DNA of 64,000 nt from Gammaproteobacteria bacterium (lineage in GTDB: Bacteria > Pseudomonadota > Gammaproteobacteria > Ga0077536). Where the stretch lies: positions 62,001-126,000 of the forward strand of contig JACQWY010000006.1 of NCBI GenBank assembly GCA_016209015.1, given 5' to 3'. Of the stretch, positions 1 to 64,000 are shown piece by piece. Made by a program: the position numbers and the translations under genes. The notes below the pieces were generated by a model. It was not told where the DNA came from, made no database searches, and worked only from the letters and a program-made list of their open reading frames with translations. Within the stretch, counting starts at the first letter, position 1, and each line of letters begins with the position of its first letter.

Positions 1-1
1 G

Positions 2-748
2 GTCAACGAGATCTACATCCCGCCGGGCCAGCGCCTCGGCGATCTCGTCATCGAGGTCGACGGCATCAGCAAGCGCTACGGCGATCGGCTGCTCATCGAC
101 GATCTCTCGATGCAGATCCCGCCGGGCGCGGTCGTCGGCATCATCGGCGCGAACGGCGCCGGCAAGACGACGCTCTTCCGCATGCTGACCGGTGGCGATC
201 AGCCCGATTCCGGCTCCATCTGCATCGGCGAGACCGTGCAGTTCGCGTATGTCGATCAATCACGCGACGCACTCGACGCGAGCAAGACCGTGTGGGAGGA
301 AATCTCCGACGGCCTCGACGTCCTGCAGGTCGGCAACTACCAGACCCAGTCACGCGGTTACGTCGCCCGCTTCAACTTCGCGGGCTCGGATCAGCAGAAG
401 CGCATCGGCGAGCTGTCGGGCGGCGAGCGCAATCGCGTGCATCTCGCGAAGCTGCTCCGTGCCGGCTGCAACGTGCTGCTGCTCGACGAACCGACGAACG
501 ATCTCGACGTCGAGACGCTGCGCGCGCTCGAAGAGGCGATACTCACGTTCCCGGGTTGCGTGCTCGTGATCTCCCACGATCGCTGGTTCCTCGATCGCAT
601 CGCGACGCACATGCTCGCGTTCGAGGGCGAGAGCAAGGTCGTGTGGTTCGCCGGGAACTATCAGGAATACGAAGAGGACCGCAAGAAACGGCTCGGCGGC
701 GATGCCGAGCAGCCGCATCGCCTGCGCTACAAGGCGCTCGCGACCTGA
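2..748 (+). CDS. ettA: EttA-type ABC-F translational ATPase, C-terminal part
   Basis: The reading frame is open from the window edge, so the start and the first ATPase domain lie outside. What remains is the second ABC module: Walker A (GANGAGKTT), the signature [13 protein letters not shown], Walker [12 protein letters not shown] and the switch histidine in VISHDRW. The opening NEIYIPPG and the ending RLRYKALAT resemble EttA. ABC-F proteins of this type are soluble, have no membrane segments, bind the ribosomal E site and gate early elongation according to ATP level. The subfamily call rests on the linker and tail sequence and is fairly safe. The exact biological role here is inferred from the family. 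Confidence 0.9.
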
Positions 749-764
749 GCCCGGTCCGCGCTGC

Positions 765-1637
765 TCAGCGCTTCCGGAACACTTCGAACACCGCGGCGAT
801 CTCGTCGCTGCGGTGGCCGCCCGCGATCGCGGCCTTGCCTGCTTCGAGCAGCGCGAGTGGGATGCCGGGAGCGACGCGGTTCTCGCGGGCGAAGCGTGCG
901 ATGTTCTCGATGGCCGCGACGTGCACCGCGAGCGTGGCCTGTCCACCGCTATAACTGCCATCGGCGATCATCGCCTGCGCGATGTCGCCGGTGAGCGGCC
1001 CCAGCGCCTGGATTTCCTTCAAGGCCGCGAAGTAGGACGGCAGGCCGATGCCCTCGGACGCGCACAGCGCGGCGCCGTGCAGCAGCGCGAACGTCGCGCC
1101 GTAGAACGCCTCGAGCAGCGCGCAATCGATCCCGGCTGCCGCGCCGACTGCGGCGCCGACGAAGCGCGTCTCGCCGCCGAGCACGCCGAGCAGCGGCGCG
1201 AGCCGCTCGTAGGTCTCGAGCGGTCCCGAATACACCAGGCAGGCCTTCGCGCCACCGATGCTCTCGGGATAGCTCATGATCGCGCCGTCCAGATACTCGA
1301 TGCCGCGAAGTCCTGCCCACGACGCGAGCCGGCGCGCATCCGCCGGCGTGCCGCTCGTGAGCTGCACGAGGGTGCGTCCGGCGAGTGCGGCGGCCACCGC
1401 CGGTGCGGCGAGCAGGCGCTCGGCCGCGGCGTAATCCGATACGCAGACGACGACCGTCGGACTCGCGAGACACGCCGGCGACGGCGACGGCGCGATCGTG
1501 ACACCCTTCGGCACGTTCTCGGGCCGCGGTTCCGTGCGGTTCCAGGCCGTCACCCGTACACCGCCGCGCGCGAAGCACCCCGCGATCGCCTGTCCCATAC
1601 GTCCGAGTCCGAGCACGGTCACCGCCGGTGTCGTCAT
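765..1637 (-). CDS. Imine reductase-like NADP-dependent oxidoreductase
   Basis: A protein of 290 aa from the 6-phosphogluconate dehydrogenase/beta-hydroxyacid dehydrogenase superfamily. The N-terminal Rossmann motif is GLGRMG (residues 9-14), and WNRT at 32-35 is the usual NADPH-phosphate-binding segment. The LDGAIMSYP segment near residue 117 and Asp171 in GIDCALLEAFYG correspond to features of bacterial imine reductases, where this position is Asp or Tyr and acts in proton transfer. The helical C-terminal domain should form the domain-swapped dimer. It is transcribed away from the small gene at 1746. The natural substrate of this family is generally unknown, so only an imine-reducing or related chemistry is proposed. 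Confidence 0.75.
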   Translation of the reverse strand: MTTPAVTVLGLGRMGQAIAGCFARGGVRVTAWNRTEPRPENVPKGVTIAPSPSPACLASPTVVVCVSDYAAAERLLAAPAVAAALAGRTLVQLTSGTPADARRLASWAGLRGIEYLDGAIMSYPESIGGAKACLVYSGPLETYERLAPLLGVLGGETRFVGAAVGAAAGIDCALLEAFYGATFALLHGAALCASEGIGLPSYFAALKEIQALGPLTGDIAQAMIADGSYSGGQATLAVHVAAIENIARFARENRVAPGIPLALLEAGKAAIAGGHRSDEIAAVFEVFRKR

Positions 1638-1745
1638 GATCCTCTCCTGTGGGTCGCGAGTTCATGAGTCTAGCGGTTTGTTGTAACCTCGACCTAGCGC
1701 ACCCGGCGCGTCCTCGATCATCAACCCACTCCGGAGATCCCCCGC

Positions 1746-2114
1746 ATGAGCGCAGCCCCGCTGACGAAAGAGAGCCTCATCGACGACCACGACCTGAGCT
1801 TCGATCCAGGCGATCCGGCGAACGGCAGCCTGTACCTCTGCGAAGCGCGCAGCGGCGGCGCGGGGCTCGATCGCGCGGCGGTGCTCGCGAAGCTGCGCGC
1901 CGCGGGCCTCTGGTCGGAGCAGCCCGAGAAGCAGGTGCCGGATGCGCACCGTCAGGCGTACAAGGATCAGATGCAGTTCGTCGAGGCGACGGTGTACCGC
2001 ACGACGTCGGGCGAGTTCCTGATCGCGCGCTTCGATCATCCGAAATATCCTTCGAGCGCCACGCGCTGGCAGGCGTGGCAGGCATTCTTCGATAGCGAGT
2101 TCACACGCGCCTGA
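1746..2114 (+). CDS. Hypothetical protein, 122 aa
   Basis: I do not recognise this family. The protein is acidic and soluble, has no signal peptide or membrane segment, and contains a central DRAAVLAKLRAAGLW helix and an aromatic C-terminal stretch (RWQAWQAFFDSEF). Codon use matches the neighbours and shows strong third-position GC, which supports a real gene. The start at 1746 leaves a 108-bp divergent spacer to the imine-reductase-like gene, enough for two promoters. The longer frames that overlap it on both strands are arginine- and proline-rich shadows. Confidence 0.6.
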   Translation: MSAAPLTKESLIDDHDLSFDPGDPANGSLYLCEARSGGAGLDRAAVLAKLRAAGLWSEQPEKQVPDAHRQAYKDQMQFVEATVYRTTSGEFLIARFDHPKYPSSATRWQAWQAFFDSEFTRA

Positions 2115-2164
2115 GCGCCGGGCCCGGCCCACGCGGCCGCGGCGTTTCTTGACACCGTCCGGTT

Positions 2165-2324
2165 CTAGGGAAGCTCTGAATAAGTCCATCCTGGACTTTT
2201 CAGAGCACGGTCGGCAAGAAGCGTGGTTCTTACCGACCTTACGTGAACAATGGCTTACGCCACTGTTCGCGGCGGCACGTCCATGTGCCGCAGGAAGCTC
2301 TGAACTTGTTCAGAGCTTCCCTAG
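2165..2324. repeat. 160-bp MITE/REP-like element made of five consecutive hairpins
   Basis: Perfect 16-bp terminal inverted repeats (2165-2180 and 2309-2324, beginning CTAGGGAAGCTC) bound a non-coding segment that folds into five back-to-back stem-loops. H1 is 2173-2206 (15 pairs, one bulged base). H2 is 2209-2238 (11 pairs, one mismatch). H3 is 2245-2268 (9 pairs, one mismatch). H4 is 2272-2291 (7 pairs). H5 is 2293-2320 (13 perfect pairs, 2-nt loop). The arms of H1 and H5 share the sequence GCTCTGAA. The AT content is higher than in flanking genes. It has no transposase, so a non-autonomous element is the simplest reading. It fills most of the 255-bp gap before the next gene. Confidence 0.85.
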
Positions 2325-2369
2325 GCAGGGCCCGCCCTTGTCAGTACTATCGCGGCTCCTGCACCAAAG

Positions 2370-3758
2370 ATGAGCAGCCGCATGAGATTCAGGACGTCGC
2401 GCCGTCGCGCGCAGAGCGCCAGTCTGGCCATCACGCTCTCCGCGCTCGCGGGCGCACCATCCGCGTCCGCCTATCAGTTGTTCGATTCCGGCGGCTTCAG
2501 CGCGAACGCGAACCTGAATCTGCGCATGGGCTTCCGGCACGGCGAGGAGATCAACTTCGGCAAGGGCGCGCTCGCCGGCTTCGGGCAGATCTTCCGCAGC
2601 ACGGGCGAGAAATCTCGCAACGATCTCGAGGTCGCGGCGAAGCCCTTCCTCGGTCTCAAATACCAGCTCGACGGCTCGGAGCTCTACAGCGGCGTGTCGG
2701 TCGTCGGCGCGACGACGACGCTCGACGGCGAGCTCTCGGGCCAGATGGCGCGCTCGGGAGACCGCGTGCTGAAGACGGATCACGCCTACCTCGGCTGGAG
2801 GAACAAGACGTTCGATCTCTCGTTCGGCGCGCAGGAATTCTCGGTCGGCGACGGCCTCATCATCGGCGACGGCAATTTCAACCAGGGTCACGACAACGGC
2901 CAGTACTGGACCGGCGCGTTCGGGGCCTGGCGGAATACGGGCATCCTGAAGATCAACACCTCGCCGATCCGCGCCGATCTCTACTGGCTGCGCACCGACG
3001 CCGATCTCGGCGGCTCGGACGTCGTCGGCATCAACGTCGAGAATTCGAGCATCGAGCGGTTCGGACGGCTCGGTCTCATGTACTTCGAGATCGTCGGCGA
3101 CAACAACAAGGGCCTGGCGCAAGGCGTGGGTTTCAAGGGCATGAAGGCCATGGGCGTGCGCGGCGCGGACCTGCACCTGCCCGGCCACCCCGAATTCAAG
3201 ATCTACGGCGAGTATGTCTACGAGGGCGGCCGCTCGGAGCTCACCGGCATTCCGAACGACGGCGCCGCCTGGTACGTCGAACCGGCCTACGAGTTCGAGT
3301 CGCTGCCCTGGAAGCCGCGGCTCCATTACCGCTATTCCCACTTCTCGGGCGATACGGCCGGCACTCGCGACAACGAGGAATACCGCGGCATGTTCTTCAC
3401 GATTTTCCGCCGCGACTGGGACACCTGGTACCAGGGCGAGATCGCCGGCGAGTTCCACCTGTTCTGCGAGAACCAGGAAACGCACATGATCAAGCTGAAG
3501 GCGCATCCGGCCGAGAAGTGGGCGGTGGCCGGCCTCTACTTCCACAACGAGCTCGATACTCCGCAGTATTTCGGGATACCGGTGCGTTCGACCGACTGGT
3601 CGGACGAGGTGAATTTCTACGTCGAGTACGTGCCGAATCAGCAGTTCTACGGCTATGCCGGCGTCGCCTGGTCCACGCCGGACGGCGCAGCGAAGGAGAT
3701 TTTCGGCAAGGAGGATCAGCTCGTGCTGGAGCTCTATCTGTCCTACACGTTCCAGTAG
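2370..3758 (+). CDS. Putative outer-membrane beta-barrel porin
   Basis: A 462-aa secreted protein. The N-terminus is arginine-rich, followed by a hydrophobic stretch and a likely signal peptidase site after residue 33 (APSASA). The rest is a series of amphipathic strands rich in Tyr, Trp and Gly with alternating polarity (for example LYWLRTD, WYVEPAYEF, LHYRYSHF, QFYGYAGVAW). It ends in LYLSYTFQ, close to the aromatic C-terminal signature of outer-membrane barrels. It resembles alginate-export/porin-like families, but I cannot name the substrate. A second ATG at 2382 is an alternative start. The hairpin element immediately upstream leaves only about 45 bp for a promoter, unless the element itself supplies one. 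Confidence 0.7.
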   Translation: MSSRMRFRTSRRRAQSASLAITLSALAGAPSASAYQLFDSGGFSANANLNLRMGFRHGEEINFGKGALAGFGQIFRSTGEKSRNDLEVAAKPFLGLKYQLDGSELYSGVSVVGATTTLDGELSGQMARSGDRVLKTDHAYLGWRNKTFDLSFGAQEFSVGDGLIIGDGNFNQGHDNGQYWTGAFGAWRNTGILKINTSPIRADLYWLRTDADLGGSDVVGINVENSSIERFGRLGLMYFEIVGDNNKGLAQGVGFKGMKAMGVRGADLHLPGHPEFKIYGEYVYEGGRSELTGIPNDGAAWYVEPAYEFESLPWKPRLHYRYSHFSGDTAGTRDNEEYRGMFFTIFRRDWDTWYQGEIAGEFHLFCENQETHMIKLKAHPAEKWAVAGLYFHNELDTPQYFGIPVRSTDWSDEVNFYVEYVPNQQFYGYAGVAWSTPDGAAKEIFGKEDQLVLELYLSYTFQ

Positions 3759-3901
3759 CGGGCCGGGTCACCGGGCCCGAGACATGGTAATCTTGGCCGA
3801 TTAGCCGGCTCGCGTATTCTGCGGCGAGCACGGCCGTTTTCCCGGGCGGCGCGCTCGCCCGCCCGTTCAATCGAAGCCCCTTGCAATGGAGGAGTAGCCT
3901 C

Positions 3902-4987
3902 ATGAAGGCTGTCGTCGCTAACAAACTCAATGAATACGCTGTCGTGAACGTCGATCTCGATCCGCCGAAAGCCGGCGAGGTCATGATCAAGATGAAGGCG
4001 ACGGGCGTGTGCCATTCCGACCTCTCGGTCATCAACGGCACGATTCCGAGCCCGTTCCCCGTCGTCCTCGGTCACGAAGGCGCGGGCATCGTCGAGCAGG
4101 TGGGCGAAGGCGTCACCCACGTGAAGCCCGGCGATCACGTCTGCATCTCCTTCATCCCGAATTGCGGCACCTGCTATTTCTGCGAGCACCAGGAGCCGTA
4201 CCTGTGCTCGGGTGCGAAGCAGGACGGCAACCTCTTCGACGGCACGACGCGCGTCCACAAGGACGGCCAGCGCATCTTCGTCATGTCCTTCGTCGGCATC
4301 ATGGCCGAGTACGCGGTCGTCCCCTCGTCCTGCGTGATTGCGATCGACAAGTCGATCGACTTCAAGGCCGCCGCGCTCGTCGGCTGCGGCGTGACGACCG
4401 GTGTCGGCGCGGTCATCCGCACGGCGCAGGTCGAGCCGGGCTCGACGGTCGCCGTGTTCGGCTGCGGCGGCGTGGGTCTGAACGTCATCCAGGGCGCGCG
4501 CATCGCGGGCGCGAAGCAGATCATCGCGGTCGATCTCTCGGCCGAGAAGATGGAAATGGCGAAGACGTTCGGTGCGACGCACGTGGTCGATCCCAAAGCT
4601 GACTTCGTGAAGCAGATCCAGGCGCTCACGAACGGCATCGGTGTCGACTACGCGTTCGACGTGGTCGGCTACAGCAAGGTCATCGAGCAGTGCTTCAAGT
4701 GCACGCGCCGCAACGGCACCTCGGTGCTCGTCGGCGTCGGCCGCCTCGACGATCGCTTCTCGCTGAACGCGGCGATTCTTCCGTTCACGGCGAAGACCAT
4801 CAAGGGCTGCTTCTACGGCAGCGCGAACTTCAAGGTGGACTTCCCGATGTACCTGGATCTCTACCGCGCGGGCAAGCTCGAGCTCGACCGCCTCGTCACG
4901 AAGACCTACGACCTCGCCGACGCTCCGCAGGCGTTCGAGGACCTCGAAAAGGGCGTGAACATGCGCGGCGTGATCGTCCACGGCTGA
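3902..4987 (+). CDS. Zinc-dependent medium-chain alcohol dehydrogenase (class III-like)
   Basis: A 361-aa MDR-family enzyme. The catalytic zinc ligands are Cys37 (GVCHSD), His58-Glu59 (GHEG) and the Cys in LVGCGVTTG near residue 160. The structural zinc site is Cys88, Cys91, Cys94 and Cys102. The NAD-binding loop is FGCGGVGLN. The start at 3902 follows a GGAGGAG ribosome-binding site, so the longer frame from 3881 is rejected. The closest families I recall are class III-like dehydrogenases that oxidise formaldehyde adducts of thiols or long-chain alcohols, but the sequence alone does not decide the substrate. A strong terminator follows. Confidence 0.85.
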   Translation: MKAVVANKLNEYAVVNVDLDPPKAGEVMIKMKATGVCHSDLSVINGTIPSPFPVVLGHEGAGIVEQVGEGVTHVKPGDHVCISFIPNCGTCYFCEHQEPYLCSGAKQDGNLFDGTTRVHKDGQRIFVMSFVGIMAEYAVVPSSCVIAIDKSIDFKAAALVGCGVTTGVGAVIRTAQVEPGSTVAVFGCGGVGLNVIQGARIAGAKQIIAVDLSAEKMEMAKTFGATHVVDPKADFVKQIQALTNGIGVDYAFDVVGYSKVIEQCFKCTRRNGTSVLVGVGRLDDRFSLNAAILPFTAKTIKGCFYGSANFKVDFPMYLDLYRAGKLELDRLVTKTYDLADAPQAFEDLEKGVNMRGVIVHG

Positions 4988-5007
4988 GCCGGTCCGCATC
5001 GGTCACG

Positions 5008-5037
5008 AAAGCGGGCGCCAGGCGCCCGCTTTTTTCT
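5008..5037 (+). terminator. Rho-independent terminator after the alcohol dehydrogenase gene
   Basis: A GC-rich stem (AAAGCGGGCG pairing with CGCCCGCTTT around a 5-nt loop) is followed by a run of T. It ends transcription 50 bp after the dehydrogenase stop codon. Confidence 0.9.
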
Positions 5038-5205
5038 TTGGAGCCGGGCGCCCCGGGGTGACGTCCGACCCGCGCCGCCCGGCAAGCTGCCCCGAATCGG
5101 CGCGCCGGGTCGACCTCCGGGCCGGCTTCACTCCGCGTTCGCCAGCCATGATTTAAACCGGTATTATTCCCGGCACCGACCACGCGCACATTCCAAGCAA
5201 AAGCA

Positions 5206-6129
5206 ATGGGCTGGGAAATACACCTAACGGACCTAGAAAGAGGCGAGAAGACGAACCGCAGCTTCATGCAGGCGTCGGTGCGCATCGGGCGCGCGCCCGA
5301 GAACGAGCTCCAGCTCAAGCACAATCAGATTTCGCGAATCCACCTCACGCTCTCGAAGGAAGGCGAACGCTACTTCGCGGAAGATTCGAGCCGCAACGGC
5401 AGCTTCGTGAAAATCGGCGAGCATTGGACGCGGATCAGCGGCAAGGTCGAGATCAAACCGCCCGCGACGTTGCGCTTCGCGGACTGGCTCGCGCGGGTCG
5501 ACTACGTCGTCGAGGAGCAGTGGGATCAGTCCGTGATGATCCCGGCGGGCCGGCTCGGCAAGCATACGGAAGCGATCCTCGTGTTCGACCTCTGCGACTC
5601 CTCGCGCATCGCGAGCGAGGACGACCAGATGGCCTACCACATGAAGCAGCGCCTCACGCAGATCGCCGACCCCGTGCTCGCGGAATTCGGCGTGCGCTTC
5701 TTCAAGAGCACCGGCGACGGTTTCCTCGCGACTTTCCCCGACGCGACGAAAGCGCTCGCCGCGACGCTCGAGCTCGAGAACCGCATCCAGCATCGCAATC
5801 GCAAGACCGCGAATGCGCCGATCCATTATCGCCTGGCTTTGCATTACGGCGAGACGTGGAGCATTTCCGCCGGCGGCCAGGACATCCACGGCAACGACGT
5901 GAACATCACGTTCCGCATCGAGGGCGTGCAGTCGGAGGCGTTCACGAATCTCGAGATCGAACTGCCGCGCCGCGACCGCATACTGTGCTCGGCGAACCTG
6001 GAACGGGAGCTCGCGAAGGGCGCTTTGCCGAGCGTGCACACCGAGCACTGCGGGGCGGCCACCCTGAAGGGCATCTCCGAGCCCGTCGACATCTTTCTCA
6101 TCCGGACGGGCTGGACCGAGCAGGCCTGA
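5206..6129 (+). CDS. FHA-domain class III adenylate cyclase
   Basis: A soluble protein of 307 aa. An N-terminal FHA domain (about residues 5-100) keeps the phosphothreonine-binding residues Gly28-Arg29, Ser43, His46 and Asn64-Gly65. A class III cyclase domain (about 120-300) keeps both metal aspartates (Asp128, Asp171), the transition-state residues Asn233 and Arg237, and the adenine-specifying pair Lys167/Asp226. It should therefore make cAMP from ATP rather than cGMP. The FHA domain suggests activation or placement by a Ser/Thr-phosphorylated partner. No kinase is encoded nearby. No membrane segment is present. Confidence 0.85.
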   Translation: MGWEIHLTDLERGEKTNRSFMQASVRIGRAPENELQLKHNQISRIHLTLSKEGERYFAEDSSRNGSFVKIGEHWTRISGKVEIKPPATLRFADWLARVDYVVEEQWDQSVMIPAGRLGKHTEAILVFDLCDSSRIASEDDQMAYHMKQRLTQIADPVLAEFGVRFFKSTGDGFLATFPDATKALAATLELENRIQHRNRKTANAPIHYRLALHYGETWSISAGGQDIHGNDVNITFRIEGVQSEAFTNLEIELPRRDRILCSANLERELAKGALPSVHTEHCGAATLKGISEPVDIFLIRTGWTEQA

Positions 6130-6153
6130 GCGCGGCGCCGCCGCGCGCGGACG

Positions 6154-6555
6154 CTAGTGGTGGCCGAGCTTCACCGCGACCACGGCGATCCCGGCCGCAA
6201 TGGCCACGAACACCAGCAGTCCGAAGAACAGCGGCATCGCCCAGAACCGCCGGCGATACGCGCCGCCGTGGCGATACTTCACATAGGCGATCTGCTTGCG
6301 CATGGCGATGAAGTACCACGCGACGTAGTAGGCGATGTATACCGCCGGCATCGCGAGACAGGGAATGAGCATGAGCAGGCTGACGATCATCCAGCGCTTC
6401 GCGATTTTCGCCTCGCCGGCCTCGCCGAGCTCCTGCCAGTTGCGGCCGAGCAGCACCGACCCGAATATCGGGGTGAACGGCAGCGCCGCGAACCCCAGCA
6501 GATCCGGGTCCCAGAGCATGGGGGTGTGATCGTCGTCGATATCGGCGTCGCTCAT
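6154..6555 (-). CDS. Small inner-membrane protein, 133 aa
   Basis: I do not recognise a named family. The N-terminus is acidic (MSDADIDDDHTP), followed by three hydrophobic helices at about residues 17-30 (possibly re-entrant), 53-80 and 108-130, with an arginine- and lysine-rich loop (MRKQIAYVKYRHGG) between the last two. The start at 6555 is chosen because the protein from there is compositionally coherent, while the longer upstream frame is serine- and arginine-rich shadow. It converges on the cyclase gene, with stop codons 24 bp apart. Confidence 0.65.
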   Translation of the reverse strand: MSDADIDDDHTPMLWDPDLLGFAALPFTPIFGSVLLGRNWQELGEAGEAKIAKRWMIVSLLMLIPCLAMPAVYIAYYVAWYFIAMRKQIAYVKYRHGGAYRRRFWAMPLFFGLLVFVAIAAGIAVVAVKLGHH

Positions 6556-6655
6556 TGCGGCGTCCTCTCGCGGCGTTTGAAGTGATCGGGCTCGAGCATC
6601 CTGGACAGGGGCGTGCCGGGCCCGCGCGCGGTTCGTCGCGCACGAGCCCTCCGAG

Positions 6656-7147
6656 TCACAACGGACGGCCGAGCCACTCCTCGTAGAAGCCCTGCAGGTC
6701 GGGCTCGAAATTATGCACGATGGGATAGCCCGGCGGCACCGCCTCCACGTAGAGCAGGCGGCCGTCGAGCGGATCGTAGAACTCGCGCAGCTCCATCCAC
6801 TCGGGATGGGCATGCGAGAGCTTGGGATAGATCTCCTCGTATTTCTCGTCCGTGTCGCGCACGAAGATCCGTGCCTTGAGCTTCCAGTTCTCGCGGTAGT
6901 CCCCGAATTCGAAACCGCTCGTCGACTTCGTGACGATGTCCCCGTTCGACTTCTTCACGATGAACAGGTGCGGCCCTAGCGGCAGCAGGATTTGCTCCGG
7001 CCAGGGCGCGCGGTCCTGGAGGACGGAAATGTACTTGTCGAAGCGGTCGGGATCCTTGTAGCTCGACATCATCTCGTGCAGCTCGGGCCAGCCGAGCTTC
7101 GCATCGAGCAGATCGGCGATCGTCTTCTTGTCGTAAGTTTCTGGCAT
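6656..7147 (-). CDS. acxC: Acetone carboxylase gamma subunit
   Basis: A 163-aa protein matching the small third subunit of acetone carboxylase, with characteristic segments such as HEMMSSYKDPDRFDKYI and HPEWMELREFYDPLDGRLL. The complex is an alpha2-beta2-gamma2 enzyme that carboxylates acetone to acetoacetate with bicarbonate and ATP. The start at 7147, with GAGGGAA upstream, is preferred over the longer frame. It is the last gene of a three-gene minus-strand operon and follows the alpha gene by 11 bp. Confidence 0.88.
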   Translation of the reverse strand: MPETYDKKTIADLLDAKLGWPELHEMMSSYKDPDRFDKYISVLQDRAPWPEQILLPLGPHLFIVKKSNGDIVTKSTSGFEFGDYRENWKLKARIFVRDTDEKYEEIYPKLSHAHPEWMELREFYDPLDGRLLYVEAVPPGYPIVHNFEPDLQGFYEEWLGRPL

Positions 7148-7158
7148 CGGTGCTTCCC

Positions 7159-9399
7159 TCAGTCCTCGCTGCCCGGCGTCCAATCGGCCGGCAATCTCCA
7201 GAACGCCGTGAATTCACGTCGCCACTTCGGCGACAGCTCGTGGCTCTCGCGGTACATCTTGCGCACGGCGGAGTTGAACTCCATGCGCTCGACGCGCCCG
7301 CGTTGAGCGGCCATCCACTCCTCCACCGACTGACTGCGCACGAGGCGGGCCTTGCGCATCTCCGCCCGCTTCGCTTCCGTCGCGGCGAGATCCGCCGTCC
7401 AGGTGCCGTCTGTCCCCTGCTGCGCGACGACGCCGTAGAGACGCTCGGCGAAGCGGCCGAAGAGATAGCCCTCGTTCAGGTCCGACACCACGAGCGCGAC
7501 GTCGCGCTCCAGACAATCGCCGACGCCGTGACCACCCGCAATGAGGCTCAAATATACGTCGTACTCCTGATGCGGATCCGGACGGTGATAGCAGTACTGA
7601 TCCTTGACGACCGTCCGTCCTTTGACGTTCGCATCGATCTGGCTGTTCTCGGGATCCTGATCGCAGGTCGGATACGGAAGCTGCTTCGCGATGCGCTCTT
7701 TCATGTCCGTGTTCTTGACGGAATGGCGGTAGCCCGTCGCGCCCGGGTAGCCGCCGAAGAGCCCGGAGCACTGGAAGACGTGACCGTCGCGCGCGTTGAA
7801 CATCACCTGGTGGGGCGTGTTGTAGACCAGGCGCACGGTCTCGAAGCCGAGACCGCCGCGAAACTTGCCCGCGCCGCCGCTCATCGGGCGCACGTTGCGG
7901 CCGAGGTAGAGCAGCGGTTCGAGCAGCTCCCAGGCCTCGACGTCGCCCATGTCACCTTCGGGATTCCACACCGCGGCGCACGAAGTCTCGCCGTCCATCA
8001 CGTAGCGCGCGGAAGTGCCGCAGGCGCTGTGCTCGAAGTTCGACCACGCGCCGTTCGGATTGCCCATGTGGTTCGGCCCGCCGCCCTGCGTGATGTTGCC
8101 GGTGAACGGATAGGCAGCGACCACCTCTTCGACGTAGCCGCGGGCGGTGAATGCCGTGGACAGGCCGTGGAACATGCCGGTGAAGCATGGGATGAGATAC
8201 ATCCACGACAGCGTGTTCGAGACCGCGGGATTGTCCGGGTTAGCCCAGGTGCCGTAGGGCGTGTTGAACTTCGTCGCGAGATAGGCGCCGTCGTTCACCT
8301 TGTCGTTCGGGATCAAGGTCTGCGAGAGGCCGACCCACAAGCCGCCCTGGATGCCGGACGGCGTGCAGTTGAAGCTGTGATAACCCCATTTGTTCGCGCC
8401 GTCGAGATCGATTTCGAACGCGAGGTCCGTGCCGATGCGCAACTCCATCGGGCAGTTCATGAGCGAATCGACGGCCGCGTACTCCGGCATCTGGCCCTTG
8501 TCGATGGAGTGCGGCACGTCCATGAACGACGGGAAGCGATAGATGCCCGGCACCGTCATGAGCTTGAGATTCTTCTGGAACGCCTGGCGCGTGTCCTCGA
8601 TGACCTCGCGGATGAACGTCTTGTAGGTCTCGAGCCCCTCCTCCTCGATCACGCGCAGCACGTTCTCGCGCATGATCTGGCAGCCCGCGATGCGGCAGCG
8701 CTCGTCGAGGATCCAGTAGAAGGGCGTGCGCACGGCGGTCGTGATGCGGTTCTCGTAGTCGCGATGGATCCGATCGTTCGTGCCGACCTTCTGGCAGGAG
8801 ACGATGAAGCCGTCCTCGTAGCGGCTCACGGTGCCGATCGGCATGCTCGCCGGCTGCGGCGCGCCCACGTCGGTCTCGTGCGTGACGCCCGCCGCCCAGC
8901 CGACGAGCTCGCCCTCGTAGATGATCGGCAGGAATTCCTGCACGTCCGCGTTGTGCACGTCGCCGAGCTGCGGATCGTTGTTCGTGAAGATGTCGCCGGG
9001 GTTGATGCCCGGGTCCTCCTCGTAGCCGGCGCGCACCATGTGCTTGATGGCTTCGGACATCGTGTGGACGTGGGCCATGATGCCGGTGGAGAGCGTGATC
9101 GAATCGCCCTCGGGCGTGTAGAGGCCGAAACACAGCTCGCCGATCTCGCGCACGATCGGCGAGGCGGAGATGTTCAGCGCCGTCTCGCGCGCGCCGACGA
9201 TGCCACCGCGCAGTCGCGACCAGATCTTCTCGTACCGGATCGGGTCGTTCTCCTTCAGCGAGAGCTTGTTCACGCCGTAGTAGTGGCCCGTGTCCACGAG
9301 CAGGCGCTCGCTCTCCGCCAGCATCTCCTGCAGGGTCTTGCCGGCCCAGCCCATCGGCGGCCGGGTCATATTGCGAACATCGGATACTTCAGCAACCAT
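7159..9399 (-). CDS. acxB: Acetone carboxylase alpha subunit (HyuB-type)
   Basis: A 746-aa member of the hydantoinase B/oxoprolinase family. Family features include the ITLSTGIMAHVHTMSEAIK segment, the EDPGINPGDIFTNNDP segment and the glycine-rich NITQGGGPNHMGNPNG segment. In characterised acetone carboxylases this subunit carries the Mn-containing carboxylation site, where enol phosphate and carboxyphosphate are thought to react. Length is normal for the family. It lies 10 bp downstream of acxA and 11 bp upstream of acxC, so one transcript is very likely. Confidence 0.92.
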   Translation of the reverse strand: MVAEVSDVRNMTRPPMGWAGKTLQEMLAESERLLVDTGHYYGVNKLSLKENDPIRYEKIWSRLRGGIVGARETALNISASPIVREIGELCFGLYTPEGDSITLSTGIMAHVHTMSEAIKHMVRAGYEEDPGINPGDIFTNNDPQLGDVHNADVQEFLPIIYEGELVGWAAGVTHETDVGAPQPASMPIGTVSRYEDGFIVSCQKVGTNDRIHRDYENRITTAVRTPFYWILDERCRIAGCQIMRENVLRVIEEEGLETYKTFIREVIEDTRQAFQKNLKLMTVPGIYRFPSFMDVPHSIDKGQMPEYAAVDSLMNCPMELRIGTDLAFEIDLDGANKWGYHSFNCTPSGIQGGLWVGLSQTLIPNDKVNDGAYLATKFNTPYGTWANPDNPAVSNTLSWMYLIPCFTGMFHGLSTAFTARGYVEEVVAAYPFTGNITQGGGPNHMGNPNGAWSNFEHSACGTSARYVMDGETSCAAVWNPEGDMGDVEAWELLEPLLYLGRNVRPMSGGAGKFRGGLGFETVRLVYNTPHQVMFNARDGHVFQCSGLFGGYPGATGYRHSVKNTDMKERIAKQLPYPTCDQDPENSQIDANVKGRTVVKDQYCYHRPDPHQEYDVYLSLIAGGHGVGDCLERDVALVVSDLNEGYLFGRFAERLYGVVAQQGTDGTWTADLAATEAKRAEMRKARLVRSQSVEEWMAAQRGRVERMEFNSAVRKMYRESHELSPKWRREFTAFWRLPADWTPGSED

Positions 9400-9409
9400 C
9401 GCGATCTCC

Positions 9410-11581
9410 TCAGGCGGCGGCGAGTTTGAGCTGCGCGGCAGCGCGCACGCTCATGTGGAAAATGCGGTGTTCGTCGAGGCGCACGCGGCGCCCCGGCGGC
9501 ACGAACATCGTCGAGCTCGGCGATTCGACGACCGCCGGCCCCGGAATGTCCGAGCCCGCCGGCAGTTTCTCGAGATCGACGAGCGTCGCCTCGTGCCAGG
9601 CGCTGCGGTAGTAGACCGGGCGGCTGCCCTTCACGGCGAGATCCTTCCAGTCGTCCGGTCCCGCGAGCGGTTCGCGCGGCAGGATCGGCTTCTCGACCTC
9701 GGTCGAGCCCGACATGACCACGCCCGCGATCGTATAGCCGAACTGCGGCGTCTTCGCGCCGAGGCCGTAGATCCGGCTGTAGAGCTCCTCGAAGCCCTTG
9801 ATGAGCAGGTTCAGATCCTCGGCGGATTCCAACTGCTGCTTCGGCGAGGCGACCTCGAGCGCATTCAACTGTCCGTAGTACAGCATGCGTACCGCGGGCC
9901 GGTAGCCGACGCGATCGACCGGCACGTCGCTCTTCGCGAACTCGCGCTCGACTTCCGCGCGGAGCTGCGCCCAGGCGCCGTTGATGGCCGCGACGAGCGC
10001 CTGCCGGTCTTCCGCCGGCGTCTTCGGCAGGAGCGCGAGATCGAGCGTCTTGTCGAAGCGGTACTCGTAGTCGCCGCAGGCGCAGCCGAAGGCCGAGAAG
10101 CCCGGCGCCCAGGCCGGCACGAGGACGTCGTCGAACGCGAGCCCGTCGGAATAGCCCGCGACGTGCAGCGGTCCGCCGCCGCCGTAGGACAGCAGGTTGT
10201 AGGACGCCGGCGTATAGCCCTGTCCGAGGATCTTGCCGAGCAGCGAGCTCTTGAGTGAATCCTCGAACAGCTCGATCACGCCCTGCGCCGCCTTGTAGAC
10301 GTCGAGGCCGAGCGGCTTGGCGATCTGCACCTCCACGGCGTCGATCGCGCGCTGCCGATCGAGCGTGATTTCGCCGCCGAGGAAGAAATCCGGATTGATG
10401 TAGCCGAGCACGACGTTGCAGTCCGTGATCGACACCGTGTTCACGCCGCTCTTCTCCCAGCACATGCCGATGCGCGCGCCGGCGCTGTCCGGGCCGACCT
10501 CGATGCGGTTCGAGGTCGGGTTCACGCGCACGAACGAGCCGGTGCCGGCGCCGACGGAGTCGATGCGCACGAGCGGCATGGAGAGCAGGAAGCGCGCGAT
10601 GTCCGGCGTCTGCGTGATTTCGAACTCGCCTTCCGTCACGAGCGCGAGATCGAACGACGTGCCGCCGATGTCGGAGCACGCGAGGTGCTTCACGCCGATC
10701 TGAGCGCCGAGGTAGCGTGCGCCGATGACGCCGCCGATCGGGCCCGAGATCATCGTGCGTGCGAGCTCCCGGGCGTCCATGGAAATCGTGCCGCCGTGAC
10801 TCGCCATGACGCGCAGGTCGAAGCGGCCGCCGTGATCGCGTACGCACTTGCGGACGTTCGTGAGCGAGGTGCGCGAGGGTTCGGCCGCATAGGCCTCCAT
10901 CAGCGTCGAGTTCAGGCGCGGCATGTCCTGGCGCACGGGATAGAGCTCGCTCGACAGGTAGATCGGCAGTTCCTTGCCGCGTTTCGCCATCACCTCGCGC
11001 GCAATCTCGCCGATGCGCTTCTCGTGCGCGCCGTTCTTGTAGGAGAACAAGAGGCACACGACGATCGATTCGGCATCGCGGTCGAGCAAGGTCTCGACGG
11101 CGGAGTAGACTTCCTTCTCGTAGAGCGGGATCGCTTCCTTGCCGAACACGTCGATGCGCCCGCGCACGCCGAAGATGCGGTTGCGCGGCACGAGCGGTTC
11201 GTTGTGATGATGCGTGACGAGATGCAGGCGATCGGAATAGGAATAGCCGAGATAGGTCTGGATGCCGCGCTCCGTGCGCAGGTAGTCTTCCATGCCGCCG
11301 CTGACGATGAGACCGACGCGGCGGCCCTTGCGCTCGAGCATGCGATTGAGCATCGCCGTGCCGCTGTAGATGCCGGTGCGCAGCGTCCCGATCCCTTCCT
11401 CGAGCTTCAGATCCCAGTACTTCAGCCCGTCCTCCATCGAGGCCAGGAAGCCGACCGATTCGTCGTAGGCCGTGGTCTGCGCCTTGCCGACGATGAAGCG
11501 GCCTTCCTCGTCGATCAGGAACGTGTCCGTCATGGTGCCCCCGGCATCGATGCCGAGGATCCGTGGTGCGCGTTTCGCCAT
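9410..11581 (-). CDS. acxA: Acetone carboxylase beta subunit (HyuA-type ATPase)
   Basis: A 723-aa hydantoinase A/oxoprolinase-type protein. The actin-like ATPase motif GIDAGGTMTD lies at residues 10-19, with GIDAGGT as phosphate loop 1 and a second phosphate segment CSDIGGTSFDLALV downstream. In the family this subunit activates acetone and bicarbonate with ATP. The start at 11581 has GGAG nine bases upstream, so the earlier ATG at 11650 is rejected. It is the first gene of the operon. Neither the sigma-54 activator (acxR) usually linked to such operons nor an acetoacetate-activating enzyme is present in the window. Confidence 0.92.
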   Translation of the reverse strand: MAKRAPRILGIDAGGTMTDTFLIDEEGRFIVGKAQTTAYDESVGFLASMEDGLKYWDLKLEEGIGTLRTGIYSGTAMLNRMLERKGRRVGLIVSGGMEDYLRTERGIQTYLGYSYSDRLHLVTHHHNEPLVPRNRIFGVRGRIDVFGKEAIPLYEKEVYSAVETLLDRDAESIVVCLLFSYKNGAHEKRIGEIAREVMAKRGKELPIYLSSELYPVRQDMPRLNSTLMEAYAAEPSRTSLTNVRKCVRDHGGRFDLRVMASHGGTISMDARELARTMISGPIGGVIGARYLGAQIGVKHLACSDIGGTSFDLALVTEGEFEITQTPDIARFLLSMPLVRIDSVGAGTGSFVRVNPTSNRIEVGPDSAGARIGMCWEKSGVNTVSITDCNVVLGYINPDFFLGGEITLDRQRAIDAVEVQIAKPLGLDVYKAAQGVIELFEDSLKSSLLGKILGQGYTPASYNLLSYGGGGPLHVAGYSDGLAFDDVLVPAWAPGFSAFGCACGDYEYRFDKTLDLALLPKTPAEDRQALVAAINGAWAQLRAEVEREFAKSDVPVDRVGYRPAVRMLYYGQLNALEVASPKQQLESAEDLNLLIKGFEELYSRIYGLGAKTPQFGYTIAGVVMSGSTEVEKPILPREPLAGPDDWKDLAVKGSRPVYYRSAWHEATLVDLEKLPAGSDIPGPAVVESPSSTMFVPPGRRVRLDEHRIFHMSVRAAAQLKLAAA

Positions 11582-11729
11582 GGTGTCTCCGCTGCTTTCC
11601 GCTCGAGGTCGAAAGAGCGCTGGATTGTAATGGAGCAATCCGCGACTCAACTACACGTAGAAGCGCGTATAGGCAATGCCGCGTGCAAGGGCATTTCGCC
11701 CCACGCCGATGTCGCAACGCAACATCGAA

Positions 11730-12578
11730 TCAGGCGCACGCCTCCGCGAGCCGCGCGAGCAGGTCGAGCTCGCGATAGGGCTCCTCGTCCGAGGGCGGCA
11801 CCATGAAGATGAAACGCTTGAAGCCGTCGGCGCGCTGCGCGTCGATCGCCGCGGCCTCTCGCGGCGCGTTCATGAGCGCGAGCGTGACCGCCTCGAAGTC
11901 GCGCTCACGGCGCACGCAGGCCGCGCGCAGGTCCTCGGCCGCATTGCCCTCGTAGCGACCGTTGAAGACGAGCCAGCCATCGGCATAGTCGGCGACGCGC
12001 GACGGCACCCACTTCGAGTTCGAACCGATCCAGAGCGGCGGCCCGCCGCGCTGCAGTGGCTTGGGATAGCACCACATGGGATCGAAGTTCGTGTATTCGC
12101 CGTGGTACTCGGCCTTGTCCATGTTCCAGATCGCGCGCATCGCGAGCGCACGGTCGCGCACGATGCGCCAGCGCTCGCGGAACGCCGAGCCGTGATTGCG
12201 CATCGCCTCGTCGAGCGCGCCGCCGGCGATGCCGAGGATGACCCGCCCGTTCGAGAGCAAATCGAGCGAGGCCGCGGCTTTGGCGGTATTGATCGGATCG
12301 CGATGCGTGAGGAGGCACACCGCGAAGCCGAGCAGCAGGCGCTCGGTCGCGACCGCCGCCGCCGAGAGCGCCACGAAGGGATCGTAGAGCCGCGAGAGCG
12401 GATCGAGCAGGTGTTCGGCGTGACGCCATTCCTTCGCGCGGTGCACGGGCACGTGACTGTTCTCGGGAAAGAACAGCATGTCGAAACCGCGTGCCTCGAC
12501 CTCGCGCGCGAGCACGTGCGGCGGCGGGGAGCGGTCCGTCGCCAGCAGGCAGACCCCGAACAGCGGACGCGCGCTCAT
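11730..12578 (-). CDS. LLM-class flavin/F420-dependent oxidoreductase
   Basis: A 282-aa luciferase-like TIM-barrel protein. Typical segments are an N-terminal strand followed by REVEARGFDMLFFPENSH, the TERLLLGFAVCLLTHRDPI strand and SNGRVILGIAGGALDEAMRNHG. It resembles the F420-type branch of the family, but cofactor choice (FMN or F420) cannot be settled from sequence. Its ATG overlaps the stop of the upstream MaoC-like gene as ATGA, so translation is probably coupled. The substrate is unknown. Confidence 0.8.
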   Translation of the reverse strand: MSARPLFGVCLLATDRSPPPHVLAREVEARGFDMLFFPENSHVPVHRAKEWRHAEHLLDPLSRLYDPFVALSAAAVATERLLLGFAVCLLTHRDPINTAKAAASLDLLSNGRVILGIAGGALDEAMRNHGSAFRERWRIVRDRALAMRAIWNMDKAEYHGEYTNFDPMWCYPKPLQRGGPPLWIGSNSKWVPSRVADYADGWLVFNGRYEGNAAEDLRAACVRRERDFEAVTLALMNAPREAAAIDAQRADGFKRFIFMVPPSDEEPYRELDLLARLAEACA

Positions 12579-13027
12579 GCCCGGGCGGCCTTGCGCGCCA
12601 GCATGACGGTGTCCAGATAGTGCAGGACGACGACGTCCTCCTGATTCAGCATGTCCATCGCGAACACCGCGATGCCGCGATCGGGCTTGCTCTGCGAGGC
12701 GCGCAGCGAGACGACGCGCCAGCGCAGCTGAAGTGCGTCGCCGGGCCTGACCGGCTTGGGGAAGCGCATCTCGTCGTGCCCCATCGCGCCGATCACCGCG
12801 TCGCGCCAGGGGGTCTCGGTGACGAGCCGCTGCTTGATCGCGAGCGTGTAGATGCTGGAGGCGATGAGCGTGCCGTGGACGCGTTCCCCGGCGCCGCCGA
12901 CGTCCACGTGGATCGGCAGCGGATCCCAGCGCCGCGCGAGCTCGACCATCTCATCCAGCGCGGTGACATAGGGACCGTGCAGCCCTTCCTCGCCCAGCGC
13001 GAGGTCGTCGAAACAACGGGAGACCAA
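12575..13027 (-). CDS. MaoC-like (hot-dog fold) dehydratase-family protein
   Basis: A 150-aa hot-dog protein. Recognisable are the opening strand (SRCFDDLALGEEG), the HGTLIASSIYTLAIKQRL helix, FPKPVRPGDALQLRWRVVS and the closing VFAMDMLNQEDVVVLHYLDTVML. I place the start at a TTG at 13027, because GGAGG sits eight bases before it and the protein from there begins exactly where the family begins. The open frame upstream is low-complexity. The usual catalytic Asp/His pair of R-specific enoyl hydratases is not obvious, so an acyl-binding or dehydratase role is tentative. Cotranscribed with the flavin enzyme. Confidence 0.7.
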   Translation of the reverse strand: MVSRCFDDLALGEEGLHGPYVTALDEMVELARRWDPLPIHVDVGGAGERVHGTLIASSIYTLAIKQRLVTETPWRDAVIGAMGHDEMRFPKPVRPGDALQLRWRVVSLRASQSKPDRGIAVFAMDMLNQEDVVVLHYLDTVMLARKAARA

Positions 13028-13187
13028 GAACCCATCCTCCAGAGACCGGAAAACCCGGGCGATGATGCGAGCCGCTCCCCCGCTTTGCAAGGCGGATGCC
13101 GATACCTCGCCGCGGCCCCGGCCAGTATGATTCGACGGGCGCCCGGCACGGCCCGCACGGCGGCCGCGCGCGGCACTCCAAATCAGG

Positions 13188-14162
13188 ATGACGACCGCCA
13201 TGAGCCTTCTCCTCGCCGCCGACGTCGGCGGCACGAAGACCCTGCTCGCGCTGGGCCGGGCCGGTGCGCCGGGGACGTCCCGCCGCTACGAGAACGCGGC
13301 ATTCCCGGATTTCCCGGCGCTGCTCGCCGCGTTCCTCGCGGACGAAAGGCTCGCCGGCCCGGCGCTCGCCGCGGCGTGCTTCGCGGTCGCCGGGCCGGCC
13401 GTCCCGGGCAGCGACGGCGCGGTCCGCGAGCTCACGAACCGGCCCGGCTGGATCGTCGACGCCCCGGCGCTCGCGCGGCGGTTCAGCTTCCGCCGGGCCG
13501 GGCTCGTCAACGATTTCGCCGGCGCGGCGCTCGGCGTCCTGAGGCTCGGCCCGGATGAACGCGTCACCCTGCAGGCGGGAGCGCCAGACCCCGCCGCGCC
13601 GAAGCTCGTGCTCGGTCCGGGCACGGGCCTCGGCGTCGCGGCGCTGCGCGGTGAGGATGTGATTGCGAGCGAGGGGGGGCACGTCGGTTTCGCACCGCGC
13701 GATGCCGAACAGGCGGCATTGTGGGCGGAGCTTGCCGGGCAGCATGGCCGCGTGACGGCGGAGCGGATCGTCTCGGGCAGCGGGCTCGCGGCGTGCTACC
13801 GCCATTGTCTGCGCAGGGCGGGCCGTCCGGTCCCCGACGACCTGCTGCCCGCGCACGTCGAGCCCGCGGCGCGCGAGGCGAACGATCCGCAGGCGCGGTG
13901 CGCGCTCGAGCTCTTCGTCGACGTCTTCGGCGCGTTCGCGGGTGACATGGCCATGACGTTCCTCGCCCAGGGCGGTGTGTACGTCGTCGGCGGTATCGCC
14001 CCGAAAATCCTGCCCTGGCTCCAGGACGGACGCTTCCTCGCCGCGTTCAACGACAAGTACGAGCACGCGGCGCTCGCGGCGACCCTGCCGGTCCACGTCG
14101 TGCTCGCGCCGGACGTCGGCCTGCGCGGCGCATTCGTGGCGGCCGCCCGCCTCGCGCAGTGA
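13188..14162 (+). CDS. glk: Glucokinase
   Basis: A 324-aa hexokinase-fold kinase of the bacterial Glk family. The ATP phosphate loop is ADVGGTKT near the N-terminus, LGPGTGLGVA is the adenosine segment, and EGGHVGFAPRD holds the Glu/His of the sugar site. It phosphorylates glucose to glucose 6-phosphate in the cytosol. The ATG at 13188 or the one at 13200 could be used, and both keep the whole domain. Its stop codon overlaps a GTG start of the next gene (GTGA). Confidence 0.88.
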   Translation: MTTAMSLLLAADVGGTKTLLALGRAGAPGTSRRYENAAFPDFPALLAAFLADERLAGPALAAACFAVAGPAVPGSDGAVRELTNRPGWIVDAPALARRFSFRRAGLVNDFAGAALGVLRLGPDERVTLQAGAPDPAAPKLVLGPGTGLGVAALRGEDVIASEGGHVGFAPRDAEQAALWAELAGQHGRVTAERIVSGSGLAACYRHCLRRAGRPVPDDLLPAHVEPAAREANDPQARCALELFVDVFGAFAGDMAMTFLAQGGVYVVGGIAPKILPWLQDGRFLAAFNDKYEHAALAATLPVHVVLAPDVGLRGAFVAAARLAQ

Positions 14163-15649
14163 GCTGGGCGGCAATGCGTGTCGTACTGCTGTGTGCCGCG
14201 CTCATCGGCCCCGGCCCCACCGCAGCACACGCTGTGGCCCCGCTCGAGCGCAACGGCTACGCGCGGGCCAGCACCCCGGAGGAAATCCACGCCGCGCTCG
14301 CAACGCTCGCGACCCGGCCGCACGTGCGCCTCGAGGTCCTCGGCAGTTCGGTGCGCGGGCGCGAAATCGCCGCGCTCGTGCTCGAACCGCCGACGATATC
14401 CGAGGCTGCGCCGCCGCTCACCCTCATGCTCGTCGGTTCGCAGCACGGCGCGGCGGAAGCCGCGGGTGCGGAGACGCTGCTCGCGCTCGCGGAAACGCTC
14501 GCCGACGACCCCGGGCGCGATTTCCGCTACGTCATCGTCCCGGATGCGAACCCCGACGGCCGCGCGCTGCGCCGGCGCGCGAACGCGAACGGCGTGAACC
14601 TCAATACCGACTACGTGCGGCTCTCGCAGCCCGAGAGCCGGGCGCTGCTCGGCGCCGTGCAGCGCTTCCGGCCGGAAGTCCTGCTCGACGTCCACGAATC
14701 GGCGGTGCTGAAGCGCGAGAGCCTCGCCCGCGAAGGTTATCTCACCGACTTCGACGCGCAATTCGAGGCCGCGAACAATCCCGCGCTGCCACCGGGCGTC
14801 GCGACGCTCGCGCTGCAGACGCTGCTGCCGGAGATGGTCGCGCGCGTCGCCGCCGGCGGCCTGCCCGCGCAGCGCTACCTCGCGGAGATCCGGAGTACGC
14901 GCCAGCCGATCACGAACGGCGGCCTCACGCTCCGCAATCTGCGCAACCGCGCAGCCGTCGGCGGCACGGCGAGCTTCCTGCTCGAGACGCGCCTCGAGCC
15001 GCGCCACGGCGCTTATCCGACCTGGCGCAACATCGCCGCGCGCGTCGCACGTCAGCGCCGGTGCATCGAGGCCTTCCTCGGCGTCGTCCGTGCCCATGCC
15101 GGGGATCTCGAACGCGAGATCGGGATCGCGCGCGGCGCGGCGCCGCGCGGCCCCCTGCTCCTCGATGCCCGCTATGCGCCCGATCCCGATCATCCGCGCC
15201 TGACGATCACCATGAAACGCCTCGACGGGAGTCCGCTCGCCGTCGAATTCGCGGACCACCGTCGCGTCGCGGGCGACGTGCGCGTCGCGCCTGCCAGCAC
15301 CTATCTCGTGACCGGCCACGTCGCCGCGCTGCGCGAGGCGCTCGAACGTCAGGGGCTGCGCGGCACGCTGTCGAGCGTCCCGGGTGCCGCGGACGTGCTC
15401 GCGCTCGAGCTCGGCGACGGGCTCGCGGTGCGCGAGACGGCGCGGCGCGTCGTGGCCGTCCCGCCCGGCTCGCTCTACCTCGAAATCGCTCAGCCCGAGG
15501 GCCGCGCGCTGCCGCTGCTCCTCGATCCCCGCTCGACGAGCAGCCTGTTCCGCGAGCCCGAATTCCGCGGACTCGCGACGCGCGGCTCGGCGTTCTTCGT
15601 CTACGGCGTCTTCGAGGGCGTGGCCCGCGCGACGGCCGCGGCGCGCTGA
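14159..15649 (+). CDS. Secreted M14-family metallopeptidase, paralog 1
   Basis: A 496-aa protein (GTG start overlapping the glk stop; an ATG at 14174 is an alternative). A signal peptide precedes a cleavage site near residues 22-25 (TAAHA), so it acts in the periplasm or outside. The M14 carboxypeptidase core follows: His96 and Glu100 in SQHGAAE, NPDG at 131-134, VNLNTDY near 150 and the third zinc ligand His179 in LLDVHES. Two departures are visible. The first two zinc ligands are spaced HxxxE instead of HxxE, and the usual NLNRD arginine is Thr. The C-terminal third (about 340-496) is family-specific. Confidence 0.78.
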   Translation: MSWAAMRVVLLCAALIGPGPTAAHAVAPLERNGYARASTPEEIHAALATLATRPHVRLEVLGSSVRGREIAALVLEPPTISEAAPPLTLMLVGSQHGAAEAAGAETLLALAETLADDPGRDFRYVIVPDANPDGRALRRRANANGVNLNTDYVRLSQPESRALLGAVQRFRPEVLLDVHESAVLKRESLAREGYLTDFDAQFEAANNPALPPGVATLALQTLLPEMVARVAAGGLPAQRYLAEIRSTRQPITNGGLTLRNLRNRAAVGGTASFLLETRLEPRHGAYPTWRNIAARVARQRRCIEAFLGVVRAHAGDLEREIGIARGAAPRGPLLLDARYAPDPDHPRLTITMKRLDGSPLAVEFADHRRVAGDVRVAPASTYLVTGHVAALREALERQGLRGTLSSVPGAADVLALELGDGLAVRETARRVVAVPPGSLYLEIAQPEGRALPLLLDPRSTSSLFREPEFRGLATRGSAFFVYGVFEGVARATAAAR

Positions 15650-15714
15650 GCGCGGGCGCCGGATCGCGCGTGCCGTCGCTGCTGAATCGAAAGTCCCTCG
15701 TGCCGGGAGGTTCC

Positions 15715-17145
15715 ATGCAGACACCCCTCGAAAACCTCGCCGCGCAGCGCCTGTCGAACGCGGTCGAAATCAGCGGCTTCCTGCACCGCCTCGCGGCGGC
15801 CTGCCCGCATGCGCGGCTCGAGACGCTCGGCTGGTCCGTGCACGGCCGGCCGCTCGAAGCCCTGCACCTCGCGGCGCCCGGCGGCGCCGGGCCGCGCCTG
15901 AAAATCATGCTCGTCGGCTCGCAGCACGGGGCGTCCGAAGGCGCGGGCAGCGAGTCGCTGCTCGTGCTTGCCCGCGATGTCGCCGTCGGCGGACTCCGTG
16001 ACCTGCTCGAACACCTCGAGCTCGTGCTCGTGCCGAACCCGAATCCCGACGGCCGCGAGCTCGATCAGAGCGCCAACGCGCGCGACGTGAATCTGAATCG
16101 CGATTATGTGCTGCTGTCGCAGCCGGAGGCGCGGGCGCTCGCGCAGGCCGTCTTGAGCGCGGCGCCCGACGTGCTGCTCGACATCCACGAATCCGCGGCC
16201 TTCAAGCGCCGCACGCTCGGCCGCGAGGGTTTCCTCACGGACTTCGAGGCGCAGTTCGACGTCGCGAACCATCCGGCCGTGCCGGCCCCGCTGCTCGACT
16301 ACGGCCGCGACGTGCTGCTGCCCGCGCTCATCGCACGCACCGCCGCCCGGGGTCTGCCGGCACAGCGCTACATCAAGGAAATCCTGAGCACGACCCAGCC
16401 GCTCACGAACGGCGCGCTCACGCCGCGCAAGTTCCGCAACCGCGTCGGGCTCCAGGGGGTGTTGTCGTGCCTGCTGGAGACGCGCCTCGATCCGAAAGAC
16501 GGGGTCTATCCGAGTTACCGCAATCTTGCGGTCCGTGTGGAAAAGCAGCGGCTCTGCCTGCATGCGTTCCTCGAAGTCGCGATCGCGCGGCGGGCAGAGA
16601 TCCGCGCGTGCATCGCGGCGGCCCGTGCGACGCTCGGCGCGGCGCCCCTGCCGCTCTACGCGCGCTACGTGCCGGCCTCGGGCGGCGGCACGCTGCCGGT
16701 CCGGCTCCGCCGCTGCGACACGCTCGAAGCGGTGACCGTGAGCTTCCCGGATCACCGGGCGATCGAGACCCGGCACACCATCGCACCGCCGGCAGGCTAT
16801 GCGCTCGCGGCCCACGCCGCGCCGCTCGCCGAATTCCTCGCGCGGCACGGCATCCCGAGCCGGCGCTTCGGGAGCGCGCGCCGGCTCAGGGTCGCCGCGC
16901 AGCGCTTCGCACCGCGGGCGCCGAAGACGCGCACGCTGGAGCTGCGCGCCGAGGAAGAGAAGGACATGGAATTCGCGCCGGACGCGCTGTGGGTCGGCGC
17001 CGATCACGCGCTCGGACGGCTGCTGCCGCTGCTGCTCGAGCCGCGCGCGAACTGCAGTGCTTTCGGATATCCGGAGTACGGCCGGCTGGTGGCGCCGGAC
17101 CGCGAGTTCTTCGTCTACCGGGCGCTCGACGCGCCCGAGTCCTGA
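15715..17145 (+). CDS. Cytoplasmic M14-family metallopeptidase, paralog 2
   Basis: A 476-aa paralog of the preceding gene without a signal peptide. The start at 15715 is fixed by GGGAGG just upstream. The core motifs are His71/Glu75 in SQHGASE (again HxxxE), NPDG at 110-113, VNLNRD at 125-130 with the arginine present, and His158 in LLDIHES. SCLLETRLDP supplies the likely catalytic glutamate. Both proteins share the ending pattern LLPLLLEPRAN...F..PE.. and FFVYRAL. The pair looks like a tandem duplication in which one copy became exported. Substrates are unknown; a peptide or amino-acyl conjugate is expected for M14. Confidence 0.78.
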   Translation: MQTPLENLAAQRLSNAVEISGFLHRLAAACPHARLETLGWSVHGRPLEALHLAAPGGAGPRLKIMLVGSQHGASEGAGSESLLVLARDVAVGGLRDLLEHLELVLVPNPNPDGRELDQSANARDVNLNRDYVLLSQPEARALAQAVLSAAPDVLLDIHESAAFKRRTLGREGFLTDFEAQFDVANHPAVPAPLLDYGRDVLLPALIARTAARGLPAQRYIKEILSTTQPLTNGALTPRKFRNRVGLQGVLSCLLETRLDPKDGVYPSYRNLAVRVEKQRLCLHAFLEVAIARRAEIRACIAAARATLGAAPLPLYARYVPASGGGTLPVRLRRCDTLEAVTVSFPDHRAIETRHTIAPPAGYALAAHAAPLAEFLARHGIPSRRFGSARRLRVAAQRFAPRAPKTRTLELRAEEEKDMEFAPDALWVGADHALGRLLPLLLEPRANCSAFGYPEYGRLVAPDREFFVYRALDAPES

Positions 17146-17152
17146 GCCGGGA

Positions 17153-17362
17153 TCAGGCGCGCGCCGCGCTGCCCATGCCGACGAGATGCTGGGTCTGGAG
17201 GTGCTCGATATGATTCGAGTACCAGCGCTCGCAACGTTCGTGGAAGCGCCCCGTGGCGCCGTCGACCTCCTCGATCGAATCGATGCACACGTGGTCCATC
17301 TGCCGGTGCTCGCGACCGCACACCTCGCATTCCTTGACCCAGACCAGTTCCAGCTCAGCCAT
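17153..17362 (-). CDS. Small cysteine-containing protein, 69 aa
   Basis: A short protein with a CEVC pair near residue 12, a further Cys at 26 and another in HERCERWY, together with His19, His24, His42 and His51. This arrangement could hold a zinc ion. GAGG precedes the ATG. It converges with the M14 gene (7 bp between stops). I know no named family. Its composition is not that of a shadow frame, so I take it as a real small gene. Confidence 0.55.
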   Translation of the reverse strand: MAELELVWVKECEVCGREHRQMDHVCIDSIEEVDGATGRFHERCERWYSNHIEHLQTQHLVGMGSAARA

Positions 17363-17705
17363 GTGTGACCTCGTCTCTTCCCGTCGTGATCGCGTTCTAA
17401 TCGTTGTGCCCTCAAGTCTGGACGGCGGCGTACTTGCCGTACACGCGCGAACTGTTACGAATCGAAAGGCCTTGCAAACAACTGCGGAGCGCGGCGCTTC
17501 GTGATCCGCAGTGGCCGCGTGCCTCGTACTCCGGGAACCCGGGCGCGTGCCGGGGCACTAAGCAGGAAGGCGGCGCGGCTTGCGCCGCCGGACTCAGTGT
17601 TTAGAATCCGAGCGCAGGACGTCACCTCGGGCTCTGTCGCGGCACCACCGCGGGCATACCGTCGGACCTGCCGCACCTTTAATGAATTCACCAGGCGAGA
17701 GCCCG
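17363..17705. other. 343-bp intergenic region before the moxR/bat operon
   Basis: No convincing gene. It holds a GC hairpin at 17569-17589 (GGCGGCGC, 5-nt loop, GCGCCGCC) without a T run, and then a promoter-like pair, TTGCGC at 17580-17585 and TAGAAT at 17602-17607 with 16-bp spacing. The 5' half, next to the small cysteine protein, has lower GC and probably contains that gene's promoter. Confidence 0.5.
17580..17607 (+). promoter_or_regulatory. Candidate sigma-70 promoter of the moxR/bat operon
   Basis: TTGCGC (17580-17585), a 16-bp spacer, then TAGAAT (17602-17607). Transcription would start near 17614, about 90 bases before the moxR ATG. The -35 box overlaps the 3' arm of the hairpin at 17569-17589. 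Confidence 0.4.
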
Positions 17706-18668
17706 ATGCAAGAAGCAATCAGCGCGTTGAGGACGTTCATCGGCCGCAAGATCATCGGCCAGCAGCGGCTCGTGGACCGGCTGCTCGTGGCCCTCCTCGC
17801 GGACGGCCACCTGCTCGTGGAGGGCGCGCCCGGTCTCGCCAAGACACGCGCGATCAAAGTGCTCGGCGAAGGTATCGAGGCGTCGTTCCACCGCATCCAG
17901 TTCACGCCCGATCTGCTGCCCGCCGACCTGACGGGCACGGAGATCTACCGGCCCCAGGACGGCTCGTTCAAGTTCCAGCAGGGACCGCTGTTCCACAATC
18001 TCGTGCTCGCCGACGAAATCAATCGTGCGCCCGCCAAGGTGCAGTCCGCGCTGCTCGAAGCGATGGGCGAACGGCAGATCACGATCGGTCGCGAGACGTA
18101 TGCGCTGCCCGGGCTCTTCCTGGTCATGGCGACGCAGAACCCGCTCGAGCACGAGGGCACGTATCCGCTGCCCGAGGCCCAACTCGATCGCTTCCTCATG
18201 CACGTGACGATCGGCTATCCCGGACACGAGGAGGAGCGCGGGATCCTGAAGCTCGCGCGCGACGAGGCGAAGGCCCTCGCCGGCAGCGCGCGATTCGCCG
18301 CGCCGGCGATCACCCAGGCGCAGGTCTTCGCGGCACGTCGTGCCGTGCTCGACATGTACATGAGCGATGCGCTCGAGCGCTACATCCTGGAGCTCGTTTT
18401 CGCGACACGCGATCCGGGGCCTTATGGCGCGGATCTCGTGGCATGGTTGCAGTACGGCGCGAGCCCGCGGGCGACGATCGCGCTCGACCGCTGCGCGCGC
18501 GCGCACGCCTGGCTCGATGGCCGCGACTACGTCGGGCCTGACGACGTGCAGGCAATCGCGCCCGACGTGCTCCGCCATCGCGTGATCCTGAGCTACGAGG
18601 CGGCAGCGGACGGCGCGACACCGGACCGCTTCATCGCCCAACTGCTCGCGCGCGTCGCCGCGCCCTGA
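17706..18668 (+). CDS. MoxR-family AAA+ ATPase
   Basis: A 320-aa AAA+ ATPase with Walker A GAPGLAKT at 40-47, Walker B LVLADEINRAP, and sensor region FLVMATQNPLEHEGTYPLPEAQLDRF, all typical of MoxR proteins. These act as chaperone-like ATPases on partners carrying von Willebrand A domains, and two such partners are encoded three genes downstream. It is the first gene of a tightly packed operon that runs to 24589. The start at 17706 is preferred over the longer frame because the protein then begins directly with the family helix. Confidence 0.9.
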   Translation: MQEAISALRTFIGRKIIGQQRLVDRLLVALLADGHLLVEGAPGLAKTRAIKVLGEGIEASFHRIQFTPDLLPADLTGTEIYRPQDGSFKFQQGPLFHNLVLADEINRAPAKVQSALLEAMGERQITIGRETYALPGLFLVMATQNPLEHEGTYPLPEAQLDRFLMHVTIGYPGHEEERGILKLARDEAKALAGSARFAAPAITQAQVFAARRAVLDMYMSDALERYILELVFATRDPGPYGADLVAWLQYGASPRATIALDRCARAHAWLDGRDYVGPDDVQAIAPDVLRHRVILSYEAAADGATPDRFIAQLLARVAAP

Positions 18669-18693
18669 GGCCGGGCTGCAGCGCGTCCCCGCC

Positions 18694-19638
18694 ATGAGCG
18701 CCGAGGCGATCGCAGACGGCAGTGCGCACGAGCGCAGCAGGGTCGAGCCCGATCTCGCCGGGCTGCTCGCGCTCCGCGCCCGTGCCCAGCAGCTTCCCTC
18801 CTGGACCCGTCCCGGCCGCGCGCGGCAGAACGGCGCCTATCTCTCGCCGCTCAAGGGCCGGGGCATGGAATACGCGGAATCGCGGCCCTACGAGCCGGGC
18901 GACGACGTCCGGGCGCTCGACTGGCGTGTGACGGCGCGCTCCGGCAAGCCGCACACGAAGCTCTTCCGGGAGGAGCGCGAAAGGCCGATCTTCATCTGCG
19001 TCGATCTGCGTCCGGGCATGGCGTTCGCGACGCGCGGCGTCTTCAAGTCCGTGCAGGCGGCGCGCGCCGCCATGGTGCTCGCCTGGAAGGCCCACCTCGA
19101 AGGCGATCGCGTGGCCGGCTTCGTGTTCACGGGTCAGACGCATCGCGAGCTGCCGCCCGCGCGCGGCCTGCCCGCCGTGCTGCGACTCGCCGGCCATCTC
19201 GTCGAGTGCGGCCGCCTGCCCGCGTCGTTCGCACCGCACGAGGCGGCGCCGGCCGCCGCCCTCGCGCGACTGCGCCGGCTCGTGCGTCCGGGCAGCCTCG
19301 TGATCGCCTGCAGCGACTTCCGCGGCTGGCGCGACGAGGATCTGCAGGAACTCGCCGCGCTCGCCCGTCACAACGAAGTGATGATGTGTTTCGTCTACGA
19401 CGCGTTCGAAGCCGCGCTCCCCGCGCTCGCGGCGCGCGGGCGCATTTCCGACGGCGTGCGCGAGCTCGAGATCGGCTTCGACGACAGCGCGGCGAACCGT
19501 CGTTATGCCGAACATCATGCGACGCGACGCACCCGCCTCGCCGCGTTCTGCCGCGAGCGGGGCCTGCGCTGGGCGGAGCTCGCGACGGATGCGGATCCCG
19601 TGCGCGTCCTGCAGCGCGCGTTCGGAGGCCGCGCATGA
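18694..19638 (+). CDS. DUF58 domain protein of the MoxR/Bat operon
   Basis: A 314-aa cytosolic protein. The DUF58 signature is plain: GRGMEYAESRPYEPGDDVRALDWRVTAR, followed by LFREERERPIFICVDL, a vWA-like strand with a degenerate metal site. DUF58 proteins are nearly always encoded next to moxR. Their biochemical role is unknown, and an adaptor between the ATPase and membrane vWA proteins is the usual guess. Its stop overlaps the next start as ATGA. Confidence 0.85.
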   Translation: MSAEAIADGSAHERSRVEPDLAGLLALRARAQQLPSWTRPGRARQNGAYLSPLKGRGMEYAESRPYEPGDDVRALDWRVTARSGKPHTKLFREERERPIFICVDLRPGMAFATRGVFKSVQAARAAMVLAWKAHLEGDRVAGFVFTGQTHRELPPARGLPAVLRLAGHLVECGRLPASFAPHEAAPAAALARLRRLVRPGSLVIACSDFRGWRDEDLQELAALARHNEVMMCFVYDAFEAALPALAARGRISDGVRELEIGFDDSAANRRYAEHHATRRTRLAAFCRERGLRWAELATDADPVRVLQRAFGGRA

Positions 19639-20126
19639 GGCCGGCACAGGAGCTGCCGCTGCGCGACATTCATCTGCCGGCGCCCGTGGCGTGGTGGCCG
19701 CCGGCGCCCGGCTGGTGGGTCCTGACCGGTTGCACGATCGCCGCCGCGCTGGGCGCGCTCGCCTGGATTTGGTGGCGACGGCGAACGGCACTCAGCCGGC
19801 GCGCACTGCGCGAGCTCGCGGCGATCCGCGCCGCCTATGCCGCGGAACCCGATCCCCATCGCGCCGCACAGGCGCTCTCCATACTGAGCCGGCGGCTCGC
19901 CCGCGCACTCGATCCGCACGGCACGGCCGCCGCACTGACCGGGGAGGCCTGGCTCGCGCGGCTCGATGCCTGGACGGGCACCGACGCGTTCACCGCGGGC
20001 GCGGGCCGCGCGCTCGCCGTCGCGCCCTACCGGCCTGGCGCGACGCTCGACGCCGAGGCGCTGTTCGCGGTCTTCGAGCGCTGGCTCGGCGGCCTCCGCC
20101 CGCCGCGGAGCGCGCGTGATGTTTGA
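19635..20126 (+). CDS. DUF4381 single-pass membrane protein
   Basis: A 163-aa protein. A short proline-rich N-terminus (LRDIHLPAPVAWWPPAPGWW) leads into one membrane helix at about residues 26-46, then WWRRR and a cytosolic helical domain. This is the DUF4381 layout, a standard member of proteobacterial moxR/bat operons between the DUF58 and vWA genes. The ATG overlaps the DUF58 stop by 4 bp, and its end overlaps the next gene by 8 bp. Confidence 0.82.
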   Translation: MRPAQELPLRDIHLPAPVAWWPPAPGWWVLTGCTIAAALGALAWIWWRRRTALSRRALRELAAIRAAYAAEPDPHRAAQALSILSRRLARALDPHGTAAALTGEAWLARLDAWTGTDAFTAGAGRALAVAPYRPGATLDAEALFAVFERWLGGLRPPRSARDV

Positions 20127-21102
20127 GCTCGCCTGGCCCTGGCTGCTCGCGCTGCTGCCCCTGCCCTGGCTCGCCCGTCGCTGGCTCGCCCCGGTCGAAC
20201 GGGACCTCGGCGCCGCGCTGCGGGTCCCGGATCTCGCGGATTTCAGCGCGCTGGGCGCGGCCGGGCAGGCGGCGCGACGCTCGCAGGCGTGGTGGGCGGC
20301 GATACTCGCCTGGGTACTGCTCGTCGCGGCGGCCGCGCGGCCGCAATGGCTGGGCGACGCCCTCGAGCTGCCGATGAGCGGCCGGGATCTCATGATCGCC
20401 GTCGATCTCTCGGAGTCGATGGAGACGACGGATTTCGAGCTCCGCGGCGAACCGGTCGGACGGCTCGTCGCTGCGAAGGCCGTGGTTCGTGACTTCATCG
20501 AGCGGCGGGCGGGCGATCGCATCGGCCTCATCCTCTTCGGCACCCAGGCCTACCTGCAGACACCGTTGACCTTCGATCGCCAGACGGCTACCGCGCTGCT
20601 CGACGAAGCCGTCATCGGACTCGCCGGCGGCAATACGGCGATCGGCGATGCGATCGGTCTCGCCGTGAAGCGCCTGCGCGAGGAGACGCGCGCCGAGAAG
20701 GTCCTCATCCTCGCGACCGACGGCGCGAACACCGCCGGCGCAATCGACCCGCTGCGCGCCGCGGAGCTCGCCGCGGCGGCCGGCCTGCGTGTCTACACGA
20801 TCGGCATCGGCGCGGACGAGATGTCGCGGCAGCGGCAGTTCGGCCTGTTTCGCGCCCGGCCGATGTCGGATCTCGACGAGAAGACACTCAAGGCGATCGC
20901 GAAGGCGACGCACGGCCGCTACTACCGGGCCCGCGATCTCGCCGAGCTCGAGCGCATCTATGCCGACATCGACAAGCTCGAGCCCATCGCCCACAGCGGC
21001 GAGAATTTCCGGCCCGTGACCCAGCTCTTCTACTGGCCGCTCGGCGCCGCACTGCTGGTGGCCGCGCTCGTGACCAGGCGGAGCCTGCGAGGCACGGCAT
21101 GA
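20119..21102 (+). CDS. batA: BatA-like vWA membrane protein
   Basis: A 327-aa protein with an N-terminal hydrophobic segment (MFELAWPWLLALLPLPWL), a second helix near 57-74, a vWA domain and a C-terminal helix (TQLFYWPLGAALLVAALV). The metal-ion-dependent adhesion site is intact: Asp96, Ser98 and Ser100 in DLSES, plus LATDG downstream. Bat proteins were first linked to aerotolerance in Bacteroides. In proteobacteria their job is unsettled, though envelope-stress functions are reported. Overlaps both neighbours. Confidence 0.85.
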   Translation: MFELAWPWLLALLPLPWLARRWLAPVERDLGAALRVPDLADFSALGAAGQAARRSQAWWAAILAWVLLVAAAARPQWLGDALELPMSGRDLMIAVDLSESMETTDFELRGEPVGRLVAAKAVVRDFIERRAGDRIGLILFGTQAYLQTPLTFDRQTATALLDEAVIGLAGGNTAIGDAIGLAVKRLREETRAEKVLILATDGANTAGAIDPLRAAELAAAAGLRVYTIGIGADEMSRQRQFGLFRARPMSDLDEKTLKAIAKATHGRYYRARDLAELERIYADIDKLEPIAHSGENFRPVTQLFYWPLGAALLVAALVTRRSLRGTA

Positions 21103-22913
21103 CGGCGCTGTTCGCGGATTTCCATCTCCTGCGTCCATGGTGGCTCGGCGCGCTGATTCCGTTTGCGCTGCTCGTCGTCGCGCTCGCGCGCCGCACGCAC
21201 GCGAACGCCCATTGGTCGCGCCTGTGCGATCCGGCGCTGCTGCCGTTCCTGCTCGTGCATACGGCGCGCCCCGCGCGTCGGCGGCGCCTGCTGCCGTTCG
21301 TGCTCGGCGGCGCACTCGGGATCGTCGCCATGGCCGGCCCGACGTTCGAGCGCCTGCCGGTCCCCGTCTACCGCGATCGCACCGCGTACGTCATTGCGCT
21401 CGACCTCTCGCCGGCGATGCTCGCGACCGACCTGAGCCCGAGCCGGCTCGAACGGGCCAAGTTCAAGATCAAGGATCTGCTCGCGCAGCGGCGCGAAGGC
21501 CAGGTCGGGCTCGTCGTGTTCGCGGCCCAGGCGTTCGTCGTCACGCCGTTGACGAGCGACGGCAACACGGTGGAGGCGCAGTTGCCTGCGCTCGCCCCCG
21601 ATATCATGCCGGCACCGGGCCGCGACGTGCCCAAGGCCGTCGCGAAAGCAGCCGCGCTGCTCGAGCAGGCAGGCGCGACCGGCGGCGACATCCTCCTCGT
21701 GACGAGCGAAGTCCCCGCCGCACAGCGCGACGCGGCCCTCGAGGCCGCGCGCGGCTTCCGACTGTCCGTGCTCGGCGCAGGCACGACCGAAGGTGCACCC
21801 GTGCCCCGGCGCGCGGGCGGTTTCCGCGAGGATGCGACCGGGCAGGTCGTGATGGCACGTCTCGACGAGGCCGGTCTCGCCGACGTCGCGCGGCGCGGCG
21901 GCGGCACGTACACCGCGCTGCGCCAGGACGACGGCGACGTCGCCGCGCTCGCCGCGTACTTCGATCGCCACGCGGCACCCGCCGCGGCCGAACGTTCCGA
22001 AGCCGTCGCCGATCAATGGCGGGAAGCGGGCCCGTGGCTGCTGCCGCCGCTCCTCGGCTGTGCGGCGCTCGCCTTCCGGCGCGGCGTCGTGGCGGGCCTC
22101 GTCCTGGTCCTGGCACTCGCGCCCACCCGACCGGCCGCCGCCGGTTGGTGGCTCACGCCCGATCAGGCGGGACGGCGCGCCTTCGAGGCGCGGGATTACG
22201 ATGCCGCGGCGGGGGACTTCACGGACCCGGTCTGGCGCGCCGCGGCGCTCTATCGTGCCGGCCGGTACGACGACGCGGCCGCGGCGCTCAAAGGGCATGA
22301 CGATGCGGAATCGAACTACAACCTCGGCAACGCCCTCGCCAAGGCGGGGCGCTATCAGGACGCGATCGCCGCCTACGAGCGCGTTCTGAAGGCGAACCCC
22401 GATCACGAGGACGCGCGCTACAACAAGTCACTCGTCGAGAAGAAACTGGAGCAGCCGCCACCCGAACAGCAGCAGCCCCAGAAGCAGCAAGCCGGGGATC
22501 AGAAACAGGATCAGGACCAGAAGCAGGATCAGGGCGACGGCGCGGGACAGCAACAGCAGAATTCGGCGCGCGATCAGCAGGGCCAGGAATCCGGCGGCGA
22601 GACGAACCGCAGCGCCGAACGGCCCCGGCAGCGTCCGGATCAACAGCAGGGCGGTCACAGTACGCAGAAGCAGCCCGACAGCGCCGACGAGGATCCGGCG
22701 AGTGCCGGCGGCGATCACGCGCCGGACGAGCGCGAGGCGCGGCAGCAGGACCAGGCCGCCCAGGCGGCCGAATCCGCCCGCCGCGAGGAGACGCGAATCG
22801 CGACGGAACAGTGGTTGCGCCAGATCCCGGACGATCCCGGCGGCCTGCTCCGCCGCAAGTTCAAATATCTCTACAACCGCGATGCGGGCGACGATGCGGC
22901 GGGTGAACGATGA
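21099..22913 (+). CDS. BatB-BatC fusion: vWA plus TPR protein
   Basis: A 604-aa protein combining two Bat proteins. The N-terminal half is BatB-like (membrane helices at about 12-30 and 64-80, vWA domain from about 96). Its metal site reads DLSPA at 102-106, so the last serine is lost and metal binding may be weak. After a helix near 310-345, a TPR segment (about 403-450, NLGNALAKAGRYQDAIAAYERV) corresponds to BatC. A glutamine-rich tail follows (about 452-560). The ending DPGGLLRRKFKY is the conserved BatC C-terminal motif. ATGA overlaps occur at both ends. Confidence 0.85.
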   Translation: MTALFADFHLLRPWWLGALIPFALLVVALARRTHANAHWSRLCDPALLPFLLVHTARPARRRRLLPFVLGGALGIVAMAGPTFERLPVPVYRDRTAYVIALDLSPAMLATDLSPSRLERAKFKIKDLLAQRREGQVGLVVFAAQAFVVTPLTSDGNTVEAQLPALAPDIMPAPGRDVPKAVAKAAALLEQAGATGGDILLVTSEVPAAQRDAALEAARGFRLSVLGAGTTEGAPVPRRAGGFREDATGQVVMARLDEAGLADVARRGGGTYTALRQDDGDVAALAAYFDRHAAPAAAERSEAVADQWREAGPWLLPPLLGCAALAFRRGVVAGLVLVLALAPTRPAAAGWWLTPDQAGRRAFEARDYDAAAGDFTDPVWRAAALYRAGRYDDAAAALKGHDDAESNYNLGNALAKAGRYQDAIAAYERVLKANPDHEDARYNKSLVEKKLEQPPPEQQQPQKQQAGDQKQDQDQKQDQGDGAGQQQQNSARDQQGQESGGETNRSAERPRQRPDQQQGGHSTQKQPDSADEDPASAGGDHAPDEREARQQDQAAQAAESARREETRIATEQWLRQIPDDPGGLLRRKFKYLYNRDAGDDAAGER

Positions 22914-24589
22914 TGGCGAGACGCTGGTTCGGAATAATGCTGGCCTGTCTGCTCGGCTGCGCGCAGGCGCGAGCGGACGTCGAGCTGACGGTGGACCCCG
23001 ATCCGCCGCGCGCGGGCGAGTCGTTCAATCTCGCCTTCAAGGGCAGTGGGAACGACCTCGGCGAACCGGATTTCGCGCCGCTCGAGGAGCAGCTCGAAAT
23101 CCTCGGCCGGAACCGGCAGACCGAGGTTCAGTGGATCAACGGCCGGCACAGCCAGTCGACGACGTGGATGCTCAACGTCATCGCGAAGCAGTCGGGCCCC
23201 GTCCGGATCCCGGCGATCGCGTTCGGCAAGCAGCGCAGTCCCGCCCGCGACCTCGAGCCGGCGGGCGGCGGGGCCGCCGCGCCCACGCAGGACGACGATC
23301 TGATCCTCGAATCGGAAATCGAGCCGCGCTCGCCGTACGTGCAGCAGCAGACGATCTACACCGTAAGGTTGTGGCACCGCATCGTGATCAGCAACGCCGC
23401 GCTGTCCGAACCCGCGCTCGGCGCGGACGCGCTCGTCAAACGGCTGGGCAAGGATCGCGAATACCAGGCGCAGCGCAACGGCAAGAACTACGAGGTCTTC
23501 GAACGGCGTTATGCGGTGTATCCGCAGCGCAGCGGCAAGCTCGTCCTCGCGCCGGCCGCGCTGACCGCGCAGATCTTCCGTCGCGGCAACTCCTTCTTCG
23601 ATCCTTTCGGCCAGTCGTTCTCGACGCGCCGGCTGCAATCGAGCCCGCACCTCGTCGACGTCCGGCCCGTCCCGGCGAGCTACACCGGCAAGGCCTGGCT
23701 GCCGGCGAAGCGCTTGAGCCTGCACGACGAGTGGGCGCCCGACAATCGCGAGGCCCGCGTCGGTGAACCGATCACGCGCACCCTCTTCCTGTGGGTCGAT
23801 GGCCTGACCGCCGGGCAATTACCGACGATCGGCGGCGCGGTACCCGACGGCGTGAAGGCCTATCCCGACCAGCCGCAGAGCAGCGAGCAGGAAGTCCCGG
23901 GCGGATACACTGCGGTCCACCAGGAGAAGATCGCGCTCGTGCCGGGTGCCGCCGGGGCGTTCACGGTGCCGGAACTCGAAGTGCCGTGGTGGAACACGGA
24001 AGCGGATCGCATGGAAGTCGCCCGCCTGCCGGCGACCGAGTTGCGCGGGACGGGAGCAGCGCCGGCACCGGCCGTGCCGGCGCCGGAGGCCCCTGCGCCG
24101 GCCACCGCAGCCCCGTCACCCGCGACTGCCCCGCCGGCACGCCCGGGCCCGTGGCCTTGGATCGCCCTCGTCGCAGGATCCGGTTGGGCGATAACCGCAG
24201 CCCTGCTCCTGCGGGCCCGTCGCCCGCGCACATCGGCACGTGCCGCGGAGCGTGATCCTGTTGCGCGCGATCCCCGCACGGCGCTGCGCGACTTGGAGAA
24301 AGCGTGCATGGCGCACGATGCCGTCGCGGCCAAGGCCGCGCTGCTGGCGTGGGGTGCGCAAGTTTTTGCAGAGCGTGCCGCTAGCACCCTCGGTGCACTT
24401 GCCTCGTGTGTGGAAGGCGAGCGGGCGTCGGCGATCGAAGAACTCAACGCAGCGCTTTACGGATGCAGCACGAGCTCTTGGAACGGACACCGCCTGTGGA
24501 GGGCCTTCGCGGATCCGACTGCCTCGAAGCAGCGGGAAGTTGCGCCGGATCGTGACGAGCTGCCGCCGCTGTTCCCGCTCTCGGGATAG
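22910..24589 (+). CDS. batD: BatD-like oxygen-tolerance protein
   Basis: A 559-aa protein. A signal peptide covers residues 1-23, cut either after AQARA or at the lipobox-like LLGC. Several immunoglobulin-like beta domains follow, opening with DVELTVDPDPPRAGESF and containing LSLHDEWAPDNREARVGEPITRTL. A Pro/Ala linker (about 380-415) precedes one membrane helix near residue 420 and a cytosolic tail. This is the BatD/DUF7939-type layout. It is the last gene of the operon and overlaps its predecessor by 4 bp. Confidence 0.83.
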   Translation: MMARRWFGIMLACLLGCAQARADVELTVDPDPPRAGESFNLAFKGSGNDLGEPDFAPLEEQLEILGRNRQTEVQWINGRHSQSTTWMLNVIAKQSGPVRIPAIAFGKQRSPARDLEPAGGGAAAPTQDDDLILESEIEPRSPYVQQQTIYTVRLWHRIVISNAALSEPALGADALVKRLGKDREYQAQRNGKNYEVFERRYAVYPQRSGKLVLAPAALTAQIFRRGNSFFDPFGQSFSTRRLQSSPHLVDVRPVPASYTGKAWLPAKRLSLHDEWAPDNREARVGEPITRTLFLWVDGLTAGQLPTIGGAVPDGVKAYPDQPQSSEQEVPGGYTAVHQEKIALVPGAAGAFTVPELEVPWWNTEADRMEVARLPATELRGTGAAPAPAVPAPEAPAPATAAPSPATAPPARPGPWPWIALVAGSGWAITAALLLRARRPRTSARAAERDPVARDPRTALRDLEKACMAHDAVAAKAALLAWGAQVFAERAASTLGALASCVEGERASAIEELNAALYGCSTSSWNGHRLWRAFADPTASKQREVAPDRDELPPLFPLSG

Positions 24590-24747
24590 CAGCCGGGCGT
24601 CGACGTCGCGCCGACCGATGAATTCAGCGATGCGGGGCTTTCAAGAATGCGCGTTCTCGTCCGCGGTCCAGACAATGTCAGCAGACGAGCCGCAGCGCGC
24701 CTCCCGCACAATCCCGAGTGCCGTCTTCCGATCGGGGACGAGCGCGT

Positions 24748-27000
24748 GTGAGCCTCGAAACCGCGACCATTCTCGCAGTCGATGACAACGCGACGATCCG
24801 CCGCGCGATTGCCATGCGACTCGGCGCCCACGGCATGCGTGTGGAGACTGCCGCCGACGGCAAACAGGCCCTCGACCTCATCGAGCGGGAGGACTTCGAT
24901 CTCGTGCTGCTCGATCTGCAGATGCCCGAGATGCGGGGCGACGAAGTGCTCATTCACCTGCGCCAGAAATATTCGGAAACACAACTGCCGGTCATCATGC
25001 TGGCCGCGAGCGACGACAAGAAAGACATCAGCCGGACGCTGGAGCTCGGCGCGAACGACTACGTGACCAAACCCGGCGATCTGCCGATACTGCTCGCCCG
25101 GATCAAGAAGCAGCTCGCGCTCAAGGAGGCCGCGAACCGCCTCGAAGCCCTCACGACGTTCACGCAACAGAATCTGAAGCTCGTCGATGCGAGCACGACT
25201 TGCGACGGGCTGTCCGCCACCGCGGCCCTTCAGAAGTGGTATTCCAATCCGGAAGGCAGCAACGTCCGCAAGTACCATCTGCTCTACGACAACACGCCGA
25301 TGACCTGCTTCACGCTGAACCGCGACCTCGAGATCCTGGACGCGAACCGCTTCGGTGCCCGATTCCTCGGCTACGATTCCTCGGAGCTCCGCGGCCGCAG
25401 CATGCTCGAACTCTATGCGCCCGACACGCTCATTCAGGCCCAGGAATACCTCGAGGCCGTCTTCCAGCAATCCGACCGCATCCACCGCTGGGAAATCAAA
25501 CGTCGCAAACGCAATGGCGACGACCTCTGGATGCGCGAGACTGCGCGGGTCATCGGCGGCGGAGACGAAGCGATGATCCTCATGACCTGTGAGGACATCG
25601 ACGATACCTACAAGCTCTCGGAGAAGCTTTCCTATCACTCGGCACACGACGATCTCACGGGCCTGAACAACCGCAAGACCCTCGAGGAGCGCCTTGCCCG
25701 CGTCATCGAGAGCGCGCACAGCGAGGACACCCATCACACGCTCGCGATCATCGATCTCGATCAGTTCAAAATCATCAACGACTCCTGCGGCTACGCGGCC
25801 GGTGACGAGCTCCTCAAGCAGATTGCGCGGCTCATGCGCGACAACGTGCGCAAGCGCGACACCGTCGCCCGTATCGGCGGCGATGAATTCGCCATCCTCT
25901 TCGAGGACTGCCCGATGGCGACGGCGCGCGAGACGATCGACACGATCCGGACTGCAGTCGAAGCTTATGGTTTCGAGTGGAACGAACGGGGCTACCGGCT
26001 ATCGATCAGCGTCGGCCTGGGCGCTATCGACTCCCGGTGCGACGGCGTTGCGAGCGCGCTCAGCATGGCGGACACGGCGTGCTATGCCGCCAAGGATGCC
26101 GGTCGCAACCGCGTTCACGCCTATGTCGCGGATGACGCCAGCGTCGTGTCACGCCACGGGCAGATGCGCTGGGTGACGCGCATCAACGACGCGCTCCGCG
26201 ACGACCGGTTCGAATTGAGCCTGCAACAGATCACGCCAGTCAGCGGTGCCCACGACGGCGACCACTACGAACTCCTGATCCGCATGCGCGACGAGCGCGG
26301 GCACATCGTGATGCCCGGGGAATTCTTCCCGGCGGCCGAACGTTACAACCTGGCCGACAAGCTCGACCGCTGGGTCATCAAGAGTGCGCTCGCGTGGCTC
26401 GCTGAACAACGCCACCTCCTGGAATCACTGTACCTCTGCAGCATCAACTTGTCGGGCCAGTCCATCAATAACGAAGAAGTGCTGAGCTTCATCCTGCGCG
26501 AGATCGACGCGAGTGGGATACCGCCGTCGAAGCTCTGTTTCGAGGTGACCGAGACGGTCGCCATCGCTGACTTGATGCAGGCGACGCGGTTCATTTCGCT
26601 GCTCAAAGAGAAGGGCTGCATGTTCGCGCTCGATGATTTCGGCAGCGGCTTCTCCTCCTTCTCGTACCTGAAGGCGCTGCCTGTGGATTTCGTGAAAATC
26701 GACGGCAGCTTCGTCCGGGACATCGCCGTCGACTCCATAGACCGCGCGATGGTGCGCTCTATCAACGAAATCGGCCATGTCATGGGCAAGAAGACAATTG
26801 CGGAATTCGTCGAGGACGGGGCCATCCTCGAGATACTGAGATCGCTCGGTGTCGACTACGCCCAGGGCTACGGCATAGGCAGACCCATCCCGCTCGACCA
26901 GTTCCTGGCGGCCCGCGAACCATCTGCCGGTTCGGCGCACGGCGGCGGACCATCCTCGCCCACACCACTCAAAATGCCGCGTTCTTCGGGAACATCGTAG
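24748..27000 (+). CDS. REC-PAS-GGDEF-EAL cyclic-di-GMP regulator
   Basis: A 750-aa cytosolic signalling protein. The receiver domain (about 6-125) has Asp12-Asp13, phospho-acceptor Asp56 and Lys108. A PAS domain lies at about 180-290. The cyclase domain (about 300-460) has RIGGDEF intact, so it can bind or make c-di-GMP. The EAL domain (about 475-735) keeps ELLIRM in place of EAL, LDDFGSGFSSF and the DFVKIDGSF loop, consistent with an active phosphodiesterase. The GTG at 24748 has GGGGA nine bases upstream; a GTG at 24718 is an alternative with no such site. No cognate kinase is adjacent. Net direction of activity cannot be read from sequence. Confidence 0.88.
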   Translation: MSLETATILAVDDNATIRRAIAMRLGAHGMRVETAADGKQALDLIEREDFDLVLLDLQMPEMRGDEVLIHLRQKYSETQLPVIMLAASDDKKDISRTLELGANDYVTKPGDLPILLARIKKQLALKEAANRLEALTTFTQQNLKLVDASTTCDGLSATAALQKWYSNPEGSNVRKYHLLYDNTPMTCFTLNRDLEILDANRFGARFLGYDSSELRGRSMLELYAPDTLIQAQEYLEAVFQQSDRIHRWEIKRRKRNGDDLWMRETARVIGGGDEAMILMTCEDIDDTYKLSEKLSYHSAHDDLTGLNNRKTLEERLARVIESAHSEDTHHTLAIIDLDQFKIINDSCGYAAGDELLKQIARLMRDNVRKRDTVARIGGDEFAILFEDCPMATARETIDTIRTAVEAYGFEWNERGYRLSISVGLGAIDSRCDGVASALSMADTACYAAKDAGRNRVHAYVADDASVVSRHGQMRWVTRINDALRDDRFELSLQQITPVSGAHDGDHYELLIRMRDERGHIVMPGEFFPAAERYNLADKLDRWVIKSALAWLAEQRHLLESLYLCSINLSGQSINNEEVLSFILREIDASGIPPSKLCFEVTETVAIADLMQATRFISLLKEKGCMFALDDFGSGFSSFSYLKALPVDFVKIDGSFVRDIAVDSIDRAMVRSINEIGHVMGKKTIAEFVEDGAILEILRSLGVDYAQGYGIGRPIPLDQFLAAREPSAGSAHGGGPSSPTPLKMPRSSGTS

Positions 27001-27232
27001 CGCCGGCCCTGCCCGGACGCCGAGCAATGCCACAGCGCCGGACTATGCATGGAAGACGAACCCTCGCGGCAGGAGCCTCCTTCCGGCACCCTCGGTCGGC
27101 GACCAGCCGCATGCGCCGCGATTCACATCTCCCGATCACCGACGGTGACGCACGTCTCATCGTGTTCTGCGCCGCGTTGTCCACCGGCCCCGAGCGGGCT
27201 AGTTCTTTCTCCAGAAACAAGCGACACGGCCG
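27001..27232. other. 232-bp intergenic spacer between the GGDEF-EAL and DUF1631 genes
   Basis: I see no supported gene or RNA. Short overlapping frames on both strands are arginine- and proline-rich and have no plausible ribosome site. Separate transcription of the DUF1631 gene is possible given the length. Confidence 0.4.
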
Positions 27233-29623
27233 ATGAAAATGGACATGAACAACGGGATGGCAAGAGTATCGCGGCTGGTGCCGCAGCGATCGGTTTCCCT
27301 GCTGACCGACTGCCAGCGCCTCGTCATGGACCGGCTGCCGGTCTGTGTCGCCGTGGTGCTCGACAAGGTCGACGACGCGTTCTTCGACCTCGCGAACAAA
27401 GCGGACAGTTCGCAGCGCCAATCGTTGTTCTTCGATGCGATGCGCGAGCTGCGCCTCAAACGACAGGCCATGACGTCCGCGTTCATCGCGAGCATCAAAG
27501 CCGAATACGACGAAGCAGTGAACCGCCGCGTGACGGCGCCTTCGACGGCGTCAGAAGTCGGCGGCCTCGAACTGAGCCTGGTCGACCCCGACGACGTCGA
27601 GGAGAGTCTCGCCATCACGAATTTCGTCGAGAGCCTGAAGTTCCGCTGCAAGCAGGAACTCTTTGCGCTCGACATCCGCATTGGTCACCTCCTGAGCGAT
27701 CCTGATCGAACGAACATCCACAATCCGTTCGGGCCGCAAGTGATCGGCGAGGCGTTCAAGCAGGCTTGCAAGATCCTGGAATCAGGCATCGAACCCCGTC
27801 TTACGATGTACAAGATGCTCGAAAAAATCGCGGGCGCCGACATCCATGGCATCTACCGCGACCTCAACCAGTCCCTGATCGCTCAGGATGTGCTGCCGAA
27901 ACTCACACCGACGTTCCATCGTGGCGGTGGCGACACCGGGGGTGCCCGCACCCGGGTCATCATCGAAACGGACGGCACTCGCGAAGAGGCGGTTGGTGAA
28001 GACGTGTTCTCCACCCTCCAGCGACTCATGACCCCCGGGGGCACCTCACGCCCCGGCGGCGTCGGCGTCGCGTCGGGAGGCGCGGGCGTACCGGGTGGCT
28101 TTGGAATGGGCGCGGTCCCTGGGATGGGCGGCGCCTTCGCGGCCGGCGGTGCTGCGGGAGATATGGTCGGAGGAGGCCTCGGCAGCGGCGCTCCGCTCGC
28201 CACGGCGGCGTTCATCGGGGCATTGAACCGCCTCCAGCACGGGGACCTCAGCGTGCTCCCGGAAGCGATCGCCGTTTCTGCCGGCACGCAAATCGCGAGC
28301 GGCCAGTCCAACGTTCTGAGCACGCTGCGGACGAGCGGCGCCATCGGCGCTTTGAACCAGACCGACGGACTCACGCTTGACGTCGTATCGATCCTCTTCG
28401 ATTACATCCTCGACGACCCCGCCATACCGGACGGCATGAAGGCGCTGATCGGCCGCCTGCAAATTCCGCTGCTCAAGGTCGCACTCGCTGATAAAGCGCT
28501 GTTCTCGAAGAAGAACCACCCGGCGCGCCGTCTGCTCGATACGCTGGCGGCAGCCGCAGTCGGCTGGAGCCCGGGGATGGCCTCCCCCGATCCGCTCTAC
28601 GACAAGGTCGAGTCAATCGTTCATCGCATCATCGCGGATTACGACCAGGACGTCGGCATCTTCGAAGCCGTGCTGTCCGACTTCGAATTCTTCCTGGCGG
28701 GATATGACCGGGAAACACAGCAGCGCGCGGAAATTTCGGCCAAGTCACTGCAGACCAAAGAGAAAGTCGTAGTCGCCAAGCTCGCCGTGGACGACGCGGT
28801 GAAAGCGCGCCTCGCGGGCCGCGATGTGCGCGATTTCGTCCGCGCGTTCATTTCGGACTATTGGCGCCAGCTCCTAATCATTACGCACGTCGAAGCCGGG
28901 CCGGATTCGGAAGCATGGCAGACCCAGCTCGGTGTGATCGACGACCTAGTCTGGTCGGTGCAGCCGAAGACGACGCCGGTCGAGCGCAAGCAACTCACCG
29001 ACAAGCTGCCCCAACTTCTGAAGCACATCAAGAACGGCATGCGTACGCTCGACATGCATCCTTCAGACTGCTCGAAGTTCCTCACCATGCTCGCGAGCGT
29101 GCATGTTGTGTCGGTGAAGCAGGTCGAGGAAGCGAGCCTCGCCGAGCGCAAACTCGTCGCCGCTGAGCAGGCCGAAACAGCGGCCGCAGTGCAGGCGCAG
29201 GACGAGGAAGCGTTCGTCAGGAAAGCTCTGGAGCGGCTGTTCGACCGCAAGTCCATCGACCCGGTGGAGCTCGACATCGACCTTTCCGCCTTCGAACCTG
29301 CCGCAACACCGGAAGTCACCGACGAGGAGCCCGTAACTGACGAGTTCCTGGAGGCCGTCATGGAGCTCGATCTTGGCGATTGGGTGGAATTCACAATGGA
29401 AGATACGTCTATCGTCCGGGCGCGATTCACCTGGATCAGCCCCGCCACGGGCCGCTATTTGTTCACTACCCGCCAGGGCCACAAGGCACTGGACCTCACC
29501 ATGACCGGACTGACCGATCACTTCCGGGCGGGTACCGCGAGGCGGATCGAGTCCCAGCCCGACCCGATATTCGACCGCGCCATCGGGGAGCTGATGGACC
29601 GTCTGGAGCACGAAGGCGGCTGA
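27233..29623 (+). CDS. DUF1631 family protein
   Basis: A 796-aa protein of the DUF1631 family, recognisable from CQRLVMDRLPVCVAVVLDKVDDAFFDLANKA at the start (quoted in part: LVMDRLPVCVAVVLD) and from QLLIITHVEAGPDSEAW and TVVWSV-like DLVWSVQPK segments later. A glycine-rich stretch lies at about 270-315. The last 90 residues (LGDWVEFTMEDTSI...RYLFTTRQG) form a small beta-rich domain resembling PilZ, but I do not see the RxxxR motif needed for c-di-GMP binding. Family members are sometimes mislabelled thymidine phosphorylase. Function is unknown. Position between a c-di-GMP enzyme and a c-di-GMP riboswitch suggests the same network. Confidence 0.82.
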   Translation: MKMDMNNGMARVSRLVPQRSVSLLTDCQRLVMDRLPVCVAVVLDKVDDAFFDLANKADSSQRQSLFFDAMRELRLKRQAMTSAFIASIKAEYDEAVNRRVTAPSTASEVGGLELSLVDPDDVEESLAITNFVESLKFRCKQELFALDIRIGHLLSDPDRTNIHNPFGPQVIGEAFKQACKILESGIEPRLTMYKMLEKIAGADIHGIYRDLNQSLIAQDVLPKLTPTFHRGGGDTGGARTRVIIETDGTREEAVGEDVFSTLQRLMTPGGTSRPGGVGVASGGAGVPGGFGMGAVPGMGGAFAAGGAAGDMVGGGLGSGAPLATAAFIGALNRLQHGDLSVLPEAIAVSAGTQIASGQSNVLSTLRTSGAIGALNQTDGLTLDVVSILFDYILDDPAIPDGMKALIGRLQIPLLKVALADKALFSKKNHPARRLLDTLAAAAVGWSPGMASPDPLYDKVESIVHRIIADYDQDVGIFEAVLSDFEFFLAGYDRETQQRAEISAKSLQTKEKVVVAKLAVDDAVKARLAGRDVRDFVRAFISDYWRQLLIITHVEAGPDSEAWQTQLGVIDDLVWSVQPKTTPVERKQLTDKLPQLLKHIKNGMRTLDMHPSDCSKFLTMLASVHVVSVKQVEEASLAERKLVAAEQAETAAAVQAQDEEAFVRKALERLFDRKSIDPVELDIDLSAFEPAATPEVTDEEPVTDEFLEAVMELDLGDWVEFTMEDTSIVRARFTWISPATGRYLFTTRQGHKALDLTMTGLTDHFRAGTARRIESQPDPIFDRAIGELMDRLEHEGG

Positions 29624-29910
29624 GGCTTAACGTCCCTCCGACGTCGCACCACAGAACCGTCCCGGTTCAACTGCCGGGTAGGGGAAATTCCCTCATTGGG
29701 TCAAAGTTGCAAGCGCTCTGGCCGGACCAGTCGCGCCATGCCAGAATTGCCTCGCGGGACTGAGAACTCCTCCGCAACTTTGCGGATCTTGTAATGCAAC
29801 TGTTACACGGAAATCGATAGACTCGGCCCCACGATACCAAGGGATCTGCCTGCGATGTCGCGAAGGAACGCGCTAGCAAGGACAAGCAGGTAGTAGGGTC
29901 TGTTGAAGGT
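29624..29910. other. Intergenic region upstream of the riboswitch
   Basis: About 290 bp with no supported gene and visibly lower GC than the coding sequence. It must contain the promoter of the riboswitch-PEP-CTERM transcript. AT-richer patches occur around 29780-29820, but I cannot point to a convincing -35/-10 pair. Confidence 0.45.
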
Positions 29911-29990
29911 CGTCGACAAAGCCACACCTGTCGCGAGACAGGGCCGGAAAGCCGCGGATCTGGGAACATTTTCAGATGGCCGGGTTGCCA
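29911..29990 (+). ncRNA. Cyclic di-GMP-I (GEMM-I) riboswitch aptamer
   Basis: The order of elements matches the class I c-di-GMP riboswitch. ACAAAGCCACA leads into a 6-bp stem (29927-29932 with 29937-29942) capped by the GNRA tetraloop GCGA. GCCGGAAAGCC (29943-29953) follows, with A29948 at the position that intercalates in the ligand. Then comes a second hairpin (GCGGATCT...AGAT) ending in GGCCGGGTTGCC (29978-29989), which contains the conserved tetraloop-receptor/ligand strand. By alignment to my memory of the Vc2 aptamer, the ligand-contacting G20 is kept (G29921), and the adjacent G21-C46 pair is replaced by C29922-G29947, a compensatory change. It lies 70 bases before a PEP-CTERM gene. 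Confidence 0.8.
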
Positions 29991-30004
29991 ATTCGAGCTT
30001 TAGC

Positions 30005-30019
30005 ACCTGGAAATCAGGT
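30005..30019 (+). promoter_or_regulatory. Possible expression-platform hairpin of the riboswitch
   Basis: ACCTG pairs with CAGGT around a 5-nt loop, followed by an AT-rich stretch (30020-30034). The same ACCTG occurs in the aptamer at 29926-29930, so CAGGT could choose between the two partners. The downstream U-run is imperfect, so termination is uncertain. Confidence 0.35.
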
Positions 30020-30059
30020 TCTAATAATTTTGGCTTCGCTTTCTATAAGGATCAGGCTT

Positions 30060-30779
30060 ATGAAGAAATCACCGGCTAAACAACGCTTTCTTGCAGCGGC
30101 GCTCGCCGGCGCTTCGTTGCTGGTTGCTGGCGCGAATGCGTCTGCGGCCGGCGTCAGCGTAACTGCCTTGAGCGACGTGTTCGGCTTGTTCAATGCTCAA
30201 CCGTTCGACACTTCGACCAATACGCTCGCCTTCATTCCGGAGACGGCACCGGGTGGTTTCCCGGGCGCCACCGTGTTCGAAGCGGCCTCAGTGGCTGGCC
30301 TCGGAAGTCTCGGATCGCTGGGTGTGGTGTACGACACGGTGTCGGTCACGTTCACGGCCGACCCTGGAATGAAAATCACGACGGTCGGCTTTTTCGAGAA
30401 GGGCGGCTACGTTCGCCAGGGCGACAGCGCGGCCACCTATGCCGGCGGTTCGATCGTCGTCAATGGTGGAACCCCGACGACGTTCGTTCCGGTTCCGATC
30501 GGGACGAATGCTCAGGGGACCGCTGGCGTGACGGACTGGGATGTTGGTCTCACGAATCCGGTCGGGTTCGTCGTGAACGGCGATACTGCGACGGTCGTTA
30601 TAACGAACATTCTCGCAGCCATCACCGCCCCCGGCAGTCAGGACGTCGCGCTGATTTGGAAGAATCTGGCCGCGCTCCGCGTCGAAGTGGCTCCGGTTCC
30701 GCTGCCGCCGGCGCTGTGGATGTTGGGTTCTGCGCTCGTGGGTCTCGTCACCGTCGGTCGCCGCAAGGCGGAAGGCTGA
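30060..30779 (+). CDS. PEP-CTERM sorting domain protein
   Basis: A 239-aa exported protein. A Sec signal peptide (KKSPAKQRF then a hydrophobic core, cleavage near ANASAA) precedes a beta-rich extracellular domain. The C-terminus has the PEP-CTERM arrangement: VPLPPALW, a hydrophobic helix, then RRKAEG. Such proteins are processed by an exosortase (EpsH/XrtA type) and displayed or secreted, often with exopolysaccharide. No exosortase gene is in the window. AAGGA lies nine bases before the ATG at 30060, so the longer frame from 29976, which would run through the aptamer, is rejected. The riboswitch in its leader implies control by c-di-GMP. Confidence 0.9.
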   Translation: MKKSPAKQRFLAAALAGASLLVAGANASAAGVSVTALSDVFGLFNAQPFDTSTNTLAFIPETAPGGFPGATVFEAASVAGLGSLGSLGVVYDTVSVTFTADPGMKITTVGFFEKGGYVRQGDSAATYAGGSIVVNGGTPTTFVPVPIGTNAQGTAGVTDWDVGLTNPVGFVVNGDTATVVITNILAAITAPGSQDVALIWKNLAALRVEVAPVPLPPALWMLGSALVGLVTVGRRKAEG

Positions 30780-30830
30780 GAATCATTTGACCTAGGGACG
30801 CTGCTCGGGCCGACGGATCGGCCAACAGGA

Positions 30831-30861
30831 GAAAGCCCGGCACCAGCCGGGCTTTCTTTTT
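30831..30861 (+). terminator. Rho-independent terminator after the PEP-CTERM gene
   Basis: A perfect 11-bp stem (GAAAGCCCGGC with GCCGGGCTTTC, loop ACCA) is followed by TTTTT. It closes the riboswitch transcript. Confidence 0.93.
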
Positions 30862-30952
30862 GCCCGCGAATGTCCGGGCATTGCCCTCCTCTTCATCTTG
30901 GCTGTCCCCTGCGTTTCGCCGATTATGCTCAGATGTGCCGAGAAACCGTCGG

Positions 30953-31756
30953 ATGAGGTCCTTCGATACCGCCGTACCCGTTGAGGCTCGGGCGATTTGC
31001 GCCGAGTTCCAGGGCCGTCAGGTCCTGCGGGACGTTTCACTGAGCGTCGGCCGCCGGGAGATATTCGCCATCATCGGACCCAGCGGCTCCGGGAAGACGA
31101 CACTGCTCAGACACCTGCTCGGTCTTGCGCGGCCTCGGCAGGGCAGCGCCTTCGTTTTCGGGCATCCCGTTGCGGAGTTGTCCCGCCATGAACTCGCGGG
31201 CCTGCGGCGTCGCATCGGCGTCGCCTTCCAGGGAGGAGCGCTCCTGAATTCGCTTTCGGTGGTTCAGAATATCGAGTTACCGCTGAAGCAGCACACTCGC
31301 CTCGACGCCGCAACCATTCGCATCATGACTCATATCAAGCTCGAACTGCTGGGCCTGCTCGACATCGATGCGCTCATGCCGGCGCAACTATCGGGGGGAA
31401 TGTTGAAGCGTGCGAGTCTCGCGCGTGCCGTAATCATGGATCCGGAGCTCTTGTTCGTCGATGAACCGTCCTCAGGACTCGATCCGGTCAACGCGGCGGC
31501 GCTCGACGACTTATTGGTCGAGCTACGCGACAGTCTCGGCATGACCATCGTGGTCATCACGCACGCCATGGAGACCGCGCTCAACATCGCTGACAAGATT
31601 CTGTTGCTCGACAGCGGCGAGGTCGTGACGGTCGGCACGCCGACCGAGCTGCTGCAGAGCAGGGATGCGCGCGTCCAGAGCATGTTGCAGAGGCGCCCCG
31701 TGCGCGCCGGCTCGGCCGCCGACGACTATCTCAATCGTCTCACCGCGGGGACCTGA
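30953..31756 (+). CDS. mlaF: Mla-type ABC transporter ATP-binding protein
   Basis: A 267-aa ABC ATPase: Walker A GPSGSGKTT, Q-loop in VAFQGGALLNSLSV, signature LSGGMLKRASLARA, Walker B LLFVDEPSSGLDP and switch His in ITHAMET. LSGGM and the FQ-GGALL-type Q-loop are typical of MlaF/Ttg2A. With MlaE and MlaD it moves phospholipids between the inner and outer membranes. The ATG at 30953 is chosen because it starts just before the first ABC strand. The ribosome site is weak, and the longer frame overlaps the terminator. Confidence 0.9.
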   Translation: MRSFDTAVPVEARAICAEFQGRQVLRDVSLSVGRREIFAIIGPSGSGKTTLLRHLLGLARPRQGSAFVFGHPVAELSRHELAGLRRRIGVAFQGGALLNSLSVVQNIELPLKQHTRLDAATIRIMTHIKLELLGLLDIDALMPAQLSGGMLKRASLARAVIMDPELLFVDEPSSGLDPVNAAALDDLLVELRDSLGMTIVVITHAMETALNIADKILLLDSGEVVTVGTPTELLQSRDARVQSMLQRRPVRAGSAADDYLNRLTAGT

Positions 31757-31765
31757 GCAGCGACG

Positions 31766-32563
31766 ATGCGCGGCGGCCATCTCCCAACTCACCGTCTCGG
31801 CCGGATCGGCCTCGACATCCTGGCCGGCACCGGCCGCATGGGGATCCTCCTCGTCCAGATCGTCCGGCCGGCGCCGACTACGCCCCATGGGCTCGCCCGG
31901 CTCCTGCATCAGCTCCGGTTCGTAGGCTCGCGCTCCATGCTCGTCATCAACGTGGCGGCGCTCTTCGTGGGTATGGTGCTAGCGCTGCAGTTCCACGACA
32001 CACTCGTCCGCTTCGGCTCGATTACTCTCCTCGGCTCCGCGGTCGGACTGTCCTTGGTCCGCGAACTCGCGCCCGTGCTCACGGCGCTCATCGTCATCGG
32101 GCGTGCCGGCTCGGCAGTCTGCGCAGAGATGGCGATCATGCGCACGGACAGCCAGATCGATGCGCTGGAGTGCATGGCGATCGACGCACGGCGTTATCTG
32201 CTATGGCCCAGGTTCATGGCGTTCCTGATTGCCGTGCCTCTATTGACCGCAATGTTCGACGTCGTCGGCATCGTCGGCGGCTACTGTGTGGCGACAGCCA
32301 ATTTCGACCTGGGCGCCGCCACGTATTTCACCGGCATCACAGAGAACATGACCGGGCACGATCTGCAGATGGGTATCGTGAAATCGGCGTGCTTCGGCGC
32401 GCTGAGCGCCTGGATCTGCCTCGGGCAAGGTTTCCTCATTCATCGTGGTCCGCTGGCCTACAGCGGTTCAGAAGGCGTGAGCCAGACGACGACGAGCGCC
32501 GTGGTGACCTCCTCGCTCGTCGTACTGTTCGCGGACTATATCCTCAGCTCGCTCATGCTTTAG
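31766..32563 (+). CDS. mlaE: Mla-type ABC transporter permease
   Basis: A 265-aa permease of the MlaE family with five to six hydrophobic helices. Typical stretches are FVGMVLALQFHDTLVRFG, LVRELAPVLTALIVIGRAGSAVCAEMA (quoted in part) and the short EQIDAL-like SQIDALECMAIDARRYL cytoplasmic helix that docks onto MlaF. It lies 9 bp behind mlaF and 9 bp before mlaD, so the genes form one operon. Confidence 0.9.
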   Translation: MRGGHLPTHRLGRIGLDILAGTGRMGILLVQIVRPAPTTPHGLARLLHQLRFVGSRSMLVINVAALFVGMVLALQFHDTLVRFGSITLLGSAVGLSLVRELAPVLTALIVIGRAGSAVCAEMAIMRTDSQIDALECMAIDARRYLLWPRFMAFLIAVPLLTAMFDVVGIVGGYCVATANFDLGAATYFTGITENMTGHDLQMGIVKSACFGALSAWICLGQGFLIHRGPLAYSGSEGVSQTTTSAVVTSSLVVLFADYILSSLML

Positions 32564-32572
32564 GATGCACGC

Positions 32573-33034
32573 ATGAAGGAAGACCGGACCGAACTCGCGG
32601 TGGGCACGTTCATGCTGCTCGGAATTGCCTGCCTGTGCTATCTGGCGTTCAAGCTCGGTGACGTTTCCCATTGGACGCACGATCGCCTCCAGCTCGTCGC
32701 CCGCTTCGCGTCCAGCTCCGGTCTCCGGGAGGGCGCGAACGTGGAGGTCGGCGGAGTACGGGTCGGCACCGTGAGCCGCATTGCACTCGATCACCAGAGT
32801 TACGAATCTGTGGTGGAGATGTCTCTCGATCCCGGGCTGCGCCTGCAGGACGACGCGATCGCCTCGATTCGCACGGCGGGGATCATCGGCGACAAATTCG
32901 TGAAGATCTCTCCAGGCGGTTCGGAGCAACTCCTCAGCTCCGGCGGCACGATCGTCGAGACCGAATCTTCGATCAGTCTCGAGGAATTGATCAGCAAGTA
33001 CATCTTCGACGGCGGCGGGGCAGCAAAGAAGTGA
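32573..33034 (+). CDS. mlaD: MCE-domain phospholipid transporter subunit
   Basis: A 153-aa protein with one N-terminal membrane anchor (TFMLLGIACLCYLAFKLG) and a single MCE domain: ARFASSSGLREGANVEVGGVRVG, later DAIASIRTAGIIGDKFVKISPGG (both quoted in part of the motif). It should form a hexameric ring on MlaE in the periplasm. The C-terminus ISLEELISKYIF is the usual helix that closes the hydrophobic pore. Its stop overlaps the next start (GTGA). Confidence 0.9.
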   Translation: MKEDRTELAVGTFMLLGIACLCYLAFKLGDVSHWTHDRLQLVARFASSSGLREGANVEVGGVRVGTVSRIALDHQSYESVVEMSLDPGLRLQDDAIASIRTAGIIGDKFVKISPGGSEQLLSSGGTIVETESSISLEELISKYIFDGGGAAKK

Positions 33035-33666
33035 ATGCTTCGTTCGCGGCCGCCCGCCGCATTTTCCTCGTCGCCTGTCTGCTGCCCGGGATCGTCTTCC
33101 TCAATCCCCATGAAGCCCGAGCCGCCGGATCACCCAAGGCGGAACTATCGAGTTCGGTCGACGAGGTGATACGCGTCCTCTCCGACAAATCGGCTGACGA
33201 CGAATCGAAGCGCCGCCGCGTCGTTGCGCTCGTCGACACGCGCTTCGATTTCCGCGAAATGACGAAACGTGTCCTCGCGACGAACTGGCGCTCGGCGAAC
33301 AAGGAGCAACGGCGCGCCATCACGAAGCTGTTCCGCGAACTGCTCTCGAATACCTACTGGCGGCGGATGGCGGGCTACAAGGGCGAGCAGGTCGGCTACA
33401 CCGGCGAAGCGATTCGGAACGATGTCTACGCGACGGTCAATACCGCGATCGCGACCCCGAACGGGCCGATACCCGTCGACTACAAGCTCCACCTCAAGAA
33501 GAAGAAAGACAAGTGGCTGGTTTATGACGTCGTCATCGAGCAAGTCAGCCTGGTGCGGAACTACCGCGGTGAGTTCTACGACATCGTCAAGAACAAGGGC
33601 ATCGACGGTCTCATCGTCGAACTCGAAAAGAAAGTCGGTCAGACAGGTGCTGTGCCGTCGAAATGA
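33031..33666 (+). CDS. mlaC: MlaC-like periplasmic phospholipid carrier, copy 1
   Basis: A 211-aa protein with a signal peptide (cleavage near HEARAA) and a Tol-Tol-Ttg2/MlaC domain marked by RRRVVALVDTRFDFREMTKRVLATNW (in part) and FRELLSNTYWRRM. MlaC shuttles phospholipid between the MlaD ring and the outer-membrane lipoprotein MlaA. The GTG start at 33031 overlaps the mlaD stop, a common arrangement for this gene. The nearby ATG is out of frame. It converges tail-to-tail, only 3 bp apart, with a second mlaC. Confidence 0.87.
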   Translation: MNASFAAARRIFLVACLLPGIVFLNPHEARAAGSPKAELSSSVDEVIRVLSDKSADDESKRRRVVALVDTRFDFREMTKRVLATNWRSANKEQRRAITKLFRELLSNTYWRRMAGYKGEQVGYTGEAIRNDVYATVNTAIATPNGPIPVDYKLHLKKKKDKWLVYDVVIEQVSLVRNYRGEFYDIVKNKGIDGLIVELEKKVGQTGAVPSK

Positions 33667-33669
33667 GTA

Positions 33670-34299
33670 TCACGGGTTCGGCAGTCCCCCGTGCTTCTGC
33701 TTGTAGTCGTCGATACTGCGCTGCATGTCGCTGAACAACCCATCCATGCCTTCCGCCTTGATGATGGCGTTGAACATGTCGCGATAGGTATTGATCAGGC
33801 TCACGCCCTCGATCACGACATCGTAGCCGAACCACTCGCCATCGTTCAGCTTCAACTTGTAAGTCACGGGGATCTTCGCCGTGTCCGTCACGATCAGGGT
33901 TTCCACCACCGCGCGATCTCCCTGCACGCTTTCCTTGACGTATTCGATGCGCTGGTTCGTGTAAGCCTCGATCTTCGTGCGGTAGGTGTCCTCGAGGTAC
34001 TGCGAGAAGAAGTCCACGAACTGCTTCTTCTCGGCTGGTGTCGCCGTCCGCCAATTCGTGGCGAGAATGCTTTGCGACATGCTGCGGAAATCGAATCGGC
34101 TGTCGATGATGGCGCCGATGTCCTTCCATTTCTGCGCCCGGCTGCCTTCGGGCGCTTTGAGCACGCCAAGGATGCGATCCGTCGTCGTGCGTACGGCTTC
34201 CGTCGGCGCCGCGGCCGCCGCCACCGCGAGTGCGGCCGCCATGATGAGTCCCGCGAACACTGCAACCCTGCTCTTCCGTATGCGCAAATCCGCTCTCAT
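33670..34299 (-). CDS. MlaC-like periplasmic phospholipid carrier, copy 2
   Basis: A 209-aa second MlaC-family protein. The signal peptide (RIRKSRVAVFAGLIMAAALAV, cleavage near AAAAAPT) and the conserved IIDSRFDFRSMSQSILATNW and FFSQYLEDTYRTKI segments are clear. The start at 34299 overlaps the ileS stop as ATGA, so its translation is probably coupled to ileS. It differs enough from copy 1 that it is not a recent duplication. It could be a carrier with another acceptor, or redundant. Confidence 0.85.
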   Translation of the reverse strand: MRADLRIRKSRVAVFAGLIMAAALAVAAAAAPTEAVRTTTDRILGVLKAPEGSRAQKWKDIGAIIDSRFDFRSMSQSILATNWRTATPAEKKQFVDFFSQYLEDTYRTKIEAYTNQRIEYVKESVQGDRAVVETLIVTDTAKIPVTYKLKLNDGEWFGYDVVIEGVSLINTYRDMFNAIIKAEGMDGLFSDMQRSIDDYKQKHGGLPNP

Positions 34300-37200
34300 G
34301 CCTGTTTCTCCGCGCCTCGGCGTTCGCTTGGAACTGCGGGCGTAATGCCGATCGTCACTGTTTCCTCGCCGATTTCGAACACCTCGACCAGGTTCCCCGC
34401 GGGCGGCACTGCAGGCCCCAGCGCAGTGGCCAGCACTTCGCGCGAGAGGTAATCCGACGACTGGGCAATGGCCCTGTCGAGCTTCGGACTTGCCTGGTAG
34501 TTCACCGCGATGCGGTCCGTGAGCGCGAGGTCGAGCGTCTTGCGCATCTTCTGGATGCGATTGACGACCTCGCGCGCGAAGCCCTGCTGGATGAGCTCCT
34601 CCGTAACGTGCGTATCGAGCGCGACGGTGACCGGTCCTTCCTGGGCAACCAGCCACTCGCCGATTTCCTCGCTCACGACGTCGACGTCGTCGAGCCCGAG
34701 TTCCACCCTCTCGCCGTCGACCTCGATCGCGATCCGGCCATCCGCGATCAGCCTGGCGAGGTCGGCATCGTCGAGGCCCGCGATGCGCGCCGCCACGATT
34801 TTCATCTTCTTGCCGAGGCGCGGACCGAGTTTCTTGAAATCGGCCTTCGCCGAGCGCTTCACGATGGCACTCGAATTCTCGACGAATTCGAGCTCGCGCA
34901 CGTTCAGCTCCTCGAGAATGATGTCGCGCATCGATTCGACGAGCGCACGGTCCACACCGCCCGCGCCGGCCACGACCAAGATGCGGGCGAGCGGCTGACG
35001 AACGTTGATGCGACACTTGTTGCGGAGCAGGAGCACGAGCGAGACGATCGTCCGGGCAATGCCCATGCGGCGTTCGAGCTCCTCGTCGATGGCCGCGCGG
35101 TCAGGGGCCGGGAAGTCGGTCATGTGCACCGAGGGCACGCTGGCGCGACCGGTCGCCGCATCGAGCGATCGGAACAGCCATTCCGCGAAGAACGGCGCGA
35201 TGGGGCTGATCATCGTCGCGAGGCGACTCAGACATTCGTAGGTCGTCTGATACGCGCAGAGTTTGTCGTGCTCGGAAATGACGACACCGTCAGCCGCCGC
35301 CTTCTTCGCCGCCCAGAAGCGCGGTCGCGAGCGACGGATGTACCAGTTCGAGAGCTCGTCGACGAAGGTCTCGAGCGCCCGGGCCGCACGGGTCGCATCG
35401 TATTGCCCGTAGGCCTCGTCGACGATTGCCACAGTCGTGTTCAGCCGGCTGACGATCCAGCAGTCGAGCTCCTTGCGCCCCGCGAGTGGAATCGTCGCCT
35501 CCTCGTGACGGAAGCCGTCGATGTTGGCGTAGCTCGCCATGAAGCGATAGACGTTCTCCAGCGTGCTGAAGAACTTGCTGCGCGTCTCCGCGAGTCCCCG
35601 CAGCGAGAAGCGCATGTTGTCCCACGGCGGCGAGTTGCTCATCATGTACCAGCGAACGACGTCCGCGCCGTGCTCGTCGACGGTTGCGAACGGATCGATG
35701 GTGTTCTTCTTCGACTTGGACATCTTCTCGCCCTTCTCGTCGAGAATCAGCCCGTTCACCACTACGTTCTTGAAGGCGACGTCATCCATCGTGAGCGTCG
35801 CGATGGCGTGCAGCGTGTAGAACCAGCCGCGCGTCTGATCGATGCCCTCGCAGATGAAGTCCGCGGGGAAGCTGCGCTCGAAAGCCTCCTTGTTCTCGAA
35901 CGGATAGTGCCATTGGGCGAACGGCATGGCGCCCGAGTCGAACCAGACGTCGAGAACGTCCGACACACGACGCATCGTGCCGCCATCCGGCGCCGGCCAG
36001 CTCAGCTCGTCGACGAAGGGTCGGTGCAAATCGAGCTCGGCATCGGGCGGCAGCTGCCCGCCGCACTTCTGACGAAGCTCATCGATCGATCCGATCACCT
36101 CGAAATACTCCGAGCCTTCCGCGTCCGAGACCCAAATCGGCAGCGGCGTGCCCCAGTAGCGCTTGCGGCTCAGCGCCCAGTCGACGTTGTTCTCGAGCCA
36201 GTTGCCGAAGCGGCCATCGCGGATGCTCGGCGGATACCAGTTCACCGTCTTGTTGAGATCGATGAGTCGATCCTTGCGCGCCGTCGTCCGGATGAACCAG
36301 CTCTCGACGGGATAGCTCATGAGCGGCGTACCCTTGCGCCAGTCATGCGGATAGTTGTGCAGATACGAATCCTGCCGCAGCAGCAGCCCGCGCTCCTGAA
36401 GATCGCGATTCACGACGCGGTTGGCGTCCCTGAACCAGAGTCCCGCGACGAGCGGCGCGTGGGCCACGAATTTACCGTCGGGTCCAATCGGGTTGACGAG
36501 CGGCAGTGCCTGCTTCTGTCCGACCTCGTAGTCCTCGGCGCCGAAAGCCGGCGCGATGTGCACGATGCCGGTGCCGTCGTCGGTGGAGACGTAGTCCGCC
36601 GCGACGACCTGCCAGGCATGCGCGGGATAGTCCTGCTCCGGCACGACGTAGAGCGGCTCGTAAGCGAGACCGACGAGGTCGCGGCCGGCGCAGCGCTCGA
36701 GCACCTCGTGTTCCTGCTTCAGCGCGTCGAGGCGTGCCGTGGCCAGGATGAGGACCTCACCGGAGTCCGCGAGCTTGACCTTCGCATATTCGATGTCGGG
36801 ACCGACGGCGAGCGCGACGTTCGAAACGAGCGTCCACGGCGTCGTCGTCCACGCCAACAGGCTGGTACCGTTCTGCCCTTTCACGCGGAATCGCACATAG
36901 GCGCTCGGGTCGGTGATCTCCTTGTAGCCGAGGCTCACCTCGTGCGAGGACAGCACCGTGCCCGTGCCCGGGCTGTACCACTGGATCTTGTAGCCGCGGT
37001 AAAGCAGCCCGCGCTCGTACATGCGTTTCAAGAGCCACCAGACGGTCTCGATGTAGCTCGTGTGGAACGTGACATAGGGCTGCTCGAGATCGACCCAATA
37101 GCCGATCCGCCGCGTGAGCTCGTCCCAGTCCTTCTTGTAGCGCGCGACGCTGTCGCGGCAGGCACGGTTGAAGGCGGCGATCCCGTAGTCCTCGACCTGC

Positions 37201-37523
37201 TCGCGGCCGTCGAGGCCGAGCTCGCGTTCGACTTCGATCTCGACCGGTAAGCCGTGCGTGTCCCACCCCGCCTTGCGGTCGACGCGATAGCCCTTCAGGG
37301 TCTTGTAGCGACAGAACACGTCCTTGATGGTGCGCCCGAGCACGTGGTGAATCCCCGGCCGCCCGTTCGCGGTCGGCGGCCCCTCGTAGAACGTGAAGCC
37401 CGGGCCATGGCGACGATGGTCGAGCGTGCGCCGGAAGACGTTCTCGGCGTCCCACCACGCCAGGATGTCCTGTTCGAGCGCCGGCTGGGCGGCATACTTG
37501 GCCTCGGGAAAGGGATTCGTCAT
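34296..37523 (-). CDS. ileS: Isoleucyl-tRNA synthetase, long type
   Basis: A 1075-aa class I synthetase. The HIGH-type motif reads GIHHVLGR after PPTANG, and the second signature is EKMSKSKKN. CP1 editing-domain segments (SLLAWTTTPWTL, STDDGTGIVHIAPAFG) are present, so mischarged valine should be removed. Length and motif style match the long, eukaryote-like IleRS group rather than the approx. 940-aa standard gammaproteobacterial type. The start at 37523 (MTNPFPEAKY) is preferred over the earlier ATG at 37583. Essential for protein synthesis. Confidence 0.93.
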   Translation of the reverse strand: MTNPFPEAKYAAQPALEQDILAWWDAENVFRRTLDHRRHGPGFTFYEGPPTANGRPGIHHVLGRTIKDVFCRYKTLKGYRVDRKAGWDTHGLPVEIEVERELGLDGREQVEDYGIAAFNRACRDSVARYKKDWDELTRRIGYWVDLEQPYVTFHTSYIETVWWLLKRMYERGLLYRGYKIQWYSPGTGTVLSSHEVSLGYKEITDPSAYVRFRVKGQNGTSLLAWTTTPWTLVSNVALAVGPDIEYAKVKLADSGEVLILATARLDALKQEHEVLERCAGRDLVGLAYEPLYVVPEQDYPAHAWQVVAADYVSTDDGTGIVHIAPAFGAEDYEVGQKQALPLVNPIGPDGKFVAHAPLVAGLWFRDANRVVNRDLQERGLLLRQDSYLHNYPHDWRKGTPLMSYPVESWFIRTTARKDRLIDLNKTVNWYPPSIRDGRFGNWLENNVDWALSRKRYWGTPLPIWVSDAEGSEYFEVIGSIDELRQKCGGQLPPDAELDLHRPFVDELSWPAPDGGTMRRVSDVLDVWFDSGAMPFAQWHYPFENKEAFERSFPADFICEGIDQTRGWFYTLHAIATLTMDDVAFKNVVVNGLILDEKGEKMSKSKKNTIDPFATVDEHGADVVRWYMMSNSPPWDNMRFSLRGLAETRSKFFSTLENVYRFMASYANIDGFRHEEATIPLAGRKELDCWIVSRLNTTVAIVDEAYGQYDATRAARALETFVDELSNWYIRRSRPRFWAAKKAAADGVVISEHDKLCAYQTTYECLSRLATMISPIAPFFAEWLFRSLDAATGRASVPSVHMTDFPAPDRAAIDEELERRMGIARTIVSLVLLLRNKCRINVRQPLARILVVAGAGGVDRALVESMRDIILEELNVRELEFVENSSAIVKRSAKADFKKLGPRLGKKMKIVAARIAGLDDADLARLIADGRIAIEVDGERVELGLDDVDVVSEEIGEWLVAQEGPVTVALDTHVTEELIQQGFAREVVNRIQKMRKTLDLALTDRIAVNYQASPKLDRAIAQSSDYLSREVLATALGPAVPPAGNLVEVFEIGEETVTIGITPAVPSERRGAEKQA

Positions 37524-37609
37524 GTCGATCTGGATGCTGTTGATGGTGCAGAGAGCGCGTGTATCGGGCAGTCGGCCGGGCATCGGCGTCGGGCGCGGAT
37601 TCGCCCCGC

Positions 37610-37615
37610 ATTATA
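37610..37615 (-). promoter_or_regulatory. Candidate -10 box upstream of ileS
   Basis: TATAAT on the minus strand, about 87 bases before the ileS start. No good -35 box is seen at the usual spacing; TTGG directly before the box could act as an extended -10. Confidence 0.4.
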
Positions 37616-37747
37616 ACCAAGTGCGCCGGGGAGTGGCGGCCGGGAAGCCGGCGCACCCGCTCCGTCCGTAACGCCGACGCGTGAAGCCTTTATGCTATCG
37701 TTATCGAAACCAATGCATAACACCGGTGCTGCTCGGGGAGGCGTCTC

Positions 37748-38980
37748 GTGAGGTCCAACCAGGTACTCGATTTCCTCGAATTCGTCGAGGGCCAGAAGAA
37801 CCAGTCGGTCCGCCAACTCCTGGACAAGATCCTGCACCAGAGCCGTCTCATGACGAAGGCCGAGGCGGGCACGATCTTCATCGCGCGCAGCCGCGGCGCG
37901 AAGCGCTGGCTCGAGGCGGCGAGTGCCCAGAACGACGCGATCCCCGTCAGCCGGGCCGATTTCACCGTGCCGATCGGGCCCGGCACGATAGCCGGCTACG
38001 TCGCCGATCGCGGCAAGACCCTGCTCGTCGACGACGTCTACGGCATTCCGGCGCGCAGCCCCTACAAGTTCAATCCGAAGTTCGAGCACAAGAGCTACAA
38101 GACCCGCTCGATGTTCTGCTTCCCGCTGAAGAACTTCCAGGACGAGGTGATCGGCGTCGTGCAGCTCATCAACTGCCGGCCGAACAAGAGCCGCCCGCCC
38201 GTGCCGTTCAAGGCGGCGGTCGCCGACCTCGTGGCACCGATCGCCCGCGTCGTCGGCCATTCGCTCGAGCGGGCGGAGATGCTCGAACAGATCAAGCTCA
38301 AGAACCTGAAACTGCGCGAACGCAACCGCCAGCTCGACGAGCAGCGCGCGCACATCGAGGCGCTCCAGGGCGAGACGGAAGAGGCGTTCCAGCTGTCGAT
38401 ACGTCTCCTCGCCCGCGCCTCCGAGATCCACGACGAGGAGACCGGCAATCACATCGTCCGCGTCAACGAGTACAGCTACTACATCGCGAAGACGCTCGGC
38501 ATGCCGGACACCTGGTGCGACGAGATGCGCTACAGCGCCCAGCTCCACGACGTCGGCAAGATGAGCGTGGACTCGGCGGTATTGAAGAAGAAGGGTGGAC
38601 TCGATCCAGCCGAACGCGAGGAGATGAACCGCCACACCGTTTACGGCTATCGCATCCTCTCGGCCTCGCCGCGTCTGAAGCTCGGTGCCGAGATCGCGCT
38701 CTCCCATCACGAGAAGTGGGATGGCACGGGCTATCCGAACGGCACGAAAGGCGAGGCCATCCCGATCTCCGCGCGCATCGTCCAGATCGCGGACGTCTAC
38801 GATGCGCTACGCTCGCAGCGGCCCTACAAGCCGGCTTTCGATCACGAGAAGTCCGTGCACATCATCACGATAGGTGACGAGCGCATCGACCCGCGCGCCC
38901 ATTTCGACCCGCAGATCATCGAGCTGTTCAAACACAATCATCTGGAATTCGACGCCATCTGGAGGCGGCTGCACGACTGA
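37748..38980 (+). CDS. GAF-HD-GYP cyclic-di-GMP phosphodiesterase
   Basis: A 410-aa cytosolic protein. A GAF sensor domain lies at about residues 18-180 (EAGTIFIARS, VPIGPGTIAGYVADRGKTLLV), then a coiled-coil linker (EQIKLKNLKLRERNRQLDEQ), then an HD-GYP domain. All HD-GYP signatures are intact: RASEIHDEETGNHIVRV, LHDVGK and HHEKWDGTGYPNG. It should degrade c-di-GMP under control of a small ligand or redox signal. GTG start with GGGGAGG seven bases upstream. Divergent from ileS. Confidence 0.9.
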   Translation: MRSNQVLDFLEFVEGQKNQSVRQLLDKILHQSRLMTKAEAGTIFIARSRGAKRWLEAASAQNDAIPVSRADFTVPIGPGTIAGYVADRGKTLLVDDVYGIPARSPYKFNPKFEHKSYKTRSMFCFPLKNFQDEVIGVVQLINCRPNKSRPPVPFKAAVADLVAPIARVVGHSLERAEMLEQIKLKNLKLRERNRQLDEQRAHIEALQGETEEAFQLSIRLLARASEIHDEETGNHIVRVNEYSYYIAKTLGMPDTWCDEMRYSAQLHDVGKMSVDSAVLKKKGGLDPAEREEMNRHTVYGYRILSASPRLKLGAEIALSHHEKWDGTGYPNGTKGEAIPISARIVQIADVYDALRSQRPYKPAFDHEKSVHIITIGDERIDPRAHFDPQIIELFKHNHLEFDAIWRRLHD

Positions 38981-39113
38981 GTGGCGGGATCTGCGCGCGT
39001 GCATGGCGCGCGCGAGCACCGGGCTCCGGGAACCTGCATGCCGCGAGCGATGCGCCTCCTTCGTCGGCACATCCCTCGGAGAAGCCGGCGACGCGTTCAC
39101 TGGGCCCGTTGCC

Positions 39114-39581
39114 TCACCCCGCCTGACGGGCGAGCGCCTCCACGGCGAACTGCCGGATCTGCTGCACCATCGCAGCGAGCCCGTTGCTGCGGGTCGGTGA
39201 GAGGTGCTCTTCGAGCTGAATCTTGCGGATGAAATCGGGCGGGGTCGCGAGAATGTCCGCGGGCTTGCGGTCCGAATAGACCTGCAGCAGCAGCGCGATG
39301 AGGCCCGAGACGATGGCCGAGTCGCTCACGGCGTGGATGTGCATCCGGCCTTCCTTCAGCTCGGTGACGATCCAGACCTGGCTCTGGCAGCCCTTGAGCC
39401 GGTTGTCCTCGATCTTCCACTCCACGGGAAACTCGGGCAGCGCCCGGCCGACGTCGATGATGTACTGGTAACGGTCCGACCAGTCCTCGAAAAGCGCAAA
39501 GGCTTCGACGATTTCCTCCTGGGCAGCGAGGATATCCGGCGAGGCACGCAAGGGTTCGCGCCGCAGGTCCGCATCAGTCAT
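39114..39581 (-). CDS. sufE: SufE sulfur-acceptor protein
   Basis: A 155-aa SufE-family protein. Cys65 in NRLKGCQSQVW is the conserved sulfur-accepting cysteine, and SDSAIVSGLIALLLQVYS is the family helix. SufE takes persulfide from the cysteine desulfurase SufS for Fe-S cluster assembly. No other suf gene is in the window. It lies 14 bp after cysS, with GAGAGG before its start, so both are probably cotranscribed. Confidence 0.9.
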   Translation of the reverse strand: MTDADLRREPLRASPDILAAQEEIVEAFALFEDWSDRYQYIIDVGRALPEFPVEWKIEDNRLKGCQSQVWIVTELKEGRMHIHAVSDSAIVSGLIALLLQVYSDRKPADILATPPDFIRKIQLEEHLSPTRSNGLAAMVQQIRQFAVEALARQAG

Positions 39582-39595
39582 GCTCGTTCAACCTC

Positions 39596-40966
39596 TCATT
39601 CCACGCGCCATTTCGTACCGTCCGGCCCGTCCTGGATCTGCACGCCCATCGCGGCGAGCTCTCGACGGTAGCCGTCGGCAGCGTTCCAGTCTTTAGCCGC
39701 CCGCGCCGCATTGCGTGCCGCGATCAGCGCATCGATTCGTGCGACGTCGAGCGTCTGGCCGGGCACGGTGGAGAACCAGGCAGCCGGCGCGAGATCGAGG
39801 ATACCGAGCTCGCGCGCGCCGCCGAGCAGTGCGGCCTTCGCGCGTCGGCGCGCTTCCTCGTCCGTCGCATTGTTGGCCTCGGTCACCGTCTGCATCAGGA
39901 CGGAGATCGCGAGCGGCGTATTCAAATCGTCGTCCATCGCATTTTGGAACTCGGCGTCAGGCATCGGTTCCGCAACGACGTCCGCGAGCTTCTCGAGCGC
40001 CCCGTACATGCGGTCGAGCTGCGCCTTCGCCTGCTGGACGAGATCGTCGCTCCAACTGATCGGCTCGCGGTAGCGTCCCTTGATGAGCGCGAGCCTGAGC
40101 GCCTCGCCAGGGAAGCGCGTCAGCAGGTTCTGGACGAGAAGCACGTTGCCCAGCGACTTCGACATCTTCTCGTCGCCGATTTCGACGAAGCCGTTGTGCA
40201 CCCAGTAGCGGCAATACGTCGTCCCACCGTGCGCACAGGTCGACTGCGCAATCTCGTTCTCGTGATGCGGGAACTTCAGATCGTTGCCGCCGCCGTGAAT
40301 GTCGATCGTCTCGCCGAGGTGGCGCTCGATCATGGCCGAGCACTCGATGTGCCAGCCGGGACGGCCCCTGCCCCACGGACTGTCCCAGCCCGGAAGCTCG
40401 GGCGGCGAAGGCTTCCACAGGACGAAGTCCGAAGGGTCACGCTTGAACGGCGCCACTTCGACACGCGCGCCGGCGATCATCTCCTCCTGGCTGCGCCCCG
40501 ACAGCCTGCCGTACTCCGCGAACGAGGGAACGTGGAACAGCACGTGACCTTCCGCCGGGTACGCGCAGCCTCGTGAGATCAGCTTCTCGATCATCACGAT
40601 GATCGTGTCGATGTGATCGGTGGCGCGCGGCTCGATGACCGGCGGCAGCACGCCGAGCGCCGCCATGTCGCGATGATAGACCTCGGTGTAGCGCGCGGAG
40701 ATTGTCGAGATCGGCACGCCCTGATCGATTGCGGCCTGATTGATCTTGTCGTCGACGTCCGTGATGTTGCGCGCGTACACGACGTTCGCGTAGTGACGCT
40801 TCAGGACGCGGTAGAGGACGTCGTACACGACGGCGGCGCGCGCGTTACCGATGTGCGGCGGGTTGTAGACCGTCGGGCCGCAGGCATACATCGTCACCCG
40901 GTCCGGACTGCCGGGGACGAACGGTTCCTTGCGGCGGGTCAGCGAGTTGTGGAGCTGGAGAGGCAT
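39596..40966 (-). CDS. cysS: Cysteinyl-tRNA synthetase
   Basis: A 456-aa class I synthetase with YACGPTVYNPPHIGNAR (the first zinc cysteine plus the HIGH motif), zinc ligands in IECSAM and the HHENE segment, and EKMSKSLGN. Length is normal. It charges tRNA-Cys. Transcribed ahead of sufE, which links cysteine use and Fe-S assembly on one transcript. A minus-strand TAGAAT lies 31 bases upstream (40997-41002). Confidence 0.95.
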   Translation of the reverse strand: MPLQLHNSLTRRKEPFVPGSPDRVTMYACGPTVYNPPHIGNARAAVVYDVLYRVLKRHYANVVYARNITDVDDKINQAAIDQGVPISTISARYTEVYHRDMAALGVLPPVIEPRATDHIDTIIVMIEKLISRGCAYPAEGHVLFHVPSFAEYGRLSGRSQEEMIAGARVEVAPFKRDPSDFVLWKPSPPELPGWDSPWGRGRPGWHIECSAMIERHLGETIDIHGGGNDLKFPHHENEIAQSTCAHGGTTYCRYWVHNGFVEIGDEKMSKSLGNVLLVQNLLTRFPGEALRLALIKGRYREPISWSDDLVQQAKAQLDRMYGALEKLADVVAEPMPDAEFQNAMDDDLNTPLAISVLMQTVTEANNATDEEARRRAKAALLGGARELGILDLAPAAWFSTVPGQTLDVARIDALIAARNAARAAKDWNAADGYRRELAAMGVQIQDGPDGTKWRVE

Positions 40967-40996
40967 CGGTGGAATCTGTGTTCGGTCGCAGGCGCG

Positions 40997-41002
40997 ATTC
41001 TA
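40997..41002 (-). promoter_or_regulatory. Candidate -10 box of cysS
   Basis: TAGAAT on the minus strand (inside GTTAGAATCGCG), 31 bases before the cysS start. The same TTAGAAT form precedes moxR, trxB and epmB, which suggests a preferred -10 sequence. No clear -35. Confidence 0.35.
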
Positions 41003-41051
41003 ACGCGAATCCGCGCGCGCCGGGCGCGTGACGCCGGCGCGGTCCGTCGGA

Positions 41052-41594
41052 TCAACGCCAGAGCATGCGCGAGAGAATGCCGTCTCTATCGATGAACTGA
41101 TGCTTGAGCGCGGCGCCGGCGTGACCCGCGGCTAACACGGCCGTGCCGTAGGCGCACCATTCGTGCACCTCGGTTGCGAGGTCGCGCACGAAGTCGGAGA
41201 CGACGAAGAACGCGGGGATCGAGAACAGACCGAACATCGGCACGGGCTTCGCTTCGGCGGTCGTGATGATGTAGCCCGTGACCGGCAAGACGAACATCAT
41301 GAGATACAGCAGATGGTGCGCGCCATTCGCCGCGCCTCGCTGCAGCCGGCTCATGGTGGCGGGCAGCGGCGGCGAGGGCGACACCGCTTTCCAACCGATG
41401 AAGAGCCCCGCGCAGACGAGGACGATCAAGCCGAGCGATTTGTGCCAGTCGCGGGTCTCGTAGTAACCGGCGTCGTAGTAGCCGAGCTCGACCATGTAGG
41501 CGCCGAGCGCCACGAGTCCGAGGGTGAGTAGCGCGATCGTCCAGTGCAGCAGTTTGCTGACGAGACCGTAGCTGTCCGAGCCGTTCTTCAGCAT
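41052..41594 (-). CDS. Cytochrome b561 (CybB type)
   Basis: A 180-aa four-helix membrane protein with histidines placed for two b-type haems: LLHW at the start of helix 1, DWHKSLG in helix 2, AHHLLYLMM in helix 3, and EVHEW and GHAGAALKHQF in helix 4. Relatives such as E. coli CybB oxidise superoxide and pass electrons to ubiquinone in the inner membrane. GGGGGA precedes the ATG. It lies 58 bp downstream of ahcY on the same strand, so read-through from metK-ahcY is possible. Confidence 0.85.
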   Translation of the reverse strand: MLKNGSDSYGLVSKLLHWTIALLTLGLVALGAYMVELGYYDAGYYETRDWHKSLGLIVLVCAGLFIGWKAVSPSPPLPATMSRLQRGAANGAHHLLYLMMFVLPVTGYIITTAEAKPVPMFGLFSIPAFFVVSDFVRDLATEVHEWCAYGTAVLAAGHAGAALKHQFIDRDGILSRMLWR

Positions 41595-41652
41595 GCATCC
41601 CCCGCACCCGGGAAGCGGGCCGGCATCGTCGTCGATGCCGGCCCGAGTGTCG

Positions 41653-43131
41653 TCAATAACGATAGTGATCCGACTTGTAGGGCCCGGCCACCGGCACGCC
41701 GAGGTACTTCGCCTGCTGGCGGGACAGCACGTCGAGTTGCACGCCGAGCTTGGCGAGGTGCAGGCGAGCCACCTTCTCGTCGAGCGTCTTCGGCAGCGTG
41801 TAGACGCCGGTCGGATAGTTCTCTGAGCGCAGGAAGAACTCGATCTGGGCGAGCGTCTGGTTCGTGAAGCTGTTCGACATCACGAAGCTCGGGTGACCCG
41901 TCGCGCAGCCGAGGTTCACGAGACGGCCTTCGGCGAGCAGGATGATGCTCTTGCCGCCGGGGAACTGCACGCGATGGACCTGCGGCTTGACCTCGAACCA
42001 CTTGTGCTTGCGGATCTTCTCGACCTGAATCTCGCTGTCGAAGTGGCCGATGTTGCAGACGATCGCGAGGTCCTTCATCTGGCGCATGTGACGCTCGGTG
42101 ATGACATCGCAGCAGCCCGTCGTGGTGACGAAGATGTCGCCGATCTTGCACGCCTCGTCCATCGTCATGACCTGATAACCTTCCATCGCGGCCTGCAGCG
42201 CGCAGATGGGATCGATCTCGGTGACGATGACGCGCGCGCCCTGACCCTTCAGCGACTGGCACGAACCCTTGCCGACGTCGCCGTAACCCGCGACGACCGC
42301 GACCTTGCCGGAGAGCATCACGTCCGTCGCCCGGTTGATCGCATCGACGAGCGAATGGCGGCAGCCGTAGAGGTTGTCGAACTTCGACTTCGTCACCGAG
42401 TCGTTGACGTTCATCGCCGGGAACAGCAGCTCGCCGCGCTCGTGCATCTGATAGAGACGATGCACGCCCGTCGTCGTCTCCTCGGTCACGCCGCGGATGC
42501 TCGGCGCGATGCGCTGGAATCGCTTCGGATCACGCGCGATGGACTTCTTGAGCTGATTGAACAGGCACTTCTCTTCCGGATTCGTCGGCTTCGAGAGGAG
42601 CGAAAGATCCTGCTCGGCCTTGTAGCCGAGGTGCACGAACAGCGTCGCGTCGCCGCCGTCGTCGAGAATCATGTTCGGGCCCTTACCGTTGCCCCAGTCG
42701 AGGATGCGATCGGTGTAGTCCCAATACTCCTCGAGCGTCTCGCCCTTGTAGGCGAAGACCGGCGTGCCGGCCTTGGCGATCGCGGCGGCTGCGTGGTCCT
42801 GGGTCGAGAAGATGTTGCAGCTCGCCCAGCGCACTTTCGCGCCGAGGTACTGCAGGGTCTCGATCAGCACCGCCGTCTGAATCGTCATGTGCAGAGAACC
42901 GGTGATGCGTGCGCCCTTCAGCGGCTTCACTTTGCCGAACTCCTGGCGCATCGCCATGAGGCCCGGCATCTCCTGCTCGGCGAGCTCGATCTCGGTGCGG
43001 CCGAATGCCGCGAGCCCGATGTCCTTGACCACGTAATCCGGGGCGCTCGTCCGGCCCGCGCCGCGCGAACCCGCCTTTTGAACGGCCTGGCCCTTGCCCT
43101 CGCCGTTCGCTCCCGACGAACCTCTACTCAT
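41653..43131 (-). CDS. ahcY: S-adenosylhomocysteinase
   Basis: A 492-aa enzyme that splits S-adenosylhomocysteine to adenosine and homocysteine. The NAD-binding loop ([11 protein letters not shown]), [14 protein letters not shown] and the C-terminal KSDHYRY ending are diagnostic. An N-terminal extension of about 30 residues rich in Gly and Ser is unusual, but it begins at an ATG with AGAGGAA upstream. It follows metK by 96 bp and completes the methyl cycle with it. A long hairpin lies between the two genes. Confidence 0.94.
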
Positions 43132-43184
43132 GATGCTGTTCCTCTATTCGATTGCTGGTTGCGGCCGCGCTGGTCGCCGTGAAC

Positions 43185-43216
43185 GCGCACGATGGAAGCC
43201 GGCTTCCACCGTGCGC
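43185..43216 (-). promoter_or_regulatory. Intercistronic hairpin between metK and ahcY
   Basis: A 14-bp stem (GCGCACG..TGGAAG) with a CCGG loop. The only non-Watson-Crick position is A-C on the plus strand but G-U in minus-strand RNA, which fits a structure used in the metK-ahcY transcript. No T run follows, so it is more likely a processing or stability element than a terminator. Confidence 0.55.
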
Positions 43217-43227
43217 CGGCGTCGCGA

Positions 43228-44418
43228 TCAGCCGATCGCGGACTTGAGCTTGTCGACCAGATCCGTCTTCTCCCAGGAGAAGCCGCCGTCCGCGTCGGCC
43301 TTGCGGCCGAAATGACCATAGGCCGCGGTACGGGCGTAGATCGGCCGGTTCAGGGCCAGATGTGTACGAATGCCGCGCGGAGTCAGATCCATCACCGTTT
43401 CGAGCGCGCGTTCGAGCGTGCTCGCCTCGACCTTGCCCGTGCCGTGCAGATCGACGTAGAGCGACAGCGGCTTCGCGACGCCGATCGCATAAGCGAGCTG
43501 AATCGTGCAGCGCTCGGCGAGGCCCGCCGCCACGACGTTCTTCGCGAGGTAACGCGAGGCATATGCCGCGGAACGGTCGACCTTCGAGGGATCCTTGCCG
43601 GAGAACGCGCCGCCACCATGGGGTGCGGCGCCGCCGTAGGTGTCGACGATGATCTTGCGACCGGTCAGGCCGCAGTCACCGTCCGGGCCGCCGATGACGA
43701 AGGCACCGGTCGGGTTGATGTGCCAGACGGTCTCCTTGGAGATCCAGCCGTTCGGCAGCGCTTCCTTGACGTAGGGTTCCACGAGCGCACGCACGTCCGC
43801 CGAGCTCAGCGCCGGGTCGAGATGCTGCGTCGAGACGACGATCTGCGTGGCGGCCACCGGCTTGCCGTTCTCGTAACGGACCGTGACCTGGCTCTTGGCG
43901 TCCGGTCCGAGCTGCGGCGCCCTGCCCGACTTACGGGCGGCGGCCATGAGCGCGAGAATCTTGTGGGAGTAATACAGTGGGGCGGGCATGAGGTCTTCGG
44001 TCTCGTTGCAGGCGTAACCGAACATGATGCCCTGGTCGCCCGCGCCCTCGTCCTTGTTCGAGCCCGCATCGACGCCCTGTGCGATGTCGGCGGACTGCGC
44101 GTGCAGCAGCACTTCGATCTTCGCGCGATCCCAGTGGAAACCGTCCTGCTCGTAACCGATGTCCTTGATCGCCAGACGCGCGAGGTGGGCGACGAGATCG
44201 GCAGTGACGGTGTTCGGGCCGCGCGTCTCGCCGGCGATCACCACGCGATTCGTGGTCGCGAGCGTTTCACAAGCGACGCGCACCTGGGTCGTATCCATGC
44301 CGCACTTCGCGGCTTCCCGGAAATAGGCATCGACGACTTCGTCCGAGATGCGGTCGCAGACCTTGTCAGGATGACCTTCGGAAACCGATTCGCTGGTAAA
44401 CAGATATGATGAACGCAC
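43228..44418 (-). CDS. metK: S-adenosylmethionine synthetase
   Basis: A 396-aa enzyme that makes S-adenosylmethionine from methionine and ATP. It begins [17 protein letters not shown] and contains [12 protein letters not shown] and [19 protein letters not shown] (in part), both family signatures. The start codon is GTG with GGAGAGG nearby. A minus-strand CATAAT (44478-44483) is a possible -10 box, giving a leader of about 50 bases. I see no SAM or SAH riboswitch in the leader. Confidence 0.95.
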
Positions 44419-44561
44419 TCAGCCTCTCCTCTTTTGGGAATGCACGCAGCCCGCCGGGGCGGGCCGAAAGGGCCGTCATTATGGCCCAAATCGTCGAATA
44501 TTGCGCCCCGCAGCACGGGCGCGATGCGGGCCGGGTTCTCAGGCCCGGACGCCTCCTCCGC

Positions 44562-45353
44562 TCAGCGGAAATGGACCTCGACCGCGCCCACGCCCGCGAG
44601 CTCGCAGCGCACGTGGTCGCCGGATTTCACGGGCTGCAGCGGCACGAGCGAACCGGACAGGATCACTTCGCCGGCGCCGAGCGCCGCGCCGAACTGCCCC
44701 ATCGCATTCGCGAGCCAGGCCGTCGAGACGAGCGGCGAGCCGAGCGCCATGGCCGCATGGCCGCGCGCATTCTCGCTGCCGTTGAGATGCATCACGAGAC
44801 CGGTCTTCTCGAAGTCGAAACCGTCCGGCGGGACCTCGTCCGTGCCGACCACGAAGAACCCCGAGGAGGCGTTGTCGGCGACGGTGTCCTGAATCCGGAT
44901 CTTCCAGTCTCGGATGCGCGAGTCGACGATCTCGATCGCGACGCGGACACCGCGAATCGCCGCGAGGACGTCGGCGGGCGTCACGCCCGGACCACGCAGC
45001 TCGCGGCCGAGCACGAGCGCGATCTCGCCCTCGGCACGCGCCTGGATCGCCTGCTCGCCGAGCACGAGCGTACCGCCGGGCGGAATCTGCATGGTATCGG
45101 TGAGGAACCCGAAGTCCGGCTGATCGACGTTCAGCATGCGCTGCACCGGTTCGCTGGTCACACCGATCTTCTTGCCGATGACGCGTTCGCCGCGCGCGAG
45201 CCGGTGCGCGAGGATGCACTCGGAGATCCGGTAGGCGTCCTCGATCGTGAGGTCGGGTTCGAGGTCGGTGAGCGGTGCGACGACGCTGCGCGTCACGAGC
45301 GCCTGGAACAGCGCATCGCCGTGCGCTTTCAGATGGTCCGGCGATTTGCTCAT
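44562..45353 (-). CDS. 2-oxopent-4-enoate hydratase-like (FAH family)
   Basis: A 263-aa protein of the fumarylacetoacetase superfamily, closest to 2-keto-4-pentenoate hydratases of meta-cleavage pathways (MhpD/DmpE). Typical segments are GKKIGVTSEPVQRMLNVDQPDFG (in part), ARAEGEIALVLGREL with a metal glutamate pair, and AIEIVDSRIRDWKIRIQDTVADN. It adds water to the dienol product of aromatic ring cleavage. The start at 45353 overlaps the upstream stop as ATGA. The rest of a meta-cleavage pathway is not in the window, so its role here is uncertain. Confidence 0.82.
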   Translation of the reverse strand: MSKSPDHLKAHGDALFQALVTRSVVAPLTDLEPDLTIEDAYRISECILAHRLARGERVIGKKIGVTSEPVQRMLNVDQPDFGFLTDTMQIPPGGTLVLGEQAIQARAEGEIALVLGRELRGPGVTPADVLAAIRGVRVAIEIVDSRIRDWKIRIQDTVADNASSGFFVVGTDEVPPDGFDFEKTGLVMHLNGSENARGHAAMALGSPLVSTAWLANAMGQFGAALGAGEVILSGSLVPLQPVKSGDHVRCELAGVGAVEVHFR

Positions 45354-46348
45354 GGGATCGACAGCACGATCTTGCCCATGTGCCGCGAAGACTCCATGAG
45401 CGTGTGTGCGGCCGCCGCCTGGGCCAGCGGAAACACCTGATACACAGGCACCTTCAGCTTGCCCGCCGCGACGAGTGGCCAGACCTCGGACTCGACGCTG
45501 CGGGCGATCGCGGCCTTCTGCGCGACGGACTGCGGACGGAGCGTCGAGCCCGTGATCGTCAGGCGCTTGCCGAGCACGTGACCGAAGTTCACCTCGGCTT
45601 TCGCGCCGAGCAGGAAGGCGATCATGGAATAGCGCCCGTCCGGTGCGAGCGCGCGGAGATTCTTCTCGACGTAGGGTCCGGCGACCATGTCGAGCACGAC
45701 GTCGACGCCGCGCTTCGCCGTGATCTTCTGGACGGCCTCGAGCCAGTCCTCCGCGCGGTAGTCGATCACGTGATGCGCGCCGAGCTTCAGACAGAACGCG
45801 CGCTTCTCCGGGCTGCCGACGGTCGTGATGACGGTCGCGCCCCGCGCCACGGCGAGCTGGATCGCCGTGCTGCCGATGCCGCTCGAGCCGCCGTGAATGA
45901 GCACGGTCTCGCCGCTGGCGAGTGCGGCGCGCGTGAAGAGGTTGTACTGCACGGTGAACGCCGTCTCGGGCAGCGCCGCGGCCTCGGTCGCGGACAGCCC
46001 CGCCGGCCACGGCAGGCAGTGCGATTCGTGGGCCCGGCAGTACGGCGCATAGCCGCCGCCGTGCGTGAGTGCGACGACCTCGTCACCGACCTCGTAACGG
46101 CTGCAGCCCGCGCCGAGCGCGACGATTTCGCCCGCAATCTCGAGGCCGGGCAGCGGGCTCGCATCCGGCGGGACGGGATAGAGCCCGGCGCGCTGCAGGC
46201 AGTCGGGCCGGTTCACGCCGGCAGCGTGCACCGCGACGAGCACTTCGCCCGGGCCGGGCACGGGGACCGGACACTCGGAGAGCACGAGCACTTCGGGGCC
46301 GCCGGGCGCGGTGATCGCGACGGCTGACATGGAGGTCGGTAAAGACAT
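45350..46348 (-). CDS. PIG3-type NAD(P)H quinone oxidoreductase
   Basis: A 332-aa zinc-free medium-chain reductase. Markers are AAGVNRPDCLQRAGLYP, GGGYAPYC, the NADPH-binding loop HGGSSGIGSTAIQLA and FLLGAKAEVNFGHVLGKRLTITGSTLR (in part), as in the PIG3 family. It reduces quinones or enoyl-type substrates with NADPH. AGGAAA precedes the ATG at 46348. Translation of the hydratase gene is coupled to it. Confidence 0.88.
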   Translation of the reverse strand: MSLPTSMSAVAITAPGGPEVLVLSECPVPVPGPGEVLVAVHAAGVNRPDCLQRAGLYPVPPDASPLPGLEIAGEIVALGAGCSRYEVGDEVVALTHGGGYAPYCRAHESHCLPWPAGLSATEAAALPETAFTVQYNLFTRAALASGETVLIHGGSSGIGSTAIQLAVARGATVITTVGSPEKRAFCLKLGAHHVIDYRAEDWLEAVQKITAKRGVDVVLDMVAGPYVEKNLRALAPDGRYSMIAFLLGAKAEVNFGHVLGKRLTITGSTLRPQSVAQKAAIARSVESEVWPLVAAGKLKVPVYQVFPLAQAAAAHTLMESSRHMGKIVLSIP

Positions 46349-46403
46349 GATTTCCTGCTCGGAACGGGGCCGCCCCGCGGGCTGGCACGAGGCGGCAGTA
46401 TAA

Positions 46404-47477
<1,074 letters not shown>

Positions 47478-47582
47478 ACGGGCGAGCGCGGCGATCGCGA
47501 GGCCGGCGAATCTCTATAGGATGTGCCGACGCAGGAGGCGCATCGATCGCGTCTTCGAAGTCAGGGTGCCTGCGCCGCGCGA

Positions 47583-48230
47583 CTACTGCTGCGTCTGCTG
47601 CGTGATCTGCTGATAGCGCTGCGCGAGCGCGGCATACACGCGTTCGCGATAGCCGGGGGCCTCACTGTCGAGCGCGGCGAGGATCTCGACGAGATGCTCG
47701 TTGTCCTCGCGCCCGGCCCAGGTCTTCACGTAAGTGCCGTCCTTGTAGCCGTAATCCTGGCGGAAGACGTTCAGCACGTTCTTCCCGACGTAGGCGCGAT
47801 AGAGATCCTCGAAGCCGCGGTCCAGCGCCGCGAGCAGTGTCGGGATCGCGCCGACCAGGAAGCGCCGTTCGAGCGCGGCGACGGCCAGCGCTTCGACGTC
47901 CGCGAGAAAACCCCGGCTCGGCATCGGCGCGAGCCATTCGCCGGCGATGCGGGCCGCGGCAGCCTCGAAATCGCGGACGGCATCGATGCGCATGCTGAGG
48001 CCGAAGTGCCAGATGTCGACGATCTCGAGCACTGCCTGTTCGCGATCGCCGCTCGTCTTCTTCCACCACTTCCAGCCGCCGTAGTGATCCATGAGCTCGG
48101 CGCATTCGATCCACACCGCGCGATACCATGCGCGGCCGCGTTCTATCCAGTCGCGGTCGACCCGCGCGTTCATCTCGTCCTGCATCGCGAGCATGACCGC
48201 GATTTTCGCGGCGAGGGTCGAAGCATTCAT
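47583..48230 (-). CDS. Dimeric dUTPase (all-alpha NTP pyrophosphatase fold)
   Basis: A 215-aa protein of the dimeric dUTPase family (dUTPase_2), not the usual trimeric Dut. Conserved features are MLAMQDEMNARVDRDW, the metal-binding ECAELMDHYGGWKWWKK and EIVDIWHFGLSM, and a final GYKDGTYVKTW segment. It hydrolyses dUTP (and often dUDP) to dUMP, keeping uracil out of DNA. This type is common in phages and trypanosomatids and patchy in bacteria. Whether the genome also has the trimeric enzyme cannot be seen here. Confidence 0.83.
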   Translation of the reverse strand: MNASTLAAKIAVMLAMQDEMNARVDRDWIERGRAWYRAVWIECAELMDHYGGWKWWKKTSGDREQAVLEIVDIWHFGLSMRIDAVRDFEAAAARIAGEWLAPMPSRGFLADVEALAVAALERRFLVGAIPTLLAALDRGFEDLYRAYVGKNVLNVFRQDYGYKDGTYVKTWAGREDNEHLVEILAALDSEAPGYRERVYAALAQRYQQITQQTQQ

Positions 48231-48298
48231 CCCGGGGCTCCCGTGAGTCAGGCGCGGCGGACGCCGCAGGCCGGCATCTTAGCGGCGCGGAACGCGTT

Positions 48299-50212
48299 TT
48301 ACGACGCCGTGAGCGCGGCGTCGAAGAACGCGGCCACCGCAGCGAGATCCGAGGTCACGGGCATCGCCGGCAGCGAACGCAGGAAGACCTTGCCGTAGCC
48401 GCGCGTGGTGAGGCGCGGATCGCAGAGCACGAGCACGCCGCGATCCGTGACGTCGCGGATCAGCCGGCCGGCGCCCTGCTTCAGCGTGATGACCGCCTGC
48501 GGCACCTGGTATTCGTTGAATGCATTGCCGCCCTCCTGCTGCAAGGCCTTCACCCGGGCGCTCGTGATCGGATCATCGGGCGGCGCGAACGGCAGCTTGT
48601 CGATGATGACGCAGGACAGCGCCTCGCCGCGCACGTCGACGCCTTCCCAGAACGTCGAGGTGCCGAGCAGGACGGCGTTGCCGAGGTGCGTGAACTCGCG
48701 CAGCAGCGTCGCGCGCGGCGCGGCGCCCTGCACGAGCACCGGGAATTCGAGCGAGCTCGCGAGACGTTCCGCGCAGCTCTCCAGCGCGCGATAGCTCGTG
48801 AACAATACGAACGTCCGCCCGCCGGACAGCGCCGTGACGCGCTCGACGAGACCGCTCACGGCGTCGGCATAGTTCGGCGAATTCGGCTCGCAGCCGAGCT
48901 TCGGCAGATACAGCAGCGCCTGTCGCGCATAGTCGAACGGACTCTCCCACAGCGCCTCGCGCACGCCGGCGAGCCCGAGCTGACGCTCGAAGTGCGCGAA
49001 GCTGCCGCCGACCGAGAGCGTCGCCGAAGTGAAGATCCAGGCCGCGGCGTAATGTGCGGTGCGGGCCTGGAAATGCTCGGCGATGGACAGCGGCGTGACA
49101 TGCAGCACGTAGCCGCGGCTCGTCACTTCCCCCCACCGCACCCAGCTCTCGTCGTCACCGCGATAGATCGCCAGACGCACCGCGACGTCGACCGCACGCT
49201 TGGCACAGCTCTCGAGCTCCGCGCCGCGCTCGGCGGCGAGCTCGAGCTGTTCGTTCAATGCCGCGAGCGCGCTGCCGAGCCCGGTGAGCGCGGGCACGAC
49301 GGCCGGCGCGCGGCGCAGTTGCGCCTCGTCGTAACGGCCGACCGCGGGCCCGAGGCTCGCGGCGAGCGCACGGGCGGCGACTTCGAGATTCATCACCGCC
49401 TCGCGCAGTGCCGGCATGTCGGGCGCCTCGCGCTCCTGGGCCGTTCGCGTGTCGCGCGCCAGATCGCGCAATTGCCGACTCGAGAGCGCATGGCCGAAGA
49501 AGTTCGACGCGATGTCCGGCAATTGGTGAGATTCGTCGAGGACGATCGCCTGGGCCGTCGGCAGCAGTTCGCCGAAGCCCTCCTCGCGCAGCGCGAGATC
49601 CGCGAACAGGAGGTGATGGTTCACGACGACGAGATCCGCAGCGACGGCCTGACGCCGGGCGCGGACGACGAAACAGCGCTCGTAGTCGTTGCACGCCTGA
49701 CCGAGACAGTTCTCCGGCGTCGAGGTCGCGAACGGCCAGACCGGCGAGTCCTCGGGTATGCCGGGCGCTTCGCCGATGTCGCCCGATTCCGAACGCGCCA
49801 CCCAGGCGTCGATTGCGGCGAGTTGCGCCGCGGCCCGCGTGTCGAGCTGGGGATCGCCGGCGGCGCGCGCGAGACGATAGCGGCAGACGTAGTTCGCGCG
49901 GCCCTTGAGCAGCGCGACGTCGGCGAAGCTGGCGAGCGCCTCGAGCACGACGGGCAGGTCGCGGTGGAAGAGCTGATCCTGGAGCGTCTTCGTCGCGGTC
50001 GAGACGATCGTCTTCAAACCGGATTCGAGCAGCGGCACGAGATAGGCGAACGTCTTGCCGGTGCCGGTGCCCGCTTCACACACGAGCTTCTCGCCGGACT
50101 CCAGAACCTCGGCGATGAGATCGGCCATCTCGCCCTGCTGGTCCCGCGGCACGAATCCCGGGACTTTGCGGGCGAACGGCCCGTCAGCACCGAGCAGGGC
50201 CGAGGGCTTCAT
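48299..50212 (-). CDS. yoaA: YoaA/DinG-family Fe-S DNA helicase
   Basis: A 637-aa superfamily 2 helicase, nearly the length of E. coli YoaA. Helicase motifs: CEAGTGTGKT (I), LDESHQ (II, DEAH type), GTSTFWEGVDV and QGAGRLIRDVTDRG (VI). Four cysteines in the XPD-type iron-sulfur cluster region appear at NYVC and ENCLGQACNDYERC. It unwinds 5' to 3' and acts in replication repair. The start at 50212 is preferred over the longer frame, whose first 40 residues are low-complexity. Confidence 0.9.
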   Translation of the reverse strand: MKPSALLGADGPFARKVPGFVPRDQQGEMADLIAEVLESGEKLVCEAGTGTGKTFAYLVPLLESGLKTIVSTATKTLQDQLFHRDLPVVLEALASFADVALLKGRANYVCRYRLARAAGDPQLDTRAAAQLAAIDAWVARSESGDIGEAPGIPEDSPVWPFATSTPENCLGQACNDYERCFVVRARRQAVAADLVVVNHHLLFADLALREEGFGELLPTAQAIVLDESHQLPDIASNFFGHALSSRQLRDLARDTRTAQEREAPDMPALREAVMNLEVAARALAASLGPAVGRYDEAQLRRAPAVVPALTGLGSALAALNEQLELAAERGAELESCAKRAVDVAVRLAIYRGDDESWVRWGEVTSRGYVLHVTPLSIAEHFQARTAHYAAAWIFTSATLSVGGSFAHFERQLGLAGVREALWESPFDYARQALLYLPKLGCEPNSPNYADAVSGLVERVTALSGGRTFVLFTSYRALESCAERLASSLEFPVLVQGAAPRATLLREFTHLGNAVLLGTSTFWEGVDVRGEALSCVIIDKLPFAPPDDPITSARVKALQQEGGNAFNEYQVPQAVITLKQGAGRLIRDVTDRGVLVLCDPRLTTRGYGKVFLRSLPAMPVTSDLAAVAAFFDAALTAS

Positions 50213-50249
50213 GGCAGCGGAGCGGGTTGGGCTCCCGGCGGACGGGGGA

Positions 50250-50723
50250 TCAGGAGCCGGGCTCCGGGACCGGATCGCGCACCCAGATCCGCCGGCTGAT
50301 GTGCCGGAACTGCGCGGCGGTGATCGTGCCACGCTTGCTCGGCTCCTTGTCGAGCATGACGTCTTTCACTTTCGCGCGCGGCGCTTCGTAGATCGCGGTC
50401 GGCTCGTAGTGCTCGTCCATCAGCACCATCAGGAGGAAATCCCAGTCCTTCTCGAGCTTGAGCTGACCGAGCTTCGCGGGCCCCTTCTTCTCTTCGAACA
50501 CGACGCGGGCCTTGATCTGCAGGCGTTCGAGCTTTTCGCCGTTGCGGCGGATCGCGTCGTAGCCCGCCCCGGGCTCGGTGGCCGGCTCGAGATCGAGCAG
50601 ACGGATCGCGTCGTTGACCGCGATTTCGCCGCTGATGGGCAAGACCTTTCCGGTCACGCGCCGGTACTCGGCGGCGAGCCGCCGCGCTTCGGCGGTCAGC
50701 TTGTCTACGGAATAGATGCTCAT
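50250..50723 (-). CDS. Hypothetical protein, 157 aa
   Basis: No named family is recognised with confidence. The protein is soluble and charged. It has a helical N-terminus (SVDKLTAEARRLAAEYRR) and a beta-alpha centre with LERLQIKARVVFEEKKG followed by DWDFLLMVLMDEHYEPTAIYEAPR. The Gln-Ile-Lys plus later Asp pattern could suit a restriction-nuclease-like fold, but I cannot show it. It lies 37 bp upstream of the helicase gene on the same strand, so the two are probably cotranscribed. An AT-rich promoter region precedes it. Confidence 0.7.
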   Translation of the reverse strand: MSIYSVDKLTAEARRLAAEYRRVTGKVLPISGEIAVNDAIRLLDLEPATEPGAGYDAIRRNGEKLERLQIKARVVFEEKKGPAKLGQLKLEKDWDFLLMVLMDEHYEPTAIYEAPRAKVKDVMLDKEPSKRGTITAAQFRHISRRIWVRDPVPEPGS

Positions 50724-50757
50724 CGGCAGTCCGTCAGCGTCGGGTCCGGCTTGAGTC

Positions 50758-50790
50758 GATAAATTAGTTTAATGATATAAGGGCCTGATT
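50758..50790 (-). promoter_or_regulatory. AT-rich promoter island upstream of the 157-aa gene and yoaA
   Basis: About 25 nearly pure A/T bases (around GATAAATTAGTTTAATGATA) in an otherwise GC-rich window, 35-65 bases before the minus-strand gene. The minus-strand reading contains several overlapping -10-like boxes. Likely a promoter; the exact boxes are ambiguous. Confidence 0.45.
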
Positions 50791-50825
50791 TCACGCACAA
50801 CGAGCACCGGAGTTCATCCACAGTC

Positions 50826-51779
50826 TCAAGACCCGGCCGCGCCGTAGAAGCTCATGACCGAGGCGAGCTCGCGCCGCCCCTCGAGCACGAGCAGGAGCCG
50901 CTCGAGGCCGAGCGCGACGCCGGCACAAGGCGGCAGGCCGTGCGCGAGCGCGGCGAGGAACGCTGCGTCGAGCGTCATCGGCGCAAGGCCCCGCCGCCGC
51001 CGGCAGTCGTTCTCGGCCTCCTGACGCGCGCGCTGCTCCGCGGCGTCACCGATCTCGTGATAGCCGTTCGCGATTTCCATGCCGTCGACGATCAGCTCGA
51101 AGCGCTCGCCGAGCGGCGGGCTGCCGGCGCTGAGCCGCGCATAAGCCGCGTGCTCGCGGGGAAAGTCGTACACGAATACCGCCCCGGCAGATTCGAGCGC
51201 GGGCAGGACGGCGTGACTGAAGACGACGTCGAGCAGCAGGGCACGATCGGCGAGATCCACCGGCCCGAGCGCGACGTTCCAGCGGGCGACGAGGTCGACC
51301 AGTTCCCCGGTCGTCGCATGATGCGGGTCGAGTCCCGCGTGTTCGAGACAGAGCGCGGCATAGCTCGTCCTGCGCTGCGGCCGGGCGCAACCGACCGCCT
51401 CGAGGAGGCGCGCGACGTCATCCATGAGCGCATGGTGATCGCGCCCGACGCGGTACCACTCGAGCATCGTGAATTCGGGGTTGTGGAGGCGCCCCGCCTC
51501 TTCGCGCCGGAAGGCGTGGCAGAGCTGCCAGATGTCGCCGCTGCCGGCGGCGAGCAGCCGCTTCATCGCGAATTCCGGGGAGGTCTGGAGGTAGGCGGTG
51601 CCCGCCTCGCCGCAGGGCACCGCGAAGTTCTCGAGCGCGGGATCCGTCACGCCGTGCGCGCAGAGCAGCGGCGTGTCGACTTCCAGCGCACCGGTCCGCG
51701 CGAAGTATTCGCGGATCCTCGCGACGGTCGCCGCACGCCGGCGCAGGACGCCGAGTTCGGCCGTCGGACGCCAGATCAC
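50826..51779 (-). CDS. epmA: EF-P lysine ligase (truncated LysRS paralog)
   Basis: A 317-aa class II synthetase core without an anticodon-binding domain, as in EpmA/PoxA/GenX. Motif 2 is HNPEFTMLEWYR and motif 3 is GLERLLLVL. The enzyme attaches (R)-beta-lysine to Lys34 of EF-P. No ATG is available near the family start; the GTG at 51779 (VIWRPTAELG) fits, 8 bp after the efp stop. The large open frame that continues upstream runs antisense-like through efp and is not real. Confidence 0.9.
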   Translation of the reverse strand: MIWRPTAELGVLRRRAATVARIREYFARTGALEVDTPLLCAHGVTDPALENFAVPCGEAGTAYLQTSPEFAMKRLLAAGSGDIWQLCHAFRREEAGRLHNPEFTMLEWYRVGRDHHALMDDVARLLEAVGCARPQRRTSYAALCLEHAGLDPHHATTGELVDLVARWNVALGPVDLADRALLLDVVFSHAVLPALESAGAVFVYDFPREHAAYARLSAGSPPLGERFELIVDGMEIANGYHEIGDAAEQRARQEAENDCRRRRGLAPMTLDAAFLAALAHGLPPCAGVALGLERLLLVLEGRRELASVMSFYGAAGS

Positions 51780-51787
51780 GTTGGGGC

Positions 51788-52360
51788 TTATTCTTCTTTG
51801 GCGCGGGAGACGTACTCGCCGGTGCGCGTATCGATCTTCAGCAGCGTGCCTTCCTCGATGAAGAGCGGCACCTTCACGATGGCACCCGTCTCCATGGTCG
51901 CGGGCTTCGTGCCGCCGGTCGCGGTGTCGCCGCGCACGCCGGGATCGGTCTGAGTGATCTTCAGTACCACGAAGTTCGGCGCCGAGACGCTGATCGGCTC
52001 GCCGTTCCACAGCATCACCGAGCACATCTCCTGACCCTTCAGCCACTGCGCGGCATCGCCCATCGTGGTCTCGCCCGCGGTCATCTGCTCGAAGCTCGAC
52101 GTGTTCATGAAATGCCACGAGGTGCCGTCGCTGTAGAGATACTGCATTTCCATTTCGACGACGTCGGCAGCTTCCACGCTGTCGCCCGACTTGAAAGTCC
52201 GTTCGATGACGCGGCCGGTCTTGAGGTTGCGCACCTTCACACGGTTGAACGCCTGGCCCTTGCCCGGCTTCACGAATTCGTTCTCGACGATGTTGTACGG
52301 GTCGCCGTCCAACATGATCTTCAGGCCCGGCTTGAATTGGTTTGTGCTGTAGAACGCCAT
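51788..52360 (-). CDS. efp: Elongation factor P
   Basis: A 190-aa EF-P with three beta-barrel domains and the modified lysine Lys34 in VKPGKGQAF. Typical closing motifs ([38 protein letters not shown] in part) are present. EF-P relieves ribosome stalling at consecutive prolines. The lysine-type loop agrees with the linked epmA and epmB. A minus-strand TATCAT (52395-52400) is the likely -10 box. Confidence 0.96.
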
Positions 52361-52400
52361 TAGAATGAACTCTCACATCATGAAAAGCGGCGGCATGATA
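52337..52400. promoter_or_regulatory. Interlocked divergent promoters of efp and epmB
   Basis: For epmB (plus): TTGGTT at 52337-52342, an 18-bp spacer and TAGAAT at 52361-52366, which touches the efp start codon. For efp (minus): TATCAT at 52400-52395, which is the epmB start codon region. The two starts are 34 bp apart, so each -10 sits at the other gene's start. Confidence 0.45.
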
Positions 52401-53387
52401 GCGCAAACGAGCCCGACAATTCAGCCCGAAGCCTGGCAGCGCGATTTGCGGGAGGCCTATCTCCGTCCCGCGGACCTGCTCGCGGATCTCGGCCTGCCTG
52501 CCGAGAATTGTGTCGCCGTGCCCCGCTTTCCGTTCCGCGTGCCGCGCCCCTACGCCGCCCGCATGCGGCCGGGCGATCCCGGCGATCCTCTGCTGCTGCA
52601 GGTCCTCCCGCGCGCGGCCGAGCACGACGTCCACCCCGGCTTCGTCGCCGATCCGGTGGGCGATCTCGCAGCCGAGAAGGCGCCGGGACTCCTCCACAAA
52701 TATCCCGGCCGGGCCCTCCTGCTGCTCACCGGGGCGTGCGCCGTACACTGCCGCTACTGTTTCCGCCAGCACTTCCCGTACGCGGGCAAGCTCGGCGACG
52801 ACAAGCTTGCGGCGGCTTTCGCGACGCTCGCGGCAGATGCCTCGATTTCCGAAATCATCCTGAGTGGCGGGGACCCGCTCACTCTCAAGGACGACGCACT
52901 GGCCCGGGTCGTCGCGCGCCTCGCGCGGATCCCGCACGTGCGGCGGCTGCGCATCCACACCCGCCTGCCGGTCGTCATTCCGAACCGCGTCACGGACGGA
53001 CTTCTCGCCGTGCTGACCCGCACGCGCTTGAAACCGGTGGTCGTCCTGCACGTGAACCATGCCCGGGAAATCGACGCTGCCCTCGTCGCGGCGGCGCACC
53101 GCCTCACCACCGCCCACGTCCCCGTCTTCAACCAATCCGTGCTACTCGCCGGTATCAACGACGACGTCGCGACGCTCGCCGGGTTGTCGGAAGCACTCTT
53201 CGACGCGGGCATCACGCCGTACTACCTCCACTTCCTCGACCGCGTCGCAGGTGCCGCGCATTTCGACGTGCCGGCGACCCATGCCCGCGCGCTGGCGGCC
53301 GCGCTGCGCGCCCGGCTGCCGGGCTACCTCGTTCCCCGTCTCGTCGAGGAAGTCGCGGGCGCGCCGGCCAAGATGCCTCTCGTCTGA
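52395..53387 (+). CDS. epmB: EF-P (R)-beta-lysine forming lysine 2,3-aminomutase
   Basis: A 330-aa radical-SAM enzyme with CxxxCxxC at Cys115, Cys119 and Cys122 (CAVHCRYC), followed by ILSGGDPLTL and LLAGINDD, as in EpmB/YjeK. It turns L-lysine into (R)-beta-lysine for EpmA. The start at 52395 is chosen because the ATG at 52365 would leave 4 bp to efp and no promoter, and family members begin at this point. Together with efp and epmA the basic modification set is complete; the hydroxylase EpmC is not seen. Confidence 0.92.
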   Translation: MIAQTSPTIQPEAWQRDLREAYLRPADLLADLGLPAENCVAVPRFPFRVPRPYAARMRPGDPGDPLLLQVLPRAAEHDVHPGFVADPVGDLAAEKAPGLLHKYPGRALLLLTGACAVHCRYCFRQHFPYAGKLGDDKLAAAFATLAADASISEIILSGGDPLTLKDDALARVVARLARIPHVRRLRIHTRLPVVIPNRVTDGLLAVLTRTRLKPVVVLHVNHAREIDAALVAAAHRLTTAHVPVFNQSVLLAGINDDVATLAGLSEALFDAGITPYYLHFLDRVAGAAHFDVPATHARALAAALRARLPGYLVPRLVEEVAGAPAKMPLV

Positions 53388-53421
53388 TCCCCCGTAACTG
53401 CATTCCGCGGGGGGGGTCCGG

Positions 53422-53435
53422 TTGATTTGCATCAA
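53422..53435 (+). promoter_or_regulatory. FNR/ANR-type operator
   Basis: A perfect match to the FNR consensus, TTGAT-TTGC-ATCAA. Its centre (53428.5) lies 41.5 to 42.5 bases before the transcription start implied by the -10 box at 53459-53464, the class II activation position. The controlled gene is the flavin oxidoreductase at 53600. Confidence 0.8.
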
Positions 53436-53458
53436 GTCGGTGCGGGAACGCAATTTCC

Positions 53459-53464
53459 GATAAT
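53459..53464 (+). promoter_or_regulatory. -10 box of the FNR-type promoter
   Basis: GATAAT, 23 bp after the FNR site. Start of transcription would be near 53470, leaving a leader of about 130 bases that contains a small hairpin (53570-53583, GGGGC/GCCCC) just before the Shine-Dalgarno sequence. Confidence 0.6.
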
Positions 53465-53599
53465 CGAAGCACGCCAGCCGCCCGCCGAGGGCGGCGTCGG
53501 AATGATGATTTCCCCGAGCTGCGCCGGTCCGTCCGCGCCTCTCCCCGCCCGGGGCACATACCAAGCAAAGGGGCCCGAGCCCCGCAACTGGAGGTCAGT

Positions 53600-54679
53600 A
53601 TGAAGTTAGGAATGCTGCATCTGTTCGAAAACCCGGTCGGGTTCACTGAGCATCAAATCGTCAAGAATCAGATGGAACTGATGATCGAGGCGGAACGTCT
53701 GGGTTTCGATTCGGTGTGGCCGGCCGAGCATCACTTCTCCGAGTATGGCTATTGCGCTTCGCCGCAGGTCTCACTCGCGGCGGTCGCGACGCGGACGTCG
53801 AAGATCCGTCTCGGTACGGGTGTCGTCGTGCTGCCCTTCCACAATCCGGTGCGCGTCGCCGAGGACTTCGCGTTCATCGACCTGCTGAGCGACGGCCGCG
53901 TGGATTTCGGCGTGGGCCGCGGCTACCAGCCGATGGAATACGCTGGCTTCGGCATGGAGCAGACGAAATCGCGTGAAATCTTTCACGAGGGCATGGAAGT
54001 CGTACGCAAATGCTGGACGGAGGATCGCTTCTCCTATCACGGCAAGCACTACCACTTCGACGACATCTGCGTGCGTCCGAAGCCCTACCAACAGCCGCAT
54101 CCGCCGGTGTACATGGCGTGCCTGTCGCCCGAGACCTTCGCGATCGCGGGCCGCTACGGCTACAACGTTTTGATGTCGACGGTGTTCGGTCTGACGGCGC
54201 AGATGGCGAAGACCGGCCTCGAGCAGTATCGCCAGGCGCGCAAGGATGCGGGCTTCGATCCCAACGGCGGCAAAATCGCCTGCCTCATCATGGTCTACCC
54301 CGGCAAGACCCGCGAAGAAGCGCGCCGCGATTTCGGACCTCGCGTCACGTGGTACTACCGGACGATCGCGAAGTACGTCGCGCCGCCGCAGGGCCAGATC
54401 GACGTGAAGGGCTACGAGGGCTATGGCAAGTCGCGCGACCTCGCTTCGTCCGTGCAGTTCGAGGATCTCGTGGACGGCACTTCGATCGTTTGCGGCGAGC
54501 CCGAGTACTGCACCGAGAAGCTCATCCAGCTCGGCACGGAATTCGGCTTCGACGAGTTGCTGGTGTGGACACGCATCGGCGGCCTCGAGAACGGGAAGGT
54601 GTTGAGCGCGATGGAGCTGCTCGGCACGGACATCATTCCCGCGGTCGGCAAGGCGGTCACGAAGAAAGCGGCCGCCTGA
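53600..54679 (+). CDS. LLM-class flavin-dependent oxidoreductase
   Basis: A 359-aa bacterial-luciferase-family TIM barrel. MLHLFENPVG, GFDSVWPAEHHFSEYGY, IRLGTGVVVLPFHNPVRVAEDFA (in part) and SDGRVDFGVGRGYQPMEY are typical of the FMN-dependent branch. GGAGG precedes the ATG. It is a single-gene unit between an FNR-type promoter and a terminator. The substrate is unknown. Control by an oxygen sensor is notable, since many relatives use O2. Confidence 0.85.
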   Translation: MKLGMLHLFENPVGFTEHQIVKNQMELMIEAERLGFDSVWPAEHHFSEYGYCASPQVSLAAVATRTSKIRLGTGVVVLPFHNPVRVAEDFAFIDLLSDGRVDFGVGRGYQPMEYAGFGMEQTKSREIFHEGMEVVRKCWTEDRFSYHGKHYHFDDICVRPKPYQQPHPPVYMACLSPETFAIAGRYGYNVLMSTVFGLTAQMAKTGLEQYRQARKDAGFDPNGGKIACLIMVYPGKTREEARRDFGPRVTWYYRTIAKYVAPPQGQIDVKGYEGYGKSRDLASSVQFEDLVDGTSIVCGEPEYCTEKLIQLGTEFGFDELLVWTRIGGLENGKVLSAMELLGTDIIPAVGKAVTKKAAA

Positions 54680-54702
54680 CCGCGCGCCGACGTCGATGAA
54701 CG

Positions 54703-54738
54703 AGGCCGCGGCGGGCGACCGTCGCGGCCTGCTTTTTT
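54703..54738 (+). terminator. Rho-independent terminator after the flavin oxidoreductase
   Basis: AGGCCGCG pairs with CGCGGCCT around a 12-nt loop, followed by GC and six T. It separates the gene from convergent parC. Confidence 0.85.
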
Positions 54739-54898
54739 GCCCGGGTGTGAAGCACCCCGCAACCGCGACGGCACTGCCGGGACGCACTGCCTAAAGGCCG
54801 GGCCCGGCAACGCCGCTACAAAGAGCGAACGGTGATACCCTCCCCTCCTTGTCTACCGTTCATCTTGCGGGCTAGGTCATGCTGGCCCGCCTCGTTTT

Positions 54899-57136
54899 CT
54901 AGACCGCGGTTTCGACGGCATCCACGCGCTGCAGACCACGCGGCAGCTTGTTGCCCCGTTTCGCGCGTTCGCCGCGATACGCATCGAGGTCGCGTGATTT
55001 CAGCGTGAGGTGACGGCTGCCGGCGGCGATGCGAATGCCGGCGCCCGCCGGGACGACGACGACACCGACCACGATCTCTTCGCCGCTCTTGTGCTTCGCG
55101 CCCGGGATCTGGATGAGCTTCAGCCCTTTTCCGCGCGGCATGACCGGCAGTTCGCTCGCCGGAAAGACGAGCAGGTGGCCCTGGCTCGTGACGGCCGCGA
55201 TTTCGTCGGTCCGCGGATCGGCGGCGAGCGCCCCGTTCAACGCCTTCGCGCCTGCCGAGACTGCGAGCACGGACTTGCCCGCCTTGTTCTTCGACTGCAG
55301 CCCGTCGAGCGTCGTCACGAAACCGTAGCCCGCGTCCGACGCCAGCACGACGTGCTGTTCGGGGGGACCGATCAACACGCCGACGAACGACACGCCGTCC
55401 GGCGGCGTCAGCCGGCCGGCGAGCGGTTCGCCCATGCCGCGGGCCGACGGCAGCGTATGCGCCGGCAGGGTATAGCTGCGGCCGCCGGCATCGAGGAAGA
55501 CGGCCTGGTGATTCGAACGGCCACGCGCCGCGGCGCGGAACTCGTCCCCGCTGCGGAACGCGAGCTCGGTCGGGTCGATCTCGTGGCCTTTCGCGGCACG
55601 CACCCAACCCTTCACCGAGAGCACGACCGTGACGGGCTCGGACGGCACGAGGTCCACTTCCGCGAGAGCCTGGGCCGCAGCGCGCTCGACGAGTGCCGAG
55701 CGCCGCGGATCGCCGTAGTCCTCCGCGTCGGTCTTGATCTCCTTCTTCACGAGAGTCTTCAGGCGTTGCGCGGACCCGAGCGTCAGCTCGAGACGCTCGC
55801 GCTCCTCGTTGAGCTCGGCCTGCTCGCCGCGGATGCGCATCTCCTCGAGGCGCGCGAGGTGGCGCAGGCGAAGATCGAGGATCGCGTCGGCCTGGATGCC
55901 GGTCAGCGCGAAGCGCTGCATGAGCACGGGCTTCGGCTCGTCCTCGTGACGGATGATGCGAATGACCTCGTCGATGTTCAGGAACGCGACGAGATAACCA
56001 TCGAGGATGTGCAGACGATCGACGACCTTGTCGAGCCGGAACTGCAGACGCTTGCGCACCGTCTCCGTCCGGAACTCGAGCCACTCCGTGAGGAGCTCCT
56101 TCAGGTTCTTCACCGCCGGCAGACCGTCGATGCCTATCACATTCACGTTCACGCGATACGTGCGCTCGAGGTCCGTGGTCGCGAAGAGATGCTGCATCAG
56201 CACCTCGGTGTCGATGCGGTTGGAGCGCGGCACGAGCACGAGGCGGGTCGGCGTCTCGTGATCGGACTCGTCGCGCACGTCGTCGAGCATCGGCAGCTTC
56301 TTCGCCTGCATCTGCTGCGCGATCTGTTCGATGACCTTCGCGCCCGAGGTCTGATACGGCAGCGCGTTGATGACGACGTTGCCGTCCTCGGTCTCGTAGC
56401 AGGCGCGCAGCCGCACCACGCCCTGCCCGGTTTCATAGATGCGGCGGATGTCGGCGGCCGGCGTGATGATTTCGCCGCCGCTCGGGAAATCCGGTCCTTG
56501 CACGTATTCGCAGAGATCGGCGACGCTCGCGCCCGGTTGATCGAGCAGCCGCACGCAGGCAGCGGCCACTTCGCGCAGGTTGTGCGGCAGGATGTCGGTC
56601 GCCATGCCGACGGCGATCCCGGTCGTGCCGTTCAGGAGCACGTTCGGGAGACGCGCCGGCAGGAGCTTCGGCTCGTCCAGCGTGCCGTCGAAATTCGGCG
56701 CCCAGTCGACCGTGCCCTGATCGAGCTCGCTCAGCAGCAGATCCGCGTAGCGCGTGAGCTTCGACTCCGTATAGCGCATGGCGGCGAAGGACTTCGGATC
56801 GTCCGGCGAGCCCCAGTTGCCCTGCCCGTCGACGAGCGGATAGCGGTAACTGAACGGCTGCGCCATCAGCACCATCGCTTCGTAGCACGCGGAGTCGCCG
56901 TGCGGATGGAACTTGCCGATCACGTCGCCGACCGTGCGCGCGGACTTCTTGTACTTCGCACCGGCATTGAGGCCGAGCTCGGACATCGCGTAGACGATGC
57001 GCCGCTGCACGGGCTTGAGACCATCACCGATGTGCGGCAGCGCGCGATCGAGGATGACGTACATCGAGTACTCGAGATACGCCCGCTCCGAGAACTCGCG
57101 CAGCGGCCGGCGCTCGATGTCCACTGTATCCGTCAT
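54899..57136 (-). CDS. parC: DNA topoisomerase IV subunit A
   Basis: A 745-aa type IIA topoisomerase A subunit. The start [20 protein letters not shown], the active-site tyrosine in MRYTESKLT, and a shortened beta-pinwheel C-terminal domain favour ParC over GyrA, which also fits the adjacent parE. Decatenates daughter chromosomes. It begins 34 bp downstream of parE on the same strand. Confidence 0.94.
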
Positions 57137-57170
57137 GAAGCGTGTCCCCCTTGCACGGTGTCGCGCCGGC

Positions 57171-59063
57171 TCAGGCCGGGCTCACCAGATTGCCCTTGCG
57201 CTCGAGCCACGTGCGGCGGTCGGTCGCGCGCTTCTTGCCGAGCAGCATGTCCATCATGGCATCGGTCTCGCCGTCGCCGTCGATCACGAGCTGCACGAGG
57301 CGCCGCGTCCCCGGCGCCATCGTCGTCTCGCGGAGCTGCAGCGGATTCATCTCGCCGAGACCCTTGAAGCGCTGGATGTTGACCTTGCCCTTGAGGCGGT
57401 CCGCGGCGATGCGCGCCAGCACGCTCTCCTTCTCGAGGTCGTCCTGGGCGTAGAACACTTCCTTGCCGACGTCGATGCGATAGAGCGGCGGCATCGCGAC
57501 GTAGACGTGACCGGCGCGGACGACCGGGCGGTAATGGCGCAGGAAAAGCGCGCAGAGCAGCGTCGCGATGTGCGCGCCGTCGGAGTCGGCGTCCGCGAGG
57601 ATGCAGATCTTGCCGTAGCGAAGCCCTTCCAGATCGTTCGAGCCCGGGTCGACGCCTATCGCGATCGTGATGTCGTGTACTTCCTGCGAAGCGAGCACCT
57701 GCGAGGACTCGACTTCCCAGGTATTGAGGATCTTGCCGCGCAGGGGCAGCACCGCCTGGTACTCCTTGCTGCGTGCCTGCTTCGCCGAGCCGCCCGCGGA
57801 ATCTCCCTCGACGAGGAAGAGCTCGGTCTCGTCGAGTCCGCTCGCCGTGCAGTCCGCGAGCTTGCCGGGCAGTGCGGGTCCGCTGCCGGCGATCTTCTTG
57901 CGCACGACCGCCTTCGCCGCCTTGAGCCGCGACTGCGCGCGCGTTATCGCGATCTCGGCGAGGCGCTCGCCGGACTCGACGTGCTGATGGAGCCACAGGC
58001 TGAATGCGTCGCGCACCGCGCCCGCGACGAAGGCGCTCGCCGACTGCGAGGAGAGGCGTTCCTTCGTCTGGCCGGAGAACTGCGGCTCGATGAGCTTGAC
58101 CGACAGGACGTACGCGCAGCGATCGAAGACGTCGTCGGCCGAGAGCTTCACGCCGCGCGGCAGCAGGTTGCGGAATTCGCAGAACTCGCGCATCGCATCG
58201 AGCAGGCCCTGACGGAGGCCCGTGACGTGCGTGCCGCCCTGCGGGGTCGGCACGAGATTGACGTAGCTCTCGGTGACGAGCTCACCGTCGTCGGCGCGCC
58301 AGTGCAGCGCCCAGCTCGCCGTTTCCGTCGCGGTCTCGTGATTGCCGCAGATCGCTTCCGCCGGCAGGAGCTCGGCGTCCGGCATCGCCTGCGGCAGATA
58401 ACCCGCGAGGCCGTCCTCGAAATACCATTCCGAGCGCTCGTTCGCGGACTCGTCGTCGAGCGTCACCGTGAGTCCCGGACAGAGCACGGCTTTCGCACGC
58501 AGCAGGTGCTTCAGGCGCGGCACCGCGAGCTTCACCGTGTCGAAATATTTCGCGTCGGGCCAGAACGTGATCGCCGTGCCGGTATTCTTCTGACCGACCT
58601 TGCCGACGGCTTCGAGAGCGCCCATGCGTTCACCGCCGCCGAACGTCATCGCGTACTCGGTGCCGCCGCGCTTCACGCGTACCTCGAGACGTTTCGAAAG
58701 CGCATTGACGACGGAGACACCCACGCCGTGCAGCCCGCCGGAGAACTTGTAGTGCTTGTTCGAGAATTTGCCGCCCGCGTGCAGGCGGGTGAGGATGACC
58801 TCGACGCCCGAGATCTTCTCGCCGGGATGGATGTCGACAGGCATGCCACGGCCGTCGTCGGCGACCGTCACGCCGCCATCGGCATAGAGGGTCACGTCGA
58901 TGCGGCTGCAATGTCCCGCGAGCGCCTCGTCGACGCTGTTGTCGACGACTTCCTGCACGAGGTGATTGGGCCGCGTCGTATCGGTGTACATGCCGGGGCG
59001 CTTGCGCACCGGCTCGAGTCCGGTCAGGACTTCGATGTCTGCTGCGTCGTATCTGGCACTCAA
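57171..59063 (-). CDS. parE: DNA topoisomerase IV subunit B
   Basis: A GHKL-ATPase plus TOPRIM protein: [21 protein letters not shown] and [14 protein letters not shown] in the ATPase part; [13 protein letters not shown] and [12 protein letters not shown] in TOPRIM. With the TTG at 59063 it is 630 aa, the same as E. coli ParE, and begins [13 protein letters not shown] as expected. Upstream residues in the open frame look non-coding. It supplies ATP-driven strand passage with ParC. Confidence 0.93.
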
Positions 59064-59361
59064 GGTTCGAACAACTCTCGCTAGTCGGACGTCTGCTCCG
59101 GCCGCGCGGCGCCATCGTCGCACGGAATGTCGTGGTGCCGCGTAGACCGCGTGCAGCACGCGCTCGCTGTGCGCCCGGGACCGCTGGAGGGGATCGCGAT
59201 GACGGAAGGGCCCGGCGTTCCGGGGTGTGCCCAGGCCAAACGCGGCAGGCGCCGGCGGCGTCGATGCTCGGCCTCGAACGGGCGATCGCGGGGCGGATTC
59301 TCAGTCATGGCGGCAGCACGGTCAAGGCGCGCACCGGACGCACGCCGCGCGCGTCCCGATC
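59064..59361. other. 298-bp spacer between parE and the DUF3501 gene
   Basis: No convincing gene. A 75-codon minus-strand frame (59081-59308) has shadow-like Arg/Pro composition. The parE promoter should lie here, but no clear boxes are seen. GC is as high as in the genes. Confidence 0.4.
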
Positions 59362-59946
59362 TCAATGCGTGGCGAGATCCCCGATGAGTGAAACGCGCGT
59401 GGCCTCGGGCACGGTGATCGACTCGAAGCAGGCCGGATGATCGATCCCGAAAGCGACCGGCGCACCGGCATGCGCGGCGGCGATCAGCGTCGCATCGAGC
59501 TGGAAGCGCAGGAAGTGGACGGCCGACGTCTTGCTGTCGGTCGTCCGGTTCAGATCCTCGTCTGCGACCGCCAGGATCGGTGCGGCGGCGCCGATGCGCA
59601 CCCACACACGATGCTCGATGCCGACGAGCCGCTCGAGCGCCGCGCGCCGCTCCTCGGGACGTTCGTGCTCCAGCATGAACGTCGCCTTCCAATTGTCGCC
59701 GTCGGGTATGAGCGGATTGTAGGCATCGAGCTCGTCCTGGACCGCTTCGGCTTCGAAGATGCGCTCGACGCGCAGCATCTCCTGGATCTGGTATTGGATC
59801 GTCAGCCTGTCCTCGAAGTAGAGCGCGGCATGCGCACCGAGGAATACTTTTCGCGCGGCCTTGTGCGCCAGCACGCGCGCCCGAAACGCGGCGCGCTCCG
59901 TGTGATAGCGCTCGAGGGACATCAGGTCGTCGCGGGTGAGCTTCAT
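59362..59946 (-). CDS. DUF3501 family protein
   Basis: A 194-aa soluble protein of the DUF3501 family ([21 protein letters not shown] at the start in part, [21 protein letters not shown] in part). Its role is unknown. It is almost always encoded with a rubrerythrin and a two-cluster Fe-S oxidoreductase, as here, which implies a part in peroxide or oxidative-stress handling. It is the last gene of the trio, 3 bp after the Fe-S protein gene. Confidence 0.85.
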
Positions 59947-59949
59947 GAT

Positions 59950-61293
59950 TCAAATGCCATAGGCGCGGCGCAGGAGCGCGAACGCCGAGGTCGCCGGCTG
60001 TCCGCCGATGCCCTGTTCGATGAGGCCGCCCGCCATCGGGCAATCACTGAGATAGTGATCGAACGCACCTTCCTGCACGCGCTGCACGACGGCTCGGCAG
60101 ATCTTCTTCGCGAACGCATAGTTCTCGCGCTTCACGGCGTAGGTGCCGTCGTGGCCGGAGCAGCGCTCGATGGGCGTGACCGTCGTGTCCGGCACGAGCT
60201 CGAGAATCTCGCGCGTCTTCTGACCGACGTTCTGGACACGCTGATGGCAGGGCGCATGCCACGCAATCCTGCCGAGCGGGCTTCCGAAGTTCGTATCGAG
60301 CAGCCCCGCTTTGTGGCGCTGCGCGAGATATTCGAACGGATCGTAGAACGCGGCCCGGACGCGTGCGACGCCAGGATCATCCGGGAACAAGAGCGGCAGC
60401 TCCTGCTTGAACATCAGGACGCAGCTCGGCACCGGCGCGAGCAGATCGTAGCCCGCCTCCACGAGCCGGAGCAGTTCGGGGAGGTTGCCATCCTTCAGGC
60501 GCTCGACGCTCTCGAGATCGCCGAGCTCGAGCTTCGGCATGCCGCAACAATTCTCCCGCTGCGTGATGACGACTTCGATCCCGTTGTGCGCGAGCACCGC
60601 ATGCAGATCGGCCGTCACGTCGGGGGCATTCCGGTTGCCATAGCACGTCAGGAAGAGTGCGACTCTTCCGGTCGTCGGACCACCGGCCCGCGCCCCGGCC
60701 GGTCGCGAGTCCGCGCCGGCGAGCCGCTTGCGCGCGGTCCGGCTCTCGAAGCGCGGCAGCGGTGCTTCGTGGTGCACGTCCAGCGCCTTCTCCAGCACCC
60801 GGCGGGCGGCAGGCATGGCATTCACGGCATTCACGGCCTGGGCGACGACGGGAATCGAGGCAATGCGACCGACCACGTCGGTAGCGGTCAGGATGCGATC
60901 GCGCAGCGGCGTGCCGCCGGCTCTGAACTTCACGGCCTTGGCGCGCAGCATGAGATGCGGGAAATCGACGTTCCACTCGTGCGGCGGCACGTAGGGGCAC
61001 TTCGTCATGTAGCACAGGTCGCAGAGATAGCACTGGTCGACGACCTTCCAGTAGTCGTCCTTCGCGACGCCGTCGACTTCGAGCGTCGCGGATTCGTCCA
61101 CGAGATCGAACAGCGTCGGGAAGGCATTGCAGAGACTGACGCAGCGCCGGCAACCGTGGCAGATGTCGTAGACGCGTTCCAGCTCGTGGAACAACGGTCC
61201 CGCCTGAAAGAACGCCTCGTCCTTCCAGGCGAGCGGATGACGGGTCGGCGCATCGAGGCTGCCCTCGCGCCGCCCCTCGGTGATGTCTGCCAC
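59950..61293 (-). CDS. Heterodisulfide reductase/GlpC-like Fe-S oxidoreductase
   Basis: A 447-aa protein with two [4Fe-4S] motifs ([11 protein letters not shown] and [12 protein letters not shown]) and two C-terminal CCG-type segments, one regular ([10 protein letters not shown]) and one altered ([10 protein letters not shown]). It resembles GlpC and the HdrD subunit and should pass electrons between a donor and a redox partner such as rubrerythrin. A GTG start at 61293 follows AGGGGA by 7-8 bases. The middle gene of the trio. Confidence 0.87.
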
Positions 61294-61385
61294 GACGATG
61301 TCCCCTTTGCTGGTCCTCCCGGCGCCGCGAAGCACGAAGCCGGGCTTGCCCGGCTTCGCGGCCGACGGCTCGATCCGCGTGCGGC

Positions 61386-61808
61386 TCAGCCGTTCAGGGT
61401 GTCGAGCGCTTTCTGGAAACGATTGGCGTGGGAGCGCTCGGCCTTCGCGAGCGTCTCGAACCAGTCGGCGATTTCCTCGAAGCCTTCCTGGCGCGCGGTC
61501 TTCGCCATGCCGGGGTACATATCGCTGTACTCGTGGGTCTCGCCGGCAATGGCCGCTTTGAGATTGAGCGCGGTGGTGCCGATGGGTTGTCCCGTGGCGG
61601 GGTCCCCGACCTGCTCGAGATACTCGAGGTGGCCGTGAGCGTGGCCGGTTTCGCCTTCCGCGGTGGAGCGGAAGACCGCGGAGACGTCGTTGAAGCCCTC
61701 GACGTCGGCCTTCTGTGCGAAATAGAGGTAACGGCGGTTCGCCTGCGATTCACCCGCGAACGCCGCTTTGAGATTCTCTTCCGTCTTCGTTCCTTTGAGC
61801 GATGCCAT
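61386..61808 (-). CDS. Rubrerythrin (ferritin-like, without rubredoxin domain)
   Basis: A 140-aa four-helix ferritin-like protein. Di-iron ligands are carried by [43 protein letters not shown] and AERSHANRF. The C-terminal rubredoxin domain of classical rubrerythrins is absent, so electrons must come from a partner, plausibly the Fe-S oxidoreductase next door. It reduces hydrogen peroxide in the cytosol. The start at 61808 has GAGGG upstream. A palindromic operator lies about 65 bases before it. Confidence 0.9.
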
Positions 61809-61870
61809 GAGTTGACCCTCCGTTCGATCAGACGATGGGGCGGCGGGCACCGGTCGATGCCCGGCATTCA

Positions 61871-61885
61871 TTAGACTTGGTCTAA
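61871..61885. promoter_or_regulatory. Palindromic operator of the rubrerythrin operon
   Basis: TTAGACTTGGTCTAA is a 6-3-6 inverted repeat, or a 7-1-7 box with one mismatch, the geometry of Fur/PerR-family sites; Rrf2-type regulators also use similar palindromes. A half-site (AGTCTAG) recurs at 61896-61902. Location upstream of a peroxide-defence operon supports a redox or metal regulator. Confidence 0.55.
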
Positions 61886-62037
61886 AGCAGCTCGAAGTCT
61901 AGGCGGCGCGCGAGAACAGTGTCAACCGGGGCCTGAAGGCCGACCGTTGACCCTGCACCGCACCCTCAGTAGAGTTCGCGGCTCGCGCGCTTCAGGCCGC
62001 CCGCAGGGCGGACCGAACCATCCTCCAGGCGGCTCTA

Positions 62038-62280
62038 GTGAAGAACAAGCAAAGCATCGACTTCGAAGCCTCCATCGTTGAGCTCGAGCAGCTCGTCGAG
62101 AAGATGGAGCGCGGCGAATTCACGCTCGAGGAGTCGCTGCAGCAGTTCGAGCGCGGCATCGCGCTCGCACGGAGCTGCCAGCAGGCCTTGCGCGAGGCGG
62201 AGCAGAAGGTGCATCTGCTCATGCGCGGTGAGCCCGAGTCCGGAGCCCTCGCGAACTTCAACCCCGACGAAGCGGACTAG
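62038..62280 (+). CDS. xseB: Exodeoxyribonuclease VII small subunit
   Basis: An 80-aa protein with the XseB signature [18 protein letters not shown] and [18 protein letters not shown], two helices that form the coiled bundle on XseA. It supports single-strand DNA degradation. GTG start. It is 9 bp ahead of ispA, a pairing widespread in proteobacteria. Confidence 0.92.
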
Positions 62281-62289
62281 GACCCGACC

Positions 62290-63180
62290 ATGGCGCGCGA
62301 TGCAATCCTCCCGACCTATCAGAACCAGATAAAGGCCGCGCTGGAGCGCTGGCTGCCGCCGTCCGATCGCGAACCCTGCCGTCTGCACGAGGCCATGCGC
62401 TACTCCACGCTCGCGCCCGGCAAACGCATCCGCCCCGTGCTCGTGTACGCGACCGGCGAAGCGTTCGGCTCCGATCTCCGCCGGCTCGACAGCAGCGCGG
62501 TCGCCGTGGAGCTCATTCACGCCTATTCGCTCATCCACGACGATCTGCCGGCAATGGACGACGACGATCTCCGTCGTGGTCGACCCACCTGCCATCGCGC
62601 GTTCGACGAGGCGACCGCCATCCTCGCCGGTGATGCGCTGCAGGCGCTCGCGTTTCGCGTGATCGCCGCCGACCGGGATTCGGCGATCAGTCCCGCGCGC
62701 CGGCTGCGCATGATCGAAGTGCTCGCCGATGCGAGCGGCTCGCTCGGGATGGCCGGCGGCCAGGCCATCGATCTCGCCGCGGTCGGCCAGAAGATTTCGC
62801 TCGAGCAGCTCGAGAACATGCACCGCCACAAGACCGGCGCGCTCATCCGCGCCAGCGTGGAGCTCGGCTATCTCGCGAGCGGCGCCGACGACGCCGCGAT
62901 AGAGCGGAAGCTCGAGCGGTACGCGACCTGCATCGGCCTCGCGTTCCAGGTTCAGGACGACATCCTCGACGTCGAGGGCAGCACCGAGGTGCTCGGCAAG
63001 CCGCAGGGCTCGGACGAGGATCGCGACAAGCCCACCTATCCGAATCTGCTCGGCATGGCGGAAGCGAAAGCGACTGCGCAGCGGCTCTGCGACGAAGCGC
63101 TCGCCTGCCTCGAATCGCTGGGCGCGAGCGGCGACAACCTGCGCTGGATCGCGAATTACATCGTCAGGCGCGACCGCTGA
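62290..63180 (+). CDS. ispA: Polyprenyl (farnesyl) diphosphate synthase
   Basis: A 296-aa all-helical prenyltransferase. The first Asp-rich motif is DDLPAMDDDD in LIHAYSLIHDDLPAMDD (in part) and the second is DDILD in FQVQDDILDVEG. LAPGKRIRPVLVYATGEA is the substrate-binding region. It condenses IPP with DMAPP/GPP to farnesyl diphosphate for quinones and cell-wall carriers. Confidence 0.93.
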   Translation: MARDAILPTYQNQIKAALERWLPPSDREPCRLHEAMRYSTLAPGKRIRPVLVYATGEAFGSDLRRLDSSAVAVELIHAYSLIHDDLPAMDDDDLRRGRPTCHRAFDEATAILAGDALQALAFRVIAADRDSAISPARRLRMIEVLADASGSLGMAGGQAIDLAAVGQKISLEQLENMHRHKTGALIRASVELGYLASGADDAAIERKLERYATCIGLAFQVQDDILDVEGSTEVLGKPQGSDEDRDKPTYPNLLGMAEAKATAQRLCDEALACLESLGASGDNLRWIANYIVRRDR

Positions 63181-63223
63181 TGTCGCGCGGCGCGTGACGG
63201 TAGCCGCTCCCTGCAAAAGCTTC

Positions 63224-63229
63224 TAGAAT
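63224..63229 (+). promoter_or_regulatory. Candidate -10 box of folE2
   Basis: TAGAAT inside TTCTAGAATCC, 92 bases before folE2, in the only AT-richer part of the 140-bp spacer after ispA. No clear -35 and no Zur-type palindrome is seen. Confidence 0.3.
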
Positions 63230-63320
63230 CCAATGTGCCTCCTCGGGCGTAACAGCGTTCGGGGCGGCGCTCCCTCCTCATCCACCGCTGCACCGTCCGC
63301 CCCGTTCAGAGGTCCACCAC

Positions 63321-64000
63321 ATGAATCATCCTGAGGCCGTTCCCGCATCCATCCCCGACGTGCAAGGCAGCGAGGACACGCGCCGTGTCGCCATCGACCG
63401 CGTCGGCATCAAGGATATCCGACACCCCGTGGTCGTCCGCGACCGCGCCGGCCGCGAACAGCACACGGTGGCGAACTTCAACATGTATGTCGGCCTGCCC
63501 CACAACTTCAAGGGCACGCACATGTCGCGCTTCGTCGAGGTGTTGAACGACGGTGACTACGAGATCTCCGTGCCGGAGTTCAAGCGCATGGTGCACGAGA
63601 TGACGCGCGTGCTGACGGCCGAGCAGGGCCGCATCGAGATGACGTTCCCGTACTTCGTCGAGAAGGCCGCGCCGGTCAGCGGCGTGCGGAGCCTGCTCGA
63701 TTACCTCGTGACGTTCATCGGTGAAGTGAACAAGGAAATCGAGAGCGTGACGGTCAAGGTCGAGGTCCCGGTCACGACGCTCTGCCCCTGCTCGAAGAAG
63801 ATTTCGAATTACGGCGCGCACAACCAGCGCTCCCACGTCACGGTCGAGGTGAAGGTCAACGGCTTCGTGTGGATCGAGGAGCTGATCGACATCGTCGAGA
63901 GCGTGGCGTCGTGCGAGCTCTACGGGCTGTTGAAGCGTCCGGACGAGAAGTACGTCACCGAGCGCGCCTACGACAATCCGCGCTTCGTGGAAGACATGGT
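63321..64000 (+). CDS. folE2: GTP cyclohydrolase FolE2 (type IB), N-terminal part
   Basis: The first 226 residues of a type IB GTP cyclohydrolase; the gene runs off the window. Diagnostic are [34 protein letters not shown] (quoted in part) and the metal cysteine in [11 protein letters not shown]. It makes dihydroneopterin triphosphate for folate and does not require zinc, unlike FolE. GAGG lies ten bases before the ATG. Confidence 0.93.

Follow-up and report, generated by a model that had tools for sequence, protein, structure and literature searches.

A miniature transposon with a conserved five-hairpin interior and candidate CsrA/RsmA-binding loops in Gammaproteobacteria

The five-hairpin element and its setting

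Near the start of the window, which is the whole 64,000-nucleotide stretch of DNA that was analysed, a 152-bp non-coding element was found at positions 2169-2320. A CTAG direct repeat stands on either side of it, making 2165-2324 in total. The element lies in an intergenic spacer, and a porin-like open reading frame (ORF) starts at 2370, in agreement with the first-pass annotation, which had placed a porin gene 45 bp beyond 2324. No sigma-70-like promoter was found in 2090-2420. The features of the locus are as follows.

2165-2168, no strand: left target duplication, CTAG, 4 bp, of the YTAR type; a direct repeat at both ends
2169-2320, plus strand: five-hairpin MITE, 152 bp; dozens of copies in the genome and covariance-model matches of 149-156 nt in many other genomes
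2169-2184, plus strand: left terminal inverted repeat (TIR), GGAAGCTCTGAATAAG; IS5-group-like by comparison with the ends of IS5 and of IS5-like elements in genomes G008, G148, G284 and G326
2173-2206, minus strand: hairpin H1, 14 pairs and one bulged T; the minus-strand loop, 2188-2192, is AGGAT
2209-2238, minus strand: hairpin H2, 11 Watson-Crick pairs and one C.A mismatch; minus-strand loop YCRCRY
2242-2271, minus strand: hairpin H3, 12 pairs with one mismatch
2272-2291, minus strand: hairpin H4, 7 pairs; minus-strand hexaloop ATGGAC (2279-2284) with C-G closing, which fits ANGGAX
2293-2320, no strand: hairpin H5, 12 pairs; includes the right TIR
2305-2320, minus strand: right TIR, GGAAGCTCTGAACAAG
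2321-2324, no strand: right target duplication, CTAG

Five adjacent hairpins had been described in 2165-2324 from the letters alone, and both the sequence and its folding bear this out. The 16-bp perfect TIR described with them was resolved into a 12-bp perfect TIR, GGAAGCTCTGAA, and the palindromic CTAG duplication; if one mismatch is allowed, the TIR itself reaches 16 bp, GGAAGCTCTGAAYAAG. The outer CTAG was assigned as a target duplication because other copies have CTAA, TTAG or TTAA in its place, directly repeated on both sides. Folding of RNA and DNA was computed, as the first-pass annotation had proposed, and was far more stable than that of shuffled sequences on either strand. The plus-strand RNA fold of 2165-2324 had an energy of -95.3 kcal/mol (z = -12.5), the DNA fold had z = -11.8, and 0 of 200 shuffles folded equally well. 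The minus-strand RNA had z = -13.3.

Copies, ends and mobilisation

The element's own genome (G000; 5.7 Mb in 65 contigs) gave 72 matching stretches in a BLAST-type search, about 42 of them long. Pattern scans of G000 allowing up to two mismatches found the TIR 16-mer 206 times, compared with 2 matches for the reversed control, the H4-H5 junction 82 times (control, 1) and a segment of the H1 loop and arm 87 times (control, 0). A direct 4-bp repeat, mostly YTAR, flanked 26 of the 34 full-length copies that could be delimited in G000, 11 of 14 in G008 and 11 of 16 in G039. Multiple copies and target-site duplications, two things that the first-pass annotation had named as worth looking for, are thus present both here and in relatives. 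The element has the properties of a MITE (a non-autonomous DNA transposon), being short, non-coding, multicopy and dispersed, with TIRs and target duplications, and it is almost certainly one. The earlier suggestion of a non-autonomous transposon whose ends are themselves hairpins therefore held, supported by the dispersed copies, the target duplications and the IS5-group elements with similar ends in relatives. Tandem dimers or arrays sharing one terminal repeat were also seen (L122, L150, L387), as were internal duplications at hairpins (L022, L024, L117, L119, L149). A second repeat family, around AATCGGACGT...ACGTCCGATTACGCC, lies beside copies L117, L120, L131, L169, L213 and L222, and another, GTGTCCCCGAAA...TTAATTC, beside L122 and L151.

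The ends point to the IS5 group. They resemble those of Escherichia coli IS5 (GGAAGGTGCGAAYAAG), with 13 of 16 TIR positions identical by inspection, and YTAR is described as the IS5 target motif (PMC10359306). The element and IS5 (transposase InsH), like IS5-group MITEs, share the TIR pattern GGAAG-T-YGAAYAAG, the YTAR duplication and the expected mobilisation in trans; both a YTAR target and an IS5-like TIR, the marks of the IS5 group, are present. In contrast, no counterpart of the five conserved hairpins was seen in IS5.

In G000, no match to the DDE_Tnp_1 domain was found, nor any InsH homologue or IS5-type transposase at E<=0.001. G008, which belongs to the same family, has two IS5-type elements with similar ends, flanked by the duplications TTAG (L234) and CTAA (L235), and the transposase frame of one of the two is broken. 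InsH homologues were found in 9 of 20 further element-bearing genomes and in none of the other 11, and 12 loci from 9 genomes were inspected for transposon ends. G284 has IS5-group elements at L409 and L416 with duplications CTAG and CTAA and the TIR GGAAACGCTGA, and its local MITE ends read GGAA[AG]CGCTGA. IS5-group elements in G148 (L410) and G326 (L401) are flanked by TTAA and ATAA duplications, respectively. The ends of these elements resemble those of the local MITEs, with the CGCTGA variant in common in G284 and TCTGA types in G148 and G326. An end pair in G105 was flanked by TAAG and a second G284 element by CAAG, and no matched end pair was found for G033, G349, G332 and G173. The four transposases tested (L234, L401, L409, L403) all contain DDE_Tnp_1 and DUF772 domains, as does InsH. 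As candidates for the parent transposase with the same ends that the first-pass annotation had pointed to, there are IS5-group elements with similar ends in G008, G148, G284 and G326, and none was found in G000. Mobilisation in trans by an IS5-group transposase is the simplest reading, since the relatives' IS5-group elements have similar ends and YTAR-like duplications, and the source in G000 would be missing or lost. One further element of about 209 bp (L111, G032:C59:3958-4166) has an IS5-like TIR, GGAAGCTCTGAACAAGTC, and a CTAG duplication, apparently without the five hairpins; it is apparently an ordinary MITE with the ends of the five-hairpin element.

The ends are not the same everywhere. 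G033 and G186, which represent two genera, retain the five-hairpin core with an unrelated TIR, GAGGSTGTCGCAAAA, at its ends. Unlike IS5, these copies are flanked by 5-bp direct repeats that are not YTAR (TCGAA, GACAA, CTTGA, TCTTA, AATCA; TTTGA). No transposase enclosed by paired GAGGSTGTCGCAAAA ends was found in G033 or G186, and the ORFs beside single GAGGSTGTCGCAAAA ends encode methyltransferases and others. The ends of the element can be exchanged while the core stays.

Many copies in G000 lack exactly one TIR, with the break falling at a constant position within the terminal hairpin. All 12 right-truncated copies are on the contig plus strand and all 8 clean left-truncated copies on the minus strand (L030, L143, L145, L153, L154, L158, L165, L168, L171, L177, L212, L214; L023, L028, L042, L071, L116, L134, L137, L222), in a count made from the listings that excludes tandem dimers, internal duplications, contig ends and diverged copies. 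Five one-ended copies seen in G008 follow the same strand rule. A product of one-ended transposition was rejected as the explanation since the missing end is always the contig-downstream one. Biology cannot know the orientation of a contig and, therefore, an assembly or gap-closing artefact is indicated, and any count of truncated MITEs in G000 and G008 would be distorted by it.

Conservation of the hairpins

Conservation of the hairpins was assessed in an alignment of 62 copies from three genomes (A1), made with MAFFT from sequence only and excluding internally duplicated copies. In A1, 92% of the cells pair and 27 of the 57 pairs have two-sided changes, with a covariation score of 0.253 compared with 0.116 after shuffling and at most 0.105 in slid controls. 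The minimum-energy fold of the free single strand also joins the two ends of the element, and this end-to-end pairing showed no covariation (0.033 vs 0.031). Evolution maintains only the local hairpins, not the end-to-end pairing.

Two partly overlapping genome samples were searched with a covariance model. In the sample from the class, the element was found in 71 of 369 genomes (53 of 272 genera); in that from the phylum, it was found in 44 of 398, and 41 of these 44 lie outside the class. The matches were mostly full-length, at about 150 nt (149-156), with several copies per genome. In a separate scan of genome contigs, the named carriers among the matches listed were gammaproteobacterial metagenome-assembled genomes (MAGs), one MAG each of Thiotrichales and Pseudomonadales, and the Olavius algarvensis Gamma 3 endosymbiont. 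With the divergent copy L242 as query, no match was found in plasmid or phage collections.

A second alignment (A4) comprises 60 matches from 59 loci chosen out of a larger set, some of them sharing a genome or genus. Two-sided changes were seen in 51 of its 57 pairs (H1, 14/14; H2, 10/12; H3, 12/12; H5, 10/12), and the covariation score was 0.509 compared with 0.118 for shuffled and at most 0.087 for slid controls. A1 is the safer test because the fit of A4 to the model structure biases it towards pairing. Most stem cells of A4 are Watson-Crick (3060 of 3289). The five-hairpin plan is kept through massive compensatory change, and the hairpins are very likely conserved for a function. The first-pass annotation had remarked on more structure than a simple MITE would call for; it was right, and this proved to be the main point. 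The ends mark the element as a MITE, but its interior is structured and conserved and behaves as the inherited unit. No description of it was found in the open-licence literature. Thiomargarita MITEs are likewise abundant in a gammaproteobacterium; as described in PMC4853749, they are set apart by a 10-bp direct repeat with a 19-bp TIR, or by TATAG repeats.

GGA loops and the basis of hairpin conservation

Loops were counted in 59 copies, the 60 A4 matches minus a second copy from L032. On the minus strand, GGA occurs in the loop of H1 in 58 of the 59, of H4 in 57 and of both in 56, compared with 0 for H2, 2 for H3 and 2 for H5. On the plus strand, GGA was found in 30 of the 59 H1 windows, where it belongs to the stem flanking the loop, and in 2 H4 windows. 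The minus-strand H4 loop is an A-N-GGA-N hexaloop closed by C-G, and CANGGANG is present in 53 of 59 copies. Its columns (n = 59) are C56, A59, N (G27, T21, C10, A1), G56, G59, A59, N (T39, C14, G3, A3) and G59, and the loop stays constant although the underlying stem varies between lineages. The H2 loop (2221-2226) is conserved too, as AA-Y-C-R-C-R-Y-TT on the minus strand, and CsrA binding does not account for it.

A high-affinity RsmE/CsrA site is described as the hexaloop ANGGAX directly atop a stem (PMC4005645), which is the form that H4 takes. GGA hairpins are generally paired because CsrA is dimeric, and CsrA binding was proposed on similar grounds for the TwoAYGGAY RNA (RF01731) and the reverse complement of Bacillaceae-1 (RF01690) (PMC4333381). 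These RNAs, along with CsrB/RsmZ-type sRNAs, resemble the element in their hairpin pairs and GGA loops. TwoAYGGAY and Bacillaceae-1 differ in that they are not presented as transposons in the account given in PMC4333381, and their Rfam models miss the element. A CsrA gene was present in 8 of 8 element-bearing genomes tested, which is weak evidence because CsrA is common in these bacteria. Going by loop form and pairing, H1 and H4 look like candidate docking sites for CsrA/RsmA. That such binding is the reason for the conservation of the hairpins is plausible, if somewhat short of probable.

In the Rfam search, neither the window copy nor any of 20 other loci (15 in G000, 3 in G008 and 2 in G039) yielded a family at its gathering score; in 20 loci of other genomes, the search gave a single unrelated match far below the cut-off. 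The nearest likeness was the gyrA RNA motif of Pseudomonas (RF01740), which matches minus-strand H1 and H2 of the window copy end to end (2157-2244) at 43.1 bits, below the gathering score of 45. RF01740 had no gathering matches in the same 20 loci of G000, G008 and G039, and none at E<=0.1 in the 20 loci of other genomes. Identity with the gyrA RNA was rejected since the match is sub-threshold and does not recur elsewhere, and the likeness is probably convergent.

The explanation that we consider probable overall is that the element is an IS5-moved MITE carrying a structured unit that is under element-level selection and yields a CsrA/RsmA-binding minus-strand RNA. An IS5-group DDE transposase would move the element in trans and insert it at YTAR, a step for which the anatomy argues strongly. 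The cargo would be the conserved five-hairpin unit rather than what a random deletion left of an insertion sequence. Selection on the element, as opposed to the host genes at each site, would keep the five local hairpins and the loop sequence despite the exchange of ends. The likeliest reason for this would be a minus-strand transcript, arising by read-through from neighbouring genes, whose H4 and H1 loops may bind a CsrA/RsmA dimer. Binding of this kind could shield or mask the transcript, or it could titrate CsrA, so that insertions would be tolerable or expression of the mobilising transposase would be helped. Three results weigh against an RNA role, namely that no promoter-like site, no orientation bias to adjoining ORFs and no robust wobble asymmetry were found. 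Read-through at part of the insertions might be enough for an effect at the level of the element.

Another possible explanation, which we think unlikely, is that the element is a simple MITE derived from IS5, with functionless hairpins that stay perfect because template-switch (quasipalindrome) correction acts on them as the DNA replicates. The outcome would look like compensatory change, and the overwhelmingly Watson-Crick stems and the internal duplications at hairpins are in keeping with it. However, the correction works on arms and not on loops, and the A, GGA and G of H4 are constant in 56-59 of 59 copies, while the N positions vary freely, and the GGA of H1 is constant in 58 of 59. Moreover, the length, number and order of the hairpins are constant in scores of genomes, and mismatches and bulges persist at fixed places.

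An equally small chance is given to a role of the hairpins as DNA, in which single-stranded or cruciform forms would be recognised by a transposase or host protein (in replication, the nucleoid or ssDNA-type transposition), as in REPIN/RAYT systems. The strong DNA folding, the roughly equal folding of both strands as RNA and the mostly Watson-Crick stems fit a DNA-level process, and there is no orientation preference. Nor is there a robust wobble asymmetry between the strands, as would be expected of an RNA. Wobble totals lean to a minus-strand RNA (92 A.C vs 42 G.T cells in A4; 105 vs 70 in an earlier count) and are even when counted once per column (36 vs 35). The asymmetry was set aside as not robust because most of the excess lies in three pairs, which also deprives a per-copy sign test (37 vs 7) of independence. 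The target duplications and the likeness of the ends to IS5 point instead to a double-strand DDE reaction, and the GGA loops have the CsrA format on one strand only.

A REP/BIME or a REPIN moved by a RAYT (HUH) transposase is very unlikely. Like REPINs and BIMEs, the element is small, palindromic, non-autonomous, mostly intergenic and abundant, and compensatory changes have been reported for REPINs as well (PMC3116915), but it differs in its 4-bp target duplications, its IS5-similar, DDE-type TIRs and its five ordered hairpins in place of an inverted doublet. The composite REP cluster that the first-pass annotation had offered as an option is likewise not supported, the unit being a single 149-156-nt element with TIRs and target duplications that is full-length in scores of genomes. 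Its other option, a structured leader of the downstream porin gene, suits the intergenic position 45 bp before the porin ORF and is the least probable of all, given dozens of copies elsewhere that adjoin unrelated sequence, an intact CTAG target duplication, GGA loops on the strand opposite to the porin and copies that show no bias in orientation relative to adjacent ORFs (11 vs 5 in G000, p = 0.21; 26 vs 26 in other genomes, with crude ORF calls), the last of which likewise gives no hint that the element serves as a sense leader.

Bacterial MITEs are usually viewed as passive deletion remnants of insertion sequences. The IS5-moved, structured element favoured here has an interior structure that is more conserved than its ends, across genera of the class and in genomes of the same phylum outside it, and its ends are swappable. 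We tentatively suggest that it could belong to a phylum-wide lineage of miniature transposons with a structured-RNA cargo and a conserved pair of CsrA/RsmA hairpins, in which the scaffold is older than the ends and has been re-ended for different transposases. The selected replicator would then be the RNA structure, and the element would be the bacterial counterpart of a SINE with a protein-binding RNA as its load. Should CsrA/RsmA bind the GGA loops, dozens of copies in a genome would amount to dozens of mobile binding sites of a global regulator, and transposon load would be tied to post-transcriptional control.

Follow-up and report, generated by a model that had tools for sequence, protein, structure and literature searches.

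We sought to establish what follows from a swapped base pair directly beneath the ligand in a predicted c-di-GMP riboswitch, found in a 64,000-nucleotide stretch of DNA (the window). A first-pass annotation had called this element a c-di-GMP-I-type riboswitch, had named RF01051 as the covariance model by which to check it, and had suggested that the swap may change affinity or ligand choice. Run against the genome, RF01051 matched positions 29911-29992 at 59.0 bits (E 1.1e-10; gathering cut-off 35 bits), which bears out the assignment to the c-di-GMP-I (GEMM-I) class. A cmscan of the whole window returned a single match above cut-off, at 29912-29993 on the plus strand, to RF03167 (c-di-GMP-I-GGC; 62.9 bits, E 1.8e-12). 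Both scores lie far above chance. Our own covariance model R1, whose source alignment includes the window aptamer, gave 68.9 bits. Searches of the 5.7 Mb genome with RF01051 and RF03167 yielded no further copy above cut-off, and the next matches appeared only at E-values of 0.95 and 0.48, so that the window aptamer is the sole copy in its genome. No similar DNA was found in plasmids. The features of the locus are collected in Table 1.

Table 1. Features of the riboswitch locus, in window coordinates; nucleotide names follow Vc2 numbering.
Feature	Position	Strand	Basis
Riboswitch aptamer, c-di-GMP-I (GEMM-I)	29911..29993	+	RF01051, RF03167 and R1 scores
G20, contacts ligand Galpha (G, c-di-GMP type; A, cGAMP type)	29921	+	alignment; role from literature
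P2 stem-loop	29922..29947	+	alignment, pair list, RNA fold, covariation
A47, stacked between both ligand bases (G in RF03167 consensus)	29948	+	alignment
P3 stem with receptor side	29950..29986	+	alignment
C92, Watson-Crick pair with ligand Gbeta	29988	+	alignment
Candidate switching element: GCCAA (29987-29991) pairs with UUGGC (30030-30034) around hairpin 30000-30024, hiding C92	29987..30034	+	folding only
Shine-Dalgarno-like AAGGA	30047..30051	+	sequence
Predicted target gene, encoding a PEP-CTERM-like secreted protein of 239 aa	30060..30779	+	C-terminus VPLPPALWMLGSALVGLVTVGRRKAEG, family scores

Window positions were converted to Vc2 numbering by alignment and with reference to the Vc2 structure, a correspondence that we assume throughout. 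The pocket nucleotides G20, A47 and C92 are all kept and form the c-di-GMP combination; the retention of the first two had already been read correctly from the letters. The same combination occurs in 65 of the 72 aptamers of the sample described below, and A47 in 72 of 72. The A at Vc2 position 20 that marks cGAMP (GEMM-Ib) riboswitches is replaced by G29921. The GNRA-capped stem, the core and the following strand stand in the order previously reported: a GCGA loop (29933-29936) caps P2, the upper stem is formed by 29927-29932 and 29937-29942, the internal loop includes C29925/C29944, and the pair next to the closing pair, C29923-G29946 (Vc2 22-45), is unchanged. The C29925/C29944 combination (Vc2 24/43, consensus A/A) is a second departure from the consensus that the earlier reading had not listed. 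In P3, the pair at Vc2 55-84 is G29956-C29981. Compared with Vc2 and RF01051, the window aptamer thus shares the fold, the GNRA-capped P2, the receptor side of P3, the pocket nucleotides and a surface-protein gene downstream, but carries C21-G46 for G21-C46, G55-C84 for C-G and C24/C43 for A/A. All three differences recur within the c-di-GMP-I family.

Alignment to 24 relatives confirmed that P2 closes with C29922-G29947 in place of the G21-C46 pair of Vc2. The frequency of this form was determined by collecting RF01051 matches from 398 genomes of Pseudomonadota, together with 58 genomes related to the window's own, and aligning them with a covariance model built in this analysis, which gave 72 distinct aptamers. 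The pair 21-46 (12-42 of alignment A3) was G-C in 60, C-G in 11 and G-U in 1, in a sample that is even across Pseudomonadota except for the added relatives, one of which, G442, accounts for several of the C-G cases. It was never unpaired, in agreement with the compensatory covariation proposed from the single sequence. Both forms occur side by side in each of three genomes (G352, G102 and G442). In GTDB contigs, at least 117 stretches fit the exact pattern G20, C21, G46, A47, a few of them clearly chance matches, for example in Streptomyces and Haladaptatus records; among the matches listed, most were from Desulfobacterota, and others from Campylobacterota, Gammaproteobacteria, Acidobacteria and further groups. 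Nearly all of 100 pattern loci searched with our own model contained an aptamer match (109 matches in total, several in some loci). We conclude that the C21-G46 form is widespread in Desulfobacterota, Campylobacterota and Gammaproteobacteria, and that the swap is common natural variation, already structurally documented and not new.

In the 72-aptamer sample C21-G46 was found with G20 in 9 cases and with A20 in 2, and the pair therefore does not follow the nucleotide known to set specificity. The suggestion that the swap changes ligand choice is not supported, given this mixed company, the number of natural occurrences listed above, the coexistence of C21-G46 and G21-C46 in the same genomes, and the presence of the same C-G pair in a crystallised cGAMP riboswitch. 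In that structure P2 runs from C15 to G40, J1/2 ends with A14, J2/3 is A41 and J1/3 is G74-C75, and G40 stacks on the alpha base of the ligand (PMC6274999). By position, in a mapping of our own, this arrangement would correspond to C21-G46 with A20, A47 and C92. The window aptamer resembles the Geobacter cGAMP (c-AMP-GMP) riboswitch (pilM; PDB 4YAZ) in having a C-G closing pair by the ligand (C15-G40), but where that riboswitch has A at the specificity position (A14, equivalent to G20) the window aptamer has G. Ligand choice is thus not fixed by the C21-G46 pair by itself.

The crystal structure also lends some weight to a rival proposal, in which C21-G46, perhaps helped by G55-C84 and C24/C43, alters affinity or makes the aptamer more tolerant of cGAMP. 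A passage in PMC9262584 that cites Ren et al. 2015 states that changing one nucleotide in the lower part of P2 can alter affinity and selectivity, so the swap may influence affinity, though this is not indicated for the window RNA. The C-G pair was present in 2 of 5 A20 aptamers as against 9 of 66 G20 aptamers, which are small numbers. We consider a shift of this kind unlikely, given that most sampled C21-G46 sequences carry G20, that the two forms coexist within genomes, and that the 28 readable GGDEF motifs of the window's genome include none of the cGAMP type. Enzymes of the cGAMP-type GGDEF class are marked by a change of the ND signature to NS. The window's genome encodes 38 GGDEF domains, and none of the 28 with a readable motif is of the Ser type; all have the usual ND. 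Since these 28 motifs carry the ordinary Asp, c-di-GMP is the expected signal, and we infer that it is the ligand of the window aptamer.

The best match within the clan could be taken to argue for a different ligand. RF03167 scored 62.9 bits against a gathering cut-off of 59 bits, at the top of the clan, and the window shares with this family a similar J1/2 (AAAG) and P3. On this basis the element might be a c-di-GMP-I-GGC variant with altered ligand specificity. The name 'GGC' presumably refers to nucleotides 20, 47 and 92 (G20-G47-C92), as we gather from the model consensus. The consensus of RF03167 shows G at position 47 and a G21-C46 pair, where the window has A29948 and C21-G46. Among 20 relatives examined, many other A47/C21-G46 sequences also scored higher with RF03167 than with RF01051, so that an RF03167 score is no proof of the GGC variant, and we regard this assignment as very unlikely. 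The score instead reflects common P3 and J1/2 sequence, not the defining nucleotide. Aptamers that favoured RF03167 in spite of lacking G47 were, besides the window's own, those at L029, L033, L035, L036, L040, L043, L065, L082, L115, L119 and L122; all are of the C21-G46 type except L029, which has G21-C46 and A20. The mislabelling probably affects many A47/C21-G46 aptamers. Caution is warranted in annotation, as the top Rfam label implies an unusual ligand, yet the nucleotide presumed to define it, G47, is absent.

In the Pseudomonadota sample all readable C21-G46 aptamers had G-C or A-U at 55-84, whereas G21-C46 aptamers mostly had C-G; a purine-pyrimidine pair was present in 9 of 9 of the former and 9 of 60 of the latter (Fisher p 9e-7, a value that ignores shared descent). 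The split perhaps reflects two old GEMM-I lineages. At positions 24/43, among 179 aptamers, C at 24 went with C or T at 43 in 15 of 16 cases and A at 24 with A or G in 158 of 161 (p 6e-18; descent is again ignored, so neither p-value should be read literally), and this non-canonical covariation was present in both G-C and C-G backgrounds. It seems improbable that C21-G46 together with purine-pyrimidine 55-84 makes up a second coherent GEMM-I architecture, the window locus included, with an affinity or a tolerance of cGAMP that differs measurably.

The gene that the first-pass annotation had placed under the control of the aptamer, for a PEP-CTERM-like protein, does lie downstream of it, at a distance of 64-70 nt. 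The sorting motif at the C-terminus of its product is clear by eye, and the family scores are suggestive, though they fall below their curated cut-offs (NF033554 PepA, 28.9 bits, E 9e-7, cut-off 80; TIGR03370 VPLPA-CTERM, 19.4 bits, cut-off 25.35). The genome encodes two exosortases (TIGR02602). PEP-CTERM-type C-termini also follow more than 12 other C21-G46 aptamers, as judged by a pattern and by-eye reading that admits some false positives. In Methylophaga GP59, four c-di-GMP riboswitches precede PEP-CTERM genes (PMC12530212). The window would supply a further predicted instance of PEP-CTERM matrix proteins being regulated by c-di-GMP. The two genes immediately preceding the riboswitch on its strand encode a response regulator-PAS-GGDEF-EAL protein (24718-27000) and a DUF1631 protein (27233-29623).

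We assign a probability of roughly 85% to the reading that the locus is a working c-di-GMP-I riboswitch whose P2 closes with C21-G46. In the proposed mechanism, c-di-GMP would occupy the junction of P1, P2 and P3, where it would make contact with G20 and C92 and stack against A47 and the C21-G46 pair. Binding would change how accessible the aptamer's 3' strand is, and with it the expression of the PEP-CTERM surface or matrix protein. Folding suggests that the switch may operate through the candidate element in Table 1, and in the unconstrained fold the C92 region had an unpaired probability of 0.03-0.07. Several observations weigh against this reading, and a degenerate relic that has lost control of the gene would account for some of them. 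The aptamer is a single copy, was absent from 35 other genomes of the family, and was found at none of the homologous PEP-CTERM loci fetched from other genomes, a related protein being present in 12 of 58 genomes searched, the window's own among the 12. P1 is weak, with one C-A mismatch in the RF03167 model alignment. A consensus scan and an exact-complement search found no intrinsic terminator, and constrained folding predicted no freeing of the ribosome site upon aptamer formation, the Shine-Dalgarno/AUG hairpin being present in both states. The leader fold was not clearly better than shuffled sequences (z -1.5). Against a relic stand the intact pocket nucleotides and P2 and P3 helices, and the correct placement ahead of a gene type often found after such aptamers; we judge loss of function to be quite unlikely.

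We note some further arrangements of aptamers related to that of the window. Several aptamers of this sort lie in tandem or close together within one locus at L064, L115, L056, L044 and L029, and at L064 each precedes its own PEP-CTERM gene. The C21-G46 aptamer pattern also occurs on one IMG/VR viral contig of 39.9 kb (L240:1141-1175). At L181, two C21-G46 aptamers of a single genome lie about 1.2 kb apart (2236-2318 and 3464-3546), one with A20 and C92 and the other with G20 and T92.
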